Source of the DNA: Acidobacteriota bacterium
GTDB taxonomy: Bacteria > Acidobacteriota > Vicinamibacteria > Vicinamibacterales > CAVVIG01
Reading direction: 5' to 3'
NCBI GenBank assembly: GCA_017883165.1
Contig: JADGOC010000005.1
Location: 1 to 57,246, forward strand
DNA: 57,246 nucleotides
Position 1 is the stretch's first letter, and each line of letters opens with the position of its first letter. Position numbers and translations under genes: made by a program. Below, in pieces: positions 1 through 57,246 of this stretch. The notes under the pieces are model-generated. The model was not told the origin of the DNA. It was given only the letters and a program-made list of their open reading frames with translations, and made no database searches.

Positions 1-2
1 TT

Positions 3-107
3 CTCGCCGGCGACGCCGAACTGACCGCCGAGTGCTTGCGGGCGCACGTGATCGTGCAGGGGCAGCGGTTCGCGGACTTGATCGCGTTGCTCAATCGCGG
101 GAAGTAG
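3..107 (+). CDS. C-terminal fragment of a GntR-family (FCD domain) transcriptional regulator, truncated by window start
   Basis: Frame 3 reads LAGDAELTAECLRAHVIVQGQRFADLIALLNRGK* ; resembles the last helix of FCD-type GntR regulators. Confidence 0.5.
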   Translation, partial: LAGDAELTAECLRAHVIVQGQRFADLIALLNRGK

Positions 108-244
108 CCCAACGAATCAGAGGTGGCGAGTATGCGCCGGACGACTGTCTTGAGATCCCACACGCGCGATTTCGCCGAAGCGCTGTCGCTCGATCCCAAG
201 TCCGCGGCCGCGCGTCAGGGACTGGCCGAGGCTCGAGGACCGTG

Positions 245-1174
245 CTAGCGGGCGCCGCGCCCGAGTGACCGCGGCGGCACGACGCGGAGACGCGTGCGGA
301 TGGCGTCGAACGCTTTCAGCAGTTCCTGGACCGGCCGCGGCACGCGGCTGCCGCCCGCGTACACCCAGCCGGTTTCCCGCACCAACTTCTGGCCTTCCAC
401 GCGCGCGCAGAAAAACTGGCCGGCGCGCACTTCGCGCGCGATGGCCAGATAGGGCAGGATGCCGATCCCGAGGCCGATCTTCACCATCGCCTTGATGATC
501 TCGACGTTCTCGGTTTCCATCACGATCGTCGGCTTGATGTGTTGAGTGACGAAGAAGTCGTCGATGCCGCGTCTGGTCGCCGATCCCGATTCGAAGAGCA
601 CGAAGGGCTGGTCGGCCAGATCGTGCGGCGCGATGTGGCGCCGCTTCGCGAGCGGGTGCCGGGGCGTCGTGACCACGAGCAGCTCTTCCTGGAGGACCGG
701 CAACGTCGTGAGATCCGCGCCTTCGACCGGCAGGGTGAGGAGGCCCGCGTCGACGCGCCCGGCCCGGATTTCCGCGACAGACCGGTCGGCCGACGCCACG
801 GTCAGCCGCACGTCGAGACGCGGATGGACGCGGCGCAGTTGCTTCAGCAGTGAGGGAAAGACGTAGAGACACACCGTCATGCCGCCAGACACCCGCAGCG
901 TGCCGGTGAGCTCTTTCGCGCGGTCGGTGATGCCGCCGACGGTCTCGCGAACGTCCTGAAACACCCGATGGCCGAGGTGCACGAGACTCTCGGCGGCCGG
1001 CGTCATCCGGACGCGCTTGCCGACCCTGAGGAACAGCGCTTCGCCCAGCTCCTCTTCGAGGAGGATGACCTGGCGGCTGATGGCCGACTGCGAGACGTGC
1101 AGCTTTCGTCCGCACGCGCTGAACGAGCCGGTCTCGGCGATGCCTTGAAGAATCTCGAGCTGGCGAAGGTCCAC
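245..1174 (-). CDS. LysR-family transcriptional regulator
   Basis: VDLRQLEILQGIAETGSFSACGRKLHVSQSAISRQVILLEEELGEALF wHTH plus substrate-binding domain; GTG start at 1174. Confidence 0.9.
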   Translation of the reverse strand: MDLRQLEILQGIAETGSFSACGRKLHVSQSAISRQVILLEEELGEALFLRVGKRVRMTPAAESLVHLGHRVFQDVRETVGGITDRAKELTGTLRVSGGMTVCLYVFPSLLKQLRRVHPRLDVRLTVASADRSVAEIRAGRVDAGLLTLPVEGADLTTLPVLQEELLVVTTPRHPLAKRRHIAPHDLADQPFVLFESGSATRRGIDDFFVTQHIKPTIVMETENVEIIKAMVKIGLGIGILPYLAIAREVRAGQFFCARVEGQKLVRETGWVYAGGSRVPRPVQELLKAFDAIRTRLRVVPPRSLGRGAR

Positions 1175-1194
1175 GTCGTCCTCTCTCGGGCGGT

Positions 1195-1600
1195 TCAGGC
1201 GTTGACGGCGATCGCCCGCGTCCAGGTCGCGAGCAGCGGGCCCGGCATCGGCTCCTGGCTCGCACGCCGCGCCGATCGGTACACCTTGGTCGACGCCTGC
1301 GTCGAGACGAGCGCGGCCGCCTGCGGCCCGACCTCGATGCGCATCCGCACCTGGTCGCCGCCGACGAGCCCCCCGCCGTAGGTGGCGAGATAGGCCCATG
1401 CCGACGCGCCGGCGTTGCGGGGGTTGAAGAGCTTGAGCGGGGAGGTGACCCGCGCGTCAGCACCGTCCGGCCCGCGACGTGCGCGAAGCGGAGCCACCCG
1501 GAGCCGGGCGCCTGCGTCGGCGAGAGCGTGGGACGTTCTGGCGTAATAGGAACTGGCATCGCTCGCGGTGGCCGCCTCCGCAACGTCCGCGCGATTGTAG
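1195..1600 (-). pseudogene. ureD: Truncated ureD (urease accessory protein) N-terminal remnant
   Basis: Reads LRVAPLRARR...VTSPLKLFNPRNAGASAWAYLATYGGGLVGGDQVRMRIEVGPQAAALVSTQASTKVYRS, a UreD-like N-terminal half, then stops shortly after; upstream boundary approximate. Confidence 0.6.
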
Positions 1601-1708
1601 CGGATCGCCGGTGTCGCTGTAGCAGCGCGCCGTCGCCCGGTACGCTGACGAATGCAGGATGTCGCCAATAAGAAGTAAAATAGACACCGATCTGCGGGCG
1701 TCGAGGGA

Positions 1709-2431
1709 ATGGATAACGTCGCGGAGGCGTATTTCCCGCACGAAGAAGGCATAAAGATGGCGCGTGAGCGTGAGGTCGGGCGTCCGTTCGTGCTCACCGT
1801 CACGGAGCGAATGGCTCACAGCGTCGTCAATTACTGGCTGGTGCTGGTGCTTGATGTCATTGGCGCGGCCGTCTTTCTGATTGTCGGCATCCGTCGTTTC
1901 TCCGGTTCCATCCTTCTCGCGGGCGCGTCCATCGGCGTTGGATTTTTCGCCTGGGGCCTGCTCGAATACGTGCTCCACCGGTTCGTGATGCACGGCCGGC
2001 CGTCGATGGCGAGGCGCGGCCACGCGCTGCACCACGCGGACGGCACGGCGTTCATCAGCACGCCGCTGTTCGTCGTGATGGCTGGCGCATGGGTCATCTA
2101 CGCGATGTTGTCGCTCGTCTTCCCGGTCGGCGTTGCCTGCCTGCTCGTGTTCGGACTCTACGCGGGATACAACTATTACGCGCTGCTGCATCACGCGCAG
2201 CATCATCGAGGCGGCGCGATCGCCCGCGTCGCCTGGCTCGCCCGGCTCGAACGCGCCCATCGCATTCACCACCGTCGACATCTCGTGAACTACGGCGTCA
2301 GCACGACGATATGGGATCGGCTGTTTGGGACGTTTGAGCCGGAAAACGATCCGGGGAACGATCACTCTCCGAGACGACGGCTCGTGCGGCCGCGCTCCAT
2401 CCTCGCGAATCTGCGCCGCCTCCATCCTTAA
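1709..2431 (+). CDS. Fatty acid hydroxylase / sterol desaturase family membrane protein
   Basis: His-box motifs LHRFVMH, GHALHH, LLHHAQHH, HRIHHRRH with TM segments. Confidence 0.8.
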   Translation: MDNVAEAYFPHEEGIKMAREREVGRPFVLTVTERMAHSVVNYWLVLVLDVIGAAVFLIVGIRRFSGSILLAGASIGVGFFAWGLLEYVLHRFVMHGRPSMARRGHALHHADGTAFISTPLFVVMAGAWVIYAMLSLVFPVGVACLLVFGLYAGYNYYALLHHAQHHRGGAIARVAWLARLERAHRIHHRRHLVNYGVSTTIWDRLFGTFEPENDPGNDHSPRRRLVRPRSILANLRRLHP

Positions 2432-3798
2432 TGACGAACCGGCCAGACGGGGACGTGCACCGCGCGCAAGGCCCTGGCGCGGCCGGTGAGCAGGCACGGC
2501 TGATCGCGGAGCGTGCGGCGGCCGATCGCCGATACAACGAGAAGCTCACCGCGCTGGACGCCTCGATCGGACGGGTGCCGGAGGTGCCGACGGGCCCCGC
2601 GCCGTATGACGACCGGCAGCTTCCGGCGCTCGGGGATCTCTCCGCGATCGTTCCGCCCGAGATGCCGGGCGGCACGCGTGGATGGCGCGGACGGCTGCGA
2701 ACACTCGTGTGGGAGCTGGTCGCGCCGATCCTGCGGCGGCAGCAGGCGTTCAATGCCGCGCTCGTCCAGCACCTGAAGCAGGACGTCGCCGCGCACCGCG
2801 AGGTGTCGAGCATCGTCGGCACCAGTGTCACGGTGCTCCGCGATGAACTGGAAGCGCTCGCGACATTCGAGTCGCAACTCGCCCAGTACCTGCAGCAAAT
2901 CACGCCTTTCGTCGACACCAAGATGCGCGTGCTGGAGTACGCGATGGAGGAGCTGCGCATGAGCGCCACCGCGGCGCAGCGGGCCTCGTCGGCCGTCAAG
3001 CGCGAGCTCGATCGTCTCGGTGGGGCAGGTGCTCAGGCCGCACCGTCGGCTGACATCGCCGTCAGCCAGGCCGGCCCTGCCTCGAGCGACTCGTACAAGT
3101 ACGTCGGCTTCGAAGACTGCTTCCGTGGGAGCCCCGAGGACATCCGCGCGCGGCTGGCCGATTACGCGCGCTACTTCGCGGGGGCCTCCGACGTCCTCGA
3201 CGTCGGCTGCGGCCGCGGCGAGTTCCTCGATTTGCTGAAGGCCGCCGGCGTGCGGGCGCGCGGCATCGACGCCAATCACGAGATGGCCGACATCTGCCGT
3301 GTGCGCGGGCTGGACGTGGTCACTGCCGATGCGCTCGGATACTTGCGCGCACAGCGCGATGAGAGCCTGGGCGGCCTGCTGGCGGCGCAGGTGGTCGAGC
3401 ACCTCGAGCCGCAGTATCTGATTCAGTTCCTCGAAGCCGCGCACCACAAGCTGCGTCCTGGCGCGCTGCTCGTGCTCGAAACCATCAATCCCGCGTGCTG
3501 GGTCGCGTTCTTCGAGAGCTACATCCGCGACATCACGCACGTGCGGCCGCTCCATCCGGACACGCTGAAATACCTCGTCGTCGCGAGCGGCTTCCACGAC
3601 GTGAACGTGCAGTTTCGATCGCCGATCGACGAAGCGGGGAAGCTGGAGCGGCTGCAGGCGCCTGCGGCGGGCGGCGGCACCGATGGCGCTGGCCTGAAGG
3701 CGGTGGCGGATCTGACGCGCGCGTTCAACGCGAACATGGACCGGCTGAACGAGCGACTGTTCACGTATCTGGACTACGCGATCGTGGCGGCGCGGTAG
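2431..3798 (+). CDS. Class I SAM-dependent methyltransferase with N-terminal coiled region
   Basis: DVLDVGCGRGEFLDLLKAAGVRARGIDAN SAM-binding motif; ATG overlaps the preceding stop. Confidence 0.85.
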   Translation: MTNRPDGDVHRAQGPGAAGEQARLIAERAAADRRYNEKLTALDASIGRVPEVPTGPAPYDDRQLPALGDLSAIVPPEMPGGTRGWRGRLRTLVWELVAPILRRQQAFNAALVQHLKQDVAAHREVSSIVGTSVTVLRDELEALATFESQLAQYLQQITPFVDTKMRVLEYAMEELRMSATAAQRASSAVKRELDRLGGAGAQAAPSADIAVSQAGPASSDSYKYVGFEDCFRGSPEDIRARLADYARYFAGASDVLDVGCGRGEFLDLLKAAGVRARGIDANHEMADICRVRGLDVVTADALGYLRAQRDESLGGLLAAQVVEHLEPQYLIQFLEAAHHKLRPGALLVLETINPACWVAFFESYIRDITHVRPLHPDTLKYLVVASGFHDVNVQFRSPIDEAGKLERLQAPAAGGGTDGAGLKAVADLTRAFNANMDRLNERLFTYLDYAIVAAR

Positions 3799-4368
3799 CT
3801 ACAGCAGCGCTTTGATCTCCGCTTCGAACAGCGCTTTGATCTGAGCGGCGTCGCCGATCGACTTCGTCTGCGGGAGCCCGATGTGCACCTTGCACATCCG
3901 GCCGTCGCGTGCGAGGAGAAACGACGTTGGCAGCCCCAACAGCGACGCGAACCCGTCCTCGAGATCGTCGCGGCCGTCGCCGTCGAGCACCGGATAGTTC
4001 ATCTTGTATTGCTGCGCGAACGGCTTCGCCTTGACGAATGGATCCTGCACGACCACGCCGACCACTTCGAAGCCCTGCGCTTTGTACTTGTTGTATAAGT
4101 CGATGAAGGCGGGAATCTCGATCTTGCAGGGACCGCACCACGTGGCCCAGAAATCCACCAGCAGAACCTTGCCCCTGTAGTCGGAGAGCCTCACGGCTTT
4201 CCCGTTGATGTCCTTCAGCGTGAAGTTGAGATTGGCTTTCCTTGCATTGGCGGCGCACGCCGCACCAGCCGGCGGCGCCGCGGCCGCCGCCATCATCGGT
4301 CTTGACGTCATGGCCACGACGGCGAGGCCGGCGGCAGCAAAGGTCGCGACGATCCGATGCACGGGCAT
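3799..4368 (-). CDS. TlpA/ResA-like thioredoxin-fold protein
   Basis: VLLVDFWATWCGPCKIEIPAF (WCGPC) with N-terminal signal sequence. Confidence 0.9.
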   Translation of the reverse strand: MPVHRIVATFAAAGLAVVAMTSRPMMAAAAAPPAGAACAANARKANLNFTLKDINGKAVRLSDYRGKVLLVDFWATWCGPCKIEIPAFIDLYNKYKAQGFEVVGVVVQDPFVKAKPFAQQYKMNYPVLDGDGRDDLEDGFASLLGLPTSFLLARDGRMCKVHIGLPQTKSIGDAAQIKALFEAEIKALL

Positions 4369-4371
4369 GAG

Positions 4372-4953
4372 CTACTCCTTACGATCGGCGGCATAGCCCT
4401 CGCATTGCACGACGGGCAGCTGTGGATACTTCGGGAACGTCGGATCGACGGCCGAGCGCCCGCACAGATAATAGACCGAACCGCTCGCCGACTGAACCAG
4501 GCGCGCATGGAGACAGTCCGCGCACAGCCCTGCGTGCGCGCGCGCCGCGCCGCCCCAGCCGCGCGCCTTGACGAGCGTCGACACGCGATCGCGGATGGCA
4601 TCGCGGATCTGTCTCACCTCAGCCAGTGGACGCTCCTTGGGGTCGGCAAGCGGCCAGTCGTCTCGTTCGACGCCAGGCACGAACGGACAGTCCTCGCCGC
4701 ACCCCATCGTCACGAGCAGCGTCGCGCCCTGCGCCACAGCCGGAGTGAGCGTCCGAGGCGTCACGCCTTGGAGACTGACGCCGATCTCGTTCATGACGTC
4801 GACGACGACGGGGTGAACCGCCGCCGCCGGCTGCGTACCGGCTGATTCAGCGCGCGCGCGGGCCGGATCCGCGAGGCGATTGAACAACGCGGCCGCCATC
4901 TGCGAGCGCCCCGCGTTGTGCACGCAGGCGAAGATGACCTTGTCAGCTGGCAC
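4372..4953 (-). CDS. Arsenate reductase / low-MW phosphatase-like protein with C-terminal 4-Cys domain
   Basis: VIFACVHNAGRSQMAAALFN P-loop (CVHNAGRS) then C-terminal CADCLHARLVQSASGSVYYLCGRSAVDPTFPKYPQLPVVQCEGY; GTG start at 4953 overlaps arsM 3' end. Confidence 0.85.
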   Translation of the reverse strand: MPADKVIFACVHNAGRSQMAAALFNRLADPARARAESAGTQPAAAVHPVVVDVMNEIGVSLQGVTPRTLTPAVAQGATLLVTMGCGEDCPFVPGVERDDWPLADPKERPLAEVRQIRDAIRDRVSTLVKARGWGGAARAHAGLCADCLHARLVQSASGSVYYLCGRSAVDPTFPKYPQLPVVQCEGYAADRKE

Positions 4954-5821
4954 AGCGGTCTGAACCGCAACAGGCGGATGCCGCGGGCTTGCGTGCGCGG
5001 ATGAACGCGCTGGCGAAGCGGCCCTCGACCTGAGGCGCGATCGCCTCGACATCGAGGCCGCTTTCGGTGAGGAACGCGCGGGCGTCTTCGATGCGGTACA
5101 CCCGCCACGGTTCCAGCTCCACGTCCTTGAAGCCGGCGGCGCGGAGCTTCGCCGCGTAGTCGTGCTCCTCGAGCGCGCCGGCGATGCAGCCGATCCAGAG
5201 CTCCATGTTGCGGCGCACGGTGTCGGGCACCTCGCCGCGGACGATGACGTCGGAGACGGCGAAGCGGCCGCCGGGTTTCAGGACGCGAAAGGCCTCGCGC
5301 AGCACGGCGTCCTTGTCGGTCGAGAGGTTGATCACGCAATTGGAGATGATGACGTCCACCGACGCGTCGGGCAGCGGGATCGCTTCGATCGTGCCCTTCA
5401 AGAACTCCACATTCGTCGCGCCGGCCTTGGCCTGATTCGCCCGCGCGAGGGCGAGCATCTCGTCGGTCATGTCGAGGCCGTAGACCTTGCCGGTCGGGCC
5501 GACGCGGCGCGCCGAGAGCAGCACGTCGATGCCGCCGCCCGACCCGAGGTCGAGCACCGTCTGGCCGGGTTCGAGGGCCAGCAGGGCCGTCGGGTTGCCG
5601 CAGCCAAGCGAGGCGGCGACCGCGGCAGCGGGAAGACCGTCGGTTTGCGCGCCGGTGTACAAGTCGGTGCAGATGGGATCGGTGGATCCGCCGCAGCAGG
5701 CGCCGGGGCCCGCGGCAGCGGACTTTCCGACGGATGTGGCGATGGCGCCGTACCTGTCGCGAACGGCGGCCTTGACGTCGTCGTGAACGGTGTCGTGAAC
5801 GGGGGTGTCAGCCATGATCAA
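4943..5821 (-). CDS. arsM: Arsenite S-adenosylmethionine methyltransferase
   Basis: GACCGGST..., [70 protein letters not shown]. Confidence 0.93.
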
Positions 5822-5868
5822 ACTCCTCTATGCGCGTGCGCAGATATCCCGAGCGTAGGGCGTCTGTG

Positions 5869-5892
5869 ATATATTTGTCAAGGCGAATATAT
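5869..5892. promoter_or_regulatory. Candidate ArsR operator (inverted repeat ATATATT-N10-AATATAT)
   Basis: Perfect 7-bp arms, abutting the arsR ATG at 5893 in the divergent arsM/arsR intergenic region. Confidence 0.6.
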
Positions 5893-6267
5893 ATGGCCTC
5901 CCCATTGACCCCCTTCGAGCGGCTCTTCAAAGCGCTCGCCGACACGACCCGGCTGCGGATTCTCGGTCTGCTGCTGAGGGGCGAGGTGTGCGTCTGCCAC
6001 ATCCACGAGAGCCTGCGGGTGCCGCAGCCGAAGGTGTCGCGGCACCTCGCGTATCTGCGGCGTGCCGGCCTCGTCGAGACGCGGCGCGCCGGCGTCTGGG
6101 TGCACTATCGATTGGCGGATACGTCCGACCCGGCGCTCCGGACGATTCGCGATGCGGTCGTTCAGGCGCTCGGCCGCGCCGACGCCGTCCGGCGCGACGC
6201 GGGCAGGCTGCAGAAGCGGACCTCGCGCCCCCTCGTTACTGCGCCACGGCCTGAATCGAGAAGCTGA
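5893..6267 (+). CDS. arsR: ArsR/SmtB-family metalloregulator
   Basis: MASPLTPFERLFKALADTTRLRILGLLLRGEVCVCHIHESLRVPQPKVSRHLAYLRRAGLVETRRAGVWVHYRL; ELCVC-like metal motif (EVCVC). Confidence 0.93.
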   Translation: MASPLTPFERLFKALADTTRLRILGLLLRGEVCVCHIHESLRVPQPKVSRHLAYLRRAGLVETRRAGVWVHYRLADTSDPALRTIRDAVVQALGRADAVRRDAGRLQKRTSRPLVTAPRPESRS

Positions 6268-6814
6268 CGCGCACCTCGTCGCCGACCAGGAACCCGCCGG
6301 TCTCGAGCGCGGCATTCCACATCAGCCCGAAATCCTTGCGATTGAGCGTCATCTCCGCCTCGAATCCCGCGCGCAGCTTGCCCCACGGATCGGTGGCGGT
6401 CCCCAGGTACGACACCGGCAGGATGATCTCCTTCGACACGCCGCGGATCGTGAGGTCGCCGACGACGTCGAATTGATTGGCGGCGGTACGCGTCACGCGA
6501 CGGCTGGTGAAGGTGATGGTCGGGTACTGATCGATCGCGAAGAAATCGGCCGAGCGCAGATGCTTGTCGCGGTCCGGCTCGCTCGTGTCGATGCTGGCCG
6601 CCTTGATGGCGAGGGAGACCGATGAATTCTCGAAACGCGCCTCATCAAAGGCGATGGTGCCTTCGAAGTCGGAGAAGCGTCCGCGGACCTTCGTGATCAA
6701 GTGCCGGACCTGAAAGGCGGCTTCGGAGTGGGTCTTGTCGATGGCGAAGGTTGGCGTCGAGACGGGGGTCGTGGTCATGGGTCGCTCCTGGATATTCAAC
6801 ATTACTAAAGACAT
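6236..6814 (-). CDS. YceI-family lipid-binding protein
   Basis: TFAIDKTHSEAAFQVRHLITKVRGRFSDFEGTIAFDEARFENSSVSLAIKAASIDT. Confidence 0.92.
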   Translation of the reverse strand: MSLVMLNIQERPMTTTPVSTPTFAIDKTHSEAAFQVRHLITKVRGRFSDFEGTIAFDEARFENSSVSLAIKAASIDTSEPDRDKHLRSADFFAIDQYPTITFTSRRVTRTAANQFDVVGDLTIRGVSKEIILPVSYLGTATDPWGKLRAGFEAEMTLNRKDFGLMWNAALETGGFLVGDEVRVSFSIQAVAQ

Positions 6815-6850
6815 GAACTACTGACGAATCAACTATTGCATCAGGCAAAA

Positions 6851-7327
6851 TCACGCCGCGCGAATGGCGTCCAGCAGCCGGATCAACGTGGCTCGCTCCG
6901 TCCGCCGGAGCGGTTCGAGACAGGCTTCGATGACCTGCAGGGTCGGGGCATCCAGCCGGTCGATGAGCGTGCGGCCGGCCGGCGTGATCCAGCAGAGATG
7001 CTGCCGCCGATCCTTGGGGCAGCGCTGCCGGCGCACGAGTCCCTTCGCCTCGAGCCGATCCAGCAGCCGCGTGATCCCCGGCGTTTGCTCGACCATCCGC
7101 TCCGCCACCTCGAGCGTGGGCAGCCCGGCGTCGCCCGCGCCGCGCAGGATGCGCAGCACGTTGAACTGCTGCGACGTGAGCCCGTGGGGCTCGATGACGT
7201 CGGCGAGGCGCCGGCGGACGAGATCTGTTGTCCGGAGCAGGCCCAGCACCGCCTCGTGGCCGACCGATTGGAACGGCCGGCGCTGGCGAATCTCGCGCTG
7301 GAGGAGGCTGGGGCGCTTCACGGCCAT
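6851..7327 (-). CDS. MarR-family transcriptional regulator
   Basis: LTSQQFNVLRILRGAGDAGLPTLEVAERMVEQTPGITRLLDRLEAKGLVRRQRCPKDRRQHLCWITPAG; ATG at 7327. Confidence 0.92.
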   Translation of the reverse strand: MAVKRPSLLQREIRQRRPFQSVGHEAVLGLLRTTDLVRRRLADVIEPHGLTSQQFNVLRILRGAGDAGLPTLEVAERMVEQTPGITRLLDRLEAKGLVRRQRCPKDRRQHLCWITPAGRTLIDRLDAPTLQVIEACLEPLRRTERATLIRLLDAIRAA

Positions 7328-7345
7328 TACTATATTAATCAATGA

Positions 7346-7357
7346 TTGACATGTCAA
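7346..7357. promoter_or_regulatory. Candidate MarR-type operator (palindrome TTGACATGTCAA)
   Basis: Perfect 12-bp palindrome upstream of marR, nested in wider attact...agtaat arms. Confidence 0.5.
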
Positions 7358-7373
7358 GTAATAACACGGACCG

Positions 7374-10300
7374 TCAAAAACTGAAGAAGAAGAGCAGATC
7401 GATCCCCGCGCGCTCGATTCGGCGGAACGGGGAGCGCCGAATGAGCGAGCCGGCGTCGGAGAAGGTCGCGCGGATGCGGAACAGCTTCGACAGGTAGACC
7501 TCGACCGTCGCCTCGTCGTAATCGTCCTGCCCGAACTGCCGGCTGAAGCGCGCCACAAGCCCCGGCGCGATCTCGGCGCCGACTGTCAGTTTGGGTCCGG
7601 TGCCGTACTCGCCGGACGGTTCCATCTCGAACGTGTCGATGCCGAGCGTCCGCTGCAGCGCCGACATGAGCGGCGCCGTGAGGAATCCGGCGGCGAGCGT
7701 GCCGGCGCGCACGGCGAGCTCGGTCTGCTGCGCCGCCGACAAATCGTTCAGCGACGTGTTGAAGACGATGAGCGCGAGGATGTCGGACGCCTCGAGGGGA
7801 GGCCTGCTCGTCAGCCGCAGCTCTGGGCTGGCCAACTGGCCGGTGATCGTGACCCGCGTCTCCACCCCGGAGATCGCCCGGGTGACGCTGACGAACACCT
7901 CGGGATTCAGATCGCCGTGGAAGTTGATCGAGCTCGCTTCGTCGACGTCGAAGCGGCGCCCCTGAAAGCCGTACGTGCCGCTCATCGAATCGAGTGATCC
8001 CGTCACCCACAACGGCTGCCCCGGATCCTTGTAGAGCGAAAGGTCGCCGCCAACGCGCAGATTGATGTTGCCCAGGCCAATCGGCGTGCCCGGCGACACT
8101 TGCACGTTGTCGCCGGTGAGCTTGAGGTCGTTCGGCACGTGCAGGGTGAGGTCGAGGCCGAGCCGGTTCCAGGGGTTGAGCGCGGCGACGGCGTCTACGG
8201 CATCGACAGGGGTCATCGACACCTGCTCGGTGCCGTACGGCTGAAACAGCAGCCGATCGAGAATCTCGTCCACCTTGAGGTCGCCGCTGTTGATGGTGAT
8301 GTCGCCGTTGATGCGCGCCGCTTCGAACGTTCCGCGCAGCTGCAACGAGGCGTCCACGTCGACACGGCCGAACCCGTTGTGAAGCACCTCGAAGCGGCGG
8401 GCGGTCGCATCGATCTCGAGATCGCCGACGCTCAGCTCGTGTGTGCCGAGGCTCCCGTGTGCGTCCAGTGGATGCCCGGCGCTGTCCTCGATGTGCAGCA
8501 CGTCGATGCCGACGCGATCGCGCGCCAGGCGCAGCGTCGCGTGGCCGTGTTTGTACTGCGAGCCGGTGGCGGACACGACAAACGCGGCGTCGGCGAGATC
8601 GATGGCGCCCTGAAAATGCGGATCGCGGCTGGTGCCGATCGCTTTCACGTCGAGCCGCATTTCGCCGCTCACGTGGCGCACGACGTCGGTCAGCCCCTCG
8701 AGCAGGCCGAGGCCGATCGGGCTCGACGTGACCGCGAGGTCGATGGGGCGCTCCGGTAAATCGTGCTTCAGGAGACCAAGCGGCACGGTGCCCGCCGCGT
8801 TGATCCAGACGCCCGGCGCCTGGTCGAGCCGTAGATCCACCGTGAACATGCGGTCGGCCACATCGATCCGGCCGGCCAGTTTCTGATACACGAAGCGGCG
8901 GACGCGGCCGTTGCTGATCGTGATCCGTCCGCTGACGATCGGCGCGTCGCGCGTGCCGCGAATCGTCGCGTCGAGATCGACGACGCCGCCGTACCGCGCG
9001 GGTTGCTCGAATGCGCCTTGCAGCGTCTCGAGAAACACGTGCGTCGCCGTTACGCGCAGCGCGCCGTTGCCGTCCTGCCGCCAGGTGCCGGCCACGTCGA
9101 TCGTCTGATCGCGGCTCGTCCCTCCGACAAACTGCAGCGGGCTGATGGTGATTCCCTGATCGCTCCAGGCGATCGACGGCAGCGCGGAGCCGATCGCGAG
9201 ACGCCACGGTGCCTGATCGAAGGTCGCCGCCAGCTCCGCGATGTCGATCTGGCGGCGATCGGGATGGAGCACGACCGCGCCGGCCAGGCCGCCGGAGCGC
9301 CCGGCGGCCAGCGAGAGGCGCGTATCGAATCCGAGACGCTCGTCCGCGAGCGTCAGCGTGCCCGACGCCTGCGTCACCGCTTGCCCAAAAAGCATCAGAA
9401 ATTCCGCATGGCCGGTGACGGTGGCCGCGGCGTGGGCCGCGTCGCCCGACGGGATCGTGATGTCGTACTGTCCATTCGCCGTCAGCGCCGTGACGCCCGC
9501 CGAGCTCACCTGTCCCACGCTCGCGTCGCCGGCCAGCCGCAGCGCGGTCCACGGCCCGGTGAGGCGTCCTTTCGTCGAGAGCCGACCGGCGGCGTTCTGG
9601 CCCGTCAGCGAGGTGAGTTGCGACAACTCAGCATGAGCGATGTCGTACTGGAAATTTGACGGCCGATCGGCCGCGAACGCGATGGTCCCTGAGCCGCGTC
9701 CGTCGATTGCCGGACCGCTCACGGCGATGTTCTGCAGCTCGGCCTTCGCGTCGCGGAACTGACCGTCGATGTGCGCACCCGTCAGGTCGATGCCGCGTAC
9801 CGAGGACGCCGTGAGGTCCAAGGCGCCGTCGATGTCGTAGTCGGCCGCTTCCGGCGTCCGCGTCAGCAGGTCGCGCACCGTGGTACGGACGTTGGCGGCG
9901 CCCGTCAGCGACGCGGCGAAGCGCCCATCGTCGAGCGCCACGGCTGGATCGATCGTGGAGAGCTGTCCGTTGTAGGCGGCCGTCAGCGTGCCGCCGCTGA
10001 TGGCGAGCGTGACGGCGGCGGCCGACAGCCGTCCGTGAAACAGATCCGCGCGGTCGAGCCGTCCGCCGGCTGTGAGGACAAGCGATTCGCGGTCGGCGCC
10101 GGCGCCTTCCACCCAGAAGTGACCCGCCACGCGTCCCGCGTAGCGCGGCTCCTGCAGCCACGCGACGTCGAGGCCCGCGCCAAGCCGCGGCAGGTCGAGG
10201 TCGCGGACCGTCCCGTCGCCGGTGAACCGCAGCGGCGTCGCGCTCGTGTCGATCGTGCCGACCGTTCCGGCGTCGACGAGGGCGCCCAGGAACTGCGAGC

Positions 10301-11735
10301 GCCCGAACAGCGCGTGGCCCTTGATGAAGGCATTGGAGAACTGGCCTGTGACGTCGTAGTCGAGCGTCAGCACGCTTTCCACGCGCGGCACGGGCACCGT
10401 CTCGGGGACACGGCGGAGATCGAGATCGCTCATCGTCCCCTGAAAGTGAAACGGAAACGGTTCGTCGATGCCGATGGATCCGGCGGTCAGTGTGACGTCG
10501 GCCCCGTATGCGCGGGCGGTCGCGCTCGTGACGAGCACCTCACGCGCCGTGATCACGCCGCGCGCGCGCACCTCGTCGCCGGCGTAGTGCAGGTATTCGG
10601 CGTGCGGGCCGTTGAAGCGATACGACCCGCGGGGAAAGCGCCCGCCGAGCTCGAGCGCGAGGTCGAACGTGACGCGGCCGGAAATATCCGACGGCCAGTC
10701 CTCGCGGTTCAGCCATCGCGCGAGATTCAGCCGGCCGACGTCGACCGTCCCCGCGCCGTGCCAGCCGGGCACCGTCGTGTCCAGCACGAGCGTGCCGCCC
10801 ACCGAGCCGCCGGTCGATTTCAGAGCGAGCGTGGTGTCCAGCCGCGCGAGCGGACCTCTCAGCGTCGTGTCGAAGGCCGCGTCGACGGCGATGTTCTTCA
10901 GGCCGTGCAGGACGCCCGCCCATTCCTGAAAGGCGAACCGCGCGGCGTGGACGTGTAGATCGAGCGTCGTCGGCGCGTCGCCGCGGACGACGTCACCGGT
11001 GAGGGTGAAGGTGGTCGTCGGTGTCCGCACGGCGAAGTCGTGAAACACCGTGCCGCTCGGACCGTTGTCGAGGCCGCCCGTGATCGAGTTGACGGTGAGA
11101 TCGGGCGCGCTGCCGATCCACGACATCGTCGCGAACGTCAGCTGCCACTTGACCGGCGCGTAAACGAATGCGCCGGTGAAGTTCAGCTTGCGGTAGATCG
11201 TGGGCGCGTGGACGGCGCCGAAGTCGAGCGGATCGTGCAATTCCACGTCGCCGTCGAACACCGCAATCTTGTCGATTTCGATCGGCCGTCCCGGCCCGGA
11301 TCGCGTCTGGTCGTGCGCGTCGTGTTTCACCAGCTCCGTGATGTCCCACTTGCCCTCGGGCGTCCGCGCGATCGCGACGCGCGGCCGGGCGAGCCGCATC
11401 TCGCGGATCACGACGCCTGGCTGAAACAGCTCGCGCAGGCTGTAGCTGAGCGACACGTCGTCGATGGCGACGAGCGTGCGGCCGTTTCTCGACAAACGGA
11501 TGTCGCCAAGGGTGATGCCCCGAAACAACGACCCTTCCAGACGGCCGATTTCGAGCGTCGCCGTCAGGTACTGATTCGCCTGGCGGACGATGAAATTGCG
11601 GATGCGGTTCTTGGCCCAGCCCGTTTCGATCACCCCGATCGCGATGCCGACGACGATGAGGATGGCGGCCGTGCCGTACACGAGGGCTTTGGCGAGGAGA
11701 ACGGTGAGCCGTTGAATGTGCCGTAAGGGGGACAT
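7374..11735 (-). CDS. Translocation and assembly module TamB-like protein (AsmA/DUF490 family)
   Basis: 1453 aa, N-terminal TM, AsmA-like repeats, conserved C-terminal SGTYGFQGRRFDVDEASSINFHGDLNPEVFVSVTRAISGVETRVTITGQLASPELRLTSRPPLEASDILALIVFN. Confidence 0.85.
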   Translation of the reverse strand: MSPLRHIQRLTVLLAKALVYGTAAILIVVGIAIGVIETGWAKNRIRNFIVRQANQYLTATLEIGRLEGSLFRGITLGDIRLSRNGRTLVAIDDVSLSYSLRELFQPGVVIREMRLARPRVAIARTPEGKWDITELVKHDAHDQTRSGPGRPIEIDKIAVFDGDVELHDPLDFGAVHAPTIYRKLNFTGAFVYAPVKWQLTFATMSWIGSAPDLTVNSITGGLDNGPSGTVFHDFAVRTPTTTFTLTGDVVRGDAPTTLDLHVHAARFAFQEWAGVLHGLKNIAVDAAFDTTLRGPLARLDTTLALKSTGGSVGGTLVLDTTVPGWHGAGTVDVGRLNLARWLNREDWPSDISGRVTFDLALELGGRFPRGSYRFNGPHAEYLHYAGDEVRARGVITAREVLVTSATARAYGADVTLTAGSIGIDEPFPFHFQGTMSDLDLRRVPETVPVPRVESVLTLDYDVTGQFSNAFIKGHALFGRSQFLGALVDAGTVGTIDTSATPLRFTGDGTVRDLDLPRLGAGLDVAWLQEPRYAGRVAGHFWVEGAGADRESLVLTAGGRLDRADLFHGRLSAAAVTLAISGGTLTAAYNGQLSTIDPAVALDDGRFAASLTGAANVRTTVRDLLTRTPEAADYDIDGALDLTASSVRGIDLTGAHIDGQFRDAKAELQNIAVSGPAIDGRGSGTIAFAADRPSNFQYDIAHAELSQLTSLTGQNAAGRLSTKGRLTGPWTALRLAGDASVGQVSSAGVTALTANGQYDITIPSGDAAHAAATVTGHAEFLMLFGQAVTQASGTLTLADERLGFDTRLSLAAGRSGGLAGAVVLHPDRRQIDIAELAATFDQAPWRLAIGSALPSIAWSDQGITISPLQFVGGTSRDQTIDVAGTWRQDGNGALRVTATHVFLETLQGAFEQPARYGGVVDLDATIRGTRDAPIVSGRITISNGRVRRFVYQKLAGRIDVADRMFTVDLRLDQAPGVWINAAGTVPLGLLKHDLPERPIDLAVTSSPIGLGLLEGLTDVVRHVSGEMRLDVKAIGTSRDPHFQGAIDLADAAFVVSATGSQYKHGHATLRLARDRVGIDVLHIEDSAGHPLDAHGSLGTHELSVGDLEIDATARRFEVLHNGFGRVDVDASLQLRGTFEAARINGDITINSGDLKVDEILDRLLFQPYGTEQVSMTPVDAVDAVAALNPWNRLGLDLTLHVPNDLKLTGDNVQVSPGTPIGLGNINLRVGGDLSLYKDPGQPLWVTGSLDSMSGTYGFQGRRFDVDEASSINFHGDLNPEVFVSVTRAISGVETRVTITGQLASPELRLTSRPPLEASDILALIVFNTSLNDLSAAQQTELAVRAGTLAAGFLTAPLMSALQRTLGIDTFEMEPSGEYGTGPKLTVGAEIAPGLVARFSRQFGQDDYDEATVEVYLSKLFRIRATFSDAGSLIRRSPFRRIERAGIDLLFFFSF

Positions 11736-11960
11736 CGTCAGGTGGGCAAGAAAATGGTATCAACCTCCGGGCCCGCCGCGTCAAGCTTCTGCGGCAGAGG
11801 TAGCCAGCCGAGGCTGACGACACCGCTGGGTTACGACCGACGAAAACGATTTGAGATCTCGAAACCTCTTAATCGTTTTCTTACGGAGAAACTTGAGGAA
11901 AAACGGCTTTCGGGCCGGGCAGCGTCCTTGCGTTGAGGTGAGACCAAGGAGCCGACGACT

Positions 11961-12329
11961 ATGTCTTTCCGTGTCTGTGCGATTCTTTTTTCCGTGATGT
12001 GCGTTTCCGCGTGCGGCAGCAGCACGTCGCCCTCGTCTACCCCGGAGGCCGCGCCAGCCGGTAGCACCAGCATCACGATTGTGAGCGGGGCGTCGGGGTT
12101 GACCGGCACCGCCTACAACCCGAACCCCATCACCGTGTCGGTGGGCACGACCGTGAGCTGGCTGAACAGCGACAGCATCACGCACACCTCGGCCGCGAAC
12201 AACGGCCTCTTCACCTCGCCGAACGTCGCGCCGAACAGTCGCTTCAATTTCACGTTCACGACCGCCGGGACGTTCCCGTATCACTGCACGATTCACCCCA
12301 ACATGGTCGGAACGATCACGGTGCAGTAG
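11961..12329 (+). CDS. Plastocyanin/cupredoxin-type lipoprotein
   Basis: Lipobox VSAC; VSVGTTVSWLNSDSITHTSA...TFPYHCTIHPNMVGTITV type-1 copper ligands. Confidence 0.9.
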   Translation: MSFRVCAILFSVMCVSACGSSTSPSSTPEAAPAGSTSITIVSGASGLTGTAYNPNPITVSVGTTVSWLNSDSITHTSAANNGLFTSPNVAPNSRFNFTFTTAGTFPYHCTIHPNMVGTITVQ

Positions 12330-12412
12330 CGCACCGAGAACCGTCACGAATCAGCGCTGTTCAAATTAATTCGATAGGGCTCAGCCTTGGCCGCGTATAA
12401 TTCTCCAATCCA

Positions 12413-14068
12413 TTGGTTTTTCCCATCCGAAAGGCTCGGCCGTATGTCGGTTGGGCGCTACTGTTGTTTGTTGTGCTCTTCTGGCGTCTCGGCGTTCCCA
12501 CGTTCTGGGATCCCGACGAGGCCCATTACGCGGAAACCACCCGCGAGCTGATCCGCACGGGCGACTGGGCGACCCCGTACTATAACGAGCAACCGTTTTT
12601 CGACAAGCCGATCCTCTTTCACCTCCTCCAGGCGGTCCCGATGGCGTCGCTCGGCTCAACCGAGCTGGCGGCGCGTCTGGTGCCCGCACTGGCCGCGCTG
12701 GCGCTTGTCGGGATCACGGCCTGGCTCGGCGCGACGCTGGCCGGGGCCGACGTGGGGGTGGTGGCCGCGCTGCTGCTCGCGGTCAGTCCGGGCCTCTTCG
12801 CGCTCGCGCGGTACGCGATTCTCGATACCGTCTTCACGGCATTCCTCTTTGGCGGCGCGTCGCTCGTCACGGTGTCCGCGCTGGCCGATCGGCGGCGCCT
12901 GCAGTGGGCGGGCTACGTGGCGATTGCCCTTGCGGTGTTGACGAAGGGTCCGCTGGCGATCGCGCTCTGCGGGCTGGCCTTTCTGCTCGCCATCGCAATG
13001 TCCGGAGACGCGCGTCGGCGTTTGCTGCGCCTCCACTGGATCGCCGGTCTGCTCCTCGTCGTCGCGATCGCGGCGCCATGGTTCCTGTCGATGTGGCACC
13101 GGTGGGATCGCGCGTTTGTCGAAGGCTACGTGCTCAACGAGAACCTGCGCCTCTTTGGCACGTCGATGTACGCGCGCCAACCGGGCTTCTGGTTCTACTT
13201 CCAGATTCTCGCCGCCGGCCTGCTGCCGTGGACGGCGCTGCTCGTCGGGCGCGTCTACGACGACGTTCGCCGGACGATCCGCCGCAATCCGCCGGACACC
13301 TTCGAGGTCCTGCTCCTCGCGTGGACCATCGCCGTCGTCGGTTTCTTCACGCTCTCGAAGTTCAAGCTGGACCACTATGTGTTTCCGGCCGCGCCGCCGC
13401 TGTGTCTGTTGTGCGCACGGGCCTGGGCCGACGTGCGCGCGCGGCCCCTCGATCCGTTGAACGCCGGTGCGCGGGTCGGGCTGCATCTGCTTGGCCCACT
13501 GCTCGTGGCGGTCGGCGCTGGCGGCGGGTACTTCCTGATTGTCCGGCTCGAGCTGCCGTTCGCGGCGATCGTGGTACCGCTCGTGCTCATTCTGTCTGGC
13601 GCGTGGATCACCGTCCGGCAGAATCTTTGGTTCAACGGGCCTCCGAGGATCCCGTGGATGACGCTGGCGGCGATCACGGTCACGTATGCGGGCATCGTGC
13701 TGTGGGTGACGCCCGCACTCGAGCAGCGGAAGGTCGTCCCGGATCTGGCACGCTGGGTGGTCGCGCGCGCGTCGACGACCGATCGTGTCGCGACGTACCG
13801 GTTGAATCGATGGAACACCGCCTTCAGGTTCTATGTCGATCGCCACACGGTGGTGCTCGAGTCGCCGGAGGAGGCGCGGGAGTTCTTCGCGCGCCCCGGC
13901 CCGTTCTACTGCGCGATGCTCGCCCGCGCGTACGACGAGTTCGTCGCGCAAGGCGTGCCGCTGCGCGTGGTGTATGCCCGCGAGGGGATATCGGCCACCT
14001 CGGGCCGCGTGCTCTGGCGCCGCCACGTGCCGGCCACCGAGTTCGTGATCGTCACCAGAGCGCCGTAG
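12413..14068 (+). CDS. ArnT-like/PMT family glycosyltransferase (GT83/GT39-like), multi-TM
   Basis: FWDPDEAHYAETTRELIRTGDWATPYYNEQPFFDKPILFHLLQA followed by multiple TM segments; TTG start uncertain. Confidence 0.85.
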   Translation: MVFPIRKARPYVGWALLLFVVLFWRLGVPTFWDPDEAHYAETTRELIRTGDWATPYYNEQPFFDKPILFHLLQAVPMASLGSTELAARLVPALAALALVGITAWLGATLAGADVGVVAALLLAVSPGLFALARYAILDTVFTAFLFGGASLVTVSALADRRRLQWAGYVAIALAVLTKGPLAIALCGLAFLLAIAMSGDARRRLLRLHWIAGLLLVVAIAAPWFLSMWHRWDRAFVEGYVLNENLRLFGTSMYARQPGFWFYFQILAAGLLPWTALLVGRVYDDVRRTIRRNPPDTFEVLLLAWTIAVVGFFTLSKFKLDHYVFPAAPPLCLLCARAWADVRARPLDPLNAGARVGLHLLGPLLVAVGAGGGYFLIVRLELPFAAIVVPLVLILSGAWITVRQNLWFNGPPRIPWMTLAAITVTYAGIVLWVTPALEQRKVVPDLARWVVARASTTDRVATYRLNRWNTAFRFYVDRHTVVLESPEEAREFFARPGPFYCAMLARAYDEFVAQGVPLRVVYAREGISATSGRVLWRRHVPATEFVIVTRAP

Positions 14069-14174
14069 GTGACCGCCGACGGATAGACCGCGATCCAGGC
14101 GTTCGCCATTAGACGCGAGCCGACGCTGATCGCCGACGTCAGCGACGCCGATGTGCAGAAGCCCTTCCTGCCCG

Positions 14175-16013
14175 CTACTTCGCCAAATGGAACGGCACGC
14201 TTGTCACGACCGTGTTCGGCCGGAAGAGCAGCGCGCCCTTGATGAGGAGCGCGCGCTGGTTGTGGAGCAGATGCTGCCACCACCGCGCGGGAACGAATTC
14301 CGGCAGGATCACCGTCACGTAATCGTCGGGCCGCTCGTTCTCGACCTGCTCGATGTATTCGAGCAGCGGCTCCATCATCGACCGGTACGGCGAGGTGAGC
14401 ACGATGAGATTGACTTTGCCGCCCCACACGTCCCAATCGCGGCGCAGCTGCTCGGTCGACGCCGGATCCACATCCACATAGACCGCCCGCACATCGTCTG
14501 AGAGTGTTTCGGCGTAGCGGAGCGCCTCGACGACGGCGCGCTGAATGCCGCCGATCGGCATGAGCACCGTGTTGTGGATGCGGCGCTGCGTGGTGTAGCC
14601 GCGCAAGGTGAGCTGCGAGGCGACCTTGTCGTAGTGCCGCCGCGTCGCCTGGAAGATCATGACGATCGCGGGGATGAGGAGCAGCACGATCCAGGCGCCT
14701 TCGAGCGTCTTGGTGACGGTGACGATGATCAGGACGACGCCGGTGACGAGCGCGCCGAAGCCGTTGATGAAGGCGCTCGTCTTCCACCCGGCCTCCCTCG
14801 ATTGGCGCCAGTGGATCACCATGCCGGCCTGCGACAGCGTGAACGACACGAACACGCCGATCATGTAGAGCGGCAGGAGCGACTGCGTGTCGCCGCGAAA
14901 GACGATGATGAGGACGGCGGCGAAGACCGACAGCACGATGATGCCGTTCGAGAACGCGAGGCGGTCACCCTGGTTCATGAACTGGCGCGGCAGGTAGCGG
15001 TCGCGCGAGACGATCGACGCCAGACGCGGGAAGTCGGCGTACGCGGTGTTGGCGGCGAGCACGAGAATCAAGGTGGTCGCGGCCTGCACGAGGTAATACA
15101 GGAACGTGTGGCCGCCGAAGATCGCGCGGGCGAGCTGCGAGACGCCCGATTCGGCCGCCGTCGGCATCACTTTGTAGACGTGGGCCAGAAACGTGATGCC
15201 GAGAAACATCGTGATCGCGAGCGCCGCCATCGTGACGAGCGTCGCCGCCGCGTTCTTCGCTTCCGGCGGGCGGAACGCCGGCACGCCGTTCGAGACGGCC
15301 TCGACGCCGGTCATCGCGGTGCAGCCGTTGGCGAAGGCGGTGAGGAGCAGGAAGATCGTGAGCGGTGCGCGACCGGCGGTCAATGGCAGCGGCGCGTCGA
15401 TCGGCACCATCGTGTGCGTCAGGTAGTGGTAGAGCCCGATACCAATCAACACGAGAATGCTGACGACGAAAAAGTACGTCGGCACGGCGAAGATGCGGCC
15501 CGACTCGCGAATGCCGCGCAGATTGCCGACCATCAGCAGCGCGAGGAAGACGAGGCACATCTCGACGCGGTAGACGTGGAGCGTCGGCGCCGCGGAGGTG
15601 ATCGCCAATACGCCGGCTGAAATGCTGACCGACACCGTGAGCGTGTAGTCGACCAGCAGCGAGGCCGCCGCGACGAGTCCCGCCGTCGCGCTGATGTTCT
15701 CCTTCGCCACGATGTACGCGCCGCCGCCGGTTGGGTAGGCGTGAATCGTCTGGCGATACGAGAAGGCGACAATCGCCAGGAGCGACGCGATGACGATGCC
15801 GATGGGGATGGCGTAGCCCAGCGCCGCCGCGCCCGCGACGACGAGGGTGACGACGATGAAGTCCGTCGCGTACGCGACCGACGACAGCGCATCCGACGAC
15901 AGCACGGCGAGTCCGGTGACGCGTGACAGCCGCTCGTGGTGCGCGAGCGATGACGGAATGGGTTTGCCGACGAGAAGGCGTTTTAGCGAGGGAAAGGAGG
16001 ATTCTTCAGCCAC
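14175..16013 (-). CDS. APC-family amino acid permease
   Basis: 12-TM like protein; SSDALSSVAYATDFIVVTLVV..., AYPTGGGAYIVAKENISATAGLVAAASLLVDYTLTVSVSISAG. Confidence 0.9.
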   Translation of the reverse strand: MAEESSFPSLKRLLVGKPIPSSLAHHERLSRVTGLAVLSSDALSSVAYATDFIVVTLVVAGAAALGYAIPIGIVIASLLAIVAFSYRQTIHAYPTGGGAYIVAKENISATAGLVAAASLLVDYTLTVSVSISAGVLAITSAAPTLHVYRVEMCLVFLALLMVGNLRGIRESGRIFAVPTYFFVVSILVLIGIGLYHYLTHTMVPIDAPLPLTAGRAPLTIFLLLTAFANGCTAMTGVEAVSNGVPAFRPPEAKNAAATLVTMAALAITMFLGITFLAHVYKVMPTAAESGVSQLARAIFGGHTFLYYLVQAATTLILVLAANTAYADFPRLASIVSRDRYLPRQFMNQGDRLAFSNGIIVLSVFAAVLIIVFRGDTQSLLPLYMIGVFVSFTLSQAGMVIHWRQSREAGWKTSAFINGFGALVTGVVLIIVTVTKTLEGAWIVLLLIPAIVMIFQATRRHYDKVASQLTLRGYTTQRRIHNTVLMPIGGIQRAVVEALRYAETLSDDVRAVYVDVDPASTEQLRRDWDVWGGKVNLIVLTSPYRSMMEPLLEYIEQVENERPDDYVTVILPEFVPARWWQHLLHNQRALLIKGALLFRPNTVVTSVPFHLAK

Positions 16014-16080
16014 AGCACCTGTCGGTTACCGCAAAGGCTGGGATGGTATCATAATCGGCCGTATCGATTCGGCAGCGAGT

Positions 16081-16353
16081 ATGCGCAGCGCCCGACTTTA
16101 CCTGCTCAGCGGACGTGTTCAAGGCGTCGGCTTCCGGTTCTTCGCCGGGGAGGCGGCCGCAGTCGAGGGGCTGCACGGCTTTGTCCGGAATCTGCCGGAC
16201 GGCCGCGTGGAAATCGCCGCGGAAGGCGACGCGGAGGCGCTCGAGCGGTTCGAGCGTCGCGTGAGGCATGGCCCGCCGGGCGCGCGCGTCGAGCGCGTCG
16301 AGACGGCCGACAGCACGCCCAGCGGACGCAACACGGGTTTCAGCATTCGATGA
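16081..16353 (+). CDS. Acylphosphatase
   Basis: SGRVQGVGFRFFAGEAA...LHGFVRNLPDGRVEIAAEGDAEAL. Confidence 0.93.
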   Translation: MRSARLYLLSGRVQGVGFRFFAGEAAAVEGLHGFVRNLPDGRVEIAAEGDAEALERFERRVRHGPPGARVERVETADSTPSGRNTGFSIR

Positions 16354-16871
16354 ACATGGATCAGCTCAAAATCAAAATCCGACACGTGCCCGATTTTCCG
16401 AAGGCGGGCATCCTCTTCTACGACATCACGACGCTCCTGCAGGAGCCGGTCGGGTTTCGCGCCGCGATCGACAGCATGGCGCTCCCGTTCTTGAATCAGG
16501 GCATCGAGGTCGTCGTCGGCATCGAGAGCCGCGGGTTCATTTTCGGCGCGGCCGTCGCTGATCGGATCGATGCGGGATTCATTCCGGTCAGAAAGCCGGG
16601 CAAGCTGCCGTCGAGGACCATCCGCCAGACCTACGCTCTCGAATACGGCACCGACTCGCTCGAGATGCACGCCGACGCCATCCGGAACGGCCAGCGTGTG
16701 CTGATCGTGGATGATCTCCTGGCGACCGGCGGGACGGCGCGCGCGACGCTGGATCTGGTGCAGGAGCTCGGCGGCCACGTGCATGGGCTGGCGTTCCTGA
16801 TCGAGCTCGTGGGGCTCAACGGGCGCGAGCGGCTCGGCGGCCAGCAGATTCACACCGTCCTGAAATATTGA
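16350..16871 (+). CDS. apt: Adenine phosphoribosyltransferase
   Basis: IRHVPDFPKAGILFYDITTLL...GIESRGFIFGAAVADRI...RVLIVDDLLATGGTA. Confidence 0.96.
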   Translation: MNMDQLKIKIRHVPDFPKAGILFYDITTLLQEPVGFRAAIDSMALPFLNQGIEVVVGIESRGFIFGAAVADRIDAGFIPVRKPGKLPSRTIRQTYALEYGTDSLEMHADAIRNGQRVLIVDDLLATGGTARATLDLVQELGGHVHGLAFLIELVGLNGRERLGGQQIHTVLKY

Positions 16872-17398
16872 TCACGATTGCCGCCGCCCTTGCCGTCGCT
16901 GTGGTTGTCGCCGGCGCCGTCCTGTGGGGTGCGGGCGCGATTGCGCGCGAGATCCGCGCGGCCAGTGACGCCGCCGCGCGTAGCCGCGCGCTGCAGCTTC
17001 TCGAGGCGTTCGCGCCGGCCATCGCCGCATCGAATACCGATCCGCGGGCGCTGCTCGTCTGGCAGCCGCTGGCGCGCACCGCGAGGACGCTGTTTCCGGA
17101 TGAGTGCGCCGCGCTCGATCGCGCCGCCGGCGGGACGTTTCCGTTCACCGAAGAGCGGATTCAGGCGGCGCATGCGCAATGGACCACCGACTGGCTGGCG
17201 TGGGAGCGGACCCACGATGGCGAATTCAAGTTGAAGGCCGCGGTGGCGGAACAGGAGCTCGCCGCGTCAGGCGGCTCGCAGGTGACGCGGGCACGCGTGG
17301 ACGCGGTCGAGCGCGAGAAGCTGGACCTCTATCAACGCCGCTACACGGAATACGTTCACGTCGCAAAAGCACTGCAGGCCCTGCTGAGCCATCCTTAG
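16868..17398 (+). CDS. Hypothetical protein with N-terminal signal/TM segment
   Basis: Overlaps apt stop by 4 bp; hydrophobic N-terminus then helical sequence; family not recognised. Confidence 0.6.
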   Translation: MITIAAALAVAVVVAGAVLWGAGAIAREIRAASDAAARSRALQLLEAFAPAIAASNTDPRALLVWQPLARTARTLFPDECAALDRAAGGTFPFTEERIQAAHAQWTTDWLAWERTHDGEFKLKAAVAEQELAASGGSQVTRARVDAVEREKLDLYQRRYTEYVHVAKALQALLSHP

Positions 17399-17495
17399 TA
17401 CAGCTGTGCGGCCACATCTCTCGCCCGCGCGGCTCAGGGGTTGGCCGCCGCCCTCTGTCCATGAGATGCTTGGACGCCGGGCTTCGACCAGGTAC

Positions 17496-17572
17496 GCGCC
17501 CGTAGCTCAGGTGGATAGAGCATCGGTTTCCTAAACCGGGGGTCGCAGGTTCGAGTCCTGCCGGGCGCGCCA
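17496..17572 (+). tRNA. tRNA-Arg (anticodon CCT)
   Basis: GCGCCCG/CGGGCGC acceptor, anticodon loop TTCCTAA, GCAGG-TTCGAGT-CCTGC T-arm, encoded CCA. Confidence 0.97.
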
Positions 17573-17602
17573 GCGAGTATTCTTGAGTCACTAAACCTTA
17601 TT

Positions 17603-18334
17603 ATGAAGAGAACCGAACGGCGTCATCTGAAGACCAACGAGATCGAGTCGTTCACGCGGCAGGCGCGCGACCTCGTCGAGACCCGTCCACGTGAAGTGAC
17701 CGCCGCGATCGTGGCGGTCGTCGTCATCGGTGTGGGCGCGCTCGGCTACTACGCCTGGCAGCAGCACATCCAGGGGCGTGCGCACGACTTGCTCGCGCAG
17801 GCGATCGCCGTCGAGAACGCCCGCGTCGCGCCGCCCATCGCGCCCGGCGGCACCGCGGTGGTCGTGCCGGGCAGCTATGCGAGCGAGCAGGCGCGGGCGG
17901 AAGCGGCGATCGTGAAGCTCAAGGCGGTCGCCGACGCGTATCCGTCGACCGACGCCGGGCTCTTCGCGCGCTATCAGCAGGCGGCGATGCTGGTGTCGAT
18001 CGGCCGTGCCGCGGAAGCGGCGCCTTTGTACGACGATGTGATCAAACGAGCGGGCGACGGATTCTACGGTCAGGTTTCGCGCCTCGGGCTCGCGGAAGCG
18101 CACGCGCGCAGCGGCCAGTTCGATCAGGCGATCAACGGATTCAAAGAGCTGGCGCAGCGGAAGGACGGCCCGTTGCCGATCGACGGCATCCTGATGCATC
18201 TGGGGCAGACCTATCTCGAGGCGGGCAAGAAAGCCGACGCGCAGCAGACGTTCAACCGTCTGGTCGAGGAGTACCCGAACTCGCCGTACACCGCCGAAGC
18301 GCGGCAGCAGCTCGATACGCTGAAGAAGACCTAG
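17603..18334 (+). CDS. TPR-containing membrane-anchored protein (YfgM-like)
   Basis: Single N-terminal TM (AAIVAVVVIGVGALGYYAW) followed by TPR-like repeats ...AQQTFNRLVEEYPNSPYTAEARQQL. Confidence 0.8.
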   Translation: MKRTERRHLKTNEIESFTRQARDLVETRPREVTAAIVAVVVIGVGALGYYAWQQHIQGRAHDLLAQAIAVENARVAPPIAPGGTAVVVPGSYASEQARAEAAIVKLKAVADAYPSTDAGLFARYQQAAMLVSIGRAAEAAPLYDDVIKRAGDGFYGQVSRLGLAEAHARSGQFDQAINGFKELAQRKDGPLPIDGILMHLGQTYLEAGKKADAQQTFNRLVEEYPNSPYTAEARQQLDTLKKT

Positions 18335-19239
18335 CGGGAGGCGCTTCCGACTTCGTTCCCGAAGCGGTACGACAGAATCTTGTAGATCAGCTTCGCGCAG
18401 AGGAAGTTGGGCGCGACGTTGCCCGGCATCGGGCAGAGCTCGACGATGTCGCACCCGACGACGCGCCGCGCGTCGATCACGCGGCGCAGGAGCGCCAGCA
18501 TCTCGTACCACGTCAACCCGCCAGGCTCGGGTGTCCCCACAGCCGGCATGATGGCCGGATCGAACCCGTCGCAATCGATCGTGATGTACACCGTCTCGCT
18601 CAGGGAGTCGACGACGCGGTCGATCCAGTCGTCGTGCCGCCGCATGTTGAAGTCGTAGAAGATCTCGGTCGGCAGGCTGGGCGCGACGGCCGCCTCCTCG
18701 GGCGACAGGCTGCGGACGCCGACCTGCGTGCAGCGCGCGTACTCGAGCACGCGCCGCATGGCGCACGCATGATTGTGCGGCGTGCCCATGAAGGAATCGC
18801 GCAGGTCCGCGTGCGCATCGATCTGCAGGACCGAGAGCCCGGCGTGCTTGGCCGCAAGGGCCGCGACGATCGGCGCGGTGATCGAGTGTTCGCCGCCGAG
18901 CACGACGGGAAACTTCCCGCGGTTGACGAGCTCCGAGGCGACGCGCCGGATCTCCTGAATCACCTCGTCCATCCCCGCATACGGCAGCTCGAGCTCCGGC
19001 AGCGTGTAGATGCCGATGCTGTGCACGTCGGTTTCCGTCTCCTCGTCCCACAACTCCATGTGCGACGACGCGACGAGGATTTCGTGCGGCCCCAGACGCG
19101 TGCCGGGCACGTACGACGTCGTGCGATCGAGCGGAATGGGCAGGATCACGACGCGGGCGTTCTCGAAATCGGTCGTGGTCGGTTTGGTGCCGCCGAACTC
19201 CCCCGGCGTTACCGAATCGTATTCAAACGGCAGGCTCAT
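18331..19239 (-). CDS. speB: Agmatinase / arginase-family ureohydrolase
   Basis: LGGEHSITAPIVAAL, LSVLQIDAHADLRD, YITIDCDGFDPAIMPAVGTPEPGGLTWYE metal-binding motifs. Confidence 0.92.
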   Translation of the reverse strand: MSLPFEYDSVTPGEFGGTKPTTTDFENARVVILPIPLDRTTSYVPGTRLGPHEILVASSHMELWDEETETDVHSIGIYTLPELELPYAGMDEVIQEIRRVASELVNRGKFPVVLGGEHSITAPIVAALAAKHAGLSVLQIDAHADLRDSFMGTPHNHACAMRRVLEYARCTQVGVRSLSPEEAAVAPSLPTEIFYDFNMRRHDDWIDRVVDSLSETVYITIDCDGFDPAIMPAVGTPEPGGLTWYEMLALLRRVIDARRVVGCDIVELCPMPGNVAPNFLCAKLIYKILSYRFGNEVGSASR

Positions 19240-20308
19240 TCACGTCCTCGAAGCGGTCGGAGGGTACGGTCTGGCCGTCGATCGTCATGACGCGCGATGC
19301 CAGGGTGAACGCCGGCACCTGGCGCCGGGCGAGAATCGGAGGAGCGGAGCTCGCGAGCGCGGTCGCCAGGATCGGCAGGGCGATCGTCGCGTCGACCTGA
19401 ACCGACGCGCGCGCCGAATCGGCGGCCAGTTTGCCCCAGCTCTCCGCTTCCTCGAGGCTGGCGCCGGAGGCGCCGCCGAAATGCGGCACGTCGGTCACAA
19501 TCTGGACCGCATAGAGGTGGCCGGTGACCTCCGGGCTGTAGAACTCGGCCTGCACGCTCGCCTGGTTGATGAAGTTCTTCGGCGTCCCGCCGCCGAGCAC
19601 GACCGACGCCGTCCGCGGACGCCGGATGATCAGGTTCGCCGATTCGACGATGTCGCCGATGATGTCGATGGCGCCGGCGCCGGCCCGCTTCTGGCGCGCC
19701 TGCGACAGCCCCATGCCGATCGACGAGTCGGCGATCGCGGGGCAGAAGATCGGCACCTTCGCCCGGTAGGCGGCCGTCAGGATGCCGTCGCGCCCGGTCG
19801 TGTCCCAGAGATGGCCGCCCAGCAGATGCAGGAACTCGCGCGTCGTGTACGCGCGCGGCTCGAGCGAGGCGGCGAAGTCGGCGATCCAGTTGTCGTTGCC
19901 GATGAATTCTTCCTCGTCGGCGTACGTGTCGTACACGCGGTCGATGCGGTCCTCGGCGAGGGCCGTGTCGTCGCTGTGCGGCGAGCCGATGTAGTGGCGC
20001 TGGCCGCGCGTCTCGTGCAGATCGTGATAGAGGTTCGCGCCGGTCGAGACCAGGCAGTCGACGTACCGGTTCGAGATGAGGTGCGCGACGATCAGGCGCA
20101 GGCCGCCGGCGCTGAGCGCCCCCGCCATCCCCAGGAAAATCGTCACGTCATCGTCGAGCATCTTGAGCCAGACGCGATGAGCCGTCGCGAGGTTGCGTCC
20201 CTGAAAGGAGATGCGCTCCATCCGGGTCAGGATCTCGTCGGCAGTCAGTCCTGCTTCGACGGCGAATGGCTCGACCGGCGTTTGCAGGAAGCGTGATTTC
20301 TTCGTCAT
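19223..20308 (-). CDS. Bacterial deoxyhypusine-synthase-family protein (probable polyamine biosynthesis enzyme)
   Basis: Rossmann DHS-like fold sequence with catalytic-lysine motif EAESWGKL; overlaps agmatinase start by 17 bp. Confidence 0.85.
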   Translation of the reverse strand: MTKKSRFLQTPVEPFAVEAGLTADEILTRMERISFQGRNLATAHRVWLKMLDDDVTIFLGMAGALSAGGLRLIVAHLISNRYVDCLVSTGANLYHDLHETRGQRHYIGSPHSDDTALAEDRIDRVYDTYADEEEFIGNDNWIADFAASLEPRAYTTREFLHLLGGHLWDTTGRDGILTAAYRAKVPIFCPAIADSSIGMGLSQARQKRAGAGAIDIIGDIVESANLIIRRPRTASVVLGGGTPKNFINQASVQAEFYSPEVTGHLYAVQIVTDVPHFGGASGASLEEAESWGKLAADSARASVQVDATIALPILATALASSAPPILARRQVPAFTLASRVMTIDGQTVPSDRFEDVNEPAV

Positions 20309-20328
20309 GCGCGGGACATTATACCTAT

Positions 20329-20377
20329 CGGGGCTCGGAACTCGGGGCTCGGGGCTGGTGGCTCGGGGCTGCCGACT
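20329..20377. repeat. Seven imperfect tandem heptamers (consensus CGGGGCT)
   Basis: cggggct cggaact cggggct cggggct ggtggct cggggct gccgact; fills the gap between two genes. Confidence 0.85.
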
Positions 20378-23303
20378 AAAACGCGTGGCCGAGGCGGAAG
20401 TACACCGTCGCGCGGTCGCCGACCGTGTGGCTGCCGTCGTGCCCCCACGCGGCGCCCGCGGACGCGGTGAAGGGCAGCGCATAGCCGGCGACGAGGTCGA
20501 TCGAGAGCTCCGCGCCGGCCGACGTCTTGAGATCGCGCGCGCTGAAGGTGCGGGTCCACGCGTGGCCGGCGTCGGCGAAGACGGCGGCGTGAATCGTGTG
20601 CACGAAGAAGGGCCACGGGCCGACGCCGCGCTGCGGCCGCGCGATCGGCCAGCGGTAATCGGCGTTCATCAAGGCGACGCGCGTGCCGGCGAAGGTGTCG
20701 GCCGGAAAGCCGCGCAGCAGGCTGATCGCCTCGCGGCCGAAGTCGAGCGTGTCGAGATTCCCCTGGCCTCCGCCGAGATCGAATGCGCGCTGCAGATCGC
20801 GGTCGCCGTTCGAGCTCCCACCGGCCAGACGCACGGCCAGCACATGATGGGCCGCGAAGCCCGGCAGATACAGGCGCGCGTCGGCCGCGACGGCGTTGGC
20901 GCCGGCCGACGATCCGAGCGCGGTCGGCACGAGCTCCGCCGTGGCGCCGAACGCCACGCCGCGCTCGGGGCTGATCGAGTACCCGTACGTGATCGCGTTG
21001 GTCGCCGCCCACCCGGCGCGCGCCGCCGTGCGATTGTGCGAGACCGCATGGTCGGGAAACGTGAAGTCGTCGATCGCGCGGACGACCGACGCGACCATCG
21101 TCTGCGCCGCGGCGACGTGGCGAATCGGAACGATGACGCCGGCCTCAATCTGCCGCTCACGCAGCGTGGCGGTCGCCGGGACGCCGGCGTCGCTCGGCGG
21201 CCCGGCGAAAAACGACGTGTCGCGCGAGACCGATGCCCAGAGCGTCGGCACCCACCGATCGTAGACGTAGGACAGCTGCCAGTTGGGCGTCGCGGAGTCG
21301 ACGGCCGGCGCGTTCCTGGGGGTCGAGACGAGCCAGGTCGCTGATACGCTGTAGCCGTGATAGCCGAGGACGTCGGCGCCGCCGGTCGCCGCGCCGGCGC
21401 GGATGGAGTTGCGGTCGCCTTCGACGACGGGCGACCGCCAGGTCGGCTTCAGTGTCGGCCAGGGCGTGTACCGGTCCGCGGATTGTAGGGGCCGAGCTTG
21501 CTCGGCCCCACCTGTCGCGGAATCGGGCACAGCAAGCTCCGCCCCGACACTCGCCGTACCCGCCGTCGCCAGACCTGCCGTCGCGTACGGCAGGGTAAAC
21601 AGATCGAAGCCGTCGACCGTGTAGCCGACGTAGACGATCGAGCGCCCGTCCGGCGACACGTCGGGCCACGTGGCGCCGCCGGTCGTGTGCGTGAGCTGCC
21701 GCCGGCCGGCCGGAGCGTCCACGTGCAATTCGTACAAATTGAACGGCCCTTCATTCAGATCCGCCGCGGCGACGATTGCGCGGCCATCGGGCCGCCACGC
21801 CGGTGTCACCCACCGCGCCTTCGCGTCTGAGGCGATCACTCGGGCCGTGCGCGTCGCGACATCCACGACGACGATCTCGGTTTGTGCGCCGAGCCGATGG
21901 CGCTGCACGGCGATCGTTCGGCCGTCGGGCGACCAGCGCGGCGCGTTAAATTGCGTTTCCGGCTCCGAGATGAGGGTGGTGATCTCCGGTTGCCCCCCTG
22001 GAGCCGCCATAGTGGCAGGTTTCAGAGCGACCAACACCAGATCGCGCTGGCCCGGCGTGTTCTGGACCGCGGCGATCGTGTGTTCGTCAGGCGAGAGATC
22101 CGGATCGAGCAGGCGCGCGCCGGATGTGACGCGGCGGACACGCCCGCTCGCGCGATCGAGCGCGTAGAGATCCGCGTAGAAGCCCGTGTTTCGCCGCAGC
22201 TCGTCCTGATCGAAATAAATTGTCTGGCGTCCGATCGCCGTCGTCGAGCCCAGGGAGCGCCTCGCGACGTGCCGAGGCGCCGAGCCGTCGAGCGTGATCT
22301 GGTTGAGCGACGCGAAGTCGTGCGGCGTTCGCAGCGAGTAGATCACTTCGGGAGGGCAGGTGGCGCACGTGGAGGACAGAAAGCGCGGGCCGACGACGGT
22401 GAAGCCCTGGTGCGTCAGCCGCCGTTCCCCATCGTCCACGGACGTGGGCGGAGTCGCGGCGATGGTGCTCTGTTGGTAGTCGCGCCACAGATCGCCGAGC
22501 GAGCGTCCGTACACCTTGCTGAAGACGCGCGACGCCGTGTAAGGGATGCGCCGTGCGGTCGCCTCCGCGAGCTCGCCGAACTTCTGCTCGCCGTAGTGCT
22601 CCGCGAGATACGCGTGAAAGCCGACCCCGTAGGCGTACTGCGCGAAGCCGTCGGGCCAGTCGGTCAGCCCGCCGTTGACGCGATCGAGCGGCTCCAACGC
22701 GCGCGCCCGCGCTGCTTCGTTGACGATCGCCGCGAAGTCTCCCGCGTGCAGGCGACCGTCCCCGGTGATCGCCGTTTCCTCGTACGTCGCGAGTCCTTCG
22801 ATCTGCCAGCCCGGCAGGAACAGATTCGGGAACGCGTACGGAACGCGTCCGAAGACATTGCGGGCGATGCGCGCCCAACCCTCCGAGCGATCGAGATGGA
22901 CCACGTGTGTGAACTCGTGGGTGAAGACGAGCGTCAGCCAGTCGTCGAGGCTGCCGATGAATTCGGAGCCGGCAGGCCAGACCGCGTCGATGACAACCGT
23001 GTCGCGCGGCAGCACGTACGTGTAGCCGTTCGACAACTCAGTCTGATCGACGAGCACCACGTGCGTCAGCGGCGGCGGTTTGGTGCCGAGCGGGCGCTCG
23101 AGCTTGCGCCACGCCTCCTCGGCGATGATCGCGAGCCGCCCGGCCATGCGGTCCTCGCCCTGGTGGAAGTAGATGAGGAAGTGCTCTGTCGGCAGGCGGC
23201 GGAACTTGTACAACGGATCGAACAGCGACGCCGCGCGCGCCGTGCGCGAGCCGACGCCGGCGATCATCAGGAGGGCCAGGGCCGCTGTCAGCGCGCGTCT
23301 CAT
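20376..23303 (-). CDS. Outer-membrane protein: HExxH metallopeptidase (peptidase MA-like) + TolB/WD40-like propeller + BamA/surface-antigen barrel
   Basis: Signal peptide; THEFTHVVHLD...GWQIEGLATYEE; PDGRTIAVQ/SPDGRSIVYVG propeller repeats; barrel ending in ...VYFRLGHAF. Confidence 0.85.
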   Translation of the reverse strand: MRRALTAALALLMIAGVGSRTARAASLFDPLYKFRRLPTEHFLIYFHQGEDRMAGRLAIIAEEAWRKLERPLGTKPPPLTHVVLVDQTELSNGYTYVLPRDTVVIDAVWPAGSEFIGSLDDWLTLVFTHEFTHVVHLDRSEGWARIARNVFGRVPYAFPNLFLPGWQIEGLATYEETAITGDGRLHAGDFAAIVNEAARARALEPLDRVNGGLTDWPDGFAQYAYGVGFHAYLAEHYGEQKFGELAEATARRIPYTASRVFSKVYGRSLGDLWRDYQQSTIAATPPTSVDDGERRLTHQGFTVVGPRFLSSTCATCPPEVIYSLRTPHDFASLNQITLDGSAPRHVARRSLGSTTAIGRQTIYFDQDELRRNTGFYADLYALDRASGRVRRVTSGARLLDPDLSPDEHTIAAVQNTPGQRDLVLVALKPATMAAPGGQPEITTLISEPETQFNAPRWSPDGRTIAVQRHRLGAQTEIVVVDVATRTARVIASDAKARWVTPAWRPDGRAIVAAADLNEGPFNLYELHVDAPAGRRQLTHTTGGATWPDVSPDGRSIVYVGYTVDGFDLFTLPYATAGLATAGTASVGAELAVPDSATGGAEQARPLQSADRYTPWPTLKPTWRSPVVEGDRNSIRAGAATGGADVLGYHGYSVSATWLVSTPRNAPAVDSATPNWQLSYVYDRWVPTLWASVSRDTSFFAGPPSDAGVPATATLRERQIEAGVIVPIRHVAAAQTMVASVVRAIDDFTFPDHAVSHNRTAARAGWAATNAITYGYSISPERGVAFGATAELVPTALGSSAGANAVAADARLYLPGFAAHHVLAVRLAGGSSNGDRDLQRAFDLGGGQGNLDTLDFGREAISLLRGFPADTFAGTRVALMNADYRWPIARPQRGVGPWPFFVHTIHAAVFADAGHAWTRTFSARDLKTSAGAELSIDLVAGYALPFTASAGAAWGHDGSHTVGDRATVYFRLGHAF
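21488..21545. repeat. REP-like palindrome pair inside a CDS
   Basis: GGGGCCGAGC-TT-GCTCGGCCCC (21488-21509, perfect 10-bp arms) followed by imperfect GGGCACAGC-AA-GCTCCGCCC (21525-21544). Confidence 0.75.
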
Positions 23304-23313
23304 AGCGTTGTGA

Positions 23314-24666
23314 TTATCGCGGCTCCGCGGCGTGCGCGTGCTTCGATTCTCGAGTGGCGCGCGCGAGGACGATGCAGAGAATGAGTGCGGGAGTGCCAAG
23401 GAGGCCGGCGCCAATGAAGAAGAGTGCGTACGCGTCGATCAGTCCGCGGCCGACGGCGAGCCGATCGACCAACACGCCCGAGAATCCTTTCGCGAACTTG
23501 CCGACGTAGGTGTACGCGGAGCTCAGAAGCGCATACTGCGTCGCCGTGTAGCCAAGGCTCGTCAAGCTCGACATGTAGGTCACGAGCGCGACACCCGCCA
23601 GGCCGATCCCGAAGTTGTCGGCAAACATCACCGCGCCGAAGACGCGCAGGTCGGGACCGGACCAGGCGAGCGTCGCGAAACTGGCGATCACCAGCATCTT
23701 CACGATCACGCCCGCGATCAGCGTCCTCGCGTAGCCGAAGCGCAGCGTGCTGAAGCCGCCCGCGGCGATGCCGAGCAGCGACGCCACGAGACCGATCGAC
23801 CCGCGCACCGCGCCGACGGCATCCTTCGACAGGCCGAGGTCGTGGTAGAACGGATTCGCCATCGGACCCATCACGAACTCCGGCAGTTGGTAGAAGCTGA
23901 TCATCGCGAGCATCAGCAGCGCGAGCCAGCCGTACACGCGGAAGAATTCCGTGAAGGGGCCGATCACCGCGTCGACAAAGCCGCGGCCGCTCCAGAGCGG
24001 TGCGGTTTCGGCTTTTGATTCGAAGACTCGTGCCGCGCGCGCCGGCTCGGCGGCCACCAGGCTGGCGCACAGTCCGACCACCATCAGCGCCGCCATCGCC
24101 GCGTACGACATGCGCCAGCCGAAATGATTGGCCATGATCAGGATCAGCGCGTCGGTCACGATGATCGCGAATCGATATCCGAGCTGGTAGGCGGACGAGA
24201 GCAGCCCGAGCTCGTCGGAGTCGCTCGCCGCCTCGATCCGCCACGCGTCCACCACGATGTCCTGCGTCGACGAGGAAAACGCCACGACGAGCGCGAGGCT
24301 GCCGACGGCAGTGAGGCCGGCCTTCAGGCCAACCGCGGAGAGGCCTGCCAGCCCGAGGGCCACGAGAATCTGACTGACGATCAACCAGCCGCGTCGGCGA
24401 CCGAACCGGCCGAACACCGGCGCGTCGACGCGATCGATGATGGGTGCCCAGAGGAACTTCACCGAATATGCGAGTCCGACCCACGACAGGAAGCCGATCG
24501 CCGTCAGCGTGGTGCCGGCGTCGCGTAGCCAGTAGCCGAGCGTGTTGCCGCTCAGAAAAAACGGCAGGCCGGACGAGAAGCCCAGCGCGAGCATCACCGC
24601 CACCTTCGGCTGACGCAGCGACGCGATCACGTCGCGTTTGCGGATGGCAGGCTTCACGTGAGTCAT
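23314..24666 (-). CDS. MFS transporter, AmpG-like
   Basis: MLALGFSSGLPFFLSGNTLGYWLRDAGTTLTAIGFLSWVGLAYSVKFLWAPIIDRV. Confidence 0.9.
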   Translation of the reverse strand: MTHVKPAIRKRDVIASLRQPKVAVMLALGFSSGLPFFLSGNTLGYWLRDAGTTLTAIGFLSWVGLAYSVKFLWAPIIDRVDAPVFGRFGRRRGWLIVSQILVALGLAGLSAVGLKAGLTAVGSLALVVAFSSSTQDIVVDAWRIEAASDSDELGLLSSAYQLGYRFAIIVTDALILIMANHFGWRMSYAAMAALMVVGLCASLVAAEPARAARVFESKAETAPLWSGRGFVDAVIGPFTEFFRVYGWLALLMLAMISFYQLPEFVMGPMANPFYHDLGLSKDAVGAVRGSIGLVASLLGIAAGGFSTLRFGYARTLIAGVIVKMLVIASFATLAWSGPDLRVFGAVMFADNFGIGLAGVALVTYMSSLTSLGYTATQYALLSSAYTYVGKFAKGFSGVLVDRLAVGRGLIDAYALFFIGAGLLGTPALILCIVLARATRESKHAHAAEPR

Positions 24667-24688
24667 CGGTTCGCGGCGGGTGAGAAGC

Positions 24689-27313
24689 TCATAGCTCCTT
24701 CTTGAGCTCCGCGAGCAGCGTCAGCGCGTCCATTGGCGTCAGGCGATCGACGTCGATGCCGGCGATCTTCTCACGCAGGCGGCCGGCCTTCTCGACATCT
24801 TCACCAGGGGGCGCCTGGAAGAGACCCATTTGCTGCTGCGGCTCGACCGGCGTACCGCTCACCGACGGGCGGCCGCCGCGCGTCAGCTCGTCGCGTTCGA
24901 GGGCGGCGAGAATCGCGCGCGCGCGCTCGATCACGGGCAGCGGCAATCCTGCCAGACGCGCCACCTGGATGCCGTAGCTGCGATCGGATCGTCCGGGCAC
25001 GATTTTGCGCAGGAAGATGATGTCGTCTTTCCACTCGCGCGCGGAGACGTGGAAGTTGACGACGCCGGGCGTGGCATCCGCCAGGTCGGTCAGCTCGTGA
25101 TAATGCGTGGCAAAGAGCGTCTTCGGACGCATCTCCGGGTTCGTGGCGAGATGCTCGGCGACCGCCCACGCGATGCTCAAGCCGTCGAAGGTCGCCGTGC
25201 CGCGGCCGATCTCGTCGAGCACCACCAGGCTGCGCGAGGTCGCCGTGTGCAGGATGTTGGCGGTCTCCTGCATCTCGACCATGAAGGTCGAGTGGCCCTT
25301 CGCGATGTTGTCCGACGCGCCAACGCGCGCGAAGATTCGGTCGGTGATCGGAATCTTCGCCTCGCGCGCCGGCACGAACGAGCCAGCCTGCGCCATCAGG
25401 CACATCAGCGCCGTCTGGCGCAGATACGTCGATTTTCCGCCCATGTTGGGCCCGGTCAGGATGATGAGCTGGCAGGTCGTCGCGTTCAGCGTGATGTCGT
25501 TCGGCACGAAGGCGTCGGCGGACGTGCGGCGCTCGACCACCGGGTGGCGGCCGTCGACGACCGCGAGCTCGTCGCCATCGTGCACGTGTGGCTTCGTGTA
25601 GTTGTTGACGGCGGCCATCTCGGCGAGCGCCCCGAGCACGTCGAGCGACGCCAGCGCGCGCGCGGACGCCTGAATCCGTGGCGCCTCGGCGGCGACCGCG
25701 ATCCGCAGCTTCTCGAAGATCTCCAGCTCGCGTTCGACGATGCGTTCGTCGGCGCCGAGGATCTTCTCTTCGTACTCCTTGAGCGCCGGCGTGATGAAGC
25801 GCTCGCCGCCGGCGATCGTCTGCTTGCGGTGATAGTCGGGCGGCACGGCGTGCAGGTTCGATTTCGAGATCTCGATGTAGTACCCGAACACGCGGTTGAA
25901 GCGGACCTTCAGCGAGGCGATGCCCGTGCGCGCGCGCTCGCGCTCTTCCATTTCGGCGATGATCTGCTTGCCCGAGCGGCTGATGGTGCGCAAATCATCC
26001 AATTCCTTGTCGACGCCGTCGCGCGTGAATCCGCCGTCTCGTGCCAGGACGGGCGGCTCGTCGACGATCGCGGTCTCGATCGCGGACCGGACGTCGAGGA
26101 GATCGTCGAGCTCAGCGACGAGCGATCGGACGAGCGGCGCCTGCAGGTCCGCCAGCAGCGTGCGCACGCGCGGGATGACCGCGAGAGAGACCTTGAGGCC
26201 GACGAGATCGCGCGGGCCTGCCGTTCCGAGCGCCGCGCGCGCGACGAGCCGCTCGAGATCCTGCACCGCCTTGATCGCGTCGCGAAACTTGCCGCGGTCT
26301 GTGGCGCGGAACGCCAGCTCCTCGACCGCATCGAGCCGGTCGCGAATCGGCTCGATCGCCACGAGCGGCCGCAGCAGCCACGCGCGGAGCAGCCGGCTGC
26401 CGACGGAGGTGACTGTGGCGTCAAGCTCGGCGAGGAGCGACCCGTCCCGCCCGCCCTCAGACCCCTCGAGAATCTCGAGGTGCTTGAGCGTCGTCGGATC
26501 GATGAGCAGCGCGTCGGCATGCTGCCGGTACGTAATCGCACGGACATGCGCAAGGTCCGCCTTCTGCGTCGACCGCAAGTAATGGACGAGCGCGCCGGCC
26601 GCCGAAACGGCCGCCGGCCGCCGATCGAGGCCGAAGCCCTCCAGCCCGCCGGCGCGCAGCTGATCAAGTAACGTCCGCCGCGCCGATTCATCGTCGAAGG
26701 TCCACGCGTCGATCGGCGTGACGGGCAGCCCCGAGGCCCCGATGCATGGGGGAAGCTCGACTTCGGCCGGCACCACGATTTCGCGCGGCTTGAGCACCGC
26801 CATCTCGTCGGCGAGCGACTGCACGCCGTCAGCCCCGGCGTATTCGGCGGCAGAGAATTCGCCGGTGGAGAGGTCGAGCAGCGCCACACCGAGGGTGCCG
26901 CCCCGCGCCACAACCGACATGAGGAAGGCCGGTTCGCGCGCGTCGAGGTGGCTCGCGTCGGTCAGTGTGCCCGGCGAGACGACGCGGACGACCTCGCGCT
27001 TGACGAGGCCCTTGGCCTTGCGCGGATCTTCAACTTGATCGCAAATCGCGACGCGAAAACCTTTCTTGACGAGCCGTCCGATGTAGCCGTCGACGGCGTG
27101 AAAGGGTACGCCGCACATCGGGATGCCGCCGCCGTTGGCGCCCTTGGCGCGGGAGGTGAGCGTAATGTCGAGCGCGCGCGCCGCGACGAGCGCGTCCTCG
27201 TAGAACATCTCGTAGAAATCGCCCATCCGAAAGAGCAGGATGGCGTCGGGATGCTGCTGCTTCGCGTCGAGATACTGCCGCATCGCCGGCGTGACCGACG
27301 CTGACATATGCAT
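24689..27313 (-). CDS. mutS: DNA mismatch repair protein MutS
   Basis: TPAMRQYLDAKQQHPDAILLFRMGDFYEMFYEDA; LTGPNMGGKSTYLRQTALM; DEIGRGTATFDGLSIAWAV. Confidence 0.98.
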   Translation of the reverse strand: MHMSASVTPAMRQYLDAKQQHPDAILLFRMGDFYEMFYEDALVAARALDITLTSRAKGANGGGIPMCGVPFHAVDGYIGRLVKKGFRVAICDQVEDPRKAKGLVKREVVRVVSPGTLTDASHLDAREPAFLMSVVARGGTLGVALLDLSTGEFSAAEYAGADGVQSLADEMAVLKPREIVVPAEVELPPCIGASGLPVTPIDAWTFDDESARRTLLDQLRAGGLEGFGLDRRPAAVSAAGALVHYLRSTQKADLAHVRAITYRQHADALLIDPTTLKHLEILEGSEGGRDGSLLAELDATVTSVGSRLLRAWLLRPLVAIEPIRDRLDAVEELAFRATDRGKFRDAIKAVQDLERLVARAALGTAGPRDLVGLKVSLAVIPRVRTLLADLQAPLVRSLVAELDDLLDVRSAIETAIVDEPPVLARDGGFTRDGVDKELDDLRTISRSGKQIIAEMEERERARTGIASLKVRFNRVFGYYIEISKSNLHAVPPDYHRKQTIAGGERFITPALKEYEEKILGADERIVERELEIFEKLRIAVAAEAPRIQASARALASLDVLGALAEMAAVNNYTKPHVHDGDELAVVDGRHPVVERRTSADAFVPNDITLNATTCQLIILTGPNMGGKSTYLRQTALMCLMAQAGSFVPAREAKIPITDRIFARVGASDNIAKGHSTFMVEMQETANILHTATSRSLVVLDEIGRGTATFDGLSIAWAVAEHLATNPEMRPKTLFATHYHELTDLADATPGVVNFHVSAREWKDDIIFLRKIVPGRSDRSYGIQVARLAGLPLPVIERARAILAALERDELTRGGRPSVSGTPVEPQQQMGLFQAPPGEDVEKAGRLREKIAGIDVDRLTPMDALTLLAELKKEL

Positions 27314-27324
27314 TAGTCTAACGC

Positions 27325-28056
27325 ATGCGTGTGTTGGCGCTGGACACGACGACGCCGGCGGGAAGCGTCGCCCTTGTCGACGAGGATCGCGTGGTCGATG
27401 AACGCGGAGGCGATCCGTCGCGGACGCACGCCCAGCGGCTGCCCGGCGATCTCCTGCGCGTGCTCGAGCGGCGCGGACTCGCGATGTCCGACGTCGATCT
27501 GTTCGCCGTCGCGTCAGGGCCGGGATCGTTTACCGGGCTGCGGATCGGCATCGCGACGATGCAGGGATTGGCGGTCGTACAGCGGCGGCGGGTCGCGGCC
27601 GTCTCCGCCCTCGAGGCGCTCGCGCACCTTGCGGCGCTGGAGGCGGCGCCGGATGCGATCGTCGCCGCCTGGATGGACGCCCACCGGCACGAGGTCTTTT
27701 CGGCGCTCTATCGCGTGCGCCGCGCGCCGCCGTTCAGCGCGGACCGCCTCGTGGAGCTCGATGCGGCGGCCGTCGGCGATCCGGCCGCGACGCTGGCGCG
27801 GTGGGCCGGGCCAACCGGTCGTGCGCTCGATGTGATCATCGGCGACGGCGCGATCCTGTATCGCGACGTCATCCGCCGGAGCACCGCCGCCCGGGCGGCG
27901 ATCGTCGAGCCTCCGCCGATCGCCGGCGCCGTCGGCCGCCTCGCGATCGGGCGGGCGAGCCGGCACGAGACGGGCGATCCGGGCGCTGTTCGTCCGTTAT
28001 ACGTGCGACGGCCGGATGCGGAGGTCGCACGGGATGCGGCTCGGCATGGACCGTAG
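27325..28056 (+). CDS. tsaB: tRNA threonylcarbamoyladenosine biosynthesis protein TsaB
   Basis: MRVLALDTTTPAGSVALVDED...VDLFAVASGPGSFTGLRIGIATMQGLA. Confidence 0.95.
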   Translation: MRVLALDTTTPAGSVALVDEDRVVDERGGDPSRTHAQRLPGDLLRVLERRGLAMSDVDLFAVASGPGSFTGLRIGIATMQGLAVVQRRRVAAVSALEALAHLAALEAAPDAIVAAWMDAHRHEVFSALYRVRRAPPFSADRLVELDAAAVGDPAATLARWAGPTGRALDVIIGDGAILYRDVIRRSTAARAAIVEPPPIAGAVGRLAIGRASRHETGDPGAVRPLYVRRPDAEVARDAARHGP

Positions 28057-28516
28057 CAGTTGGGTCATCGAACCGCTCACGCTGCCGGCGGATCTCGAGA
28101 CGATTCTGGAGATCGAGCTGGCGTCGTTCGTCAACCCGTGGACGCGCGAGATGTACCTCGCGGAGTTGGAGAACCACGGCGTCTCGTTCTGCTACGTCGT
28201 CCGTGACAGCTCGCAGCAGGTGGTCGGCTACTGTTCGTTCTGGCGCGTGCTCGACGAGCTGCACATCAACAACCTCGCGGTGGCGCCCTCGCAGCGGGGC
28301 CGGGGAGCCGGCACGACGCTTTTGCATGAGGTGCTGCGCGAAGGGACGCGTCTGGGAGCGCGGCGCGCCACGCTCGAGGTGCGGCGCTCGAACGAGGCGG
28401 CGCGACGGTTGTACGAGCGGCTCGGGTTTTCGGTCGCCGGCGTCCGCCAGGCGTATTACACCCATCCGGTCGAGGACGCGCTCATCCTGTGGCGCGAAGA
28501 TATTTCGCACGACTGA
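28016..28516 (+). CDS. rimI: Ribosomal-protein-alanine N-acetyltransferase
   Basis: GNAT motifs NNLAVAPSQRGRGAGTTLLHEVL...LEVRRSNEAARRLYERLGF; overlaps tsaB end, start approximate. Confidence 0.92.
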   Translation: MRRSHGMRLGMDRSSWVIEPLTLPADLETILEIELASFVNPWTREMYLAELENHGVSFCYVVRDSSQQVVGYCSFWRVLDELHINNLAVAPSQRGRGAGTTLLHEVLREGTRLGARRATLEVRRSNEAARRLYERLGFSVAGVRQAYYTHPVEDALILWREDISHD

Positions 28517-28588
28517 TCTTGCAACGCTCTGGGGCTTATGGTACTTTCGGCCTGTCAGAATGTGAACCATGTTCAAAGGAGGTGGAGC

Positions 28589-28873
28589 ATGAATGAGCAG
28601 AAACAGGCCCCCCAGGAACTGTTGCTGCAGGCGGACGAGGAGTTCCATCAGCTCGCCGCCATGCACCACGAACTGGAAGATCGCCTGCACGCCCTCACCG
28701 CCAAGCCCTACTTATCCGAACCCGAACATCTCGAAGAAGTCACCCTGAAGAAGCGCAAGCTGCTTTTGAAAGACCGCATGGAGGACATCCTCCGGCGTCG
28801 TCGACAGGGCCAGGGGCCGTCGATGCCGTCGGTTCCGCCAGGAACGGACACGCGTCCGCACGCGCGGAGCTGA
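28589..28873 (+). CDS. DUF465/YdcH-like small protein
   Basis: Strong SD aaaggagg upstream of ATG 28589; HHELEDRLHALTAKPYLSEPEHLEEVTLKKRKLLLKDRMEDIL. Confidence 0.85.
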   Translation: MNEQKQAPQELLLQADEEFHQLAAMHHELEDRLHALTAKPYLSEPEHLEEVTLKKRKLLLKDRMEDILRRRRQGQGPSMPSVPPGTDTRPHARS

Positions 28874-28923
28874 CCGGCACGCGCATCGACGTCGCAGGGA
28901 TTCCTTTCATCGGCGGCGCCCTC

Positions 28924-29508
28924 GTGGCGGCGGCGCTGGCCGCCGTGTTCGTCACGTGGACGCTCGCGATCCCCTGTGTCATCGCCGCTCTGTTCTTTCT
29001 GTTCTTCTTCCGCGACCCTCATCGCGAATCTGACAGCGCCGCGAACGCCGTGCTGTCGCCAGCCGACGGCCGCGTGCTGGTGGCGGGCGCCGCATCCGCG
29101 GACGCGGCGCCGCCGGGGTCGTGGCAGCAGATCAGTATTTTCCTCTCGCCGATGGACGTGCACGTCAACCGCGTGCCGGCGTCGGGGCGCGTCACGCGCG
29201 TCAGCTTCAGACGCGGGCGATTCCTGCCCGCGTATCACCACGACGCCGCGACGGTGAACGAGCGCAGCGAGATCTGGATCGATCACGGCGGCCAGATGAT
29301 CGTCGCGCGGCAAATCGTGGGGATCCTGGCGCGGCGGGTGGTGTGTCGCGTCGAGCCGGGCGCCGAGGTGCGCGCGGGCGATCGCTTCGGCATCATGAAA
29401 TTCGGCTCGCGGATGGACGTGTTCCTTCCGCTGAGCGCGACCATCAGCGTCTCGGTCGGCGAGACCGTCCGCGGGGGTGAAACCGTGATCGCGGTGCTAC
29501 ACTCCTAG
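28924..29508 (+). CDS. psd: Phosphatidylserine/archaetidylserine decarboxylase proenzyme
   Basis: FFFRDPHRE, LSPADGRVLVAG, ISIFLSPMDVHVNRVPASG, KFGSRMDVFLP processing site; true start probably slightly upstream. Confidence 0.93.
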   Translation: MAAALAAVFVTWTLAIPCVIAALFFLFFFRDPHRESDSAANAVLSPADGRVLVAGAASADAAPPGSWQQISIFLSPMDVHVNRVPASGRVTRVSFRRGRFLPAYHHDAATVNERSEIWIDHGGQMIVARQIVGILARRVVCRVEPGAEVRAGDRFGIMKFGSRMDVFLPLSATISVSVGETVRGGETVIAVLHS

Positions 29509-29518
29509 AGGCATCTTT

Positions 29519-30370
29519 GTGAACGATCCCCAAGACGGACGGCTCCGTTTCCTGCGGCGCACGAGCGACCCGCCGCGCCGCCAGTTCCGGCGCGGTGTGT
29601 ACCTGCTGCCCAGCCTGTTCACCATGGCCCACATGTTCTGCGGGTACGCGTGCATCGTGTACGCGATGCGCGGCGAGTACCAGACGGCGGCGCCCTTCAT
29701 CGGCTTCGCCTTCGTGCTCGACATGCTCGACGGCCGGGTCGCGCGGCTGACCGGCACGACGAGCGCGTTCGGCGTGGAGTTCGATTCGCTGGCCGACGTG
29801 ATTTCGTTCGGCGTCGCGCCCGCGATTCTGTCGTATTCCTGGGGGCTGGCGCCGCTCGGGCGGCTCGGGATGGCCGTGGGATTCCTGTTCGTGGCGTGCG
29901 CGGCGATGCGGCTCGCGCGCTTCAACATTCAAACGGCCGGCGGCGGCGACAAGCGGTACTTCGTCGGGATGCCGAGTCCGGCGGCCGCGGCGATTCCCGC
30001 CGCCACCGTGTTCGCGTATCCCTTCGGCCTGTACGATTATCGCGAGGCGCTGCCCGTCATCGCCATGGTGCTCGTGCCGGCGGTGCTGATGGTCAGCACG
30101 ATTCGCTTCCGCAGCTTCAAGACGATCGATCTGCAGGCGCGCCGGCCGTTGCGGGTACTGTTACTCATCGCGGGCGCCATCATGGCCATCGCGACGCACC
30201 CGCGCATCGTCCTCGTGGTGGTCGCCTATTCCTATCTCGCGTCGGCGTTCATCGGTATGGCGATCACGCGGTTTCGGCGCCGCGGCGGACGCCCGGATCA
30301 GCATGAAGACGCGGGTGCGGCGCGCTCGACGGGCCACCAATCGGCGCGCGACGCCGCCGGGCACGGCTAG
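29519..30370 (+). CDS. pssA: CDP-diacylglycerol--serine O-phosphatidyltransferase
   Basis: LDMLDGRVARLTGTTSAFGVEFDSLADVISFGVAPA CDP-alcohol phosphotransferase motif. Confidence 0.96.
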   Translation: MNDPQDGRLRFLRRTSDPPRRQFRRGVYLLPSLFTMAHMFCGYACIVYAMRGEYQTAAPFIGFAFVLDMLDGRVARLTGTTSAFGVEFDSLADVISFGVAPAILSYSWGLAPLGRLGMAVGFLFVACAAMRLARFNIQTAGGGDKRYFVGMPSPAAAAIPAATVFAYPFGLYDYREALPVIAMVLVPAVLMVSTIRFRSFKTIDLQARRPLRVLLLIAGAIMAIATHPRIVLVVVAYSYLASAFIGMAITRFRRRGGRPDQHEDAGAARSTGHQSARDAAGHG

Positions 30371-33300
30371 CCGAGCGGCAGCGTAATCGTCACCGTCGTG
30401 CCGACGCCACGCTGACTCGTCACGTCGATCGTTCCACCGTTCAATTCCACGTTCCGCTTGGCGATCGTCAGCCCGAGGCCTGTGCCGGCCGCTTTGGTCG
30501 AGAAATAGGGTTCGAAGATCTTCGCGATCGATTCCTGATCCATGCCGATGCCGGTGTCGGTCACCCGAACCACGACCGCCCGGTCCGCCGGCGACTCGCG
30601 CGTCACGATGGTCAGGCGGCCCTCGCCCGGCATCGCGTGCAGCGCGTTCTCGATCACGTTGGTCAGCGCCCGCGCGAACAGCGTCTTGTCGGTCATCACG
30701 ACGGGCACGGTCTGCGGCGTGTCGACGTCGATCGCAATCCGCCCCGTGAGGCCGGTGCGGTACGACTCGACGACCTCCTCGATGAGCTCGGCGAGGCGCG
30801 TGGGCTCGGGGCGCGGCGTCGGCGAGGATGCGAAACTCGAGAACTCGGAAGAAATCTGCCGCAGGAGCGTGACCTGCTTGAGGATCGCGTTGACGCAGTC
30901 GTCGAGTACCGGCGAGAGCGGGCGGCCGCGATCGAGGTTGACGCGGCGCGCGTGCTCGGCTGATAGCTGAATCGGCGTCAGCGGATTCTTGATGTCGTGC
31001 GCGACCTGCCGCGCCATGTCGGCCCACGCTTCGAGCCGCTGCGTCCGCTCGAGATCCTTGCGCTGCCGCTGGAGGTCGTCGGCCATGCGGTTGAAATCCT
31101 CGACGAGGCGCCGCAGCTCGTCCGACGATGTGGCGGCGATGCGCGCGTCGAGATCGCCATGCGCGATCCGCCGAGTCGCCCGCGTCAGACGGTTGACCGG
31201 GTCGGCGATCCGTTCCGCCATCCAGTACCCGATGGCCGCGCCGAGCAGGCTGAAGAGAATCGCCACGAACAGCACGCGCCGATCGAGCTCGTCGATCTGC
31301 CGCTCGATTTCGCGCTTCCGGCTCGTGACCGGCACCGTGACGATGCCCTCGCGCCCGCCAGCGCGCACCGGCGCGGCGGCCAGCAGATAACTGAATTCGC
31401 CGGCTTCCTCGGCGACAAAGGTCGGCAGCCGGTCGAGCATGATGTTGCGATACACGTCGCCGGGTGTGCGCGTTGTCAGCAGGCCCGACGCGAAGAGATC
31501 CCGTTCGCTGGTTGCCTGCAGCGTGTCGCCGTTGAACAGGTTGGCATCCTGACTGATTGCGCGGCCGACGAGGACCATGATTTGGTCGTCGAGCGTCTGG
31601 AGCGCGCCGGGGCCGCGCTGCTGCAGCGTGGCGTAGTCCTCGACCAGGCGCTGCGCGACGGCCGCGGTCCGCGCCGCCGCCTCATCGACGCCGTCGAGGG
31701 CCTGCGTGGCGAAATACGCGCGCGTGGCGACCGCGAGGATGACGACCGGCACCACGGCCGCCGCGACGAACGCGATGAACAGCTTCCGGTAAAAGCTCGA
31801 ACGGATCTCGCGCAGGAGCGCGCGGCCGCTGGCCGGCGTTCGGGAGGTGAGCGCGTTGAAGACCGTCGCGCCGCCGAGCAGCAGCAGATAGAGCACGACG
31901 GCGAGCGCCGCCAGTTCCGCGAGGTTCACCAGGTGGCCGAACCACGTGAGGACCGGGTAGCCGAGCGCGTAGATGCCGCCGCGGTCGTTCAGAAAATAGA
32001 CGCGGAACCGCTCCTCGCCGCGCGTCAGCGTCGTCCAGAACGGCGCGCGCGACTCCACCAGCCGTGTGAAGACCTCGTCGGGCAGCAGCCAGACGCTGGT
32101 GCCGGCGTAGATCGGCGTGCGGCTCCAGCCGTACACCACGAATTCGACGTCGCGGCCTGGCGCACTTTCAGCCGGAAGGTCGCCGGTCGGACGCAGCGAC
32201 TCGAGATACGGACTCTGCGACGAAATGAACGGCAGCGTCCGCGGATCGAGCATCACGCGCACGACGATGGCGCCGAGCGTGCCGGCGCCTTCGCAGATGC
32301 CGCGGCTCGCGCGCAGCACGGGCCGCTGGCTCGAGCCGAAGGGCGAGACCTCCTCGACGAGAGCCCACGCGCAGTTGGCCGCATGATGAGGGGTCGTCCC
32401 GTACTCGGGCAGGTTCAGCTCGTGGGTCGCGAAGCGGCTGACGAGCTGATCGTTGGCGCCGTACAGCTCCACGGCGGATGTGAGCCGATGCGCCGCGAGG
32501 TCGGTCCGCGACCAGACGCGGAACGCCAGGTCGGTCGTCGTCGTGATGCCTTCCGGTGCACCCGCGACCAGGTCGGTGAGGGAGGGCAGCGCGTCGATTT
32601 CATCGAGCGCGGCGTAGAGGCGGCTCTGCAGATCCTCGCGCTGATGCGCCGCCTGTGGGGCGAAGTCGTTGGCGACGAGCCGTTCTTTTGCGGCGGTCGC
32701 CAGCGCGAGGAGCGACGGGTATAGCGCCAGGGCCGGCACGAGCAGCGCGAGAAACAGCGCACTCAGCCGGGCCGCCTGCGACGCGTGACGCGCCCGCCCG
32801 CGCATCCAGGCGATGACGCCGCAGCAGAGGCCCGCCACGCCCACGGCGATCAGGATCGGCGCGGTGGGAATGTCTGGCGCGCGAAGACCGAGCGCCGCGG
32901 GCGCGAAGACGACGCTGACGCCGACGCCGGCCGCCCAGCCGGCGCTCACCGCCAGGCGCGGCAGGAGCCGCCGCGGTGTCCGCGCCAGCAGGCTGGGCAG
33001 CCGCGCGATCACCGCCGCACTCCAGATGACGCTGGCGTGCAGCAGCAGGAGACCGAACGCGATGGCGATCCGCGTCACGTTGATCGGATGCAGTGAAAAG
33101 TGGAGCAGGTCGAGCGACGTGCCGGACACGACGCGCTGAAGAAACCGCTCATACCCGCACAGCAGCGCGGCGCCCATGGCGCCCGTGACGCCGTACGCCA
33201 TGGCCAATCCGACGAGCGCCGGCACCGCCGGCGACAAGAGCCGCGGCCGGGGCTTCGTGAGACGCCGCCGCTCAACGGCGTCCAGCGCGAGCCAGACCAG

Positions 33301-34275
33301 CGCCGCGACGAGCAACGCGTTCAAGAGCAGATCGAACGGCGACGCCAGCGTTCGGCGGCCGACGATGGTCGCGAGGGCGAACCAGAAGACGAGCCGCGCG
33401 GCGACCAGCGTCAGCACCAGGCCGCCGGTGGCCACAGTGAACGCGAGGGGGGTACGGGAGCGCCGGCGCCACTCGAGGAGCGGCCCCGAGAAGAGCGCCA
33501 GCGTGACGGCGACGACCGACCAGACGGCCGCCCACGTGTCGCTCCGCCAACGCGCGCGCGCGTCGGCCAGATCGGCCGGCACGACATCGGCGGCGACCAG
33601 GAGTCCGCCGCCGGGTGAGGGAATCACGAAGCGGTAAGGGTCGGGCGGCGGCGCGGCGCCGCCAAACAGCGCGCTCACCTTCGCGGGCACAATCGAGGTC
33701 GGGACGACGAAGGTATCGGGCGGCGTCGCCGACCCCTCAACGCGGCCGAGCACCTGCTCGACGACGATCGTGGCGAGACGCGCCGGTTGCGGCCGGTCGG
33801 ACTCGAAGACCGGTTCGATGCGGACGAGGCGGGGACCGAGGGCGCCCGGCACGACAAAGAGCGCCGATGGACCTTCGCGCCGGTCCTTGGGCAGCTCGGA
33901 GACGCGGCCGGCCCACGCGAGCGCCTGTCCGTCGGCGCCGGCGGCATACACCGTGAGGCCGGTGCGCCCCGCTTCGTCGTCCGGCAACGCCGTGTCGGCG
34001 GCGTCGAACAGCCGCCGCTGGGCGGCGGCATCGCGCGGGGCGGCCCGAATAGCCTCGCGCTCGGCGGCGACGCGCGACGCGATCGCGCCGAGCGTGTCGG
34101 CGCTCCGGTCGAAGCGCTGCCGCAGCTCGGCCTCTATCCGCGCGACCGCGTCGGCGTCCGACGCGCCGAAGCGCGTCCGTTCGAGGGCCCACCGAACGCC
34201 ACCGACCAGGAGCGCGGCGAGCAGGCCGGCGCGCGCCACGCGCCAGATTATCAACACGATAGAGACAGCATACAA
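30367..34275 (-). CDS. Large NtrY-like sensor histidine kinase with multi-TM N-terminal region
   Basis: 1302 aa; HAMP (RIADPVNRLTRATRRIAHGDLDARI), H-box ARQVAHDIKNPLTPIQLSAEHARR, HATPase GTGLGLTIAKRNVELNGGTIDV. Confidence 0.9.
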   Translation of the reverse strand: MYAVSIVLIIWRVARAGLLAALLVGGVRWALERTRFGASDADAVARIEAELRQRFDRSADTLGAIASRVAAEREAIRAAPRDAAAQRRLFDAADTALPDDEAGRTGLTVYAAGADGQALAWAGRVSELPKDRREGPSALFVVPGALGPRLVRIEPVFESDRPQPARLATIVVEQVLGRVEGSATPPDTFVVPTSIVPAKVSALFGGAAPPPDPYRFVIPSPGGGLLVAADVVPADLADARARWRSDTWAAVWSVVAVTLALFSGPLLEWRRRSRTPLAFTVATGGLVLTLVAARLVFWFALATIVGRRTLASPFDLLLNALLVAALVWLALDAVERRRLTKPRPRLLSPAVPALVGLAMAYGVTGAMGAALLCGYERFLQRVVSGTSLDLLHFSLHPINVTRIAIAFGLLLLHASVIWSAAVIARLPSLLARTPRRLLPRLAVSAGWAAGVGVSVVFAPAALGLRAPDIPTAPILIAVGVAGLCCGVIAWMRGRARHASQAARLSALFLALLVPALALYPSLLALATAAKERLVANDFAPQAAHQREDLQSRLYAALDEIDALPSLTDLVAGAPEGITTTTDLAFRVWSRTDLAAHRLTSAVELYGANDQLVSRFATHELNLPEYGTTPHHAANCAWALVEEVSPFGSSQRPVLRASRGICEGAGTLGAIVVRVMLDPRTLPFISSQSPYLESLRPTGDLPAESAPGRDVEFVVYGWSRTPIYAGTSVWLLPDEVFTRLVESRAPFWTTLTRGEERFRVYFLNDRGGIYALGYPVLTWFGHLVNLAELAALAVVLYLLLLGGATVFNALTSRTPASGRALLREIRSSFYRKLFIAFVAAAVVPVVILAVATRAYFATQALDGVDEAAARTAAVAQRLVEDYATLQQRGPGALQTLDDQIMVLVGRAISQDANLFNGDTLQATSERDLFASGLLTTRTPGDVYRNIMLDRLPTFVAEEAGEFSYLLAAAPVRAGGREGIVTVPVTSRKREIERQIDELDRRVLFVAILFSLLGAAIGYWMAERIADPVNRLTRATRRIAHGDLDARIAATSSDELRRLVEDFNRMADDLQRQRKDLERTQRLEAWADMARQVAHDIKNPLTPIQLSAEHARRVNLDRGRPLSPVLDDCVNAILKQVTLLRQISSEFSSFASSPTPRPEPTRLAELIEEVVESYRTGLTGRIAIDVDTPQTVPVVMTDKTLFARALTNVIENALHAMPGEGRLTIVTRESPADRAVVVRVTDTGIGMDQESIAKIFEPYFSTKAAGTGLGLTIAKRNVELNGGTIDVTSQRGVGTTVTITLPLG

Positions 34276-34289
34276 TTAGTGAAACGGAT

Positions 34290-35300
34290 TTGGACCTCAA
34301 GCTGCTCCTGAAGCGCGGCGCCCTGCTGGCGGCCGCCAACTGGCCGATTGTCGCCATTCAGTTCATCGCTGAGACGACCCTCCAGGTCTTGCTCGCGGTG
34401 CCCATCGTCGGCGCGGCCATTCTGGTGGCCGTGCTGATGGGCGGCGACCTCGCCGATTTGCTGCAGGGCAGCCTGCGCGAGATCTTCAGCACCATCGCGA
34501 GCACGCTGCTGTCGGAGCCGGTCGCCCTCGTCGCCTTCATGACGTCGTTCGTCATCGTGCTGCTCGGCGGGTCGGTGCTGATGTTCCTGGTGAAGGGCGG
34601 CACGATGGAGGTGCTGCTCGCCGCCAACGAGGCGGCGGGGCCGATCGAGCGCGAGCCGCTGACGCTCGACACATTCCGGCGCGGGTCGCGCTTCACGCTG
34701 CCGAGGTTCACCGCGGGCTGCTCGCGGCTGTTCTACCGGTATCTCGCACTCGGCCTGCTCTTGATGCTCGTGTACGCGCTGTCGGTCGGCGCGTATCTCG
34801 CCTTCGTGGTGTACGGCTATCGCGCCGCGGGCGATCGGGTCCTCGTCATCGGCTGGACCTTTATTGCGGCGTTGGCGGCGGCGCTGCTGGTTGCGTGGAT
34901 CACGCTCGTCAACTTCGCGTACCTGCTGCTGCAGATCGCGATGGCGCATGACGGCGTCGGCCTCGCCGACGCCTGCCGCGCGGCGGCGCGGTTTGTACGC
35001 GCCGAGTTTCGCCCCGTCGCCGGCGTGTTCCTCGTCGTCGTCGCGCTGGTGGTGGCCGCGATGCTGGCGTCGGCGCTGGCCTGGTCGGGCGTGGGGTTGA
35101 TTGCCTTCGTGCCGCTCGTCGGCCTGGCCGTGTTTCCGTTGCAGCTGGCGGCGCTGGTGCTGCGCGGGCTCGTGTTCGAATATCTCGGCCTGACTGCGCT
35201 CGGCGCATATCTCACACTCTATCGAGGACACGCAGGCCGACGCGCCGAAGCGGTCGGACGCCCGCGACTGACCTCGTCACCCCTGGGGCATCCCGCATGA
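34290..35300 (+). CDS. Multi-TM membrane protein of unknown function
   Basis: Several predicted TM helices; no family motif recognised. Confidence 0.75.
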   Translation: MDLKLLLKRGALLAAANWPIVAIQFIAETTLQVLLAVPIVGAAILVAVLMGGDLADLLQGSLREIFSTIASTLLSEPVALVAFMTSFVIVLLGGSVLMFLVKGGTMEVLLAANEAAGPIEREPLTLDTFRRGSRFTLPRFTAGCSRLFYRYLALGLLLMLVYALSVGAYLAFVVYGYRAAGDRVLVIGWTFIAALAAALLVAWITLVNFAYLLLQIAMAHDGVGLADACRAAARFVRAEFRPVAGVFLVVVALVVAAMLASALAWSGVGLIAFVPLVGLAVFPLQLAALVLRGLVFEYLGLTALGAYLTLYRGHAGRRAEAVGRPRLTSSPLGHPA

Positions 35301-36574
35301 TCGATTACGACGGTTGTTTCTCGAGCGCCGCCCGCACGATGCAGGCGTCGGCGATTCGCAAGATGGGCGGGCTCGGGGGACGCGTGTCGGACCTGATCTC
35401 GTTCGCGCCCGGCTTTCCGGCGCCGGAGCTCTTCGCGTGGGAGGAGTTCCGCGACGTCGCGCAGTCGGTGCTGAGCGGCTCGGATCCGAGCGTCCTGCAA
35501 TACGGCTCCACGCGCGGCTACGGGCCGCTCGTCGAAGCGCTGGCGCAGATTCTCAGCGAGCGCGGGATCGCCGCGACGCCCGAGGAGATCCTGGTGACCA
35601 CAGGGTCGCAGCAGGCGCTCGACCTCACCGCGCGGGTGTTCATCGATCCGGGCTCGGTCGTCCTCGTCGAGCTGCCGACCTACACGGGCGGGATCACGGC
35701 GTTCAACAATGCCCAGGCGACGCTCGTCGGCGTCGGGCAGGATAGCGACGGCATCGATCTCGAGGATCTCGACCGCGTCACCGTGCGCGAGCGTGCCGCC
35801 GGCCGCCGGATCGCGTTCCTCTACGTCGTGCCGAACTTTCAGAATCCGACCGGTTTGCTGATGAGCCTCGAGAAACGTCAGCGGCTCCTCGAATGGGCCG
35901 CGCGGCGCAACGTGCTGATCATCGAGGACGATCCGTACGGCGCGCTGTACTTCGACGACGTCGCCGCGGCCGGCGATACGCGGCCGATCAAGGCGGACGA
36001 CCGCGACGGCCGCGTCGTGTACCTGAGCAGCTTCTCCAAGACCGTCGCCCCCGGGTTCCGCGTGGCCTGGGTCGCCGCGCCCACCGCCATCACGGCGAAG
36101 CTCGAAGTGGCAAAGCAAGCCGCCGACCTCTGCACCGGCGGGCTCGATCAGCGCATCGTGTACGAGGTGTGGAAGCGAGGCGTGCTGACGGCTCGCCTTC
36201 CGAAGCTCCGGAGCCACTACCAGGAACAACGCACCGTGATGACGCGGGCGCTGCGCCGAGAACTGGGCAATCTGGTCTCGTGGCCCGAGCCGAAGGGCGG
36301 CTTCTTCCTGTGGGCCGCGTTCCCGGAGCGCGTGAACACGGACGCGCTGCTGACTCGGGCGTTGGCGCGCGCCGTCGTGTACGTCGCCGGCAGCGCGTTC
36401 TACGTCGACGGACGCAGCAGCAATCTCGCGCGGCTCGCGTTCTCCGCGCCGTCGGCGGCACGTATCGAAGAAGGCGTCCGCCGGCTGGCGGCCGCCGTCC
36501 GCGAAGAGCTGGACGTCTCTACATCTTCGGTATTGGCGACACCAGGGGCGCCGGGCCGGCCGGCGTCACCATGA
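35297..36574 (+). CDS. PLP-dependent aminotransferase, class I/II (2-aminoadipate aminotransferase-like)
   Basis: ILVTTGSQQALDLTARVFIDPG...PNFQNPTGLLMSLEKRQRLLEWAARRNVLIIEDDPYGALYF...YLSSFSKTVAPGFRVAW. Confidence 0.93.
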   Translation: MIDYDGCFSSAARTMQASAIRKMGGLGGRVSDLISFAPGFPAPELFAWEEFRDVAQSVLSGSDPSVLQYGSTRGYGPLVEALAQILSERGIAATPEEILVTTGSQQALDLTARVFIDPGSVVLVELPTYTGGITAFNNAQATLVGVGQDSDGIDLEDLDRVTVRERAAGRRIAFLYVVPNFQNPTGLLMSLEKRQRLLEWAARRNVLIIEDDPYGALYFDDVAAAGDTRPIKADDRDGRVVYLSSFSKTVAPGFRVAWVAAPTAITAKLEVAKQAADLCTGGLDQRIVYEVWKRGVLTARLPKLRSHYQEQRTVMTRALRRELGNLVSWPEPKGGFFLWAAFPERVNTDALLTRALARAVVYVAGSAFYVDGRSSNLARLAFSAPSAARIEEGVRRLAAAVREELDVSTSSVLATPGAPGRPASP

Positions 36575-37751
36575 TCGCGTCTGGCAGGGGAGCAATCGGG
36601 GTGGCCGTCGGTTCGATCGACCGCGCGATCGCCGTGACCGTCGCGCCCGTGAGCATGTCGTTGGTGACCACAATCACCACCGGCCCGATGATCCCTGGGA
36701 CGGTGACGACGTGAGGCGGCGAGGCGAGCTCATCGCCGGTGCCGAGATCGCCCGCCGATAGGCCTTTTTCACTCGCCTTGAATGCGGGCAGCGTCTTGGA
36801 CAGACTCGTCACCAGGATCACGTTCGCCGCCTGAATCGGTCCCGCCGTCGGACGCACGGCCAGCACACGCTTCCACTCCTGGTTTCCGCTGCCGCGGTGC
36901 ACGGCGCGCAGCACGTTGTCGAGCGACACAAAATACACGTTGTGCGCGTCGGCGACCGGCAGGCCGATCACGTCGGCGCCGGTCGGAACGGGCCAGTCGA
37001 CCGATCCGTCCTGCGTCTTCAGACAGTAGAAAAAGTTGTCCTTCGAGCCGACGAACAGTCGATCACCCGTCGCGAGGATCTCGCTCGGCGCGCCGCCCAG
37101 ATAGTGGGTCCACACCTGGGTGCCGTCGTTCACCCGCAGCGCAACGACGCGGCCGTCTTCGGCGGGAACGTACACCCGATCGTCGGCGAGCGTCGGCGGC
37201 GCATGGGCGGGCGAGCCGATGTCGCTCCGCCACACCAGGTGGCCGTCGCTCGCGCGAAAGGCGACAATCGACGCTCCCGTCGTCGCCGCCACGAGCCAGC
37301 CGTTGTCGAACACCAGCGGCGCCGCCAGCTGTTCGGTAAACGGCAGCTTCCACGCCGATGAACCGTCGGCGACGTGCAGCGCTTCGAGGGTGCCGTCTTC
37401 CATCACAAACAGGAGATCGCGGCTCGCCGCGGGCCGGCTCACCGCCGCCGCCGGAACGATCCACATTTGCGTGCCGGTCGTGAGGTCGTAGGCAACGATG
37501 AGACCGCCCTCGATGGGGAAGAAGCCGTGGAGGTCTTGGAAGGCGGGCGGAGCGACGAGCTGGACGTTCAGCGGGAGCGTCCAGAGGTGCTGAGCCGGGA
37601 ACAGCCCAAGAGGCGTGCGATCCGCCTTCGTGTACGACGTTTTCGGCTTGGGCAGCGGTCGGGCCTGGCCGGTTCGGGCGGCGCAGGCGGCCGAAAGCAG
37701 CATCGTCAGGGCAAGTGCACTACAACATCTTGTGGTTCGGCGCGTCGCCAC
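36519..37751 (-). CDS. PQQ-like beta-propeller lipoprotein (BamB-like)
   Basis: Signal/lipobox-like N-terminus (LSAAC); repeats [51 protein letters not shown]. Confidence 0.87.
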
Positions 37752-37756
37752 ACCGT

Positions 37757-37762
37757 TATAAT
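37757..37762 (+). promoter_or_regulatory. Candidate -10 box (TATAAT) upstream of guaA
   Basis: Exact TATAAT 22 bp upstream of the GTG start of guaA; no clear -35. Confidence 0.4.
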
Positions 37763-37784
37763 AGCGTCAATCCCGTTTCCTTCC

Positions 37785-39332
37785 GTGACCCATCAAACCA
37801 TCATCGTTCTCGATTTCGGCTCGCAGTACACGCAGCTCATCGCGCGGCGTCTACGCGAACTATCGGTGTACTCCGAGATCTGGCCGCCCACGACGCCGGC
37901 GGCGACCATCCGCGCCCGGCACCCGGCCGGCATCATTCTCTCGGGCGGCCCCAAGAGTGTGTCCGACGCCGGCGCGCCCGCGTGCGATCAGGCGCTCTTC
38001 GACCTTGGGACGCCGGTCCTCGGCATCTGCTACGGGATGCAGCTCATGGCGCACTCGCTCGGCGGGCGCGTGGCGCCGGCCCCGCAGCGCGAGTTTGGGC
38101 ACGCGACGGTGACAATCACCGGCACGTCGGGACCGTCCGCGGCGCTCTTTGCGAACATTCCGCCGTCGATCCGTGTGTGGGCGAGCCACGGCGATTTCGT
38201 GGCCGCCGCGCCGGCCGGCTTCGTGGTGGTCGCGACGAGCGCCAACGCGCCGATCGCGGCGATGGCCGATCCGGGCCGCGCGCTCCACGCGATTCTGTTT
38301 CATCCGGAGGTCGTCCACACCGAGAGCGGCCTCGAGATCCTGCGCAACTTCGCGTACGGTATCTGCGGCTGCACGGGTGACTGGACGATGGCGTCGTTTG
38401 TCGAGGAGGCGACGGCGAAGATCCGCGCGGCTGTCGGCGACGGCCGCGTCGTGTGTGCGTTGAGCGGCGGCGTCGACTCGACGGTGGCCGCGCTCATCCT
38501 CCATCGCGCGGTTGGCGACAAGCTGACGTGCATCTTCGTCGACAACGGGGTCCTGCGGCTGAACGAGGCGGCGCAAATCAGAAAACGATACGAGCGGCTG
38601 GCCCTGCCGCTGGTCTTCGTGGACGCTTCGGTACTGTTTCTCGATCGTCTCGCGGGCGTCACCGATCCGGAGACGAAGCGGAAGATCATCGGCGCGACGT
38701 TCATCGACGTGTTCGACGAGCAGGCCGCCAAGCTGGGCCGCGTCGATTTTCTGGCGCAGGGGACGCTCTATCCCGACGTGATCGAATCGGTGTCGATCGT
38801 TGGCCAGTCGGAGATGATCAAGAGCCACCACAACGTGGGCGGTCTGCCCGAGCGGATGCGCATGAAGCTGGTGGAACCGCTGCGCGAGCTCTTCAAGGAT
38901 GAAGTGCGCGCGGTCGGCCGGAAGCTCGGCCTCGAAGAGGAGTTCGTCGTGCGGCAGCCGTTCCCCGGTCCGGGCCTCGCCGTGCGAATTCTCGGCGAGG
39001 TGTCCGCGCCGCGGCTCGACCTGCTGCGCCGCGCGGACGCCGTCGTCGCGGAAGAAGTGAAGAACGCCGGCTGGTACGAGCGGCTGTGGCAAAGCTTCGC
39101 GGTGCTGCTGCCGGTGCAGAGCGTCGGTGTCATGGGCGACGCGCGCACCTACGAGTACACGGTGGCGATCCGCGCGGTCGAGAGCCGCGACGGCATGACG
39201 GCCGACTGGGCGCGGCTCCCGCACGATCTCCTCGCGCGGATCTCGTCGCGCATCGTCAACGAGGTGAAGGGGATCAACCGCGTTGTCTACGACATCAGCT
39301 CGAAGCCGCCGTCGACGATTGAGTGGGAATGA
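37785..39332 (+). CDS. guaA: GMP synthase (glutamine-hydrolysing)
   Basis: [67 protein letters not shown]; ...KPPSTIEWE*. Confidence 0.97.
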
Positions 39333-39360
39333 GAATTAGGAATTAGGAATTAGGAATTGG
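39333..39360. repeat. Tandem heptamer repeat (GAATTAG x3 + GAATTGG)
   Basis: Directly follows guaA stop; fourth unit contains the TTG start of dnaE. Confidence 0.9.
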
Positions 39361-42300
39361 CTGAGTTCGTTCATCTTCATCTGCATACCGAGTATTCGTT
39401 GCTCGACGGCGCGTGCCGTATCGACGAAGTGCTGGATCAGGCCGTCAAGCTGAAGATGCCGGCGATGGCCGTCACCGAGCACGGCAACATGTTCTCGTCG
39501 GTGATTTTTCACGATCACGCACGGGCGCGCGGGTTGAACCCGATTCTCGGCTGCGAGGTGTACGTCGCGCCGGGCAGCCGCCTGACCAAGAGCGGCAATC
39601 CCGGCGAGACGCAGAACCATCTCGTCCTGCTGGCGGAAACCAACGAGGGGTATCACAACCTCATCAAGCTGGTTTCGTCGGGCTACACGGACGGCTTCTA
39701 TTACAAGCCACGCATCGACAAGGAGCTGCTGGCGCAGCACTCCAAAGGCCTCATCGGTCTGAGCAGTTGTCTGAAGGGCGAAGTCGCCGAGGGGTTGTCG
39801 CATCAGCAGGAGAAGAAAGCGATCGACGCGGCGGGCGCCTACCGCGACATCCTCGGACCGGGTAACTTCTTTCTCGAGATGCAGTGGCACGGGATCGAGG
39901 AGCAGCGGGCGGTGAACAGCGGGCTGCCGGCGATCGCGCGGGACTTGAAGCTGCCGCTCATTTGCACCAACGACGTCCACTATCTGCGGGCAGCCGACGC
40001 GCATCCGCACGACATCCTGCTGTGCATCGGTACGGGCAAGGCGTTCAGCGATCCGAAGCGGCTGCGCTACGACGCGAAGCAGTTCTTTTTGAAGACAGCC
40101 GACGAGATGGCGGAGGTCTTCAAAGACTTCCCCGAGGCGCTCGCCAACACGATGCGCATCGCCGAGCGGTGCGACGTGCGCATCCCGAGCGGCGAGAACT
40201 TCCTGCCGAACTTCGACGTGCCGGCACCATTCACGCTCGACGGCTATTTCGAGCACGTCACGCGCGAAGGGTTCACCGAGCGGCTGACGCGCCTTCGGCA
40301 GCGCGCCGCGACCGGCGCGCTCCGCCATACCGTCGACGAATACGAGCGGAGGCTCTCGTACGAAATCGACATGATCAAGCAGATGAAGTACCCCGGGTAC
40401 TTCCTGATTGTCTGGGATTTCATCCGCTATGCGCGTGAGCAGGGCATTCCGGTCGGGCCGGGCCGCGGGTCGGCGGCCGGCAGCCTCGTCGCGTATTGCC
40501 TGCGCATCACCGACGTGGATCCGCTCGACTTCGATTTGATCTTCGAGCGCTTCCTGAACCCGGAGCGCGTGTCGCTGCCCGACATCGACATCGATTTCTG
40601 CGAGCGGCGGCGCGGCGAGGTGATCGAGTACGTCACGCGCAAGTACGGCCGCGAGAACGTTGCGCAGATCATCACGTTCGGCACGATGAAGGCGAAGGCG
40701 GTGATCCGCGACGTCGGTCGCGTGCTCGAGATGCCGTTCGCCGACGTGGACAAGGTCGCCAAGCAGATTCCCCCGGCGCTCGACATGACGCTCGAGAAAG
40801 CCCTTGAGGAAAGCCAGGCCCTCAAGGCGATGGAACAGACCGATCCGCGCGTCAAGGAGCTGCTGAGCGTCGCCCGGCGTCTCGAGGGCATGACGCGCCA
40901 CGCCTCGGTCCACGCCGCGGGCGTCGTCATCGCGCCCAAGGCGATCACCGAATACGCGCCGCTCTACAAAGGGGCGCGCGACGAAATCACGACACAGTGG
41001 TCCATGAAGGAGATCGAGCGCATCGGTCTGCTGAAGATGGACTTCCTCGGCCTCAGCACGCTGACACTCATCGCCGACGCGATCGCCGAGATCGAGCGGA
41101 CGACGGGGGAAAAGCTCGACATCGATCGCATCCCGCTGGACGATGCGAAGACGTATCAGATTTTCCAGGAGGGGCAGACCTACGGCATCTTCCAGTTCGA
41201 GAGCAGCGGGATGCGCGAGATTCTGCGGAAAGCCAAGCCGCAGCGTCTCGAAGACCTGATCGCGTTGAACGCGCTCTACCGTCCGGGTCCGCTGCGCAGC
41301 GGCATGGTGGACGACTTCATCGCCCGCAAGCAGGGAAGGACCGAGGTGAAGTACGAGCTGCCCGAGCTCGAGCCGATCCTCGCCGAGACCTACGGCGTGA
41401 TCGCCTACCAGGAACAGGTGATGCGCATCTCGAACGTGCTCGCGGGCTTCACGCTCGGAGAAGCCGACATCCTCCGCAAGGCGATGGGGAAGAAGAGCGC
41501 GGACGTGATGCAGAAGCAGCGCGCCAAGTTCGTCGACGGCGCGACCGCGCGCGGCGTCCAGGAAAAGAAGGCGGCGCACATCTTCGATCTGATGGAGCAC
41601 TTCGCCGGGTACGGCTTCAACAAGTCGCACTCGACTGCGTACGCGTTTCTCGCATATCAGACGGCGTATCTCAAGGCGAACTACCCGTGGTATTTCGCGG
41701 CGGCCCTGCTGACGATCGAAGCGCAGAACACCGACAAGCTGGCGCTGTACCTTGGGGAGTGCCGCGACCGCGGCATCCCCGTGCTGCCGCCCGACATCAA
41801 CGAGAGCCAGCTCGCCTTCACCGTGACGCCGACGGGCGTCCGCTTCGGGCTGACCGCGATCAAGAACGTCGGCGAAGGGGCGATTGCCTCGCTTCTGGAC
41901 GTCCGCAAGGCCCAGGGACGGATCGTCTCACTGCACGCGCTCTGCGAAGACCTCGATCTGCGCCTGGCGAACAAGCGCGTCTTCGAGAGTCTGGTGAAGG
42001 CCGGCGCCTTCGACTCGTTGGCCGACGGCGACCCGGCGCTCGACGGGTTGCCCTCGCGCGCCCTGCGCGCCCGGCTGTACTCCGCGCTCGATGCCGCCTG
42101 CGAACACGGCGCGCGCATGCAGCGATCGAAAGACAGTGGCCAGGGCAATCTTCTCGGCGGATTCGATCCGGACGAGGCAGGCGCGGGGCCTGCCGCCGTT
42201 CAGCTGCCCGAGGCGACCCCGTGGACCGAGACCGAGCAGCTCGCGTTCGAAAAGGAGACGCTCGGCCTCTACTGGAGTGGACATCCGATTGATCGCTACC

Positions 42301-42914
42301 TCGCCGAGTTGAAAGAGTTTGGCGCGCGATCGACCGTCGAGCTCGCCGAGGCGCCCACCAACGGATCGCGCGGTGACGCGTGGGGGCCCGGCGGCCCGAA
42401 GCCGATCGAGCCGGATACCAGCATCGGCGGGATCGTGGCGGCCTGCCGTCCGCTCAAGACCCGCAAAGGCGATCGCATGGCCGTCTTCACGCTCGAAGAC
42501 GCGGTGGGCGGCGTCGAGGTCGTCGTCTTTCCGGAAGCCTTCCAGCGCAGCGCGAGCCTCATCGAGGTCGGGACGATGGTGCTCGTGCGCGGGAAACTGG
42601 AGCGGGACGACGAATCGGTGCGCATCCTGGCGTCGGAGATTCTGCCGATCGACGCCGTCCGCGAACGCCTCGCGCGCGAGGTCGCGATTCGTGTCAAGAT
42701 GCCGGCCGGCCGGGGCGTGTTCGAGGCGCTCGGCGAGATCTTTGCGCGGCACCGCGGCGATCGTCGCGTGTCGTTCGAGATGGAAGTGCCGGGCGGGCCC
42801 ATGGGGCTGCGCGTCAGGGCCGACGTCACCTCCCAAATACGGGTGCGGCCGTCGCCCGCGTTGATTGCGGAGGTCGAGCAGCTGGTCGGCCCCGGCACGG
42901 TATCGTTGCGATGA
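39357..42914 (+). CDS. dnaE: DNA polymerase III subunit alpha
   Basis: FVHLHLHTEYSLLDGACRI PHP motif; GPGRGSAAGSLVAYCLRITDVDPL; LPDIDIDFCERRRGEVIEYV; GFNKSHSTAYAFLAYQTAYLKANYP. Confidence 0.97.
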   Translation: MAEFVHLHLHTEYSLLDGACRIDEVLDQAVKLKMPAMAVTEHGNMFSSVIFHDHARARGLNPILGCEVYVAPGSRLTKSGNPGETQNHLVLLAETNEGYHNLIKLVSSGYTDGFYYKPRIDKELLAQHSKGLIGLSSCLKGEVAEGLSHQQEKKAIDAAGAYRDILGPGNFFLEMQWHGIEEQRAVNSGLPAIARDLKLPLICTNDVHYLRAADAHPHDILLCIGTGKAFSDPKRLRYDAKQFFLKTADEMAEVFKDFPEALANTMRIAERCDVRIPSGENFLPNFDVPAPFTLDGYFEHVTREGFTERLTRLRQRAATGALRHTVDEYERRLSYEIDMIKQMKYPGYFLIVWDFIRYAREQGIPVGPGRGSAAGSLVAYCLRITDVDPLDFDLIFERFLNPERVSLPDIDIDFCERRRGEVIEYVTRKYGRENVAQIITFGTMKAKAVIRDVGRVLEMPFADVDKVAKQIPPALDMTLEKALEESQALKAMEQTDPRVKELLSVARRLEGMTRHASVHAAGVVIAPKAITEYAPLYKGARDEITTQWSMKEIERIGLLKMDFLGLSTLTLIADAIAEIERTTGEKLDIDRIPLDDAKTYQIFQEGQTYGIFQFESSGMREILRKAKPQRLEDLIALNALYRPGPLRSGMVDDFIARKQGRTEVKYELPELEPILAETYGVIAYQEQVMRISNVLAGFTLGEADILRKAMGKKSADVMQKQRAKFVDGATARGVQEKKAAHIFDLMEHFAGYGFNKSHSTAYAFLAYQTAYLKANYPWYFAAALLTIEAQNTDKLALYLGECRDRGIPVLPPDINESQLAFTVTPTGVRFGLTAIKNVGEGAIASLLDVRKAQGRIVSLHALCEDLDLRLANKRVFESLVKAGAFDSLADGDPALDGLPSRALRARLYSALDAACEHGARMQRSKDSGQGNLLGGFDPDEAGAGPAAVQLPEATPWTETEQLAFEKETLGLYWSGHPIDRYLAELKEFGARSTVELAEAPTNGSRGDAWGPGGPKPIEPDTSIGGIVAACRPLKTRKGDRMAVFTLEDAVGGVEVVVFPEAFQRSASLIEVGTMVLVRGKLERDDESVRILASEILPIDAVRERLAREVAIRVKMPAGRGVFEALGEIFARHRGDRRVSFEMEVPGGPMGLRVRADVTSQIRVRPSPALIAEVEQLVGPGTVSLR

Positions 42915-42948
42915 CGTTCTACGTTCCGCCTTCTGCGTGCTCCGTTTG
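42914..42948. repeat. Degenerate tandem heptamers between dnaE and accA
   Basis: acgttct acgttcc gccttct gcgtgct ccgtttg. Confidence 0.5.
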
Positions 42949-42951
42949 CAT

Positions 42952-43938
42952 ATGCCGTTAGAGACCCTCGAATTCGAAGAGCCGATCGCCGTTCTCCTGA
43001 AGGAGATCGAGGCGCTGACGCTGCTGCCGCGCACCGACGGCCGAGATAGGGAGATTGATGCGCTCGGGCGCCGCCTCGAATCGGTGCGCGCCGAGATCTA
43101 TCGCTCGCTCACGCCGTGGCAGCGTGTCCAGGTGGCGCGCCATCCGAATCGTCCGGGCCTCGAGGATTTCATCGCGCGCCTGTTCACCGGCTTCGTGGAG
43201 ATCCACGGCGACCGCCGGTTCGCCGACGATCACACCATCATGACCGGCTTTGCCGAGTACAAAGGGGAGCCGGTGCTGGTCGTCGGGCACGTCAAAGGGA
43301 AGGACACGAAGGAAAAGATCTTCCGCAACTTCGGGTACGCGCGGCCGGAGGGCTACCGGAAAGCGCTGCGTGCAATGCGTCTCGCCGAGAAATTTCATCG
43401 CCCGGTCATTGTCTTCGTCGACACGCCGGCGGCCTTCCCCGGCATCGAATCCGAAGAGCGGGGCGTGGCCGAGGCGATCGCGGTCAACCTGCGGGAGATG
43501 ATGCTCCTCGACACCTCCGTCATCGTCATCGTCAGCGGCGAAGGCGGGAGCGGCGGCGCGCTGGGGATCGCGGTCGGCGATCGCGTGCTGATGCAGGAGT
43601 TCGCGATCTATAGCGTCATCCCGCCGGAAGGGTGCGCGTCGATCCTGTGGCGCGATCAGGCGAAGAAGGTGGAGGCAGCCGCCGCGCTCAAGCTGACGGC
43701 GCCCGACCTGCTGAAGGCCGCGATCATCGATGAGATCATCCCGGAGCCGATCGGCGGCGCGCACACGGATCCCGCCGCGGCCGCGCGGCTGGTGGACGAC
43801 GTGCTTGTACGCGTGCTGGCGGAGGTGAGCAGCCTCGACAGCGAGACGCGCCTCGGACGGCGGTACGACATGTTCAGAAGCATGGGTAGGATTGGGATTG
43901 ATTTTGTCGATGAGGGTAGTCCTGGGTCATCGTCATAA
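42952..43938 (+). CDS. accA: Acetyl-CoA carboxylase carboxyltransferase subunit alpha
   Basis: FTGFVEIHGDRRFADDHTIMTGFAEYKGEPVLVVGHVKGKDTKEKIFRNFGYARPEGYRKALRAMRLAEKF. Confidence 0.97.
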   Translation: MPLETLEFEEPIAVLLKEIEALTLLPRTDGRDREIDALGRRLESVRAEIYRSLTPWQRVQVARHPNRPGLEDFIARLFTGFVEIHGDRRFADDHTIMTGFAEYKGEPVLVVGHVKGKDTKEKIFRNFGYARPEGYRKALRAMRLAEKFHRPVIVFVDTPAAFPGIESEERGVAEAIAVNLREMMLLDTSVIVIVSGEGGSGGALGIAVGDRVLMQEFAIYSVIPPEGCASILWRDQAKKVEAAAALKLTAPDLLKAAIIDEIIPEPIGGAHTDPAAAARLVDDVLVRVLAEVSSLDSETRLGRRYDMFRSMGRIGIDFVDEGSPGSSS

Positions 43939-43942
43939 ATGC

Positions 43943-43968
43943 ACTACCACGGAGGGCACGGAGGGCGG
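43943..43968. repeat. Left inverted repeat flanking the GxxExxY gene (actaccacggagggcacggagggcgg)
   Basis: Near-match to the reverse complement of 44400-44423 (ctaccacggaggacacggagacgg). Confidence 0.75.
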
Positions 43969-44001
43969 ATTCTGCAAACTGCGGGCACGGAGGACGGAAC
44001 G

Positions 44002-44466
44002 CTAGTACCCACTGATGCGCCGTCTAATCCCTTTCTTCAAATGCGCCACGTTGAAATTGATGAGAAGGCCGACGCGCTTTCGACTGAGCTTCAGGTACGA
44101 CAAGAGTTGCGCCTCGTGCACGGGAAGAAGCTTCTCGACCGCCTTCACTTCGACGATCACCGCATCTTCGACCAGCAGGTCGACTCGGTACCCAAGATGA
44201 ATGACCACCCCGTCGTATTCGACCGGAAACGGCTTTTCGGCCTCGAAGGCGCCGCCGAGTTGCAGCAGTTCATGAGCCAAACACGCGCGATAGGGTCGTT
44301 CGAGCAGACCCGGACCGAGTCTGGAGTGCACCTTGTAGGCGGCATCCACGATGTTCTGTGTAATGGTGCTGTGAATCAGAGGAATGCCGTGCCCTCCGTC
44401 CGTCTCCGTGTCCTCCGTGGTAGCGCCTTTGGTTGCACTTTTCTGAAGCAAGTGCCGCACCAACAA
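44002..44466 (-). CDS. GxxExxY protein, PD-(D/E)XK / RecB-like nuclease fold
   Basis: GPGLLERPYRACL (GxxExxY); GYRVDLLVEDAVIVEVKAVEKLLPVHEAQLLSYLKLSRKRVGLLINFNVAHLKKGIRR with D...ExK...QxxxY; start codon uncertain. Confidence 0.9.
   Translation of the reverse strand: MLVRHLLQKSATKGATTEDTETDGGHGIPLIHSTITQNIVDAAYKVHSRLGPGLLERPYRACLAHELLQLGGAFEAEKPFPVEYDGVVIHLGYRVDLLVEDAVIVEVKAVEKLLPVHEAQLLSYLKLSRKRVGLLINFNVAHLKKGIRRRISGY
44400..44423. repeat. Right inverted repeat of the GxxExxY cassette, coding for TTEDTET
   Basis: ccgtctccgtgtcctccgtggtag; lies within the 5' part of the GxxExxY ORF. Confidence 0.75.
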
Positions 44467-46193
44467 TGATCCCCCCTCGCTGGGAACACAGCGTCTGCGA
44501 CGAACCGTCGGCCGCGGCCCTCGCGGCGGCGTTGGATATCGCCCCCACGGTGGCGCGACTCCTGTGCCAGCGCGGCTTGAGCGATCCGGAGCTCGCCGCG
44601 CGGTTTCTTCATCCGTCGCTCGATCACCTGCACGACCCGATGGCGCTCGCGGATATGGGCGTCGCGGTCGACCGCATCATGAAAGCGATCGCGGCGAAGG
44701 AGCGGATCGCCATCCACGGCGACTACGACGTCGACGGCGTCACTTCGACGGTGATCCTGCGTCGTGCGCTGGAGCTGCTCGGCGCCGACGTCGTGCATTT
44801 CATTCCCGAACGGCTGAAGGACGGCTACGGCCTGCTGCCGGCGGCGCTCGATCGGCTGCATGCCGACGGCGTGTCGCTCGTCGTCTCGGTCGACTGCGGC
44901 ATCCGCGGCGCCGACGCCGCCCGGCGGGCGCGCGAGCTGGGCGTCGATCTGATCATCACCGACCATCACGAGCCGGATGTCGAGCTGCCGGCGGCGCTCG
45001 CGGTCATCAATCCGAAGCGGCACGACTGCTCGTACCCGGACAAGAACCTGGCCGGCGTCGGCGTGGCGCTGAAAGTCGTGCAGGCGCTCTGCCAGCGCGC
45101 CGGACGCGAGCAGTGGCTGCCGGGCTTCGTGAAGGTCGCGGCGATCGGCACGCTCGCCGACGTGGTGCCGCTCGTCGGCGAGAACCGCGTGATCGCGAAA
45201 ATCGGCCTCGACCTGCTCACGAAAGGTCCGCACAAGGTCGGCCTGCGCGCGCTCCTCGACGTCTCGGGCCTCACGGGTAAGACGATTGACAGCTACCACA
45301 TCTCGTTCATGCTCGCGCCGCGCGTCAACGCGGCGGGGCGCATGAGCACGCCGGACATCGCCACGCGGCTGCTGCTCGCGTGCGACGAAGCGATGGGCGA
45401 TGAGGCGCGTCAGCTCGCGCTGCAACTCGATGCCGAAAACGTGAAGCGCCAGCAGGAAGAAGCCGAGATTGTCGCGGCGGCGAAGAAGATCGTGCAGACC
45501 GATCCGGAGATCGGCGCGAAGTCGGTCATCGTCGTGGCTGGAGAAGGCTGGCATCGCGGGGTGATCGGCATCGTCGCCTCGAAGCTCGTGGACGCGTTCC
45601 GCCGGCCGGCGATCGTGCTGTCGATCGAAGGTGACACGGCGTACGGATCCTGCCGCAGCATTCCGCACTTCGACATGCTGGGCGCGCTCGAGCGCTGCGC
45701 GCCGCTCTTCATTCGCTTCGGCGGCCACAAGCAGGCGGCCGGCGTGACGCTCGAAGCCGGGCGCATCAAAGCGCTGCGCGCGGCGGTGAACGCGGTCGCG
45801 GACGAAACGCTCGGCCCCGACGATCTGATGCCGCGGCTGCGCATCGACGGCGACCTGTCGTTCCGGACGATTACCGATCCCGTGGCATCGGGGATCGCGT
45901 CGCTGGCGCCGTTTGGCGCCGGCAACCCCCGCCCGGTCTTCTCCGCCCGGCGCGTCGCGATCATCGACGGCCCCAGAAAGCTGAAAGAGCGCCATCTCAA
46001 GATGTCGCTGAAGCAGGACGGCCGCATCTTCCGCGCCGTCGCCTGGCGCGCCGCCGAGCGTCACGACTACCTCGCCGAGCACAAAGCCGCGCTCGACGTC
46101 GCCTTCTCCCTGGAGCAGAACCAGTACAATGGAGCCACGTATTTGGAACTTACGCTGGCAGACCTCAAGAAATCTGAGGATGTAGGGATCTGA
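44466..46193 (+). CDS. recJ: Single-stranded-DNA-specific exonuclease RecJ
   Basis: IAIHGDYDVDGVTSTVILRRALELLGADVVHFIPERLKDGYGL; DLIITDHHEP; APRVNAAGRMSTPDIATRLLL; RFGGHKQAAGVTLE. Confidence 0.97.
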   Translation: MIPPRWEHSVCDEPSAAALAAALDIAPTVARLLCQRGLSDPELAARFLHPSLDHLHDPMALADMGVAVDRIMKAIAAKERIAIHGDYDVDGVTSTVILRRALELLGADVVHFIPERLKDGYGLLPAALDRLHADGVSLVVSVDCGIRGADAARRARELGVDLIITDHHEPDVELPAALAVINPKRHDCSYPDKNLAGVGVALKVVQALCQRAGREQWLPGFVKVAAIGTLADVVPLVGENRVIAKIGLDLLTKGPHKVGLRALLDVSGLTGKTIDSYHISFMLAPRVNAAGRMSTPDIATRLLLACDEAMGDEARQLALQLDAENVKRQQEEAEIVAAAKKIVQTDPEIGAKSVIVVAGEGWHRGVIGIVASKLVDAFRRPAIVLSIEGDTAYGSCRSIPHFDMLGALERCAPLFIRFGGHKQAAGVTLEAGRIKALRAAVNAVADETLGPDDLMPRLRIDGDLSFRTITDPVASGIASLAPFGAGNPRPVFSARRVAIIDGPRKLKERHLKMSLKQDGRIFRAVAWRAAERHDYLAEHKAALDVAFSLEQNQYNGATYLELTLADLKKSEDVGI

Positions 46194-46244
46194 GGATGTA
46201 AGGATGTAAATCCTGCCATCCTGCAATCCTCCCATCCTGCAATT
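46173..46244. repeat. Nine imperfect tandem octamers overlapping recJ 3' end
   Basis: tctgagga tgtaggga tctgagga tgtaagga tgtaaatc ctgccatc ctgcaatc ctcccatc ctgcaatt. Confidence 0.85.
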
Positions 46245-46256
46245 CAAGATTCACCC

Positions 46257-48374
46257 ATGTCCTGGCAGCGCCGCGCGCGCCTGCTCATCGCCGTCTCGGC
46301 TGCGATCTTCGCGATCGTTGTCGCGTTCATGTTCAGCCGCCGCGCGCCAGGCGCCGCCGGCGCCCTCGTGCGCATGGCGGACAAGGCGGTGATGGAGAGC
46401 CGGAGCGGCGACTACGTACGCCGGACCGGATCGCGTGAGGACCTGCGGATTGAGTTCGAAAAAGAGCTCACCTACGCCGACGGCAGCTCGACGCTCGTCA
46501 ACGTGACGGTGACGTCCACCAATCGCGCCGACGGCCGCGTCTTCACCGTCACCGGCAAGGAAGGGAAGAAGCAGGACAACCCGGAGAGCTACGTCCTCAA
46601 CGGCGACGTGAAGCTCGTCGCGAGCGATGGGTTGACCGCCAAGACCGAGCATGCCAGCTACGCGGCGAGCGACGGCACGGTCCGCGCCCCCGGGCCCGTC
46701 GAGTTCAGCAAGGGCCGCATGTCTGGGCGCGGGATGGGCATGACGTACGACAAGGAACACGACGTCATGACGATCCTCGATCAGGCCGTCGTGCACATTG
46801 GGGCCGACGACACGGGCGCCGGCGGGGCGGACGTCGCGTCCGGAACGGCCGCGTTCGCACGGCGCGACAAGAACGTGAAGTTCGACGGCGGCGTCAAGGT
46901 GCAGCGCAGCTCGGGCGAAATCACCGAGGCCGATCAAGCCGTCGCGTACCTGAGCGACGACGAAAAGCGCATTCAGGTCGTGGAGCTGCGCGGCCACTCG
47001 CGCGTCACCACGTCGAAGCCCACCGCCGGCGGCCTCCAGGCGCTGAGCGGTCGCGATATCAACTTGAACTACGGGCCGGACGGTCAGGTCATCCAGCACG
47101 TGCTGGTCGTCAGCGACAGTGTGCTGCAACTCGCCGGCGAGACGGGTAAACCGGGGCGCCAGCTTCGCGCGATGTCGATCGACACCACGCTCGCGCCGGA
47201 TGGGTCGACGCCGACGGCGCTGGCCGCGCGCGACGCGGTGCAGTTGACGTTTCCCGCGGAGCCCGGCGTCGCCGCGCGCACCATTCACGCCGCGACCATG
47301 GACGCGATCGGCGAGCCGGGGCGCGGCTTGACGAAGGCGCACTTCGAGCGGGACGTGGAATATCGCGAGACAAGTCCGACCGTCGATCGAACCGCGAATT
47401 CCGCCGCGCTGGATGTGGGGCTCAAGCCGGGCCTGAGCTCGATCGACGAGGCGAAGTTCACGGGCAACGTGCGCTTCGCTGACGGCAAGATGAGAGCCGT
47501 GGCGGCCGCATCCCGGTACGTGCTGGACAAAGGGTTGCTCGAGCTGCGCGGAACCGAGCCGCCTCCCGGCGCCGTCGTCCCGCACGTCGTGAACGAGCAG
47601 ATTGCGATCGACGCGACGAGCATCGACGTGACGCTTCAAGGTCCCAGGATGACGGCGGCCGGGAACGTGAAGAGCGTGCTCCAGCCGGCGAAGAAAGGGA
47701 CGGCGTCCGACACCAAGATGCCGTCGCTGCTGAAGCAGGATCAGCCGGTCAACGTGACCGCGGCCAACCTCCAGTACGACGGGGAAGGCTCGAAGGCGAC
47801 CTACACCGGCGGCGCGCAGCTGTGGCAGGCCGACACGGCCATCAGCGGAGACACGGTCGTCATCAACGACAAAACCGGCGACCTCACGGCCAACGGGAAG
47901 GTCGCGACGGCCGTGACGATGGACGAGGTCAAGAAGGACAAGGCGACCAGCCAGACGACGAAATCGCGCGTGCAGTCGCTCGGCACGGCGGCCGACTTCG
48001 ACTACCGGGAGAACACGCGCTGCGCCACCTATACCGGCGGCGCGCACCTCAAAGGGTCGGAAGGCGACATGAAGGCGGAGAAGATCGAGCTGTACCTCAA
48101 GCCTTCAGGCAACGAGCTGGAGCGCGCCGAGGCGTACGAGAAGGTCGTGCTGAAGGAGACGGCGCGAACGACGACGGGCAGCCGCGTCAGCTACTTTGCC
48201 GACGACGAACGCTATCTCGCCACGGGCACGCCCGTGAAGGTGGTCGACGAATGCGATTTCGAAACCGTAGGCAGGACGTTGACCTTCCACAAAGCGACCG
48301 ATACTATCGTCGTCGACGGTCAGAAAACTTTTCGCACGTCCGGGAAGGGGAGTGGGAAGTGTCCGGGATCCTAA
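46257..48374 (+). CDS. LPS export protein: LptC domain fused to LptA/OstA-like repeats
   Basis: N-terminal TM plus LptC-like region, C-terminal OstA-like repeats (ATYTGGAQLWQADTAISGDTVVINDKTGDLTANGKV). Confidence 0.85.
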   Translation: MSWQRRARLLIAVSAAIFAIVVAFMFSRRAPGAAGALVRMADKAVMESRSGDYVRRTGSREDLRIEFEKELTYADGSSTLVNVTVTSTNRADGRVFTVTGKEGKKQDNPESYVLNGDVKLVASDGLTAKTEHASYAASDGTVRAPGPVEFSKGRMSGRGMGMTYDKEHDVMTILDQAVVHIGADDTGAGGADVASGTAAFARRDKNVKFDGGVKVQRSSGEITEADQAVAYLSDDEKRIQVVELRGHSRVTTSKPTAGGLQALSGRDINLNYGPDGQVIQHVLVVSDSVLQLAGETGKPGRQLRAMSIDTTLAPDGSTPTALAARDAVQLTFPAEPGVAARTIHAATMDAIGEPGRGLTKAHFERDVEYRETSPTVDRTANSAALDVGLKPGLSSIDEAKFTGNVRFADGKMRAVAAASRYVLDKGLLELRGTEPPPGAVVPHVVNEQIAIDATSIDVTLQGPRMTAAGNVKSVLQPAKKGTASDTKMPSLLKQDQPVNVTAANLQYDGEGSKATYTGGAQLWQADTAISGDTVVINDKTGDLTANGKVATAVTMDEVKKDKATSQTTKSRVQSLGTAADFDYRENTRCATYTGGAHLKGSEGDMKAEKIELYLKPSGNELERAEAYEKVVLKETARTTTGSRVSYFADDERYLATGTPVKVVDECDFETVGRTLTFHKATDTIVVDGQKTFRTSGKGSGKCPGS

Positions 48375-49100
48375 ATGGCGACACTTCGAACTGAGAACCT
48401 CACCAAATCGTACGGCGGCCGCACTGTCGTCCGCGGGGTGAACCTGGACGTCGCCTCGGGCGAGGTGGTCGGACTGCTCGGACCGAACGGCGCCGGGAAA
48501 ACCACCACGTTCTACATGACGGTCGGCCTCACGGGGCCCGACTCCGGGCGCGTCATCCTCGACGGCCAGGACGTCACCGACGACCCGATGTACATCCGCG
48601 CGCGGAAGGGGATCGGCTATCTGCCGCAAGAGCCGTCGATCTTCCGTGGGCTGACGGTCGAGCAGAACATCCTCGCGATCCTCGAAACGATGGGGATCGA
48701 GGCGGCCGAGCGGCGCTCGCGGCTGCGCACGCTGCTCGCGGAGCTGAACCTGACGCCGCTCGCGCAGGCGCCCGCCCACACGCTGTCGGGCGGGGAGCGC
48801 CGGCGGGCCGAGATCACGCGCGCGCTGGTCGTGTCGCCCAAGTTCATGCTCCTCGACGAGCCGTTCGCCGGTATCGATCCGATTGCCGTCACCGACATCC
48901 AGAAGATCATCTTTCACCTCAAGGATCGTGGCATCGGCGTGCTGATTACCGACCACAACGTGCGCGAGACGCTGCGCATCACCGATCGGGCCTACATCGT
49001 GCACGACGGCGCGATCTTCAAGAGCGGGACGCCGGCGAGCCTGGCGGCCGACGAGGAGGTGCGGAGGATTTACTTGGGGGCGGAGTTCCGGTTGGACTAA
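48375..49100 (+). CDS. lptB: LPS export ABC transporter ATP-binding protein
   Basis: [55 protein letters not shown]. Confidence 0.96.
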
Positions 49101-49145
49101 AATGGGCCTGGGAATTGCATCAGCTCAGCTGACGCGCGCCGTTCC

Positions 49146-50576
49146 ATGGGCATCCAACAAAAACTTCATACCCGTCTCGTCCAGAAACTCATCCTCACGC
49201 CTTCACTGCAGCAGGCGATCAAACTGCTGCCCATGTCGACGCTCGAGCTGTCGGACCTTCTCAATCAGGAGATGGTCGAAAACCCGATGCTCGAGGAAGT
49301 GCCGACCGAGGAGCTGCAACCGGCCGAAGCGGCGGCGGTGGCCGAGAAACCCGACGCCGAGGCTCAGGGCAACAAGACCGACACCTGGGACGACCAGGAC
49401 TACGAGTACTTCTTCGGCGATTATCTCGACGATGGGTACCGCCCGCGGGCGCCGCAGGAAGTCAAAGAGCTTCCGCCGATCGAGAACACGCTCTCGACGA
49501 GCACCTCGCTCTCCGATCACCTGCTCTGGCAGCTCTCGATGCAAACCGACGAACCGCTCATCCGCGAGATCGGATCGGCCATCATCGGGAACTTGGATGA
49601 TGACGGGTATCTGGTGGCCTCGTTCGAGGAGCTGGCGTCGATGGGGCCGTGGGACGTGTCGGACGTCGAGCGCGCGCTGCGGCTGATTCAGAGCTTCGAT
49701 CCCACCGGGGTCGCCGCGCGCGATCTGCAGGAATGCCTGCTGCTCCAGCTGCGCCACATCGGGCTCGAAGGGACGCCCACCGAGAAGATCGTCACCGACC
49801 ATCTGCGTCTGCTGCAGAACCATCAGGTGCCCGAGATCGCGCGCAAGCTCGGGTTGACGATCGACGACCTGAAAGAGCACATCGAGGTCATCAAGCACCT
49901 CGATCCGAAGCCGGGCAGCCGCTACAACCCGTCGCAGTCGCAGTACGTCATCCCGGACGTGTATGTCGTGAAGGTGGAAGATCAGTACGTCGCCGTCCTG
50001 AACGAAGACGGGCTGCCGCAGATGCGCATCAGCCCGGTCTATCGGCGGCTGCTCGACAAGAGCGCGGCCGACAACACCGACGAGACGCGCGCGTACGTCA
50101 AGGACAAGTTCCGCTCGGCGCTGTGGCTGATCAAATCGGTCGAACAGCGGCAGAAGACGATTCACAAGGTCGCCAACAGCATCATCAACTTCCAGCGCGA
50201 TTTTCTCGACCACGGCATCGAGCACCTGCGGCCGCTGGTGCTGCGCGACGTGGCGAACGACATCGGGATGCACGAGTCGACGGTCAGTCGCGTGGTGACG
50301 AACAAGTACATGCACACGCCGCAGGGCGTGTTCGAGATGAAGTACTTCTTCCACAGCGGCATCAGCAGCTCCTACGGCGAGGCGGTGTCGTCGGTCACCA
50401 TCAAGCAGCGCATCCGCAAGATCATCGAGAACGAGGATCCGAGGAAGCCGTTGAGCGATTCGAAGATTGTGAGCATCCTCCAGCGGGAAGGGCTGGTGCT
50501 GGCGCGGCGCACGATCGCGAAATACCGCGAAGAGCTGAAGATCTCGACGTCGAACCAGCGAAAAGTGCTGTATTAG
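49146..50576 (+). CDS. rpoN: RNA polymerase sigma-54 factor
   Basis: N-terminal LVQKLILTPSLQQAIKLLPMSTLEL; RpoN box ARRTIAKYREELKI. Confidence 0.97.
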   Translation: MGIQQKLHTRLVQKLILTPSLQQAIKLLPMSTLELSDLLNQEMVENPMLEEVPTEELQPAEAAAVAEKPDAEAQGNKTDTWDDQDYEYFFGDYLDDGYRPRAPQEVKELPPIENTLSTSTSLSDHLLWQLSMQTDEPLIREIGSAIIGNLDDDGYLVASFEELASMGPWDVSDVERALRLIQSFDPTGVAARDLQECLLLQLRHIGLEGTPTEKIVTDHLRLLQNHQVPEIARKLGLTIDDLKEHIEVIKHLDPKPGSRYNPSQSQYVIPDVYVVKVEDQYVAVLNEDGLPQMRISPVYRRLLDKSAADNTDETRAYVKDKFRSALWLIKSVEQRQKTIHKVANSIINFQRDFLDHGIEHLRPLVLRDVANDIGMHESTVSRVVTNKYMHTPQGVFEMKYFFHSGISSSYGEAVSSVTIKQRIRKIIENEDPRKPLSDSKIVSILQREGLVLARRTIAKYREELKISTSNQRKVLY

Positions 50577-50579
50577 CCC

Positions 50580-51167
50580 ATGCGACTCGAGCTCACCGGC
50601 CGACACCTCGACATCACCCCCGCGCTGCGCAAACTGGTCGACGTCAAGCTCGCCAAACTCGAGCGGGTCCTGAACGACAGCGCCGTGTCGGCGCAGGCCG
50701 TGCTCACGATCGAGAAGCGCCGGTGCCGCGCCGACATCATGCTGCACGCCAGGGGCGAAAACTTTCTGCACGGCGTCGGCACGGCCGCGACCTGGGACAT
50801 GGCGATCGGTCAGGCGGTCGGCAAGCTCGCCCAGCAGGCGAACAAGATCAAAGGCAAGTGGCAGGAACGCAAGCGCCGCGGCCGCCGGCCGGGCCACGCC
50901 GCAGCACCGCCCGAGGTCGCCGCGGCGGGGCGGGCACCCGCGCGCCGCATGATCCCCAGAGGCCCGACGGCCGCACGAGCGCGCATGCCGCGCATTCTGA
51001 AAGCGTCACGCCAGGCGATCAAGCCGATGACGGTGGCGGACGCGGCGCGGGAAGTCGAGGCGGGCGGCGACGGGCTCATCGTCTTTCGCGATGCGGACAC
51101 GTCGACGATCAGCGTGCTGTTTCGGCGCGGCAACGGCGAGCTCACGTTGATCGAGACCGAGACATAA
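50580..51167 (+). CDS. hpf: Ribosome hibernation promoting factor, long form
   Basis: MRLELTGRHLDITPALRKLVDVKLAKLERVL plus C-terminal IKPMTVADAAREVEAGGDGLIVFRDADTSTISVLFRRGNGELTLI. Confidence 0.93.
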   Translation: MRLELTGRHLDITPALRKLVDVKLAKLERVLNDSAVSAQAVLTIEKRRCRADIMLHARGENFLHGVGTAATWDMAIGQAVGKLAQQANKIKGKWQERKRRGRRPGHAAAPPEVAAAGRAPARRMIPRGPTAARARMPRILKASRQAIKPMTVADAAREVEAGGDGLIVFRDADTSTISVLFRRGNGELTLIETET

Positions 51168-51175
51168 GGCCCTGA

Positions 51176-52219
51176 ATGGCCACCATTTCCGGCGTGTCCG
51201 TCGGCGCGCTGCTTGGCAGCCGTCCCGAGTCCTTCGGCCTGCCGCTCGAGCTGCTGGCCGGAGCGGCCGGGCGCGATCGCCTCATCACCAGTCCCTACAT
51301 CCAGAAAACCGGTCTCGCGCTCGCCGGGTATCACGAGTATCTCAGGCCGGGCCGGGTGCTGATCTTCGGCGAGAGCGAGATTCGCTATCTCGAACGGCTC
51401 GACGAAGCCGCGCGCGTCCAGGCGCTGCGCCTGGCGCTGACGAGCGATTTCCCCTGCGTCTTGATTACCGGCGGGTTCACACCGCCCGCGGCGGTGGTGC
51501 TCGAAGCGGAACGCGCCGCGCTGCCGCTGCTCAAGACGCCGGTCATCACACCGGCGGCGATCGCCAAGCTGACCGCGTATCTCGAGGACACGCTCGCCGA
51601 GCGCACGGTCGCGCACGCCGTGCTGATGGACATCCTCGGTCTCGGCGTGCTGATCGTCGGCGAGAGCGGGATCGGCAAGAGCGAATGCGCGCTCGACTTG
51701 ATCGTCCGCGGGCACCGGCTCGTGGCCGACGACACGGTTGAGATCCGGCGCCGCGCGGAGACGATTCTGATCGGCACCTGCCCGGAGCTGACGCGGCATC
51801 ACATGGAGCTGCGAGGCCTGGGCCTCATCAACGTGAAGGATCTCTTCGGCATCGCGTCCACCCGCTCGTCCAAGCGCATCGAGCTGGTAGTGCAGCTCGA
51901 GCGATGGGATCAGACGCGCGAGTACGAGCGGCTCGGGCTCGACGACGACTTCCACGAGGTCCTCGGGCTGCGCGTCCCGCTCATTCGCATGCCGGTCGCG
52001 CCGGGGCGCAATATCGCGATTCTGGTGGAGGTTGCCGCGCGGAACCAGCTGCTGCGTGCGCGCGGCCACCACGCCGCACGCGCGTTCGCCGAGCGGCTCG
52101 ATCAGACGCTCCGCAACGTCCCAGGGGGCCCAGGATCTTCCCGAGCGGCGTCCGGCAACGAGACACCGCCCCGCGAGGAAGAAGACGACGAAGAGCTCGA
52201 GCCCGGAGGATCGCCGTGA
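51176..52219 (+). CDS. hprK: HPr kinase/phosphorylase
   Basis: LIVGESGIGKSECALDLIVRGHRLVADDTVEI; MELRGLGLINVKDLFG. Confidence 0.96.
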   Translation: MATISGVSVGALLGSRPESFGLPLELLAGAAGRDRLITSPYIQKTGLALAGYHEYLRPGRVLIFGESEIRYLERLDEAARVQALRLALTSDFPCVLITGGFTPPAAVVLEAERAALPLLKTPVITPAAIAKLTAYLEDTLAERTVAHAVLMDILGLGVLIVGESGIGKSECALDLIVRGHRLVADDTVEIRRRAETILIGTCPELTRHHMELRGLGLINVKDLFGIASTRSSKRIELVVQLERWDQTREYERLGLDDDFHEVLGLRVPLIRMPVAPGRNIAILVEVAARNQLLRARGHHAARAFAERLDQTLRNVPGGPGSSRAASGNETPPREEEDDEELEPGGSP

Positions 52220-53097
52220 AACGCCGCAAGGCGGGCCATCCCTTCATCGTGCTGACCGGGCTCTCGGGTTCGGGCAAGTCGCAGGCGATTCGCGCCCTCG
52301 AGGATCTTGGCTACTTCTGCGTCGACAACCTGCCCACGACCCTCATTCCCACGCTGGCGAAACTGTCGCTCCGGGCTGGCGGCGACATCGGCAAGGTCGC
52401 CATTGTCGTCGACGTGCGCGAGGGGAATTTCCTGTCGCAGTTTCCGAAAATCTTCCAGCGGCTGCGGAAGACGCCGCGGCTCAATCCTGTCCTCATCTTC
52501 CTGGAGGCGAGCCACGTCACGCTCGTGCGGCGGTTCAGTGAGACGCGCCGGCCGCATCCGCTCGCGCCGGACCGGTCGGTCACCGAGGGCATCCGCGAGG
52601 AACGGTCGCGGATGCATGCGATTCGCGACCTCGCCGATGAGATTGTCGACACGTCGGACATGACGGTGCACGAGTTGCGGCAGTTCTTCATGAGCGTCTC
52701 GCGCGATCGTTCGCGGGCGCGGCTGATGATCACGCTGCTCAGCTTTGGATACAAGTTCGGCGTCCCGGTCGACGCCGATCTCGTGTTCGACGCGCGGTGT
52801 CTGCCGAACCCGCATTTCGTGCCGACGCTGCGCCGCCGGACCGGGCGCGATCGAGCGGTCGCGCAATTCATGGAAAAAGACGCGTCGGCGCGCGACTTCA
52901 TGGACCGGCTCGAAAAGTATCTGCGCTTCGTCGTGCCGTACTACGTCGCCGAGGGTAAGAGCTATCTCACGGTCGCGATCGGCTGCACGGGCGGCCGGCA
53001 CCGGTCGGTCATGATCGCGGAACGGCTGCGGCGCGGCTTGTCCGATCTCACCGGCGTGCGCGTGCGCGTCCGTCATCGGGATATCGCGCATGTCTGA
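52216..53097 (+). CDS. rapZ: RNase adapter protein RapZ (YvcJ-like NTPase)
   Basis: VLTGLSGSGKSQAIRALEDLGYFCVDNLPTTLIP; FGVPVDADLVFDARCLPNPHF; AIGCTGGRHRSVMIAERL. Confidence 0.96.
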   Translation: MKRRKAGHPFIVLTGLSGSGKSQAIRALEDLGYFCVDNLPTTLIPTLAKLSLRAGGDIGKVAIVVDVREGNFLSQFPKIFQRLRKTPRLNPVLIFLEASHVTLVRRFSETRRPHPLAPDRSVTEGIREERSRMHAIRDLADEIVDTSDMTVHELRQFFMSVSRDRSRARLMITLLSFGYKFGVPVDADLVFDARCLPNPHFVPTLRRRTGRDRAVAQFMEKDASARDFMDRLEKYLRFVVPYYVAEGKSYLTVAIGCTGGRHRSVMIAERLRRGLSDLTGVRVRVRHRDIAHV

Positions 53098-53124
53098 GCG
53101 GGCGCCGTCGATGCGTGGTCGCGA

Positions 53125-53961
53125 GTGACGGTTGCCACGTTCACGGTCGTGTTAGCCCTTGGCTCGTGCCTCGCGGGGCTCGTCGGCGCGCTCACCGGCC
53201 TCGGCGGCGGCGTGGTCATCGTCCCCCTGCTGGTGATCGCGTTCGGCGTGGACATTCGCTACGCGATCGGCGCCTCGCTCGTCTCCGTCATTGCCACCTC
53301 GTCCGGCGCGGCGGCGACCTATGTGCGGGAGGGGTATTCCAACATCAAGGTCGGCATGGTGCTCGAAATCGCGACGACGGTGGGCGCGCTCTGCGGCGCG
53401 ATGCTGGCGCCGCACGTGCCGGCGAATGGCCTCGCGATCGTGTTCGGACTGGTCCTGATGTACTCCGCGTATCTGACCGGTCATCGCGGCGACGACGCGG
53501 TGGACCGGCAACCGCCGGATCGCCTGGCCGTCGCGCTGCAGCTCGACTCGGTCTATCCGACGCCTGAAGGCGAGCGGCCGTACCACGTCCGGCATGTTCC
53601 CGCCGGTTTCGGCCTGATGTACATCGCCGGGGTGCTGTCCGGGCTCCTCGGCATCGGCTCGGGCGCCGTCAAAGTGCTCGCGATGGACCAGGCCATGCGG
53701 CTTCCATTCAAGGTCTCGACGACGACCAGCAACTTCATGATCGGCGTGACGGCCGCCGCGAGCGCGGGCATCTACCTCCACCGCGGGTATATCGATCCCG
53801 GCCTCGCGATGCCCGTGGTGTTGGGAGTGCTGGTTGGTTCAACCGTGGGCGCCCGCCTGTTGACCGTCGCGAAGACCGGCTGGCTGCGCACCACGTTCAT
53901 GTGGGTCATCATCGCGCTCGCCGTGGAGATGCTCTACAGCGGCGCGATGGGAAGGTTGTGA
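53125..53961 (+). CDS. TauE/SafE-family sulfite/anion exporter
   Basis: LAGLVGALTGLGGGVVIVPLLVIAFGVDIRYAIGASLVSVIATSSGAAATYV. Confidence 0.92.
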   Translation: MTVATFTVVLALGSCLAGLVGALTGLGGGVVIVPLLVIAFGVDIRYAIGASLVSVIATSSGAAATYVREGYSNIKVGMVLEIATTVGALCGAMLAPHVPANGLAIVFGLVLMYSAYLTGHRGDDAVDRQPPDRLAVALQLDSVYPTPEGERPYHVRHVPAGFGLMYIAGVLSGLLGIGSGAVKVLAMDQAMRLPFKVSTTTSNFMIGVTAAASAGIYLHRGYIDPGLAMPVVLGVLVGSTVGARLLTVAKTGWLRTTFMWVIIALAVEMLYSGAMGRL

Positions 53962-53962
53962 C

Positions 53963-54346
53963 GTGAACGGACCGCCCGCGGCGTGGACGGACGAAGAATT
54001 CGACGCGCTGCTCGGCCACGTCCTGCGCGCGGGCGTGGTGCTGTCGGCGCTCATTGTCGTGTGCGGAGCGGCGGTGTTCCTGGCCAGGCATGGGCAATCG
54101 GTTCCAGACTACCGCACGTTCCACGGTGAACCAGGAGACCTGCGATCGGTCAGCGGAATCTTCGGCGACATGAGGTCGGGGAGCGGCCGCGGTTTGATTC
54201 AACTGGGGCTGCTCGTGCTCATTGCCACGCCGATCGCCCGCGTGGCGTTCTCCGCGGCGGGCTTCGTGAGACAGCGCAACTGGATGTACGTGTCGATCAC
54301 GCTGACGGTGCTGATGCTGCTTCTTTACAGCCTGGGTACCGGCTAA
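53963..54346 (+). CDS. DUF1634-family membrane protein
   Basis: Three TM helices, FHGEPGDLRSVSGIFGDMRSGSGRGLIQLGLLVLIATPIARVAFSAAGF; typical partner of TauE/SafE. Confidence 0.85.
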   Translation: MNGPPAAWTDEEFDALLGHVLRAGVVLSALIVVCGAAVFLARHGQSVPDYRTFHGEPGDLRSVSGIFGDMRSGSGRGLIQLGLLVLIATPIARVAFSAAGFVRQRNWMYVSITLTVLMLLLYSLGTG

Positions 54347-54363
54347 GATACACAGACGCCGCT

Positions 54364-54777
54364 ATGATTGGTGTGGTCGTCGTCACGCACGGGCAGCTCG
54401 CCACCGAGCTGGTGAACGCCGCCGAGATGATCGTCGGCGACCTGCCGCGCTTCACCGCCGTGTCGATCGGCTGGCACGACGAGGTGAACGACGCGCGGGA
54501 GGACATCGTGCAGGCGATCGAGCGCGTCCGCAGCGACGCCGGCGTCCTGCTGCTCACCGACATGTTCGGCGGCACGCCGTCCAATCTCGGCATGACGTTC
54601 ATCGAGAAGGACCGGCTCGAGGTGATCACCGGCGTCAATCTGCCGATGCTCATCAAACTGGCCAGCCTGAGCAGCTCGTCGGACCTGCTCGGCGTCGCGC
54701 GCCAGATTCGCGACGATGGGCGGGCGGCGATCTGGGTGGCGTCCGATTTTCTGCGCGGGGAGAAGGTCGCCCCGTGA
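54364..54777 (+). CDS. PTS EIIA (mannose/sorbose family) component
   Basis: MIGVVVVTHGQLATELVNAAEMIVGD (His10), LLLTDMFGGTPSNLGM. Confidence 0.94.
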   Translation: MIGVVVVTHGQLATELVNAAEMIVGDLPRFTAVSIGWHDEVNDAREDIVQAIERVRSDAGVLLLTDMFGGTPSNLGMTFIEKDRLEVITGVNLPMLIKLASLSSSSDLLGVARQIRDDGRAAIWVASDFLRGEKVAP

Positions 54778-55052
54778 TGTCGCGCACGGTCACCGTCGTC
54801 AATCAGCTCGGGATGCACGCGCGCGCGGCGGCGAAGTTCGTGCACCTCGCGGCGCGGTTTCAGGCGCACGTCCGCGTGAAGCGCGAGGCGCGGGAGATGG
54901 ACGGCAAGAGCATCATGGGCATTCTGCTGCTGGCTGCGGCGTGCGGGTCGGTGATCGTCATCAGCGCCGAGGGCGCCGACGAGCGGGACGCCGTGGACGC
55001 GCTGTCGGCCCTCGTCGAATCCGGATTTGGCGAGGACCCGTGCGGCGTCTAG
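54774..55052 (+). CDS. Phosphocarrier protein HPr
   Basis: NQLGMHARAAAKFVHLA (His15) and DGKSIMGILLLAAACG (Ser46 region). Confidence 0.95.
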   Translation: MMSRTVTVVNQLGMHARAAAKFVHLAARFQAHVRVKREAREMDGKSIMGILLLAAACGSVIVISAEGADERDAVDALSALVESGFGEDPCGV

Positions 55053-56836
55053 CCGGCATCGGCGTCTCGCCGGGCGTCGTCTCGGGCCGCGCCGTGATCC
55101 TGATCCAGCGCGCGCAGGTGTTGCGCTATCAGATCGCGCCGGCGCGCGTCGAGCACGAGGTCGCGCGGCTCGAGCAGAGCCGCGGGCGGTCGCGGGAGCA
55201 GCTCACCGACATCGGCAGCCGCGTCGCCAGACGCCGCGGGCCTGAGCTGGCCGCGCTCTTCGACGCGCAGCTCCTCATGCTCGACGATCCGATGCTCGTG
55301 CCGCGCGCCGCGGAGATCGTGCGCGGACAGCGCGTGAACGCCGAGTGGGCTGTGCAGCAGGTGTTCGACGAGTTCAGCGCGGTGTTCGACGAGGTCGCGG
55401 ATCCGTACTTGCGCGAGCGCAAGGGCGACGTGGCCGATCTCGTGGGACGCATGAAGATGAACCTGCGGCAGGGCGTGTCGACGCCGCGCGATCTGCTGCG
55501 CGAACTCGACGAATCGTCGGTGCTCATCGCCGACGAGCTCACGCCGTCGCTCGCCGCCCAGGTGGACTGGACAAAGGTGCGCGGCTTTGCCACCGACGCG
55601 GGCAGCCGTACGTATCACACCGCGATCCTCGCGCGATCCCTCGAAGTGCCGGCGGTCGTCGGCCTGCACAACGCCAGCCAGATCGTGCAGCCGGGACAAC
55701 TCGTCGTCGTCGACGGCACCGGCAGCGAGATCATCCTCGACCCGGACGCCGAGACGCTCGAGCGCGCGACGCATCACGGCGAGGATCGCCGGCCGGCGGC
55801 GGCCGCCGACGCCGACCGGCGGCGTCCCGCGATCACGGCCGACGGCCTGCGCATCCGGCTCGATGCGAATATCGAGTTTCCCGACGACCTCGCCGCCGCG
55901 CGGTACGCCGGCGCCGAAGGGATCGGGCTGTATCGATCGGAGTTCCTGTTGGCGGCTGCGGTCTCGGGGGCCTCCGGCGTCCCCGGCACCGAAGACGCGG
56001 CCGATGAGGACGAACAGTACGAGGTCTATCGCGGCATGCTCGAGGGGATGGCGCCCGGCTCCGTGACAGTGCGGACCTTCGACGTCGACGAAGATCAGTT
56101 GGCGTCGCGGTCCGCGCGGACCGCGCTCGGCGGCGGCTGGGTGGCCGACGAGCAGCGGGGGAGCCGGCAGGGGCTGCGCGGCCTGCGTCTGAGCCTCACG
56201 CGCCCGGAGCTCTTTCAGGTCCAGCTGCGGGCACTCCTTCGCGCGGCGCGGCATGGGCGGCTGCGCATCATGTTTCCGTTTGTGTCGGGCGTCGAGCAGC
56301 TCCGGCAGGCGCGGCAGATGGTGGCGGATGCGGCCGCCGAGCTCACGCGTCGCGGCGAGGTCGTGCCGCGCGTGCCCATCGGCGTGATGATCGAGATTCC
56401 CGCGGCGGCGTACACGGCGGACCTCCTGGCGCGCGAAGTGGACTTCTTCACCATCGGCACCAACGATTTGATTCAGTACTGCCTCGCGGTCGATCGTGCC
56501 GACGAGCGGGTGTCGGCGCTGTACGAACCGTTGCACCCGGCCATTCTCCGGATGATCGTGATGGTGCGCCGCGCGGCTTCGCGCCAGCGCATTCCGGTGT
56601 CGCTCTGCGGCGAGATGGCGTCCGATCCGGCGCTGCTGACGCTGCTCGTCGGGCTCGGCCTGACCGAGTTCAGCATGACGCCGGGGGCGATCGCCGTCGC
56701 GAAACAGGTGCTCGCCGAAGTGAGGAGCGACGACATGCGGGCGCTCGCCCGCCGGGTCCTGCGTCTGCCGACGGTGGACGAAATCGAACACGAGCTGCTG
56801 GCCGCACTCGGCCGGCTGACGTTGACGGGAGAGTGA
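55040..56836 (+). CDS. ptsI: Phosphoenolpyruvate--protein phosphotransferase (Enzyme I)
   Basis: LAGIGVSPGVVSGRAVI; GSRTYHTAILARSLEVPAVVGL; EGIGLYRSEFLL; DFFTIGTNDLIQYCLAVDRA. Confidence 0.96.
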   Translation: MRRLAGIGVSPGVVSGRAVILIQRAQVLRYQIAPARVEHEVARLEQSRGRSREQLTDIGSRVARRRGPELAALFDAQLLMLDDPMLVPRAAEIVRGQRVNAEWAVQQVFDEFSAVFDEVADPYLRERKGDVADLVGRMKMNLRQGVSTPRDLLRELDESSVLIADELTPSLAAQVDWTKVRGFATDAGSRTYHTAILARSLEVPAVVGLHNASQIVQPGQLVVVDGTGSEIILDPDAETLERATHHGEDRRPAAAADADRRRPAITADGLRIRLDANIEFPDDLAAARYAGAEGIGLYRSEFLLAAAVSGASGVPGTEDAADEDEQYEVYRGMLEGMAPGSVTVRTFDVDEDQLASRSARTALGGGWVADEQRGSRQGLRGLRLSLTRPELFQVQLRALLRAARHGRLRIMFPFVSGVEQLRQARQMVADAAAELTRRGEVVPRVPIGVMIEIPAAAYTADLLAREVDFFTIGTNDLIQYCLAVDRADERVSALYEPLHPAILRMIVMVRRAASRQRIPVSLCGEMASDPALLTLLVGLGLTEFSMTPGAIAVAKQVLAEVRSDDMRALARRVLRLPTVDEIEHELLAALGRLTLTGE

Positions 56837-56840
56837 ACGC

Positions 56841-57203
56841 GTGAACGGCGACGTCACACGAGTCGAGAAACCCTGGGGCTACGAACTGCATTGGGCGAAG
56901 ACCGATCGCTACGTCGGCAAGCTGATTCACGTGAACGCCGGCCACGCCCTGAGCCTCCAGTATCACAATCGCAAGGACGAGACGATCTACCTCCACTCCG
57001 GGCGGTTGCTCTTCGAGATCGCCGAGCGGGGCACGGATCTCGTCAAGCGCGAGATGCATCCGGGCGACCGCGTCCACATCACGCCGATGACCGTCCATCG
57101 CATGACGGCGCTCGAAGACAGCGATATCTTCGAAGTCTCGACGCCGGAGCTGGATGATGTGGTCAGGCTTGAGGACAGGTACGGCAGGGAAGATAAAGCC
57201 TGA
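56841..57203 (+). CDS. Cupin protein, mannose-6-phosphate isomerase-like
   Basis: EKPWGYELHWAKTDRYVGKLIHVNAGHALSLQYHNRKDETIYLHSGRL. Confidence 0.88.
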   Translation: MNGDVTRVEKPWGYELHWAKTDRYVGKLIHVNAGHALSLQYHNRKDETIYLHSGRLLFEIAERGTDLVKREMHPGDRVHITPMTVHRMTALEDSDIFEVSTPELDDVVRLEDRYGREDKA

Positions 57204-57222
57204 AGGTGAATCTGGTGACGGA

Positions 57223-57246
57223 GTGATGGGCTGATGGGTTGATGGG
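57223..57246. repeat. Tandem octamers (gtgatggg ctgatggg ttgatggg), truncated by window end
   Basis: Three consecutive octamers differing only at the first two bases. Confidence 0.75.

Follow-up and report, generated by a model that had tools for sequence, protein, structure and literature searches.

A GxxExxY PD-(D/E)XK nuclease gene between inverted arrays of short repeat units: a probable REPIN/RAYT-like system with an unrelated enzyme

We have analysed a window of 57,246 nucleotides from an Acidobacteriota bacterium, in which a small minus-strand open reading frame (ORF; 44002-44466, 154 residues when read from a TTG at 44466) lies between accA (42952-43938, plus strand; PF03255, 425 bits) and the divergent recJ (44466-46193, plus strand; DHH, DHHA1 and RecJ_OB domains). 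The identities of both neighbours were confirmed with Pfam, and the locus is kept in relatives. In profile searches the ORF matched TIGR04256 (141 bits, cut-off 35) and PF13366 (135 bits, cut-off 22) over the whole domain, and the GLLERPY, D...EVK and QLLSY residues that the original prediction had read in it were confirmed. The PD-(D/E)XK nuclease domain spans 44020-44367 on the minus strand, and its GxxExxY motif and D-ExK-Q catalytic residues, all present in the window protein, were invariant in an alignment of 59 sequences. This is the only PF13366 gene of the 4.24-Mb host genome. Just past recJ, at 46180-46250, the window carries another type of inverted short-unit array (GAGGATGTAGGGATCTGAGGATGTAAGGATGTAA / ATCCTGCCATCCTGCAATCCTCCCATCCTGCAAT).

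The nuclease gene is bounded by two inverted arms. The left arm, 3' of the gene (AAATGCACTACCACGGAGGGCACGGAG, 43937-43963, plus strand; inverted repeat I1 and direct repeat D1), contains two CACGGAG units, has dispersed homologues and starts within the accA stop codon (43936-43938); degenerate additional units continue past it to 43998. The right arm, 5' of the gene (AAAGGCGCTACCACGGAGGACACGGAGACGGACGGAGGGCACGG, 44387-44430, minus strand; inverted repeats I1 and I3), pairs with the left one over 27 nt at 89% complementarity (43937-43963/44404-44430), which is longer than had been claimed, and a second, exact pair of 13 nt was found at 43949-43961/44387-44399. With 300-nt flanks, the arm match scored 21, compared to a mean of 11.6 for dinucleotide shuffles, 0.05% of which scored as high (P = 0.0005). 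The sequence CTACCACGGAGGNCACGGAG, allowing up to 2 mismatches, occurred at 16 sites in the host genome, and its reversed control at 0. At the genome level the window arms are not a product of chance, the genome-wide sites being far stronger evidence than the shuffles.

It had also been proposed that the right-hand repeat encodes the N-terminus of the protein. Read from the TTG at 44466 (MLVRHLLQKSATKGATTEDTETDGGHG...), the ORF indeed stays open across the right arm, but it contains no ATG, and translation of the arm is doubtful here. Several orthologues at the same locus have an ATG immediately past the arm (MRPNE, MLLHAD, MLHED and others), and residues 1-25 of the AlphaFold model of the window protein are disordered (pLDDT <50), the model being confident from about residue 30. 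Because of these two observations, the right arm is more likely an untranslated leader, with GGAGG as a Shine-Dalgarno-like stretch, and the true start probably lies just past it, the ATT at 44385 being one candidate. Among the protein clades described below, clade B has its conserved ATG before the arm, which may be translated there (MNxPQSHRDTE). At a further locus (L004, G000:C166:1051), a lone arm leads directly into a type IV pilin-like start (GFSFIELLV), and the repeat may be read as a pilin leader.

To look at GxxExxY genes elsewhere, we have compared, in the genomes of 60 relatives (mostly fragmented assemblies), the 300-nt upstream flank of each gene with its reverse-complemented downstream flank. 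True pairs scored 28.0 on average, versus 13.1 for mismatched pairs, 14.0 for far flanks and 15.7 for the direct orientation, and the own partner arm ranked first of 29 in 19 loci. In a larger set, inverted arms with a score of at least 20 flanked 45 of 62 GxxExxY genes and only one of 104 control genes, which were copies of eight neighbouring genes (p = 4e-18). A genome-wide scan supplied 80 named loci from Bacteroidota, Chloroflexota, Verrucomicrobiota, Planctomycetota, Acidobacteriota, Gemmatimonadota, proteobacteria, cyanobacteria, a parachlamydial genome and archaeal MAGs; in the 79 testable ones true arm pairs scored 24.2 and mismatched pairs 12.7, with termini such as TTCACCACAGAGGACACAGAG. 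Base composition or a genome-wide repeat style as the cause of arm matching was rejected on the mismatched pairs, far flanks, control genes and same-genome pairs. The arms of locus L054 (G049:C74) were near-identical and very long (score 72, GGGAACGGAGGAGGGAACGG), and the same contig (G049:C74:36731-37562) has, about 5 kb away, CACGAAG repeats in a periodic run of ~160 bp.

The arms are arrays of 8-9 nt units of the CACGGAGGA type, and the groups of the nuclease-domain tree match the arm groups. The unit of clade A is CAC(G/A)(G/A)AGGA (period 9), that of clade B CACAGAGN (period 8), that of clade C CACGAAGN (period 8) and that of clade D CCGC(A/G)(A/G)AGR (period 9), while an order-level group has CACAGATTA. 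Between genomes, higher protein identity went with more similar arms (Mantel r = 0.47, P = 2e-4). Genes of different clades in one genome had arms at background similarity; therefore, genome style does not account for the arms. It is with the protein clade, and not with the genome, that the repeat unit varies. When the cognate repeat was predicted within the family, the AUC was 0.94 for repeat D with clade D, 0.87 for B with B and 0.77 for A with A; repeat C had no specificity for its own clade (0.70, versus 0.78 for clade D). Clade A arms vary from genome to genome, yet the two arms of a pair match inside most genomes. Units of GGACACAAAGG occur in large numbers in G017, G009 and G025, where the accA-recJ copy has arms of this kind, and G000, G006 and G026, with other arms at their accA-recJ copies, have almost none.

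The accA-recJ adjacency was kept in nearly all relatives examined. All ten clade A genes sit at this junction and their flanking genes are common to 45 of 45 pairs; therefore, the window copy is old and vertically inherited. On these grounds a recent mobile insertion at accA-recJ was rejected, and the compact mobile unit of the original prediction found no support. Flanking genes were likewise common to same-clade pairs in clades B (15/15), C (35/36) and D1 (6/6), compared to 4 of 691 pairs between clades. They were less fixed in clade D2, which was mixed (17 of 27 pairs), and in clade F (0/10); not every GxxExxY lineage is fixed in place. The gene was absent from 50,697 phage records and present in 8 of 72,556 plasmids, all non-mobilizable, which would fit a chromosomal gene that has been domesticated, as RAYTs are described to be (PMC8049555).

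It had been suggested that the accA-recJ junction of close relatives be compared for an empty site and a target duplication. Empty junctions of 2-50 bp were found in many of them, whereas no target-site duplication was evident by eye in four host-genome pairs and at the dnaE-accA junction. The accA-recJ junction was partly decayed in G016, G005 and G015. In G012 it contained an internally deleted element, with both arms still in place around the first nine codons (MRPNEASHA, also read in G025) and the few bases that precede the 3' arm; a gene-less palindrome can thus arise by internal deletion. Between dnaE and accA, clade-C-type palindromes of ~80-140 bp were present in G012, G017, G009, G005 and G023 and absent, leaving a gap of 3-40 bp, in twelve other genomes. 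Therefore, palindromes have been gained or lost at orthologous sites. As regards the original prediction, these comparisons are mixed: where the gene is present its neighbours keep their order, yet the repeats change in concert and show enrichment, and some sites are empty or decayed.

Inverted pairs of the repeat were found with and without a GxxExxY gene in the host genome and in relatives, as predicted. Several CTACCACGGAGGNCACGGAG sites of the host genome are short gene-less inverted pairs (e.g., C106:5613-5706, C189:12365-12461 and C193:26969-27057). G017 has 224 clade-A unit sites, and an inverted partner was present at 27 of the 30 sites examined, forming palindromes with a median length of 97 bp. 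Their outer ends are sharp (AACTCTCCACCACGG...), with no conserved sequence outside them and a non-conserved spacer. Such palindromes fold into very stable stems (-60 to -79 kcal/mol), and dispersed gene-less copies reach hundreds per genome. In two genomes (L025, G000:C321; L126, G017:C208), a clade-A-type palindrome lies directly before a gene that starts with ATGAGCAAAGTCGT(A/C)GG and looks like dnaK; the two are possibly orthologous.

The repeat load was higher in genomes with the gene. With four repeat types summed and pattern thresholds that were set after the arms had been seen, at least 10 copies were counted in 28 of 32 genomes with PF13366 and in 2 of 28 without it (p = 2e-10, 60 genomes), counts that are phylogenetically correlated and partly confounded by phylogeny and array phase. 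Among genomes at least 90% complete, the corresponding figures were 17/21 and 0/26. Within-lineage contrasts made by eye always gave the gene-bearing genome the higher load, e.g., 87 copies in G022 versus 0 in G007 of the same genus. For pattern B, the control made by reversal has the array phase in common with it and cannot count as independent. In G038 the repeat copies number 199 and a count of clade-D-type repeats gave 196, and no PF13366 gene was detected in it at 86% completeness; the gene was either lost or is missing from the assembly. The host genome carries C- and B-type repeats beside a GxxExxY gene of clade A only, and therefore gene loss is needed there. G050, which has seven GxxExxY genes, gave 27 matches to the reversed control pattern (GAAGCACAGAAGCACAG-like), a mirror-type array (cf. 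the arms of L195).

A similar layout was seen for PF05635 (23S_rRNA_IVP), a four-helix-bundle family. Its genes at loci L142-L171 of the relatives also lie between inverted arrays, but these are made of heptamers (GGGATTC, GGGACTG, CAGTTTT, TCAGCTG). True pairs scored 27.5 and mismatched pairs 11.9, with a period of 7 in 15 of 17 arms. PF05635 and its heptamer arrays are a second repeat/protein pairing, and given this similarity such a layout does not by itself imply nuclease activity.

The pairing of repeat and nuclease had been likened to REP/RAYT, an analogy that the unit/clade covariation and the enrichment of repeats where GxxExxY genes are have supported. We consider it probable that the locus is part of a REPIN/RAYT-like system with an unrelated enzyme, i.e., a functional analogue built on a PD-(D/E)XK nuclease. 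This reading starts from what was observed: the architecture, the covariation of clade and unit, the higher load with the gene, the vertical inheritance, the deletion derivative and the presence or absence of palindromes at an orthologous junction. From these we infer that the nuclease binds and cuts the repeat, thereby driving its spread or upkeep. In the proposed system, a chromosomal GxxExxY gene keeps its place, flanked on both sides by inverted arrays of the 8-9 nt unit that belongs to it, and inverted pairs of this unit with a short variable spacer between them make up the dispersed non-autonomous palindromes. A palindrome would fold into a hairpin, when single-stranded during replication, or into a cruciform; the nuclease would recognise the cognate unit array in this folded form and cut there, and host repair would copy the hairpin or re-insert it at other sites. 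Internal deletion of the gene-bearing copy would yield new gene-less palindromes.

Alternatively, the palindromes could be spread by other machinery, such as an HUH RAYT-type transposase, replication slippage or template switching, with GxxExxY as cargo in the palindrome loop. That the majority of copies are gene-less, that the unrelated PF05635 family sits in similar inverted arrays and that Y1_Tnp genes occur in 43 of 60 genomes all fit this explanation, which we nevertheless regard as unlikely. Y1_Tnp presence did not track repeat load in these genomes (p = 0.08): G010, G011, G022 and G047 hold 50-279 repeat copies and no Y1_Tnp, and 16 of the 17 genomes with Y1_Tnp and without PF13366 have at most 4 copies. 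The HUH transposase was rejected as the driver on this co-occurrence. Moreover, the unit varies with the GxxExxY clade and not with the genome, and the genes stay at fixed loci without hopping among palindromes.

The arms could instead act in RNA, pairing in the transcript for processing, autoregulation or mRNA stability, with the dispersed palindromes as RNA hairpins bound by the same protein. Arms that bracket one small ORF, as in the 23S intervening sequences (PMC4990558), the very stable stems and the Shine-Dalgarno-like GGAGG in the arm would suit such a role. Against it stand the assignment of the domain to the PD-(D/E)XK nuclease superfamily, with conservation of every catalytic residue, and the presence or absence of palindromes at DNA junctions, which is gain or loss of DNA, so that we hold an RNA-level element to be improbable. 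A nuclease that removes or repairs hairpins at cognate repeats, in an SbcCD-like housekeeping role, would let gene-bearing genomes tolerate more repeats. The higher load with the gene, the vertical inheritance and a weak Cas4/lambda-exonuclease-like fold match (below) would all agree with this role; it leaves unexplained why the gene lies between cognate arms and why arm and protein change jointly at one locus, and appears to us quite improbable.

Returning to the REPIN/RAYT-like reading, the nuclease gene appears to drive or to maintain a repeat family not described in the open-access papers searched. More broadly, and only tentatively, GxxExxY nucleases might power a second class of repeat propagation, independent of HUH enzymes, across bacteria and probably some archaea, in which each lineage recognises its own palindromic 8-9 nt unit and copies non-autonomous palindromes while the gene stays static. 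GxxExxY proteins are widespread and without known function, and the cutting or spreading of a cognate palindrome offers a testable one, with a specificity code of clade versus unit. If true, much anonymous intergenic repeat DNA would be explained in Acidobacteria-like, verrucomicrobial, bacteroidete, planctomycete and other genomes, and domesticated repeat/enzyme pairs like REPIN/RAYT would have evolved at least twice, from unrelated classes of enzyme. Judging from the heptamer arrays around PF05635 genes, the principle may extend further still.

Compared to known systems, the window gene is a full member of the GxxExxY family (TIGR04256; PF13366, PDDEXK_3), with all conserved residues, and the family is annotated without function. 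Searches of open-access papers found no description of a link between GxxExxY, PF13366 or TIGR04256 and cognate repeats. A search of solved structures by sequence gave no match for the window protein. Foldseek with its predicted model returned Cas4 SSO0001 (4ic1; probability 0.92, E = 0.011) and LHK-Exo (probability 0.82), at TM-scores of about 0.3-0.4. Cas4 and lambda-exonuclease-type enzymes act on DNA ends and single strands; this weak match of the model to the Cas4/RecB/lambda-exonuclease fold would be compatible with the proposed cutting and is not proof of it. Unlike Cas4, the protein lacks the four-cysteine iron-sulphur set (a single cysteine in the 154-residue ORF) and the locus has no CRISPR context; a PADLOC scan gave only weak Cas4 matches (17.8 bits).

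Like the 23S rRNA intervening sequences with S23/IVP (PF05635), the locus has a small ORF between inverted repeats, but it lies at accA-recJ instead of in an rRNA gene, encodes an unrelated protein (PF13366) and has units of 8-9 rather than 7 nt. The short gene-less palindromes from internal deletion (G012) recall the MITEs of DD(E/D) insertion sequences; unlike in classical IS/MITE pairs, there is PDDEXK_3 only and no DDE transposase, and the gene-bearing copy is static. At the sites inspected by eye, no target-site duplication was evident.

The closest parallel is with REPIN/RAYT. REPINs are inverted pairs of short repeats with a variable spacer, dispersed and non-autonomous, and the RAYT gene is chromosomal, vertically inherited and located between inverted repeat copies, with more repeats in gene-bearing genomes (PMC8049555, PMC8266576). 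The present system likewise shows paired inverted repeats with a short, diverse spacer between them (27/30 sites in G017, median 97 bp), a single-copy, vertically inherited, repeat-flanked cognate gene at a fixed locus per clade (45/45, 15/15, 35/36) and a higher repeat load with the gene (28/32 vs 2/28). It differs in its cognate enzyme, a PD-(D/E)XK protein and not an HUH tyrosine transposase, the window protein matching PDDEXK_3/GxxExxY only. The GTAG tetranucleotide at the repeat foot is not general: CTAC/GTAG is present in the host arms, the majority of copies in G017 have CCACCACGG, and other clades lack the tag. Finally, its ~97-bp palindromes are built of arrays of 8-9 nt units, and a single genome can hold several clades that differ in their units.
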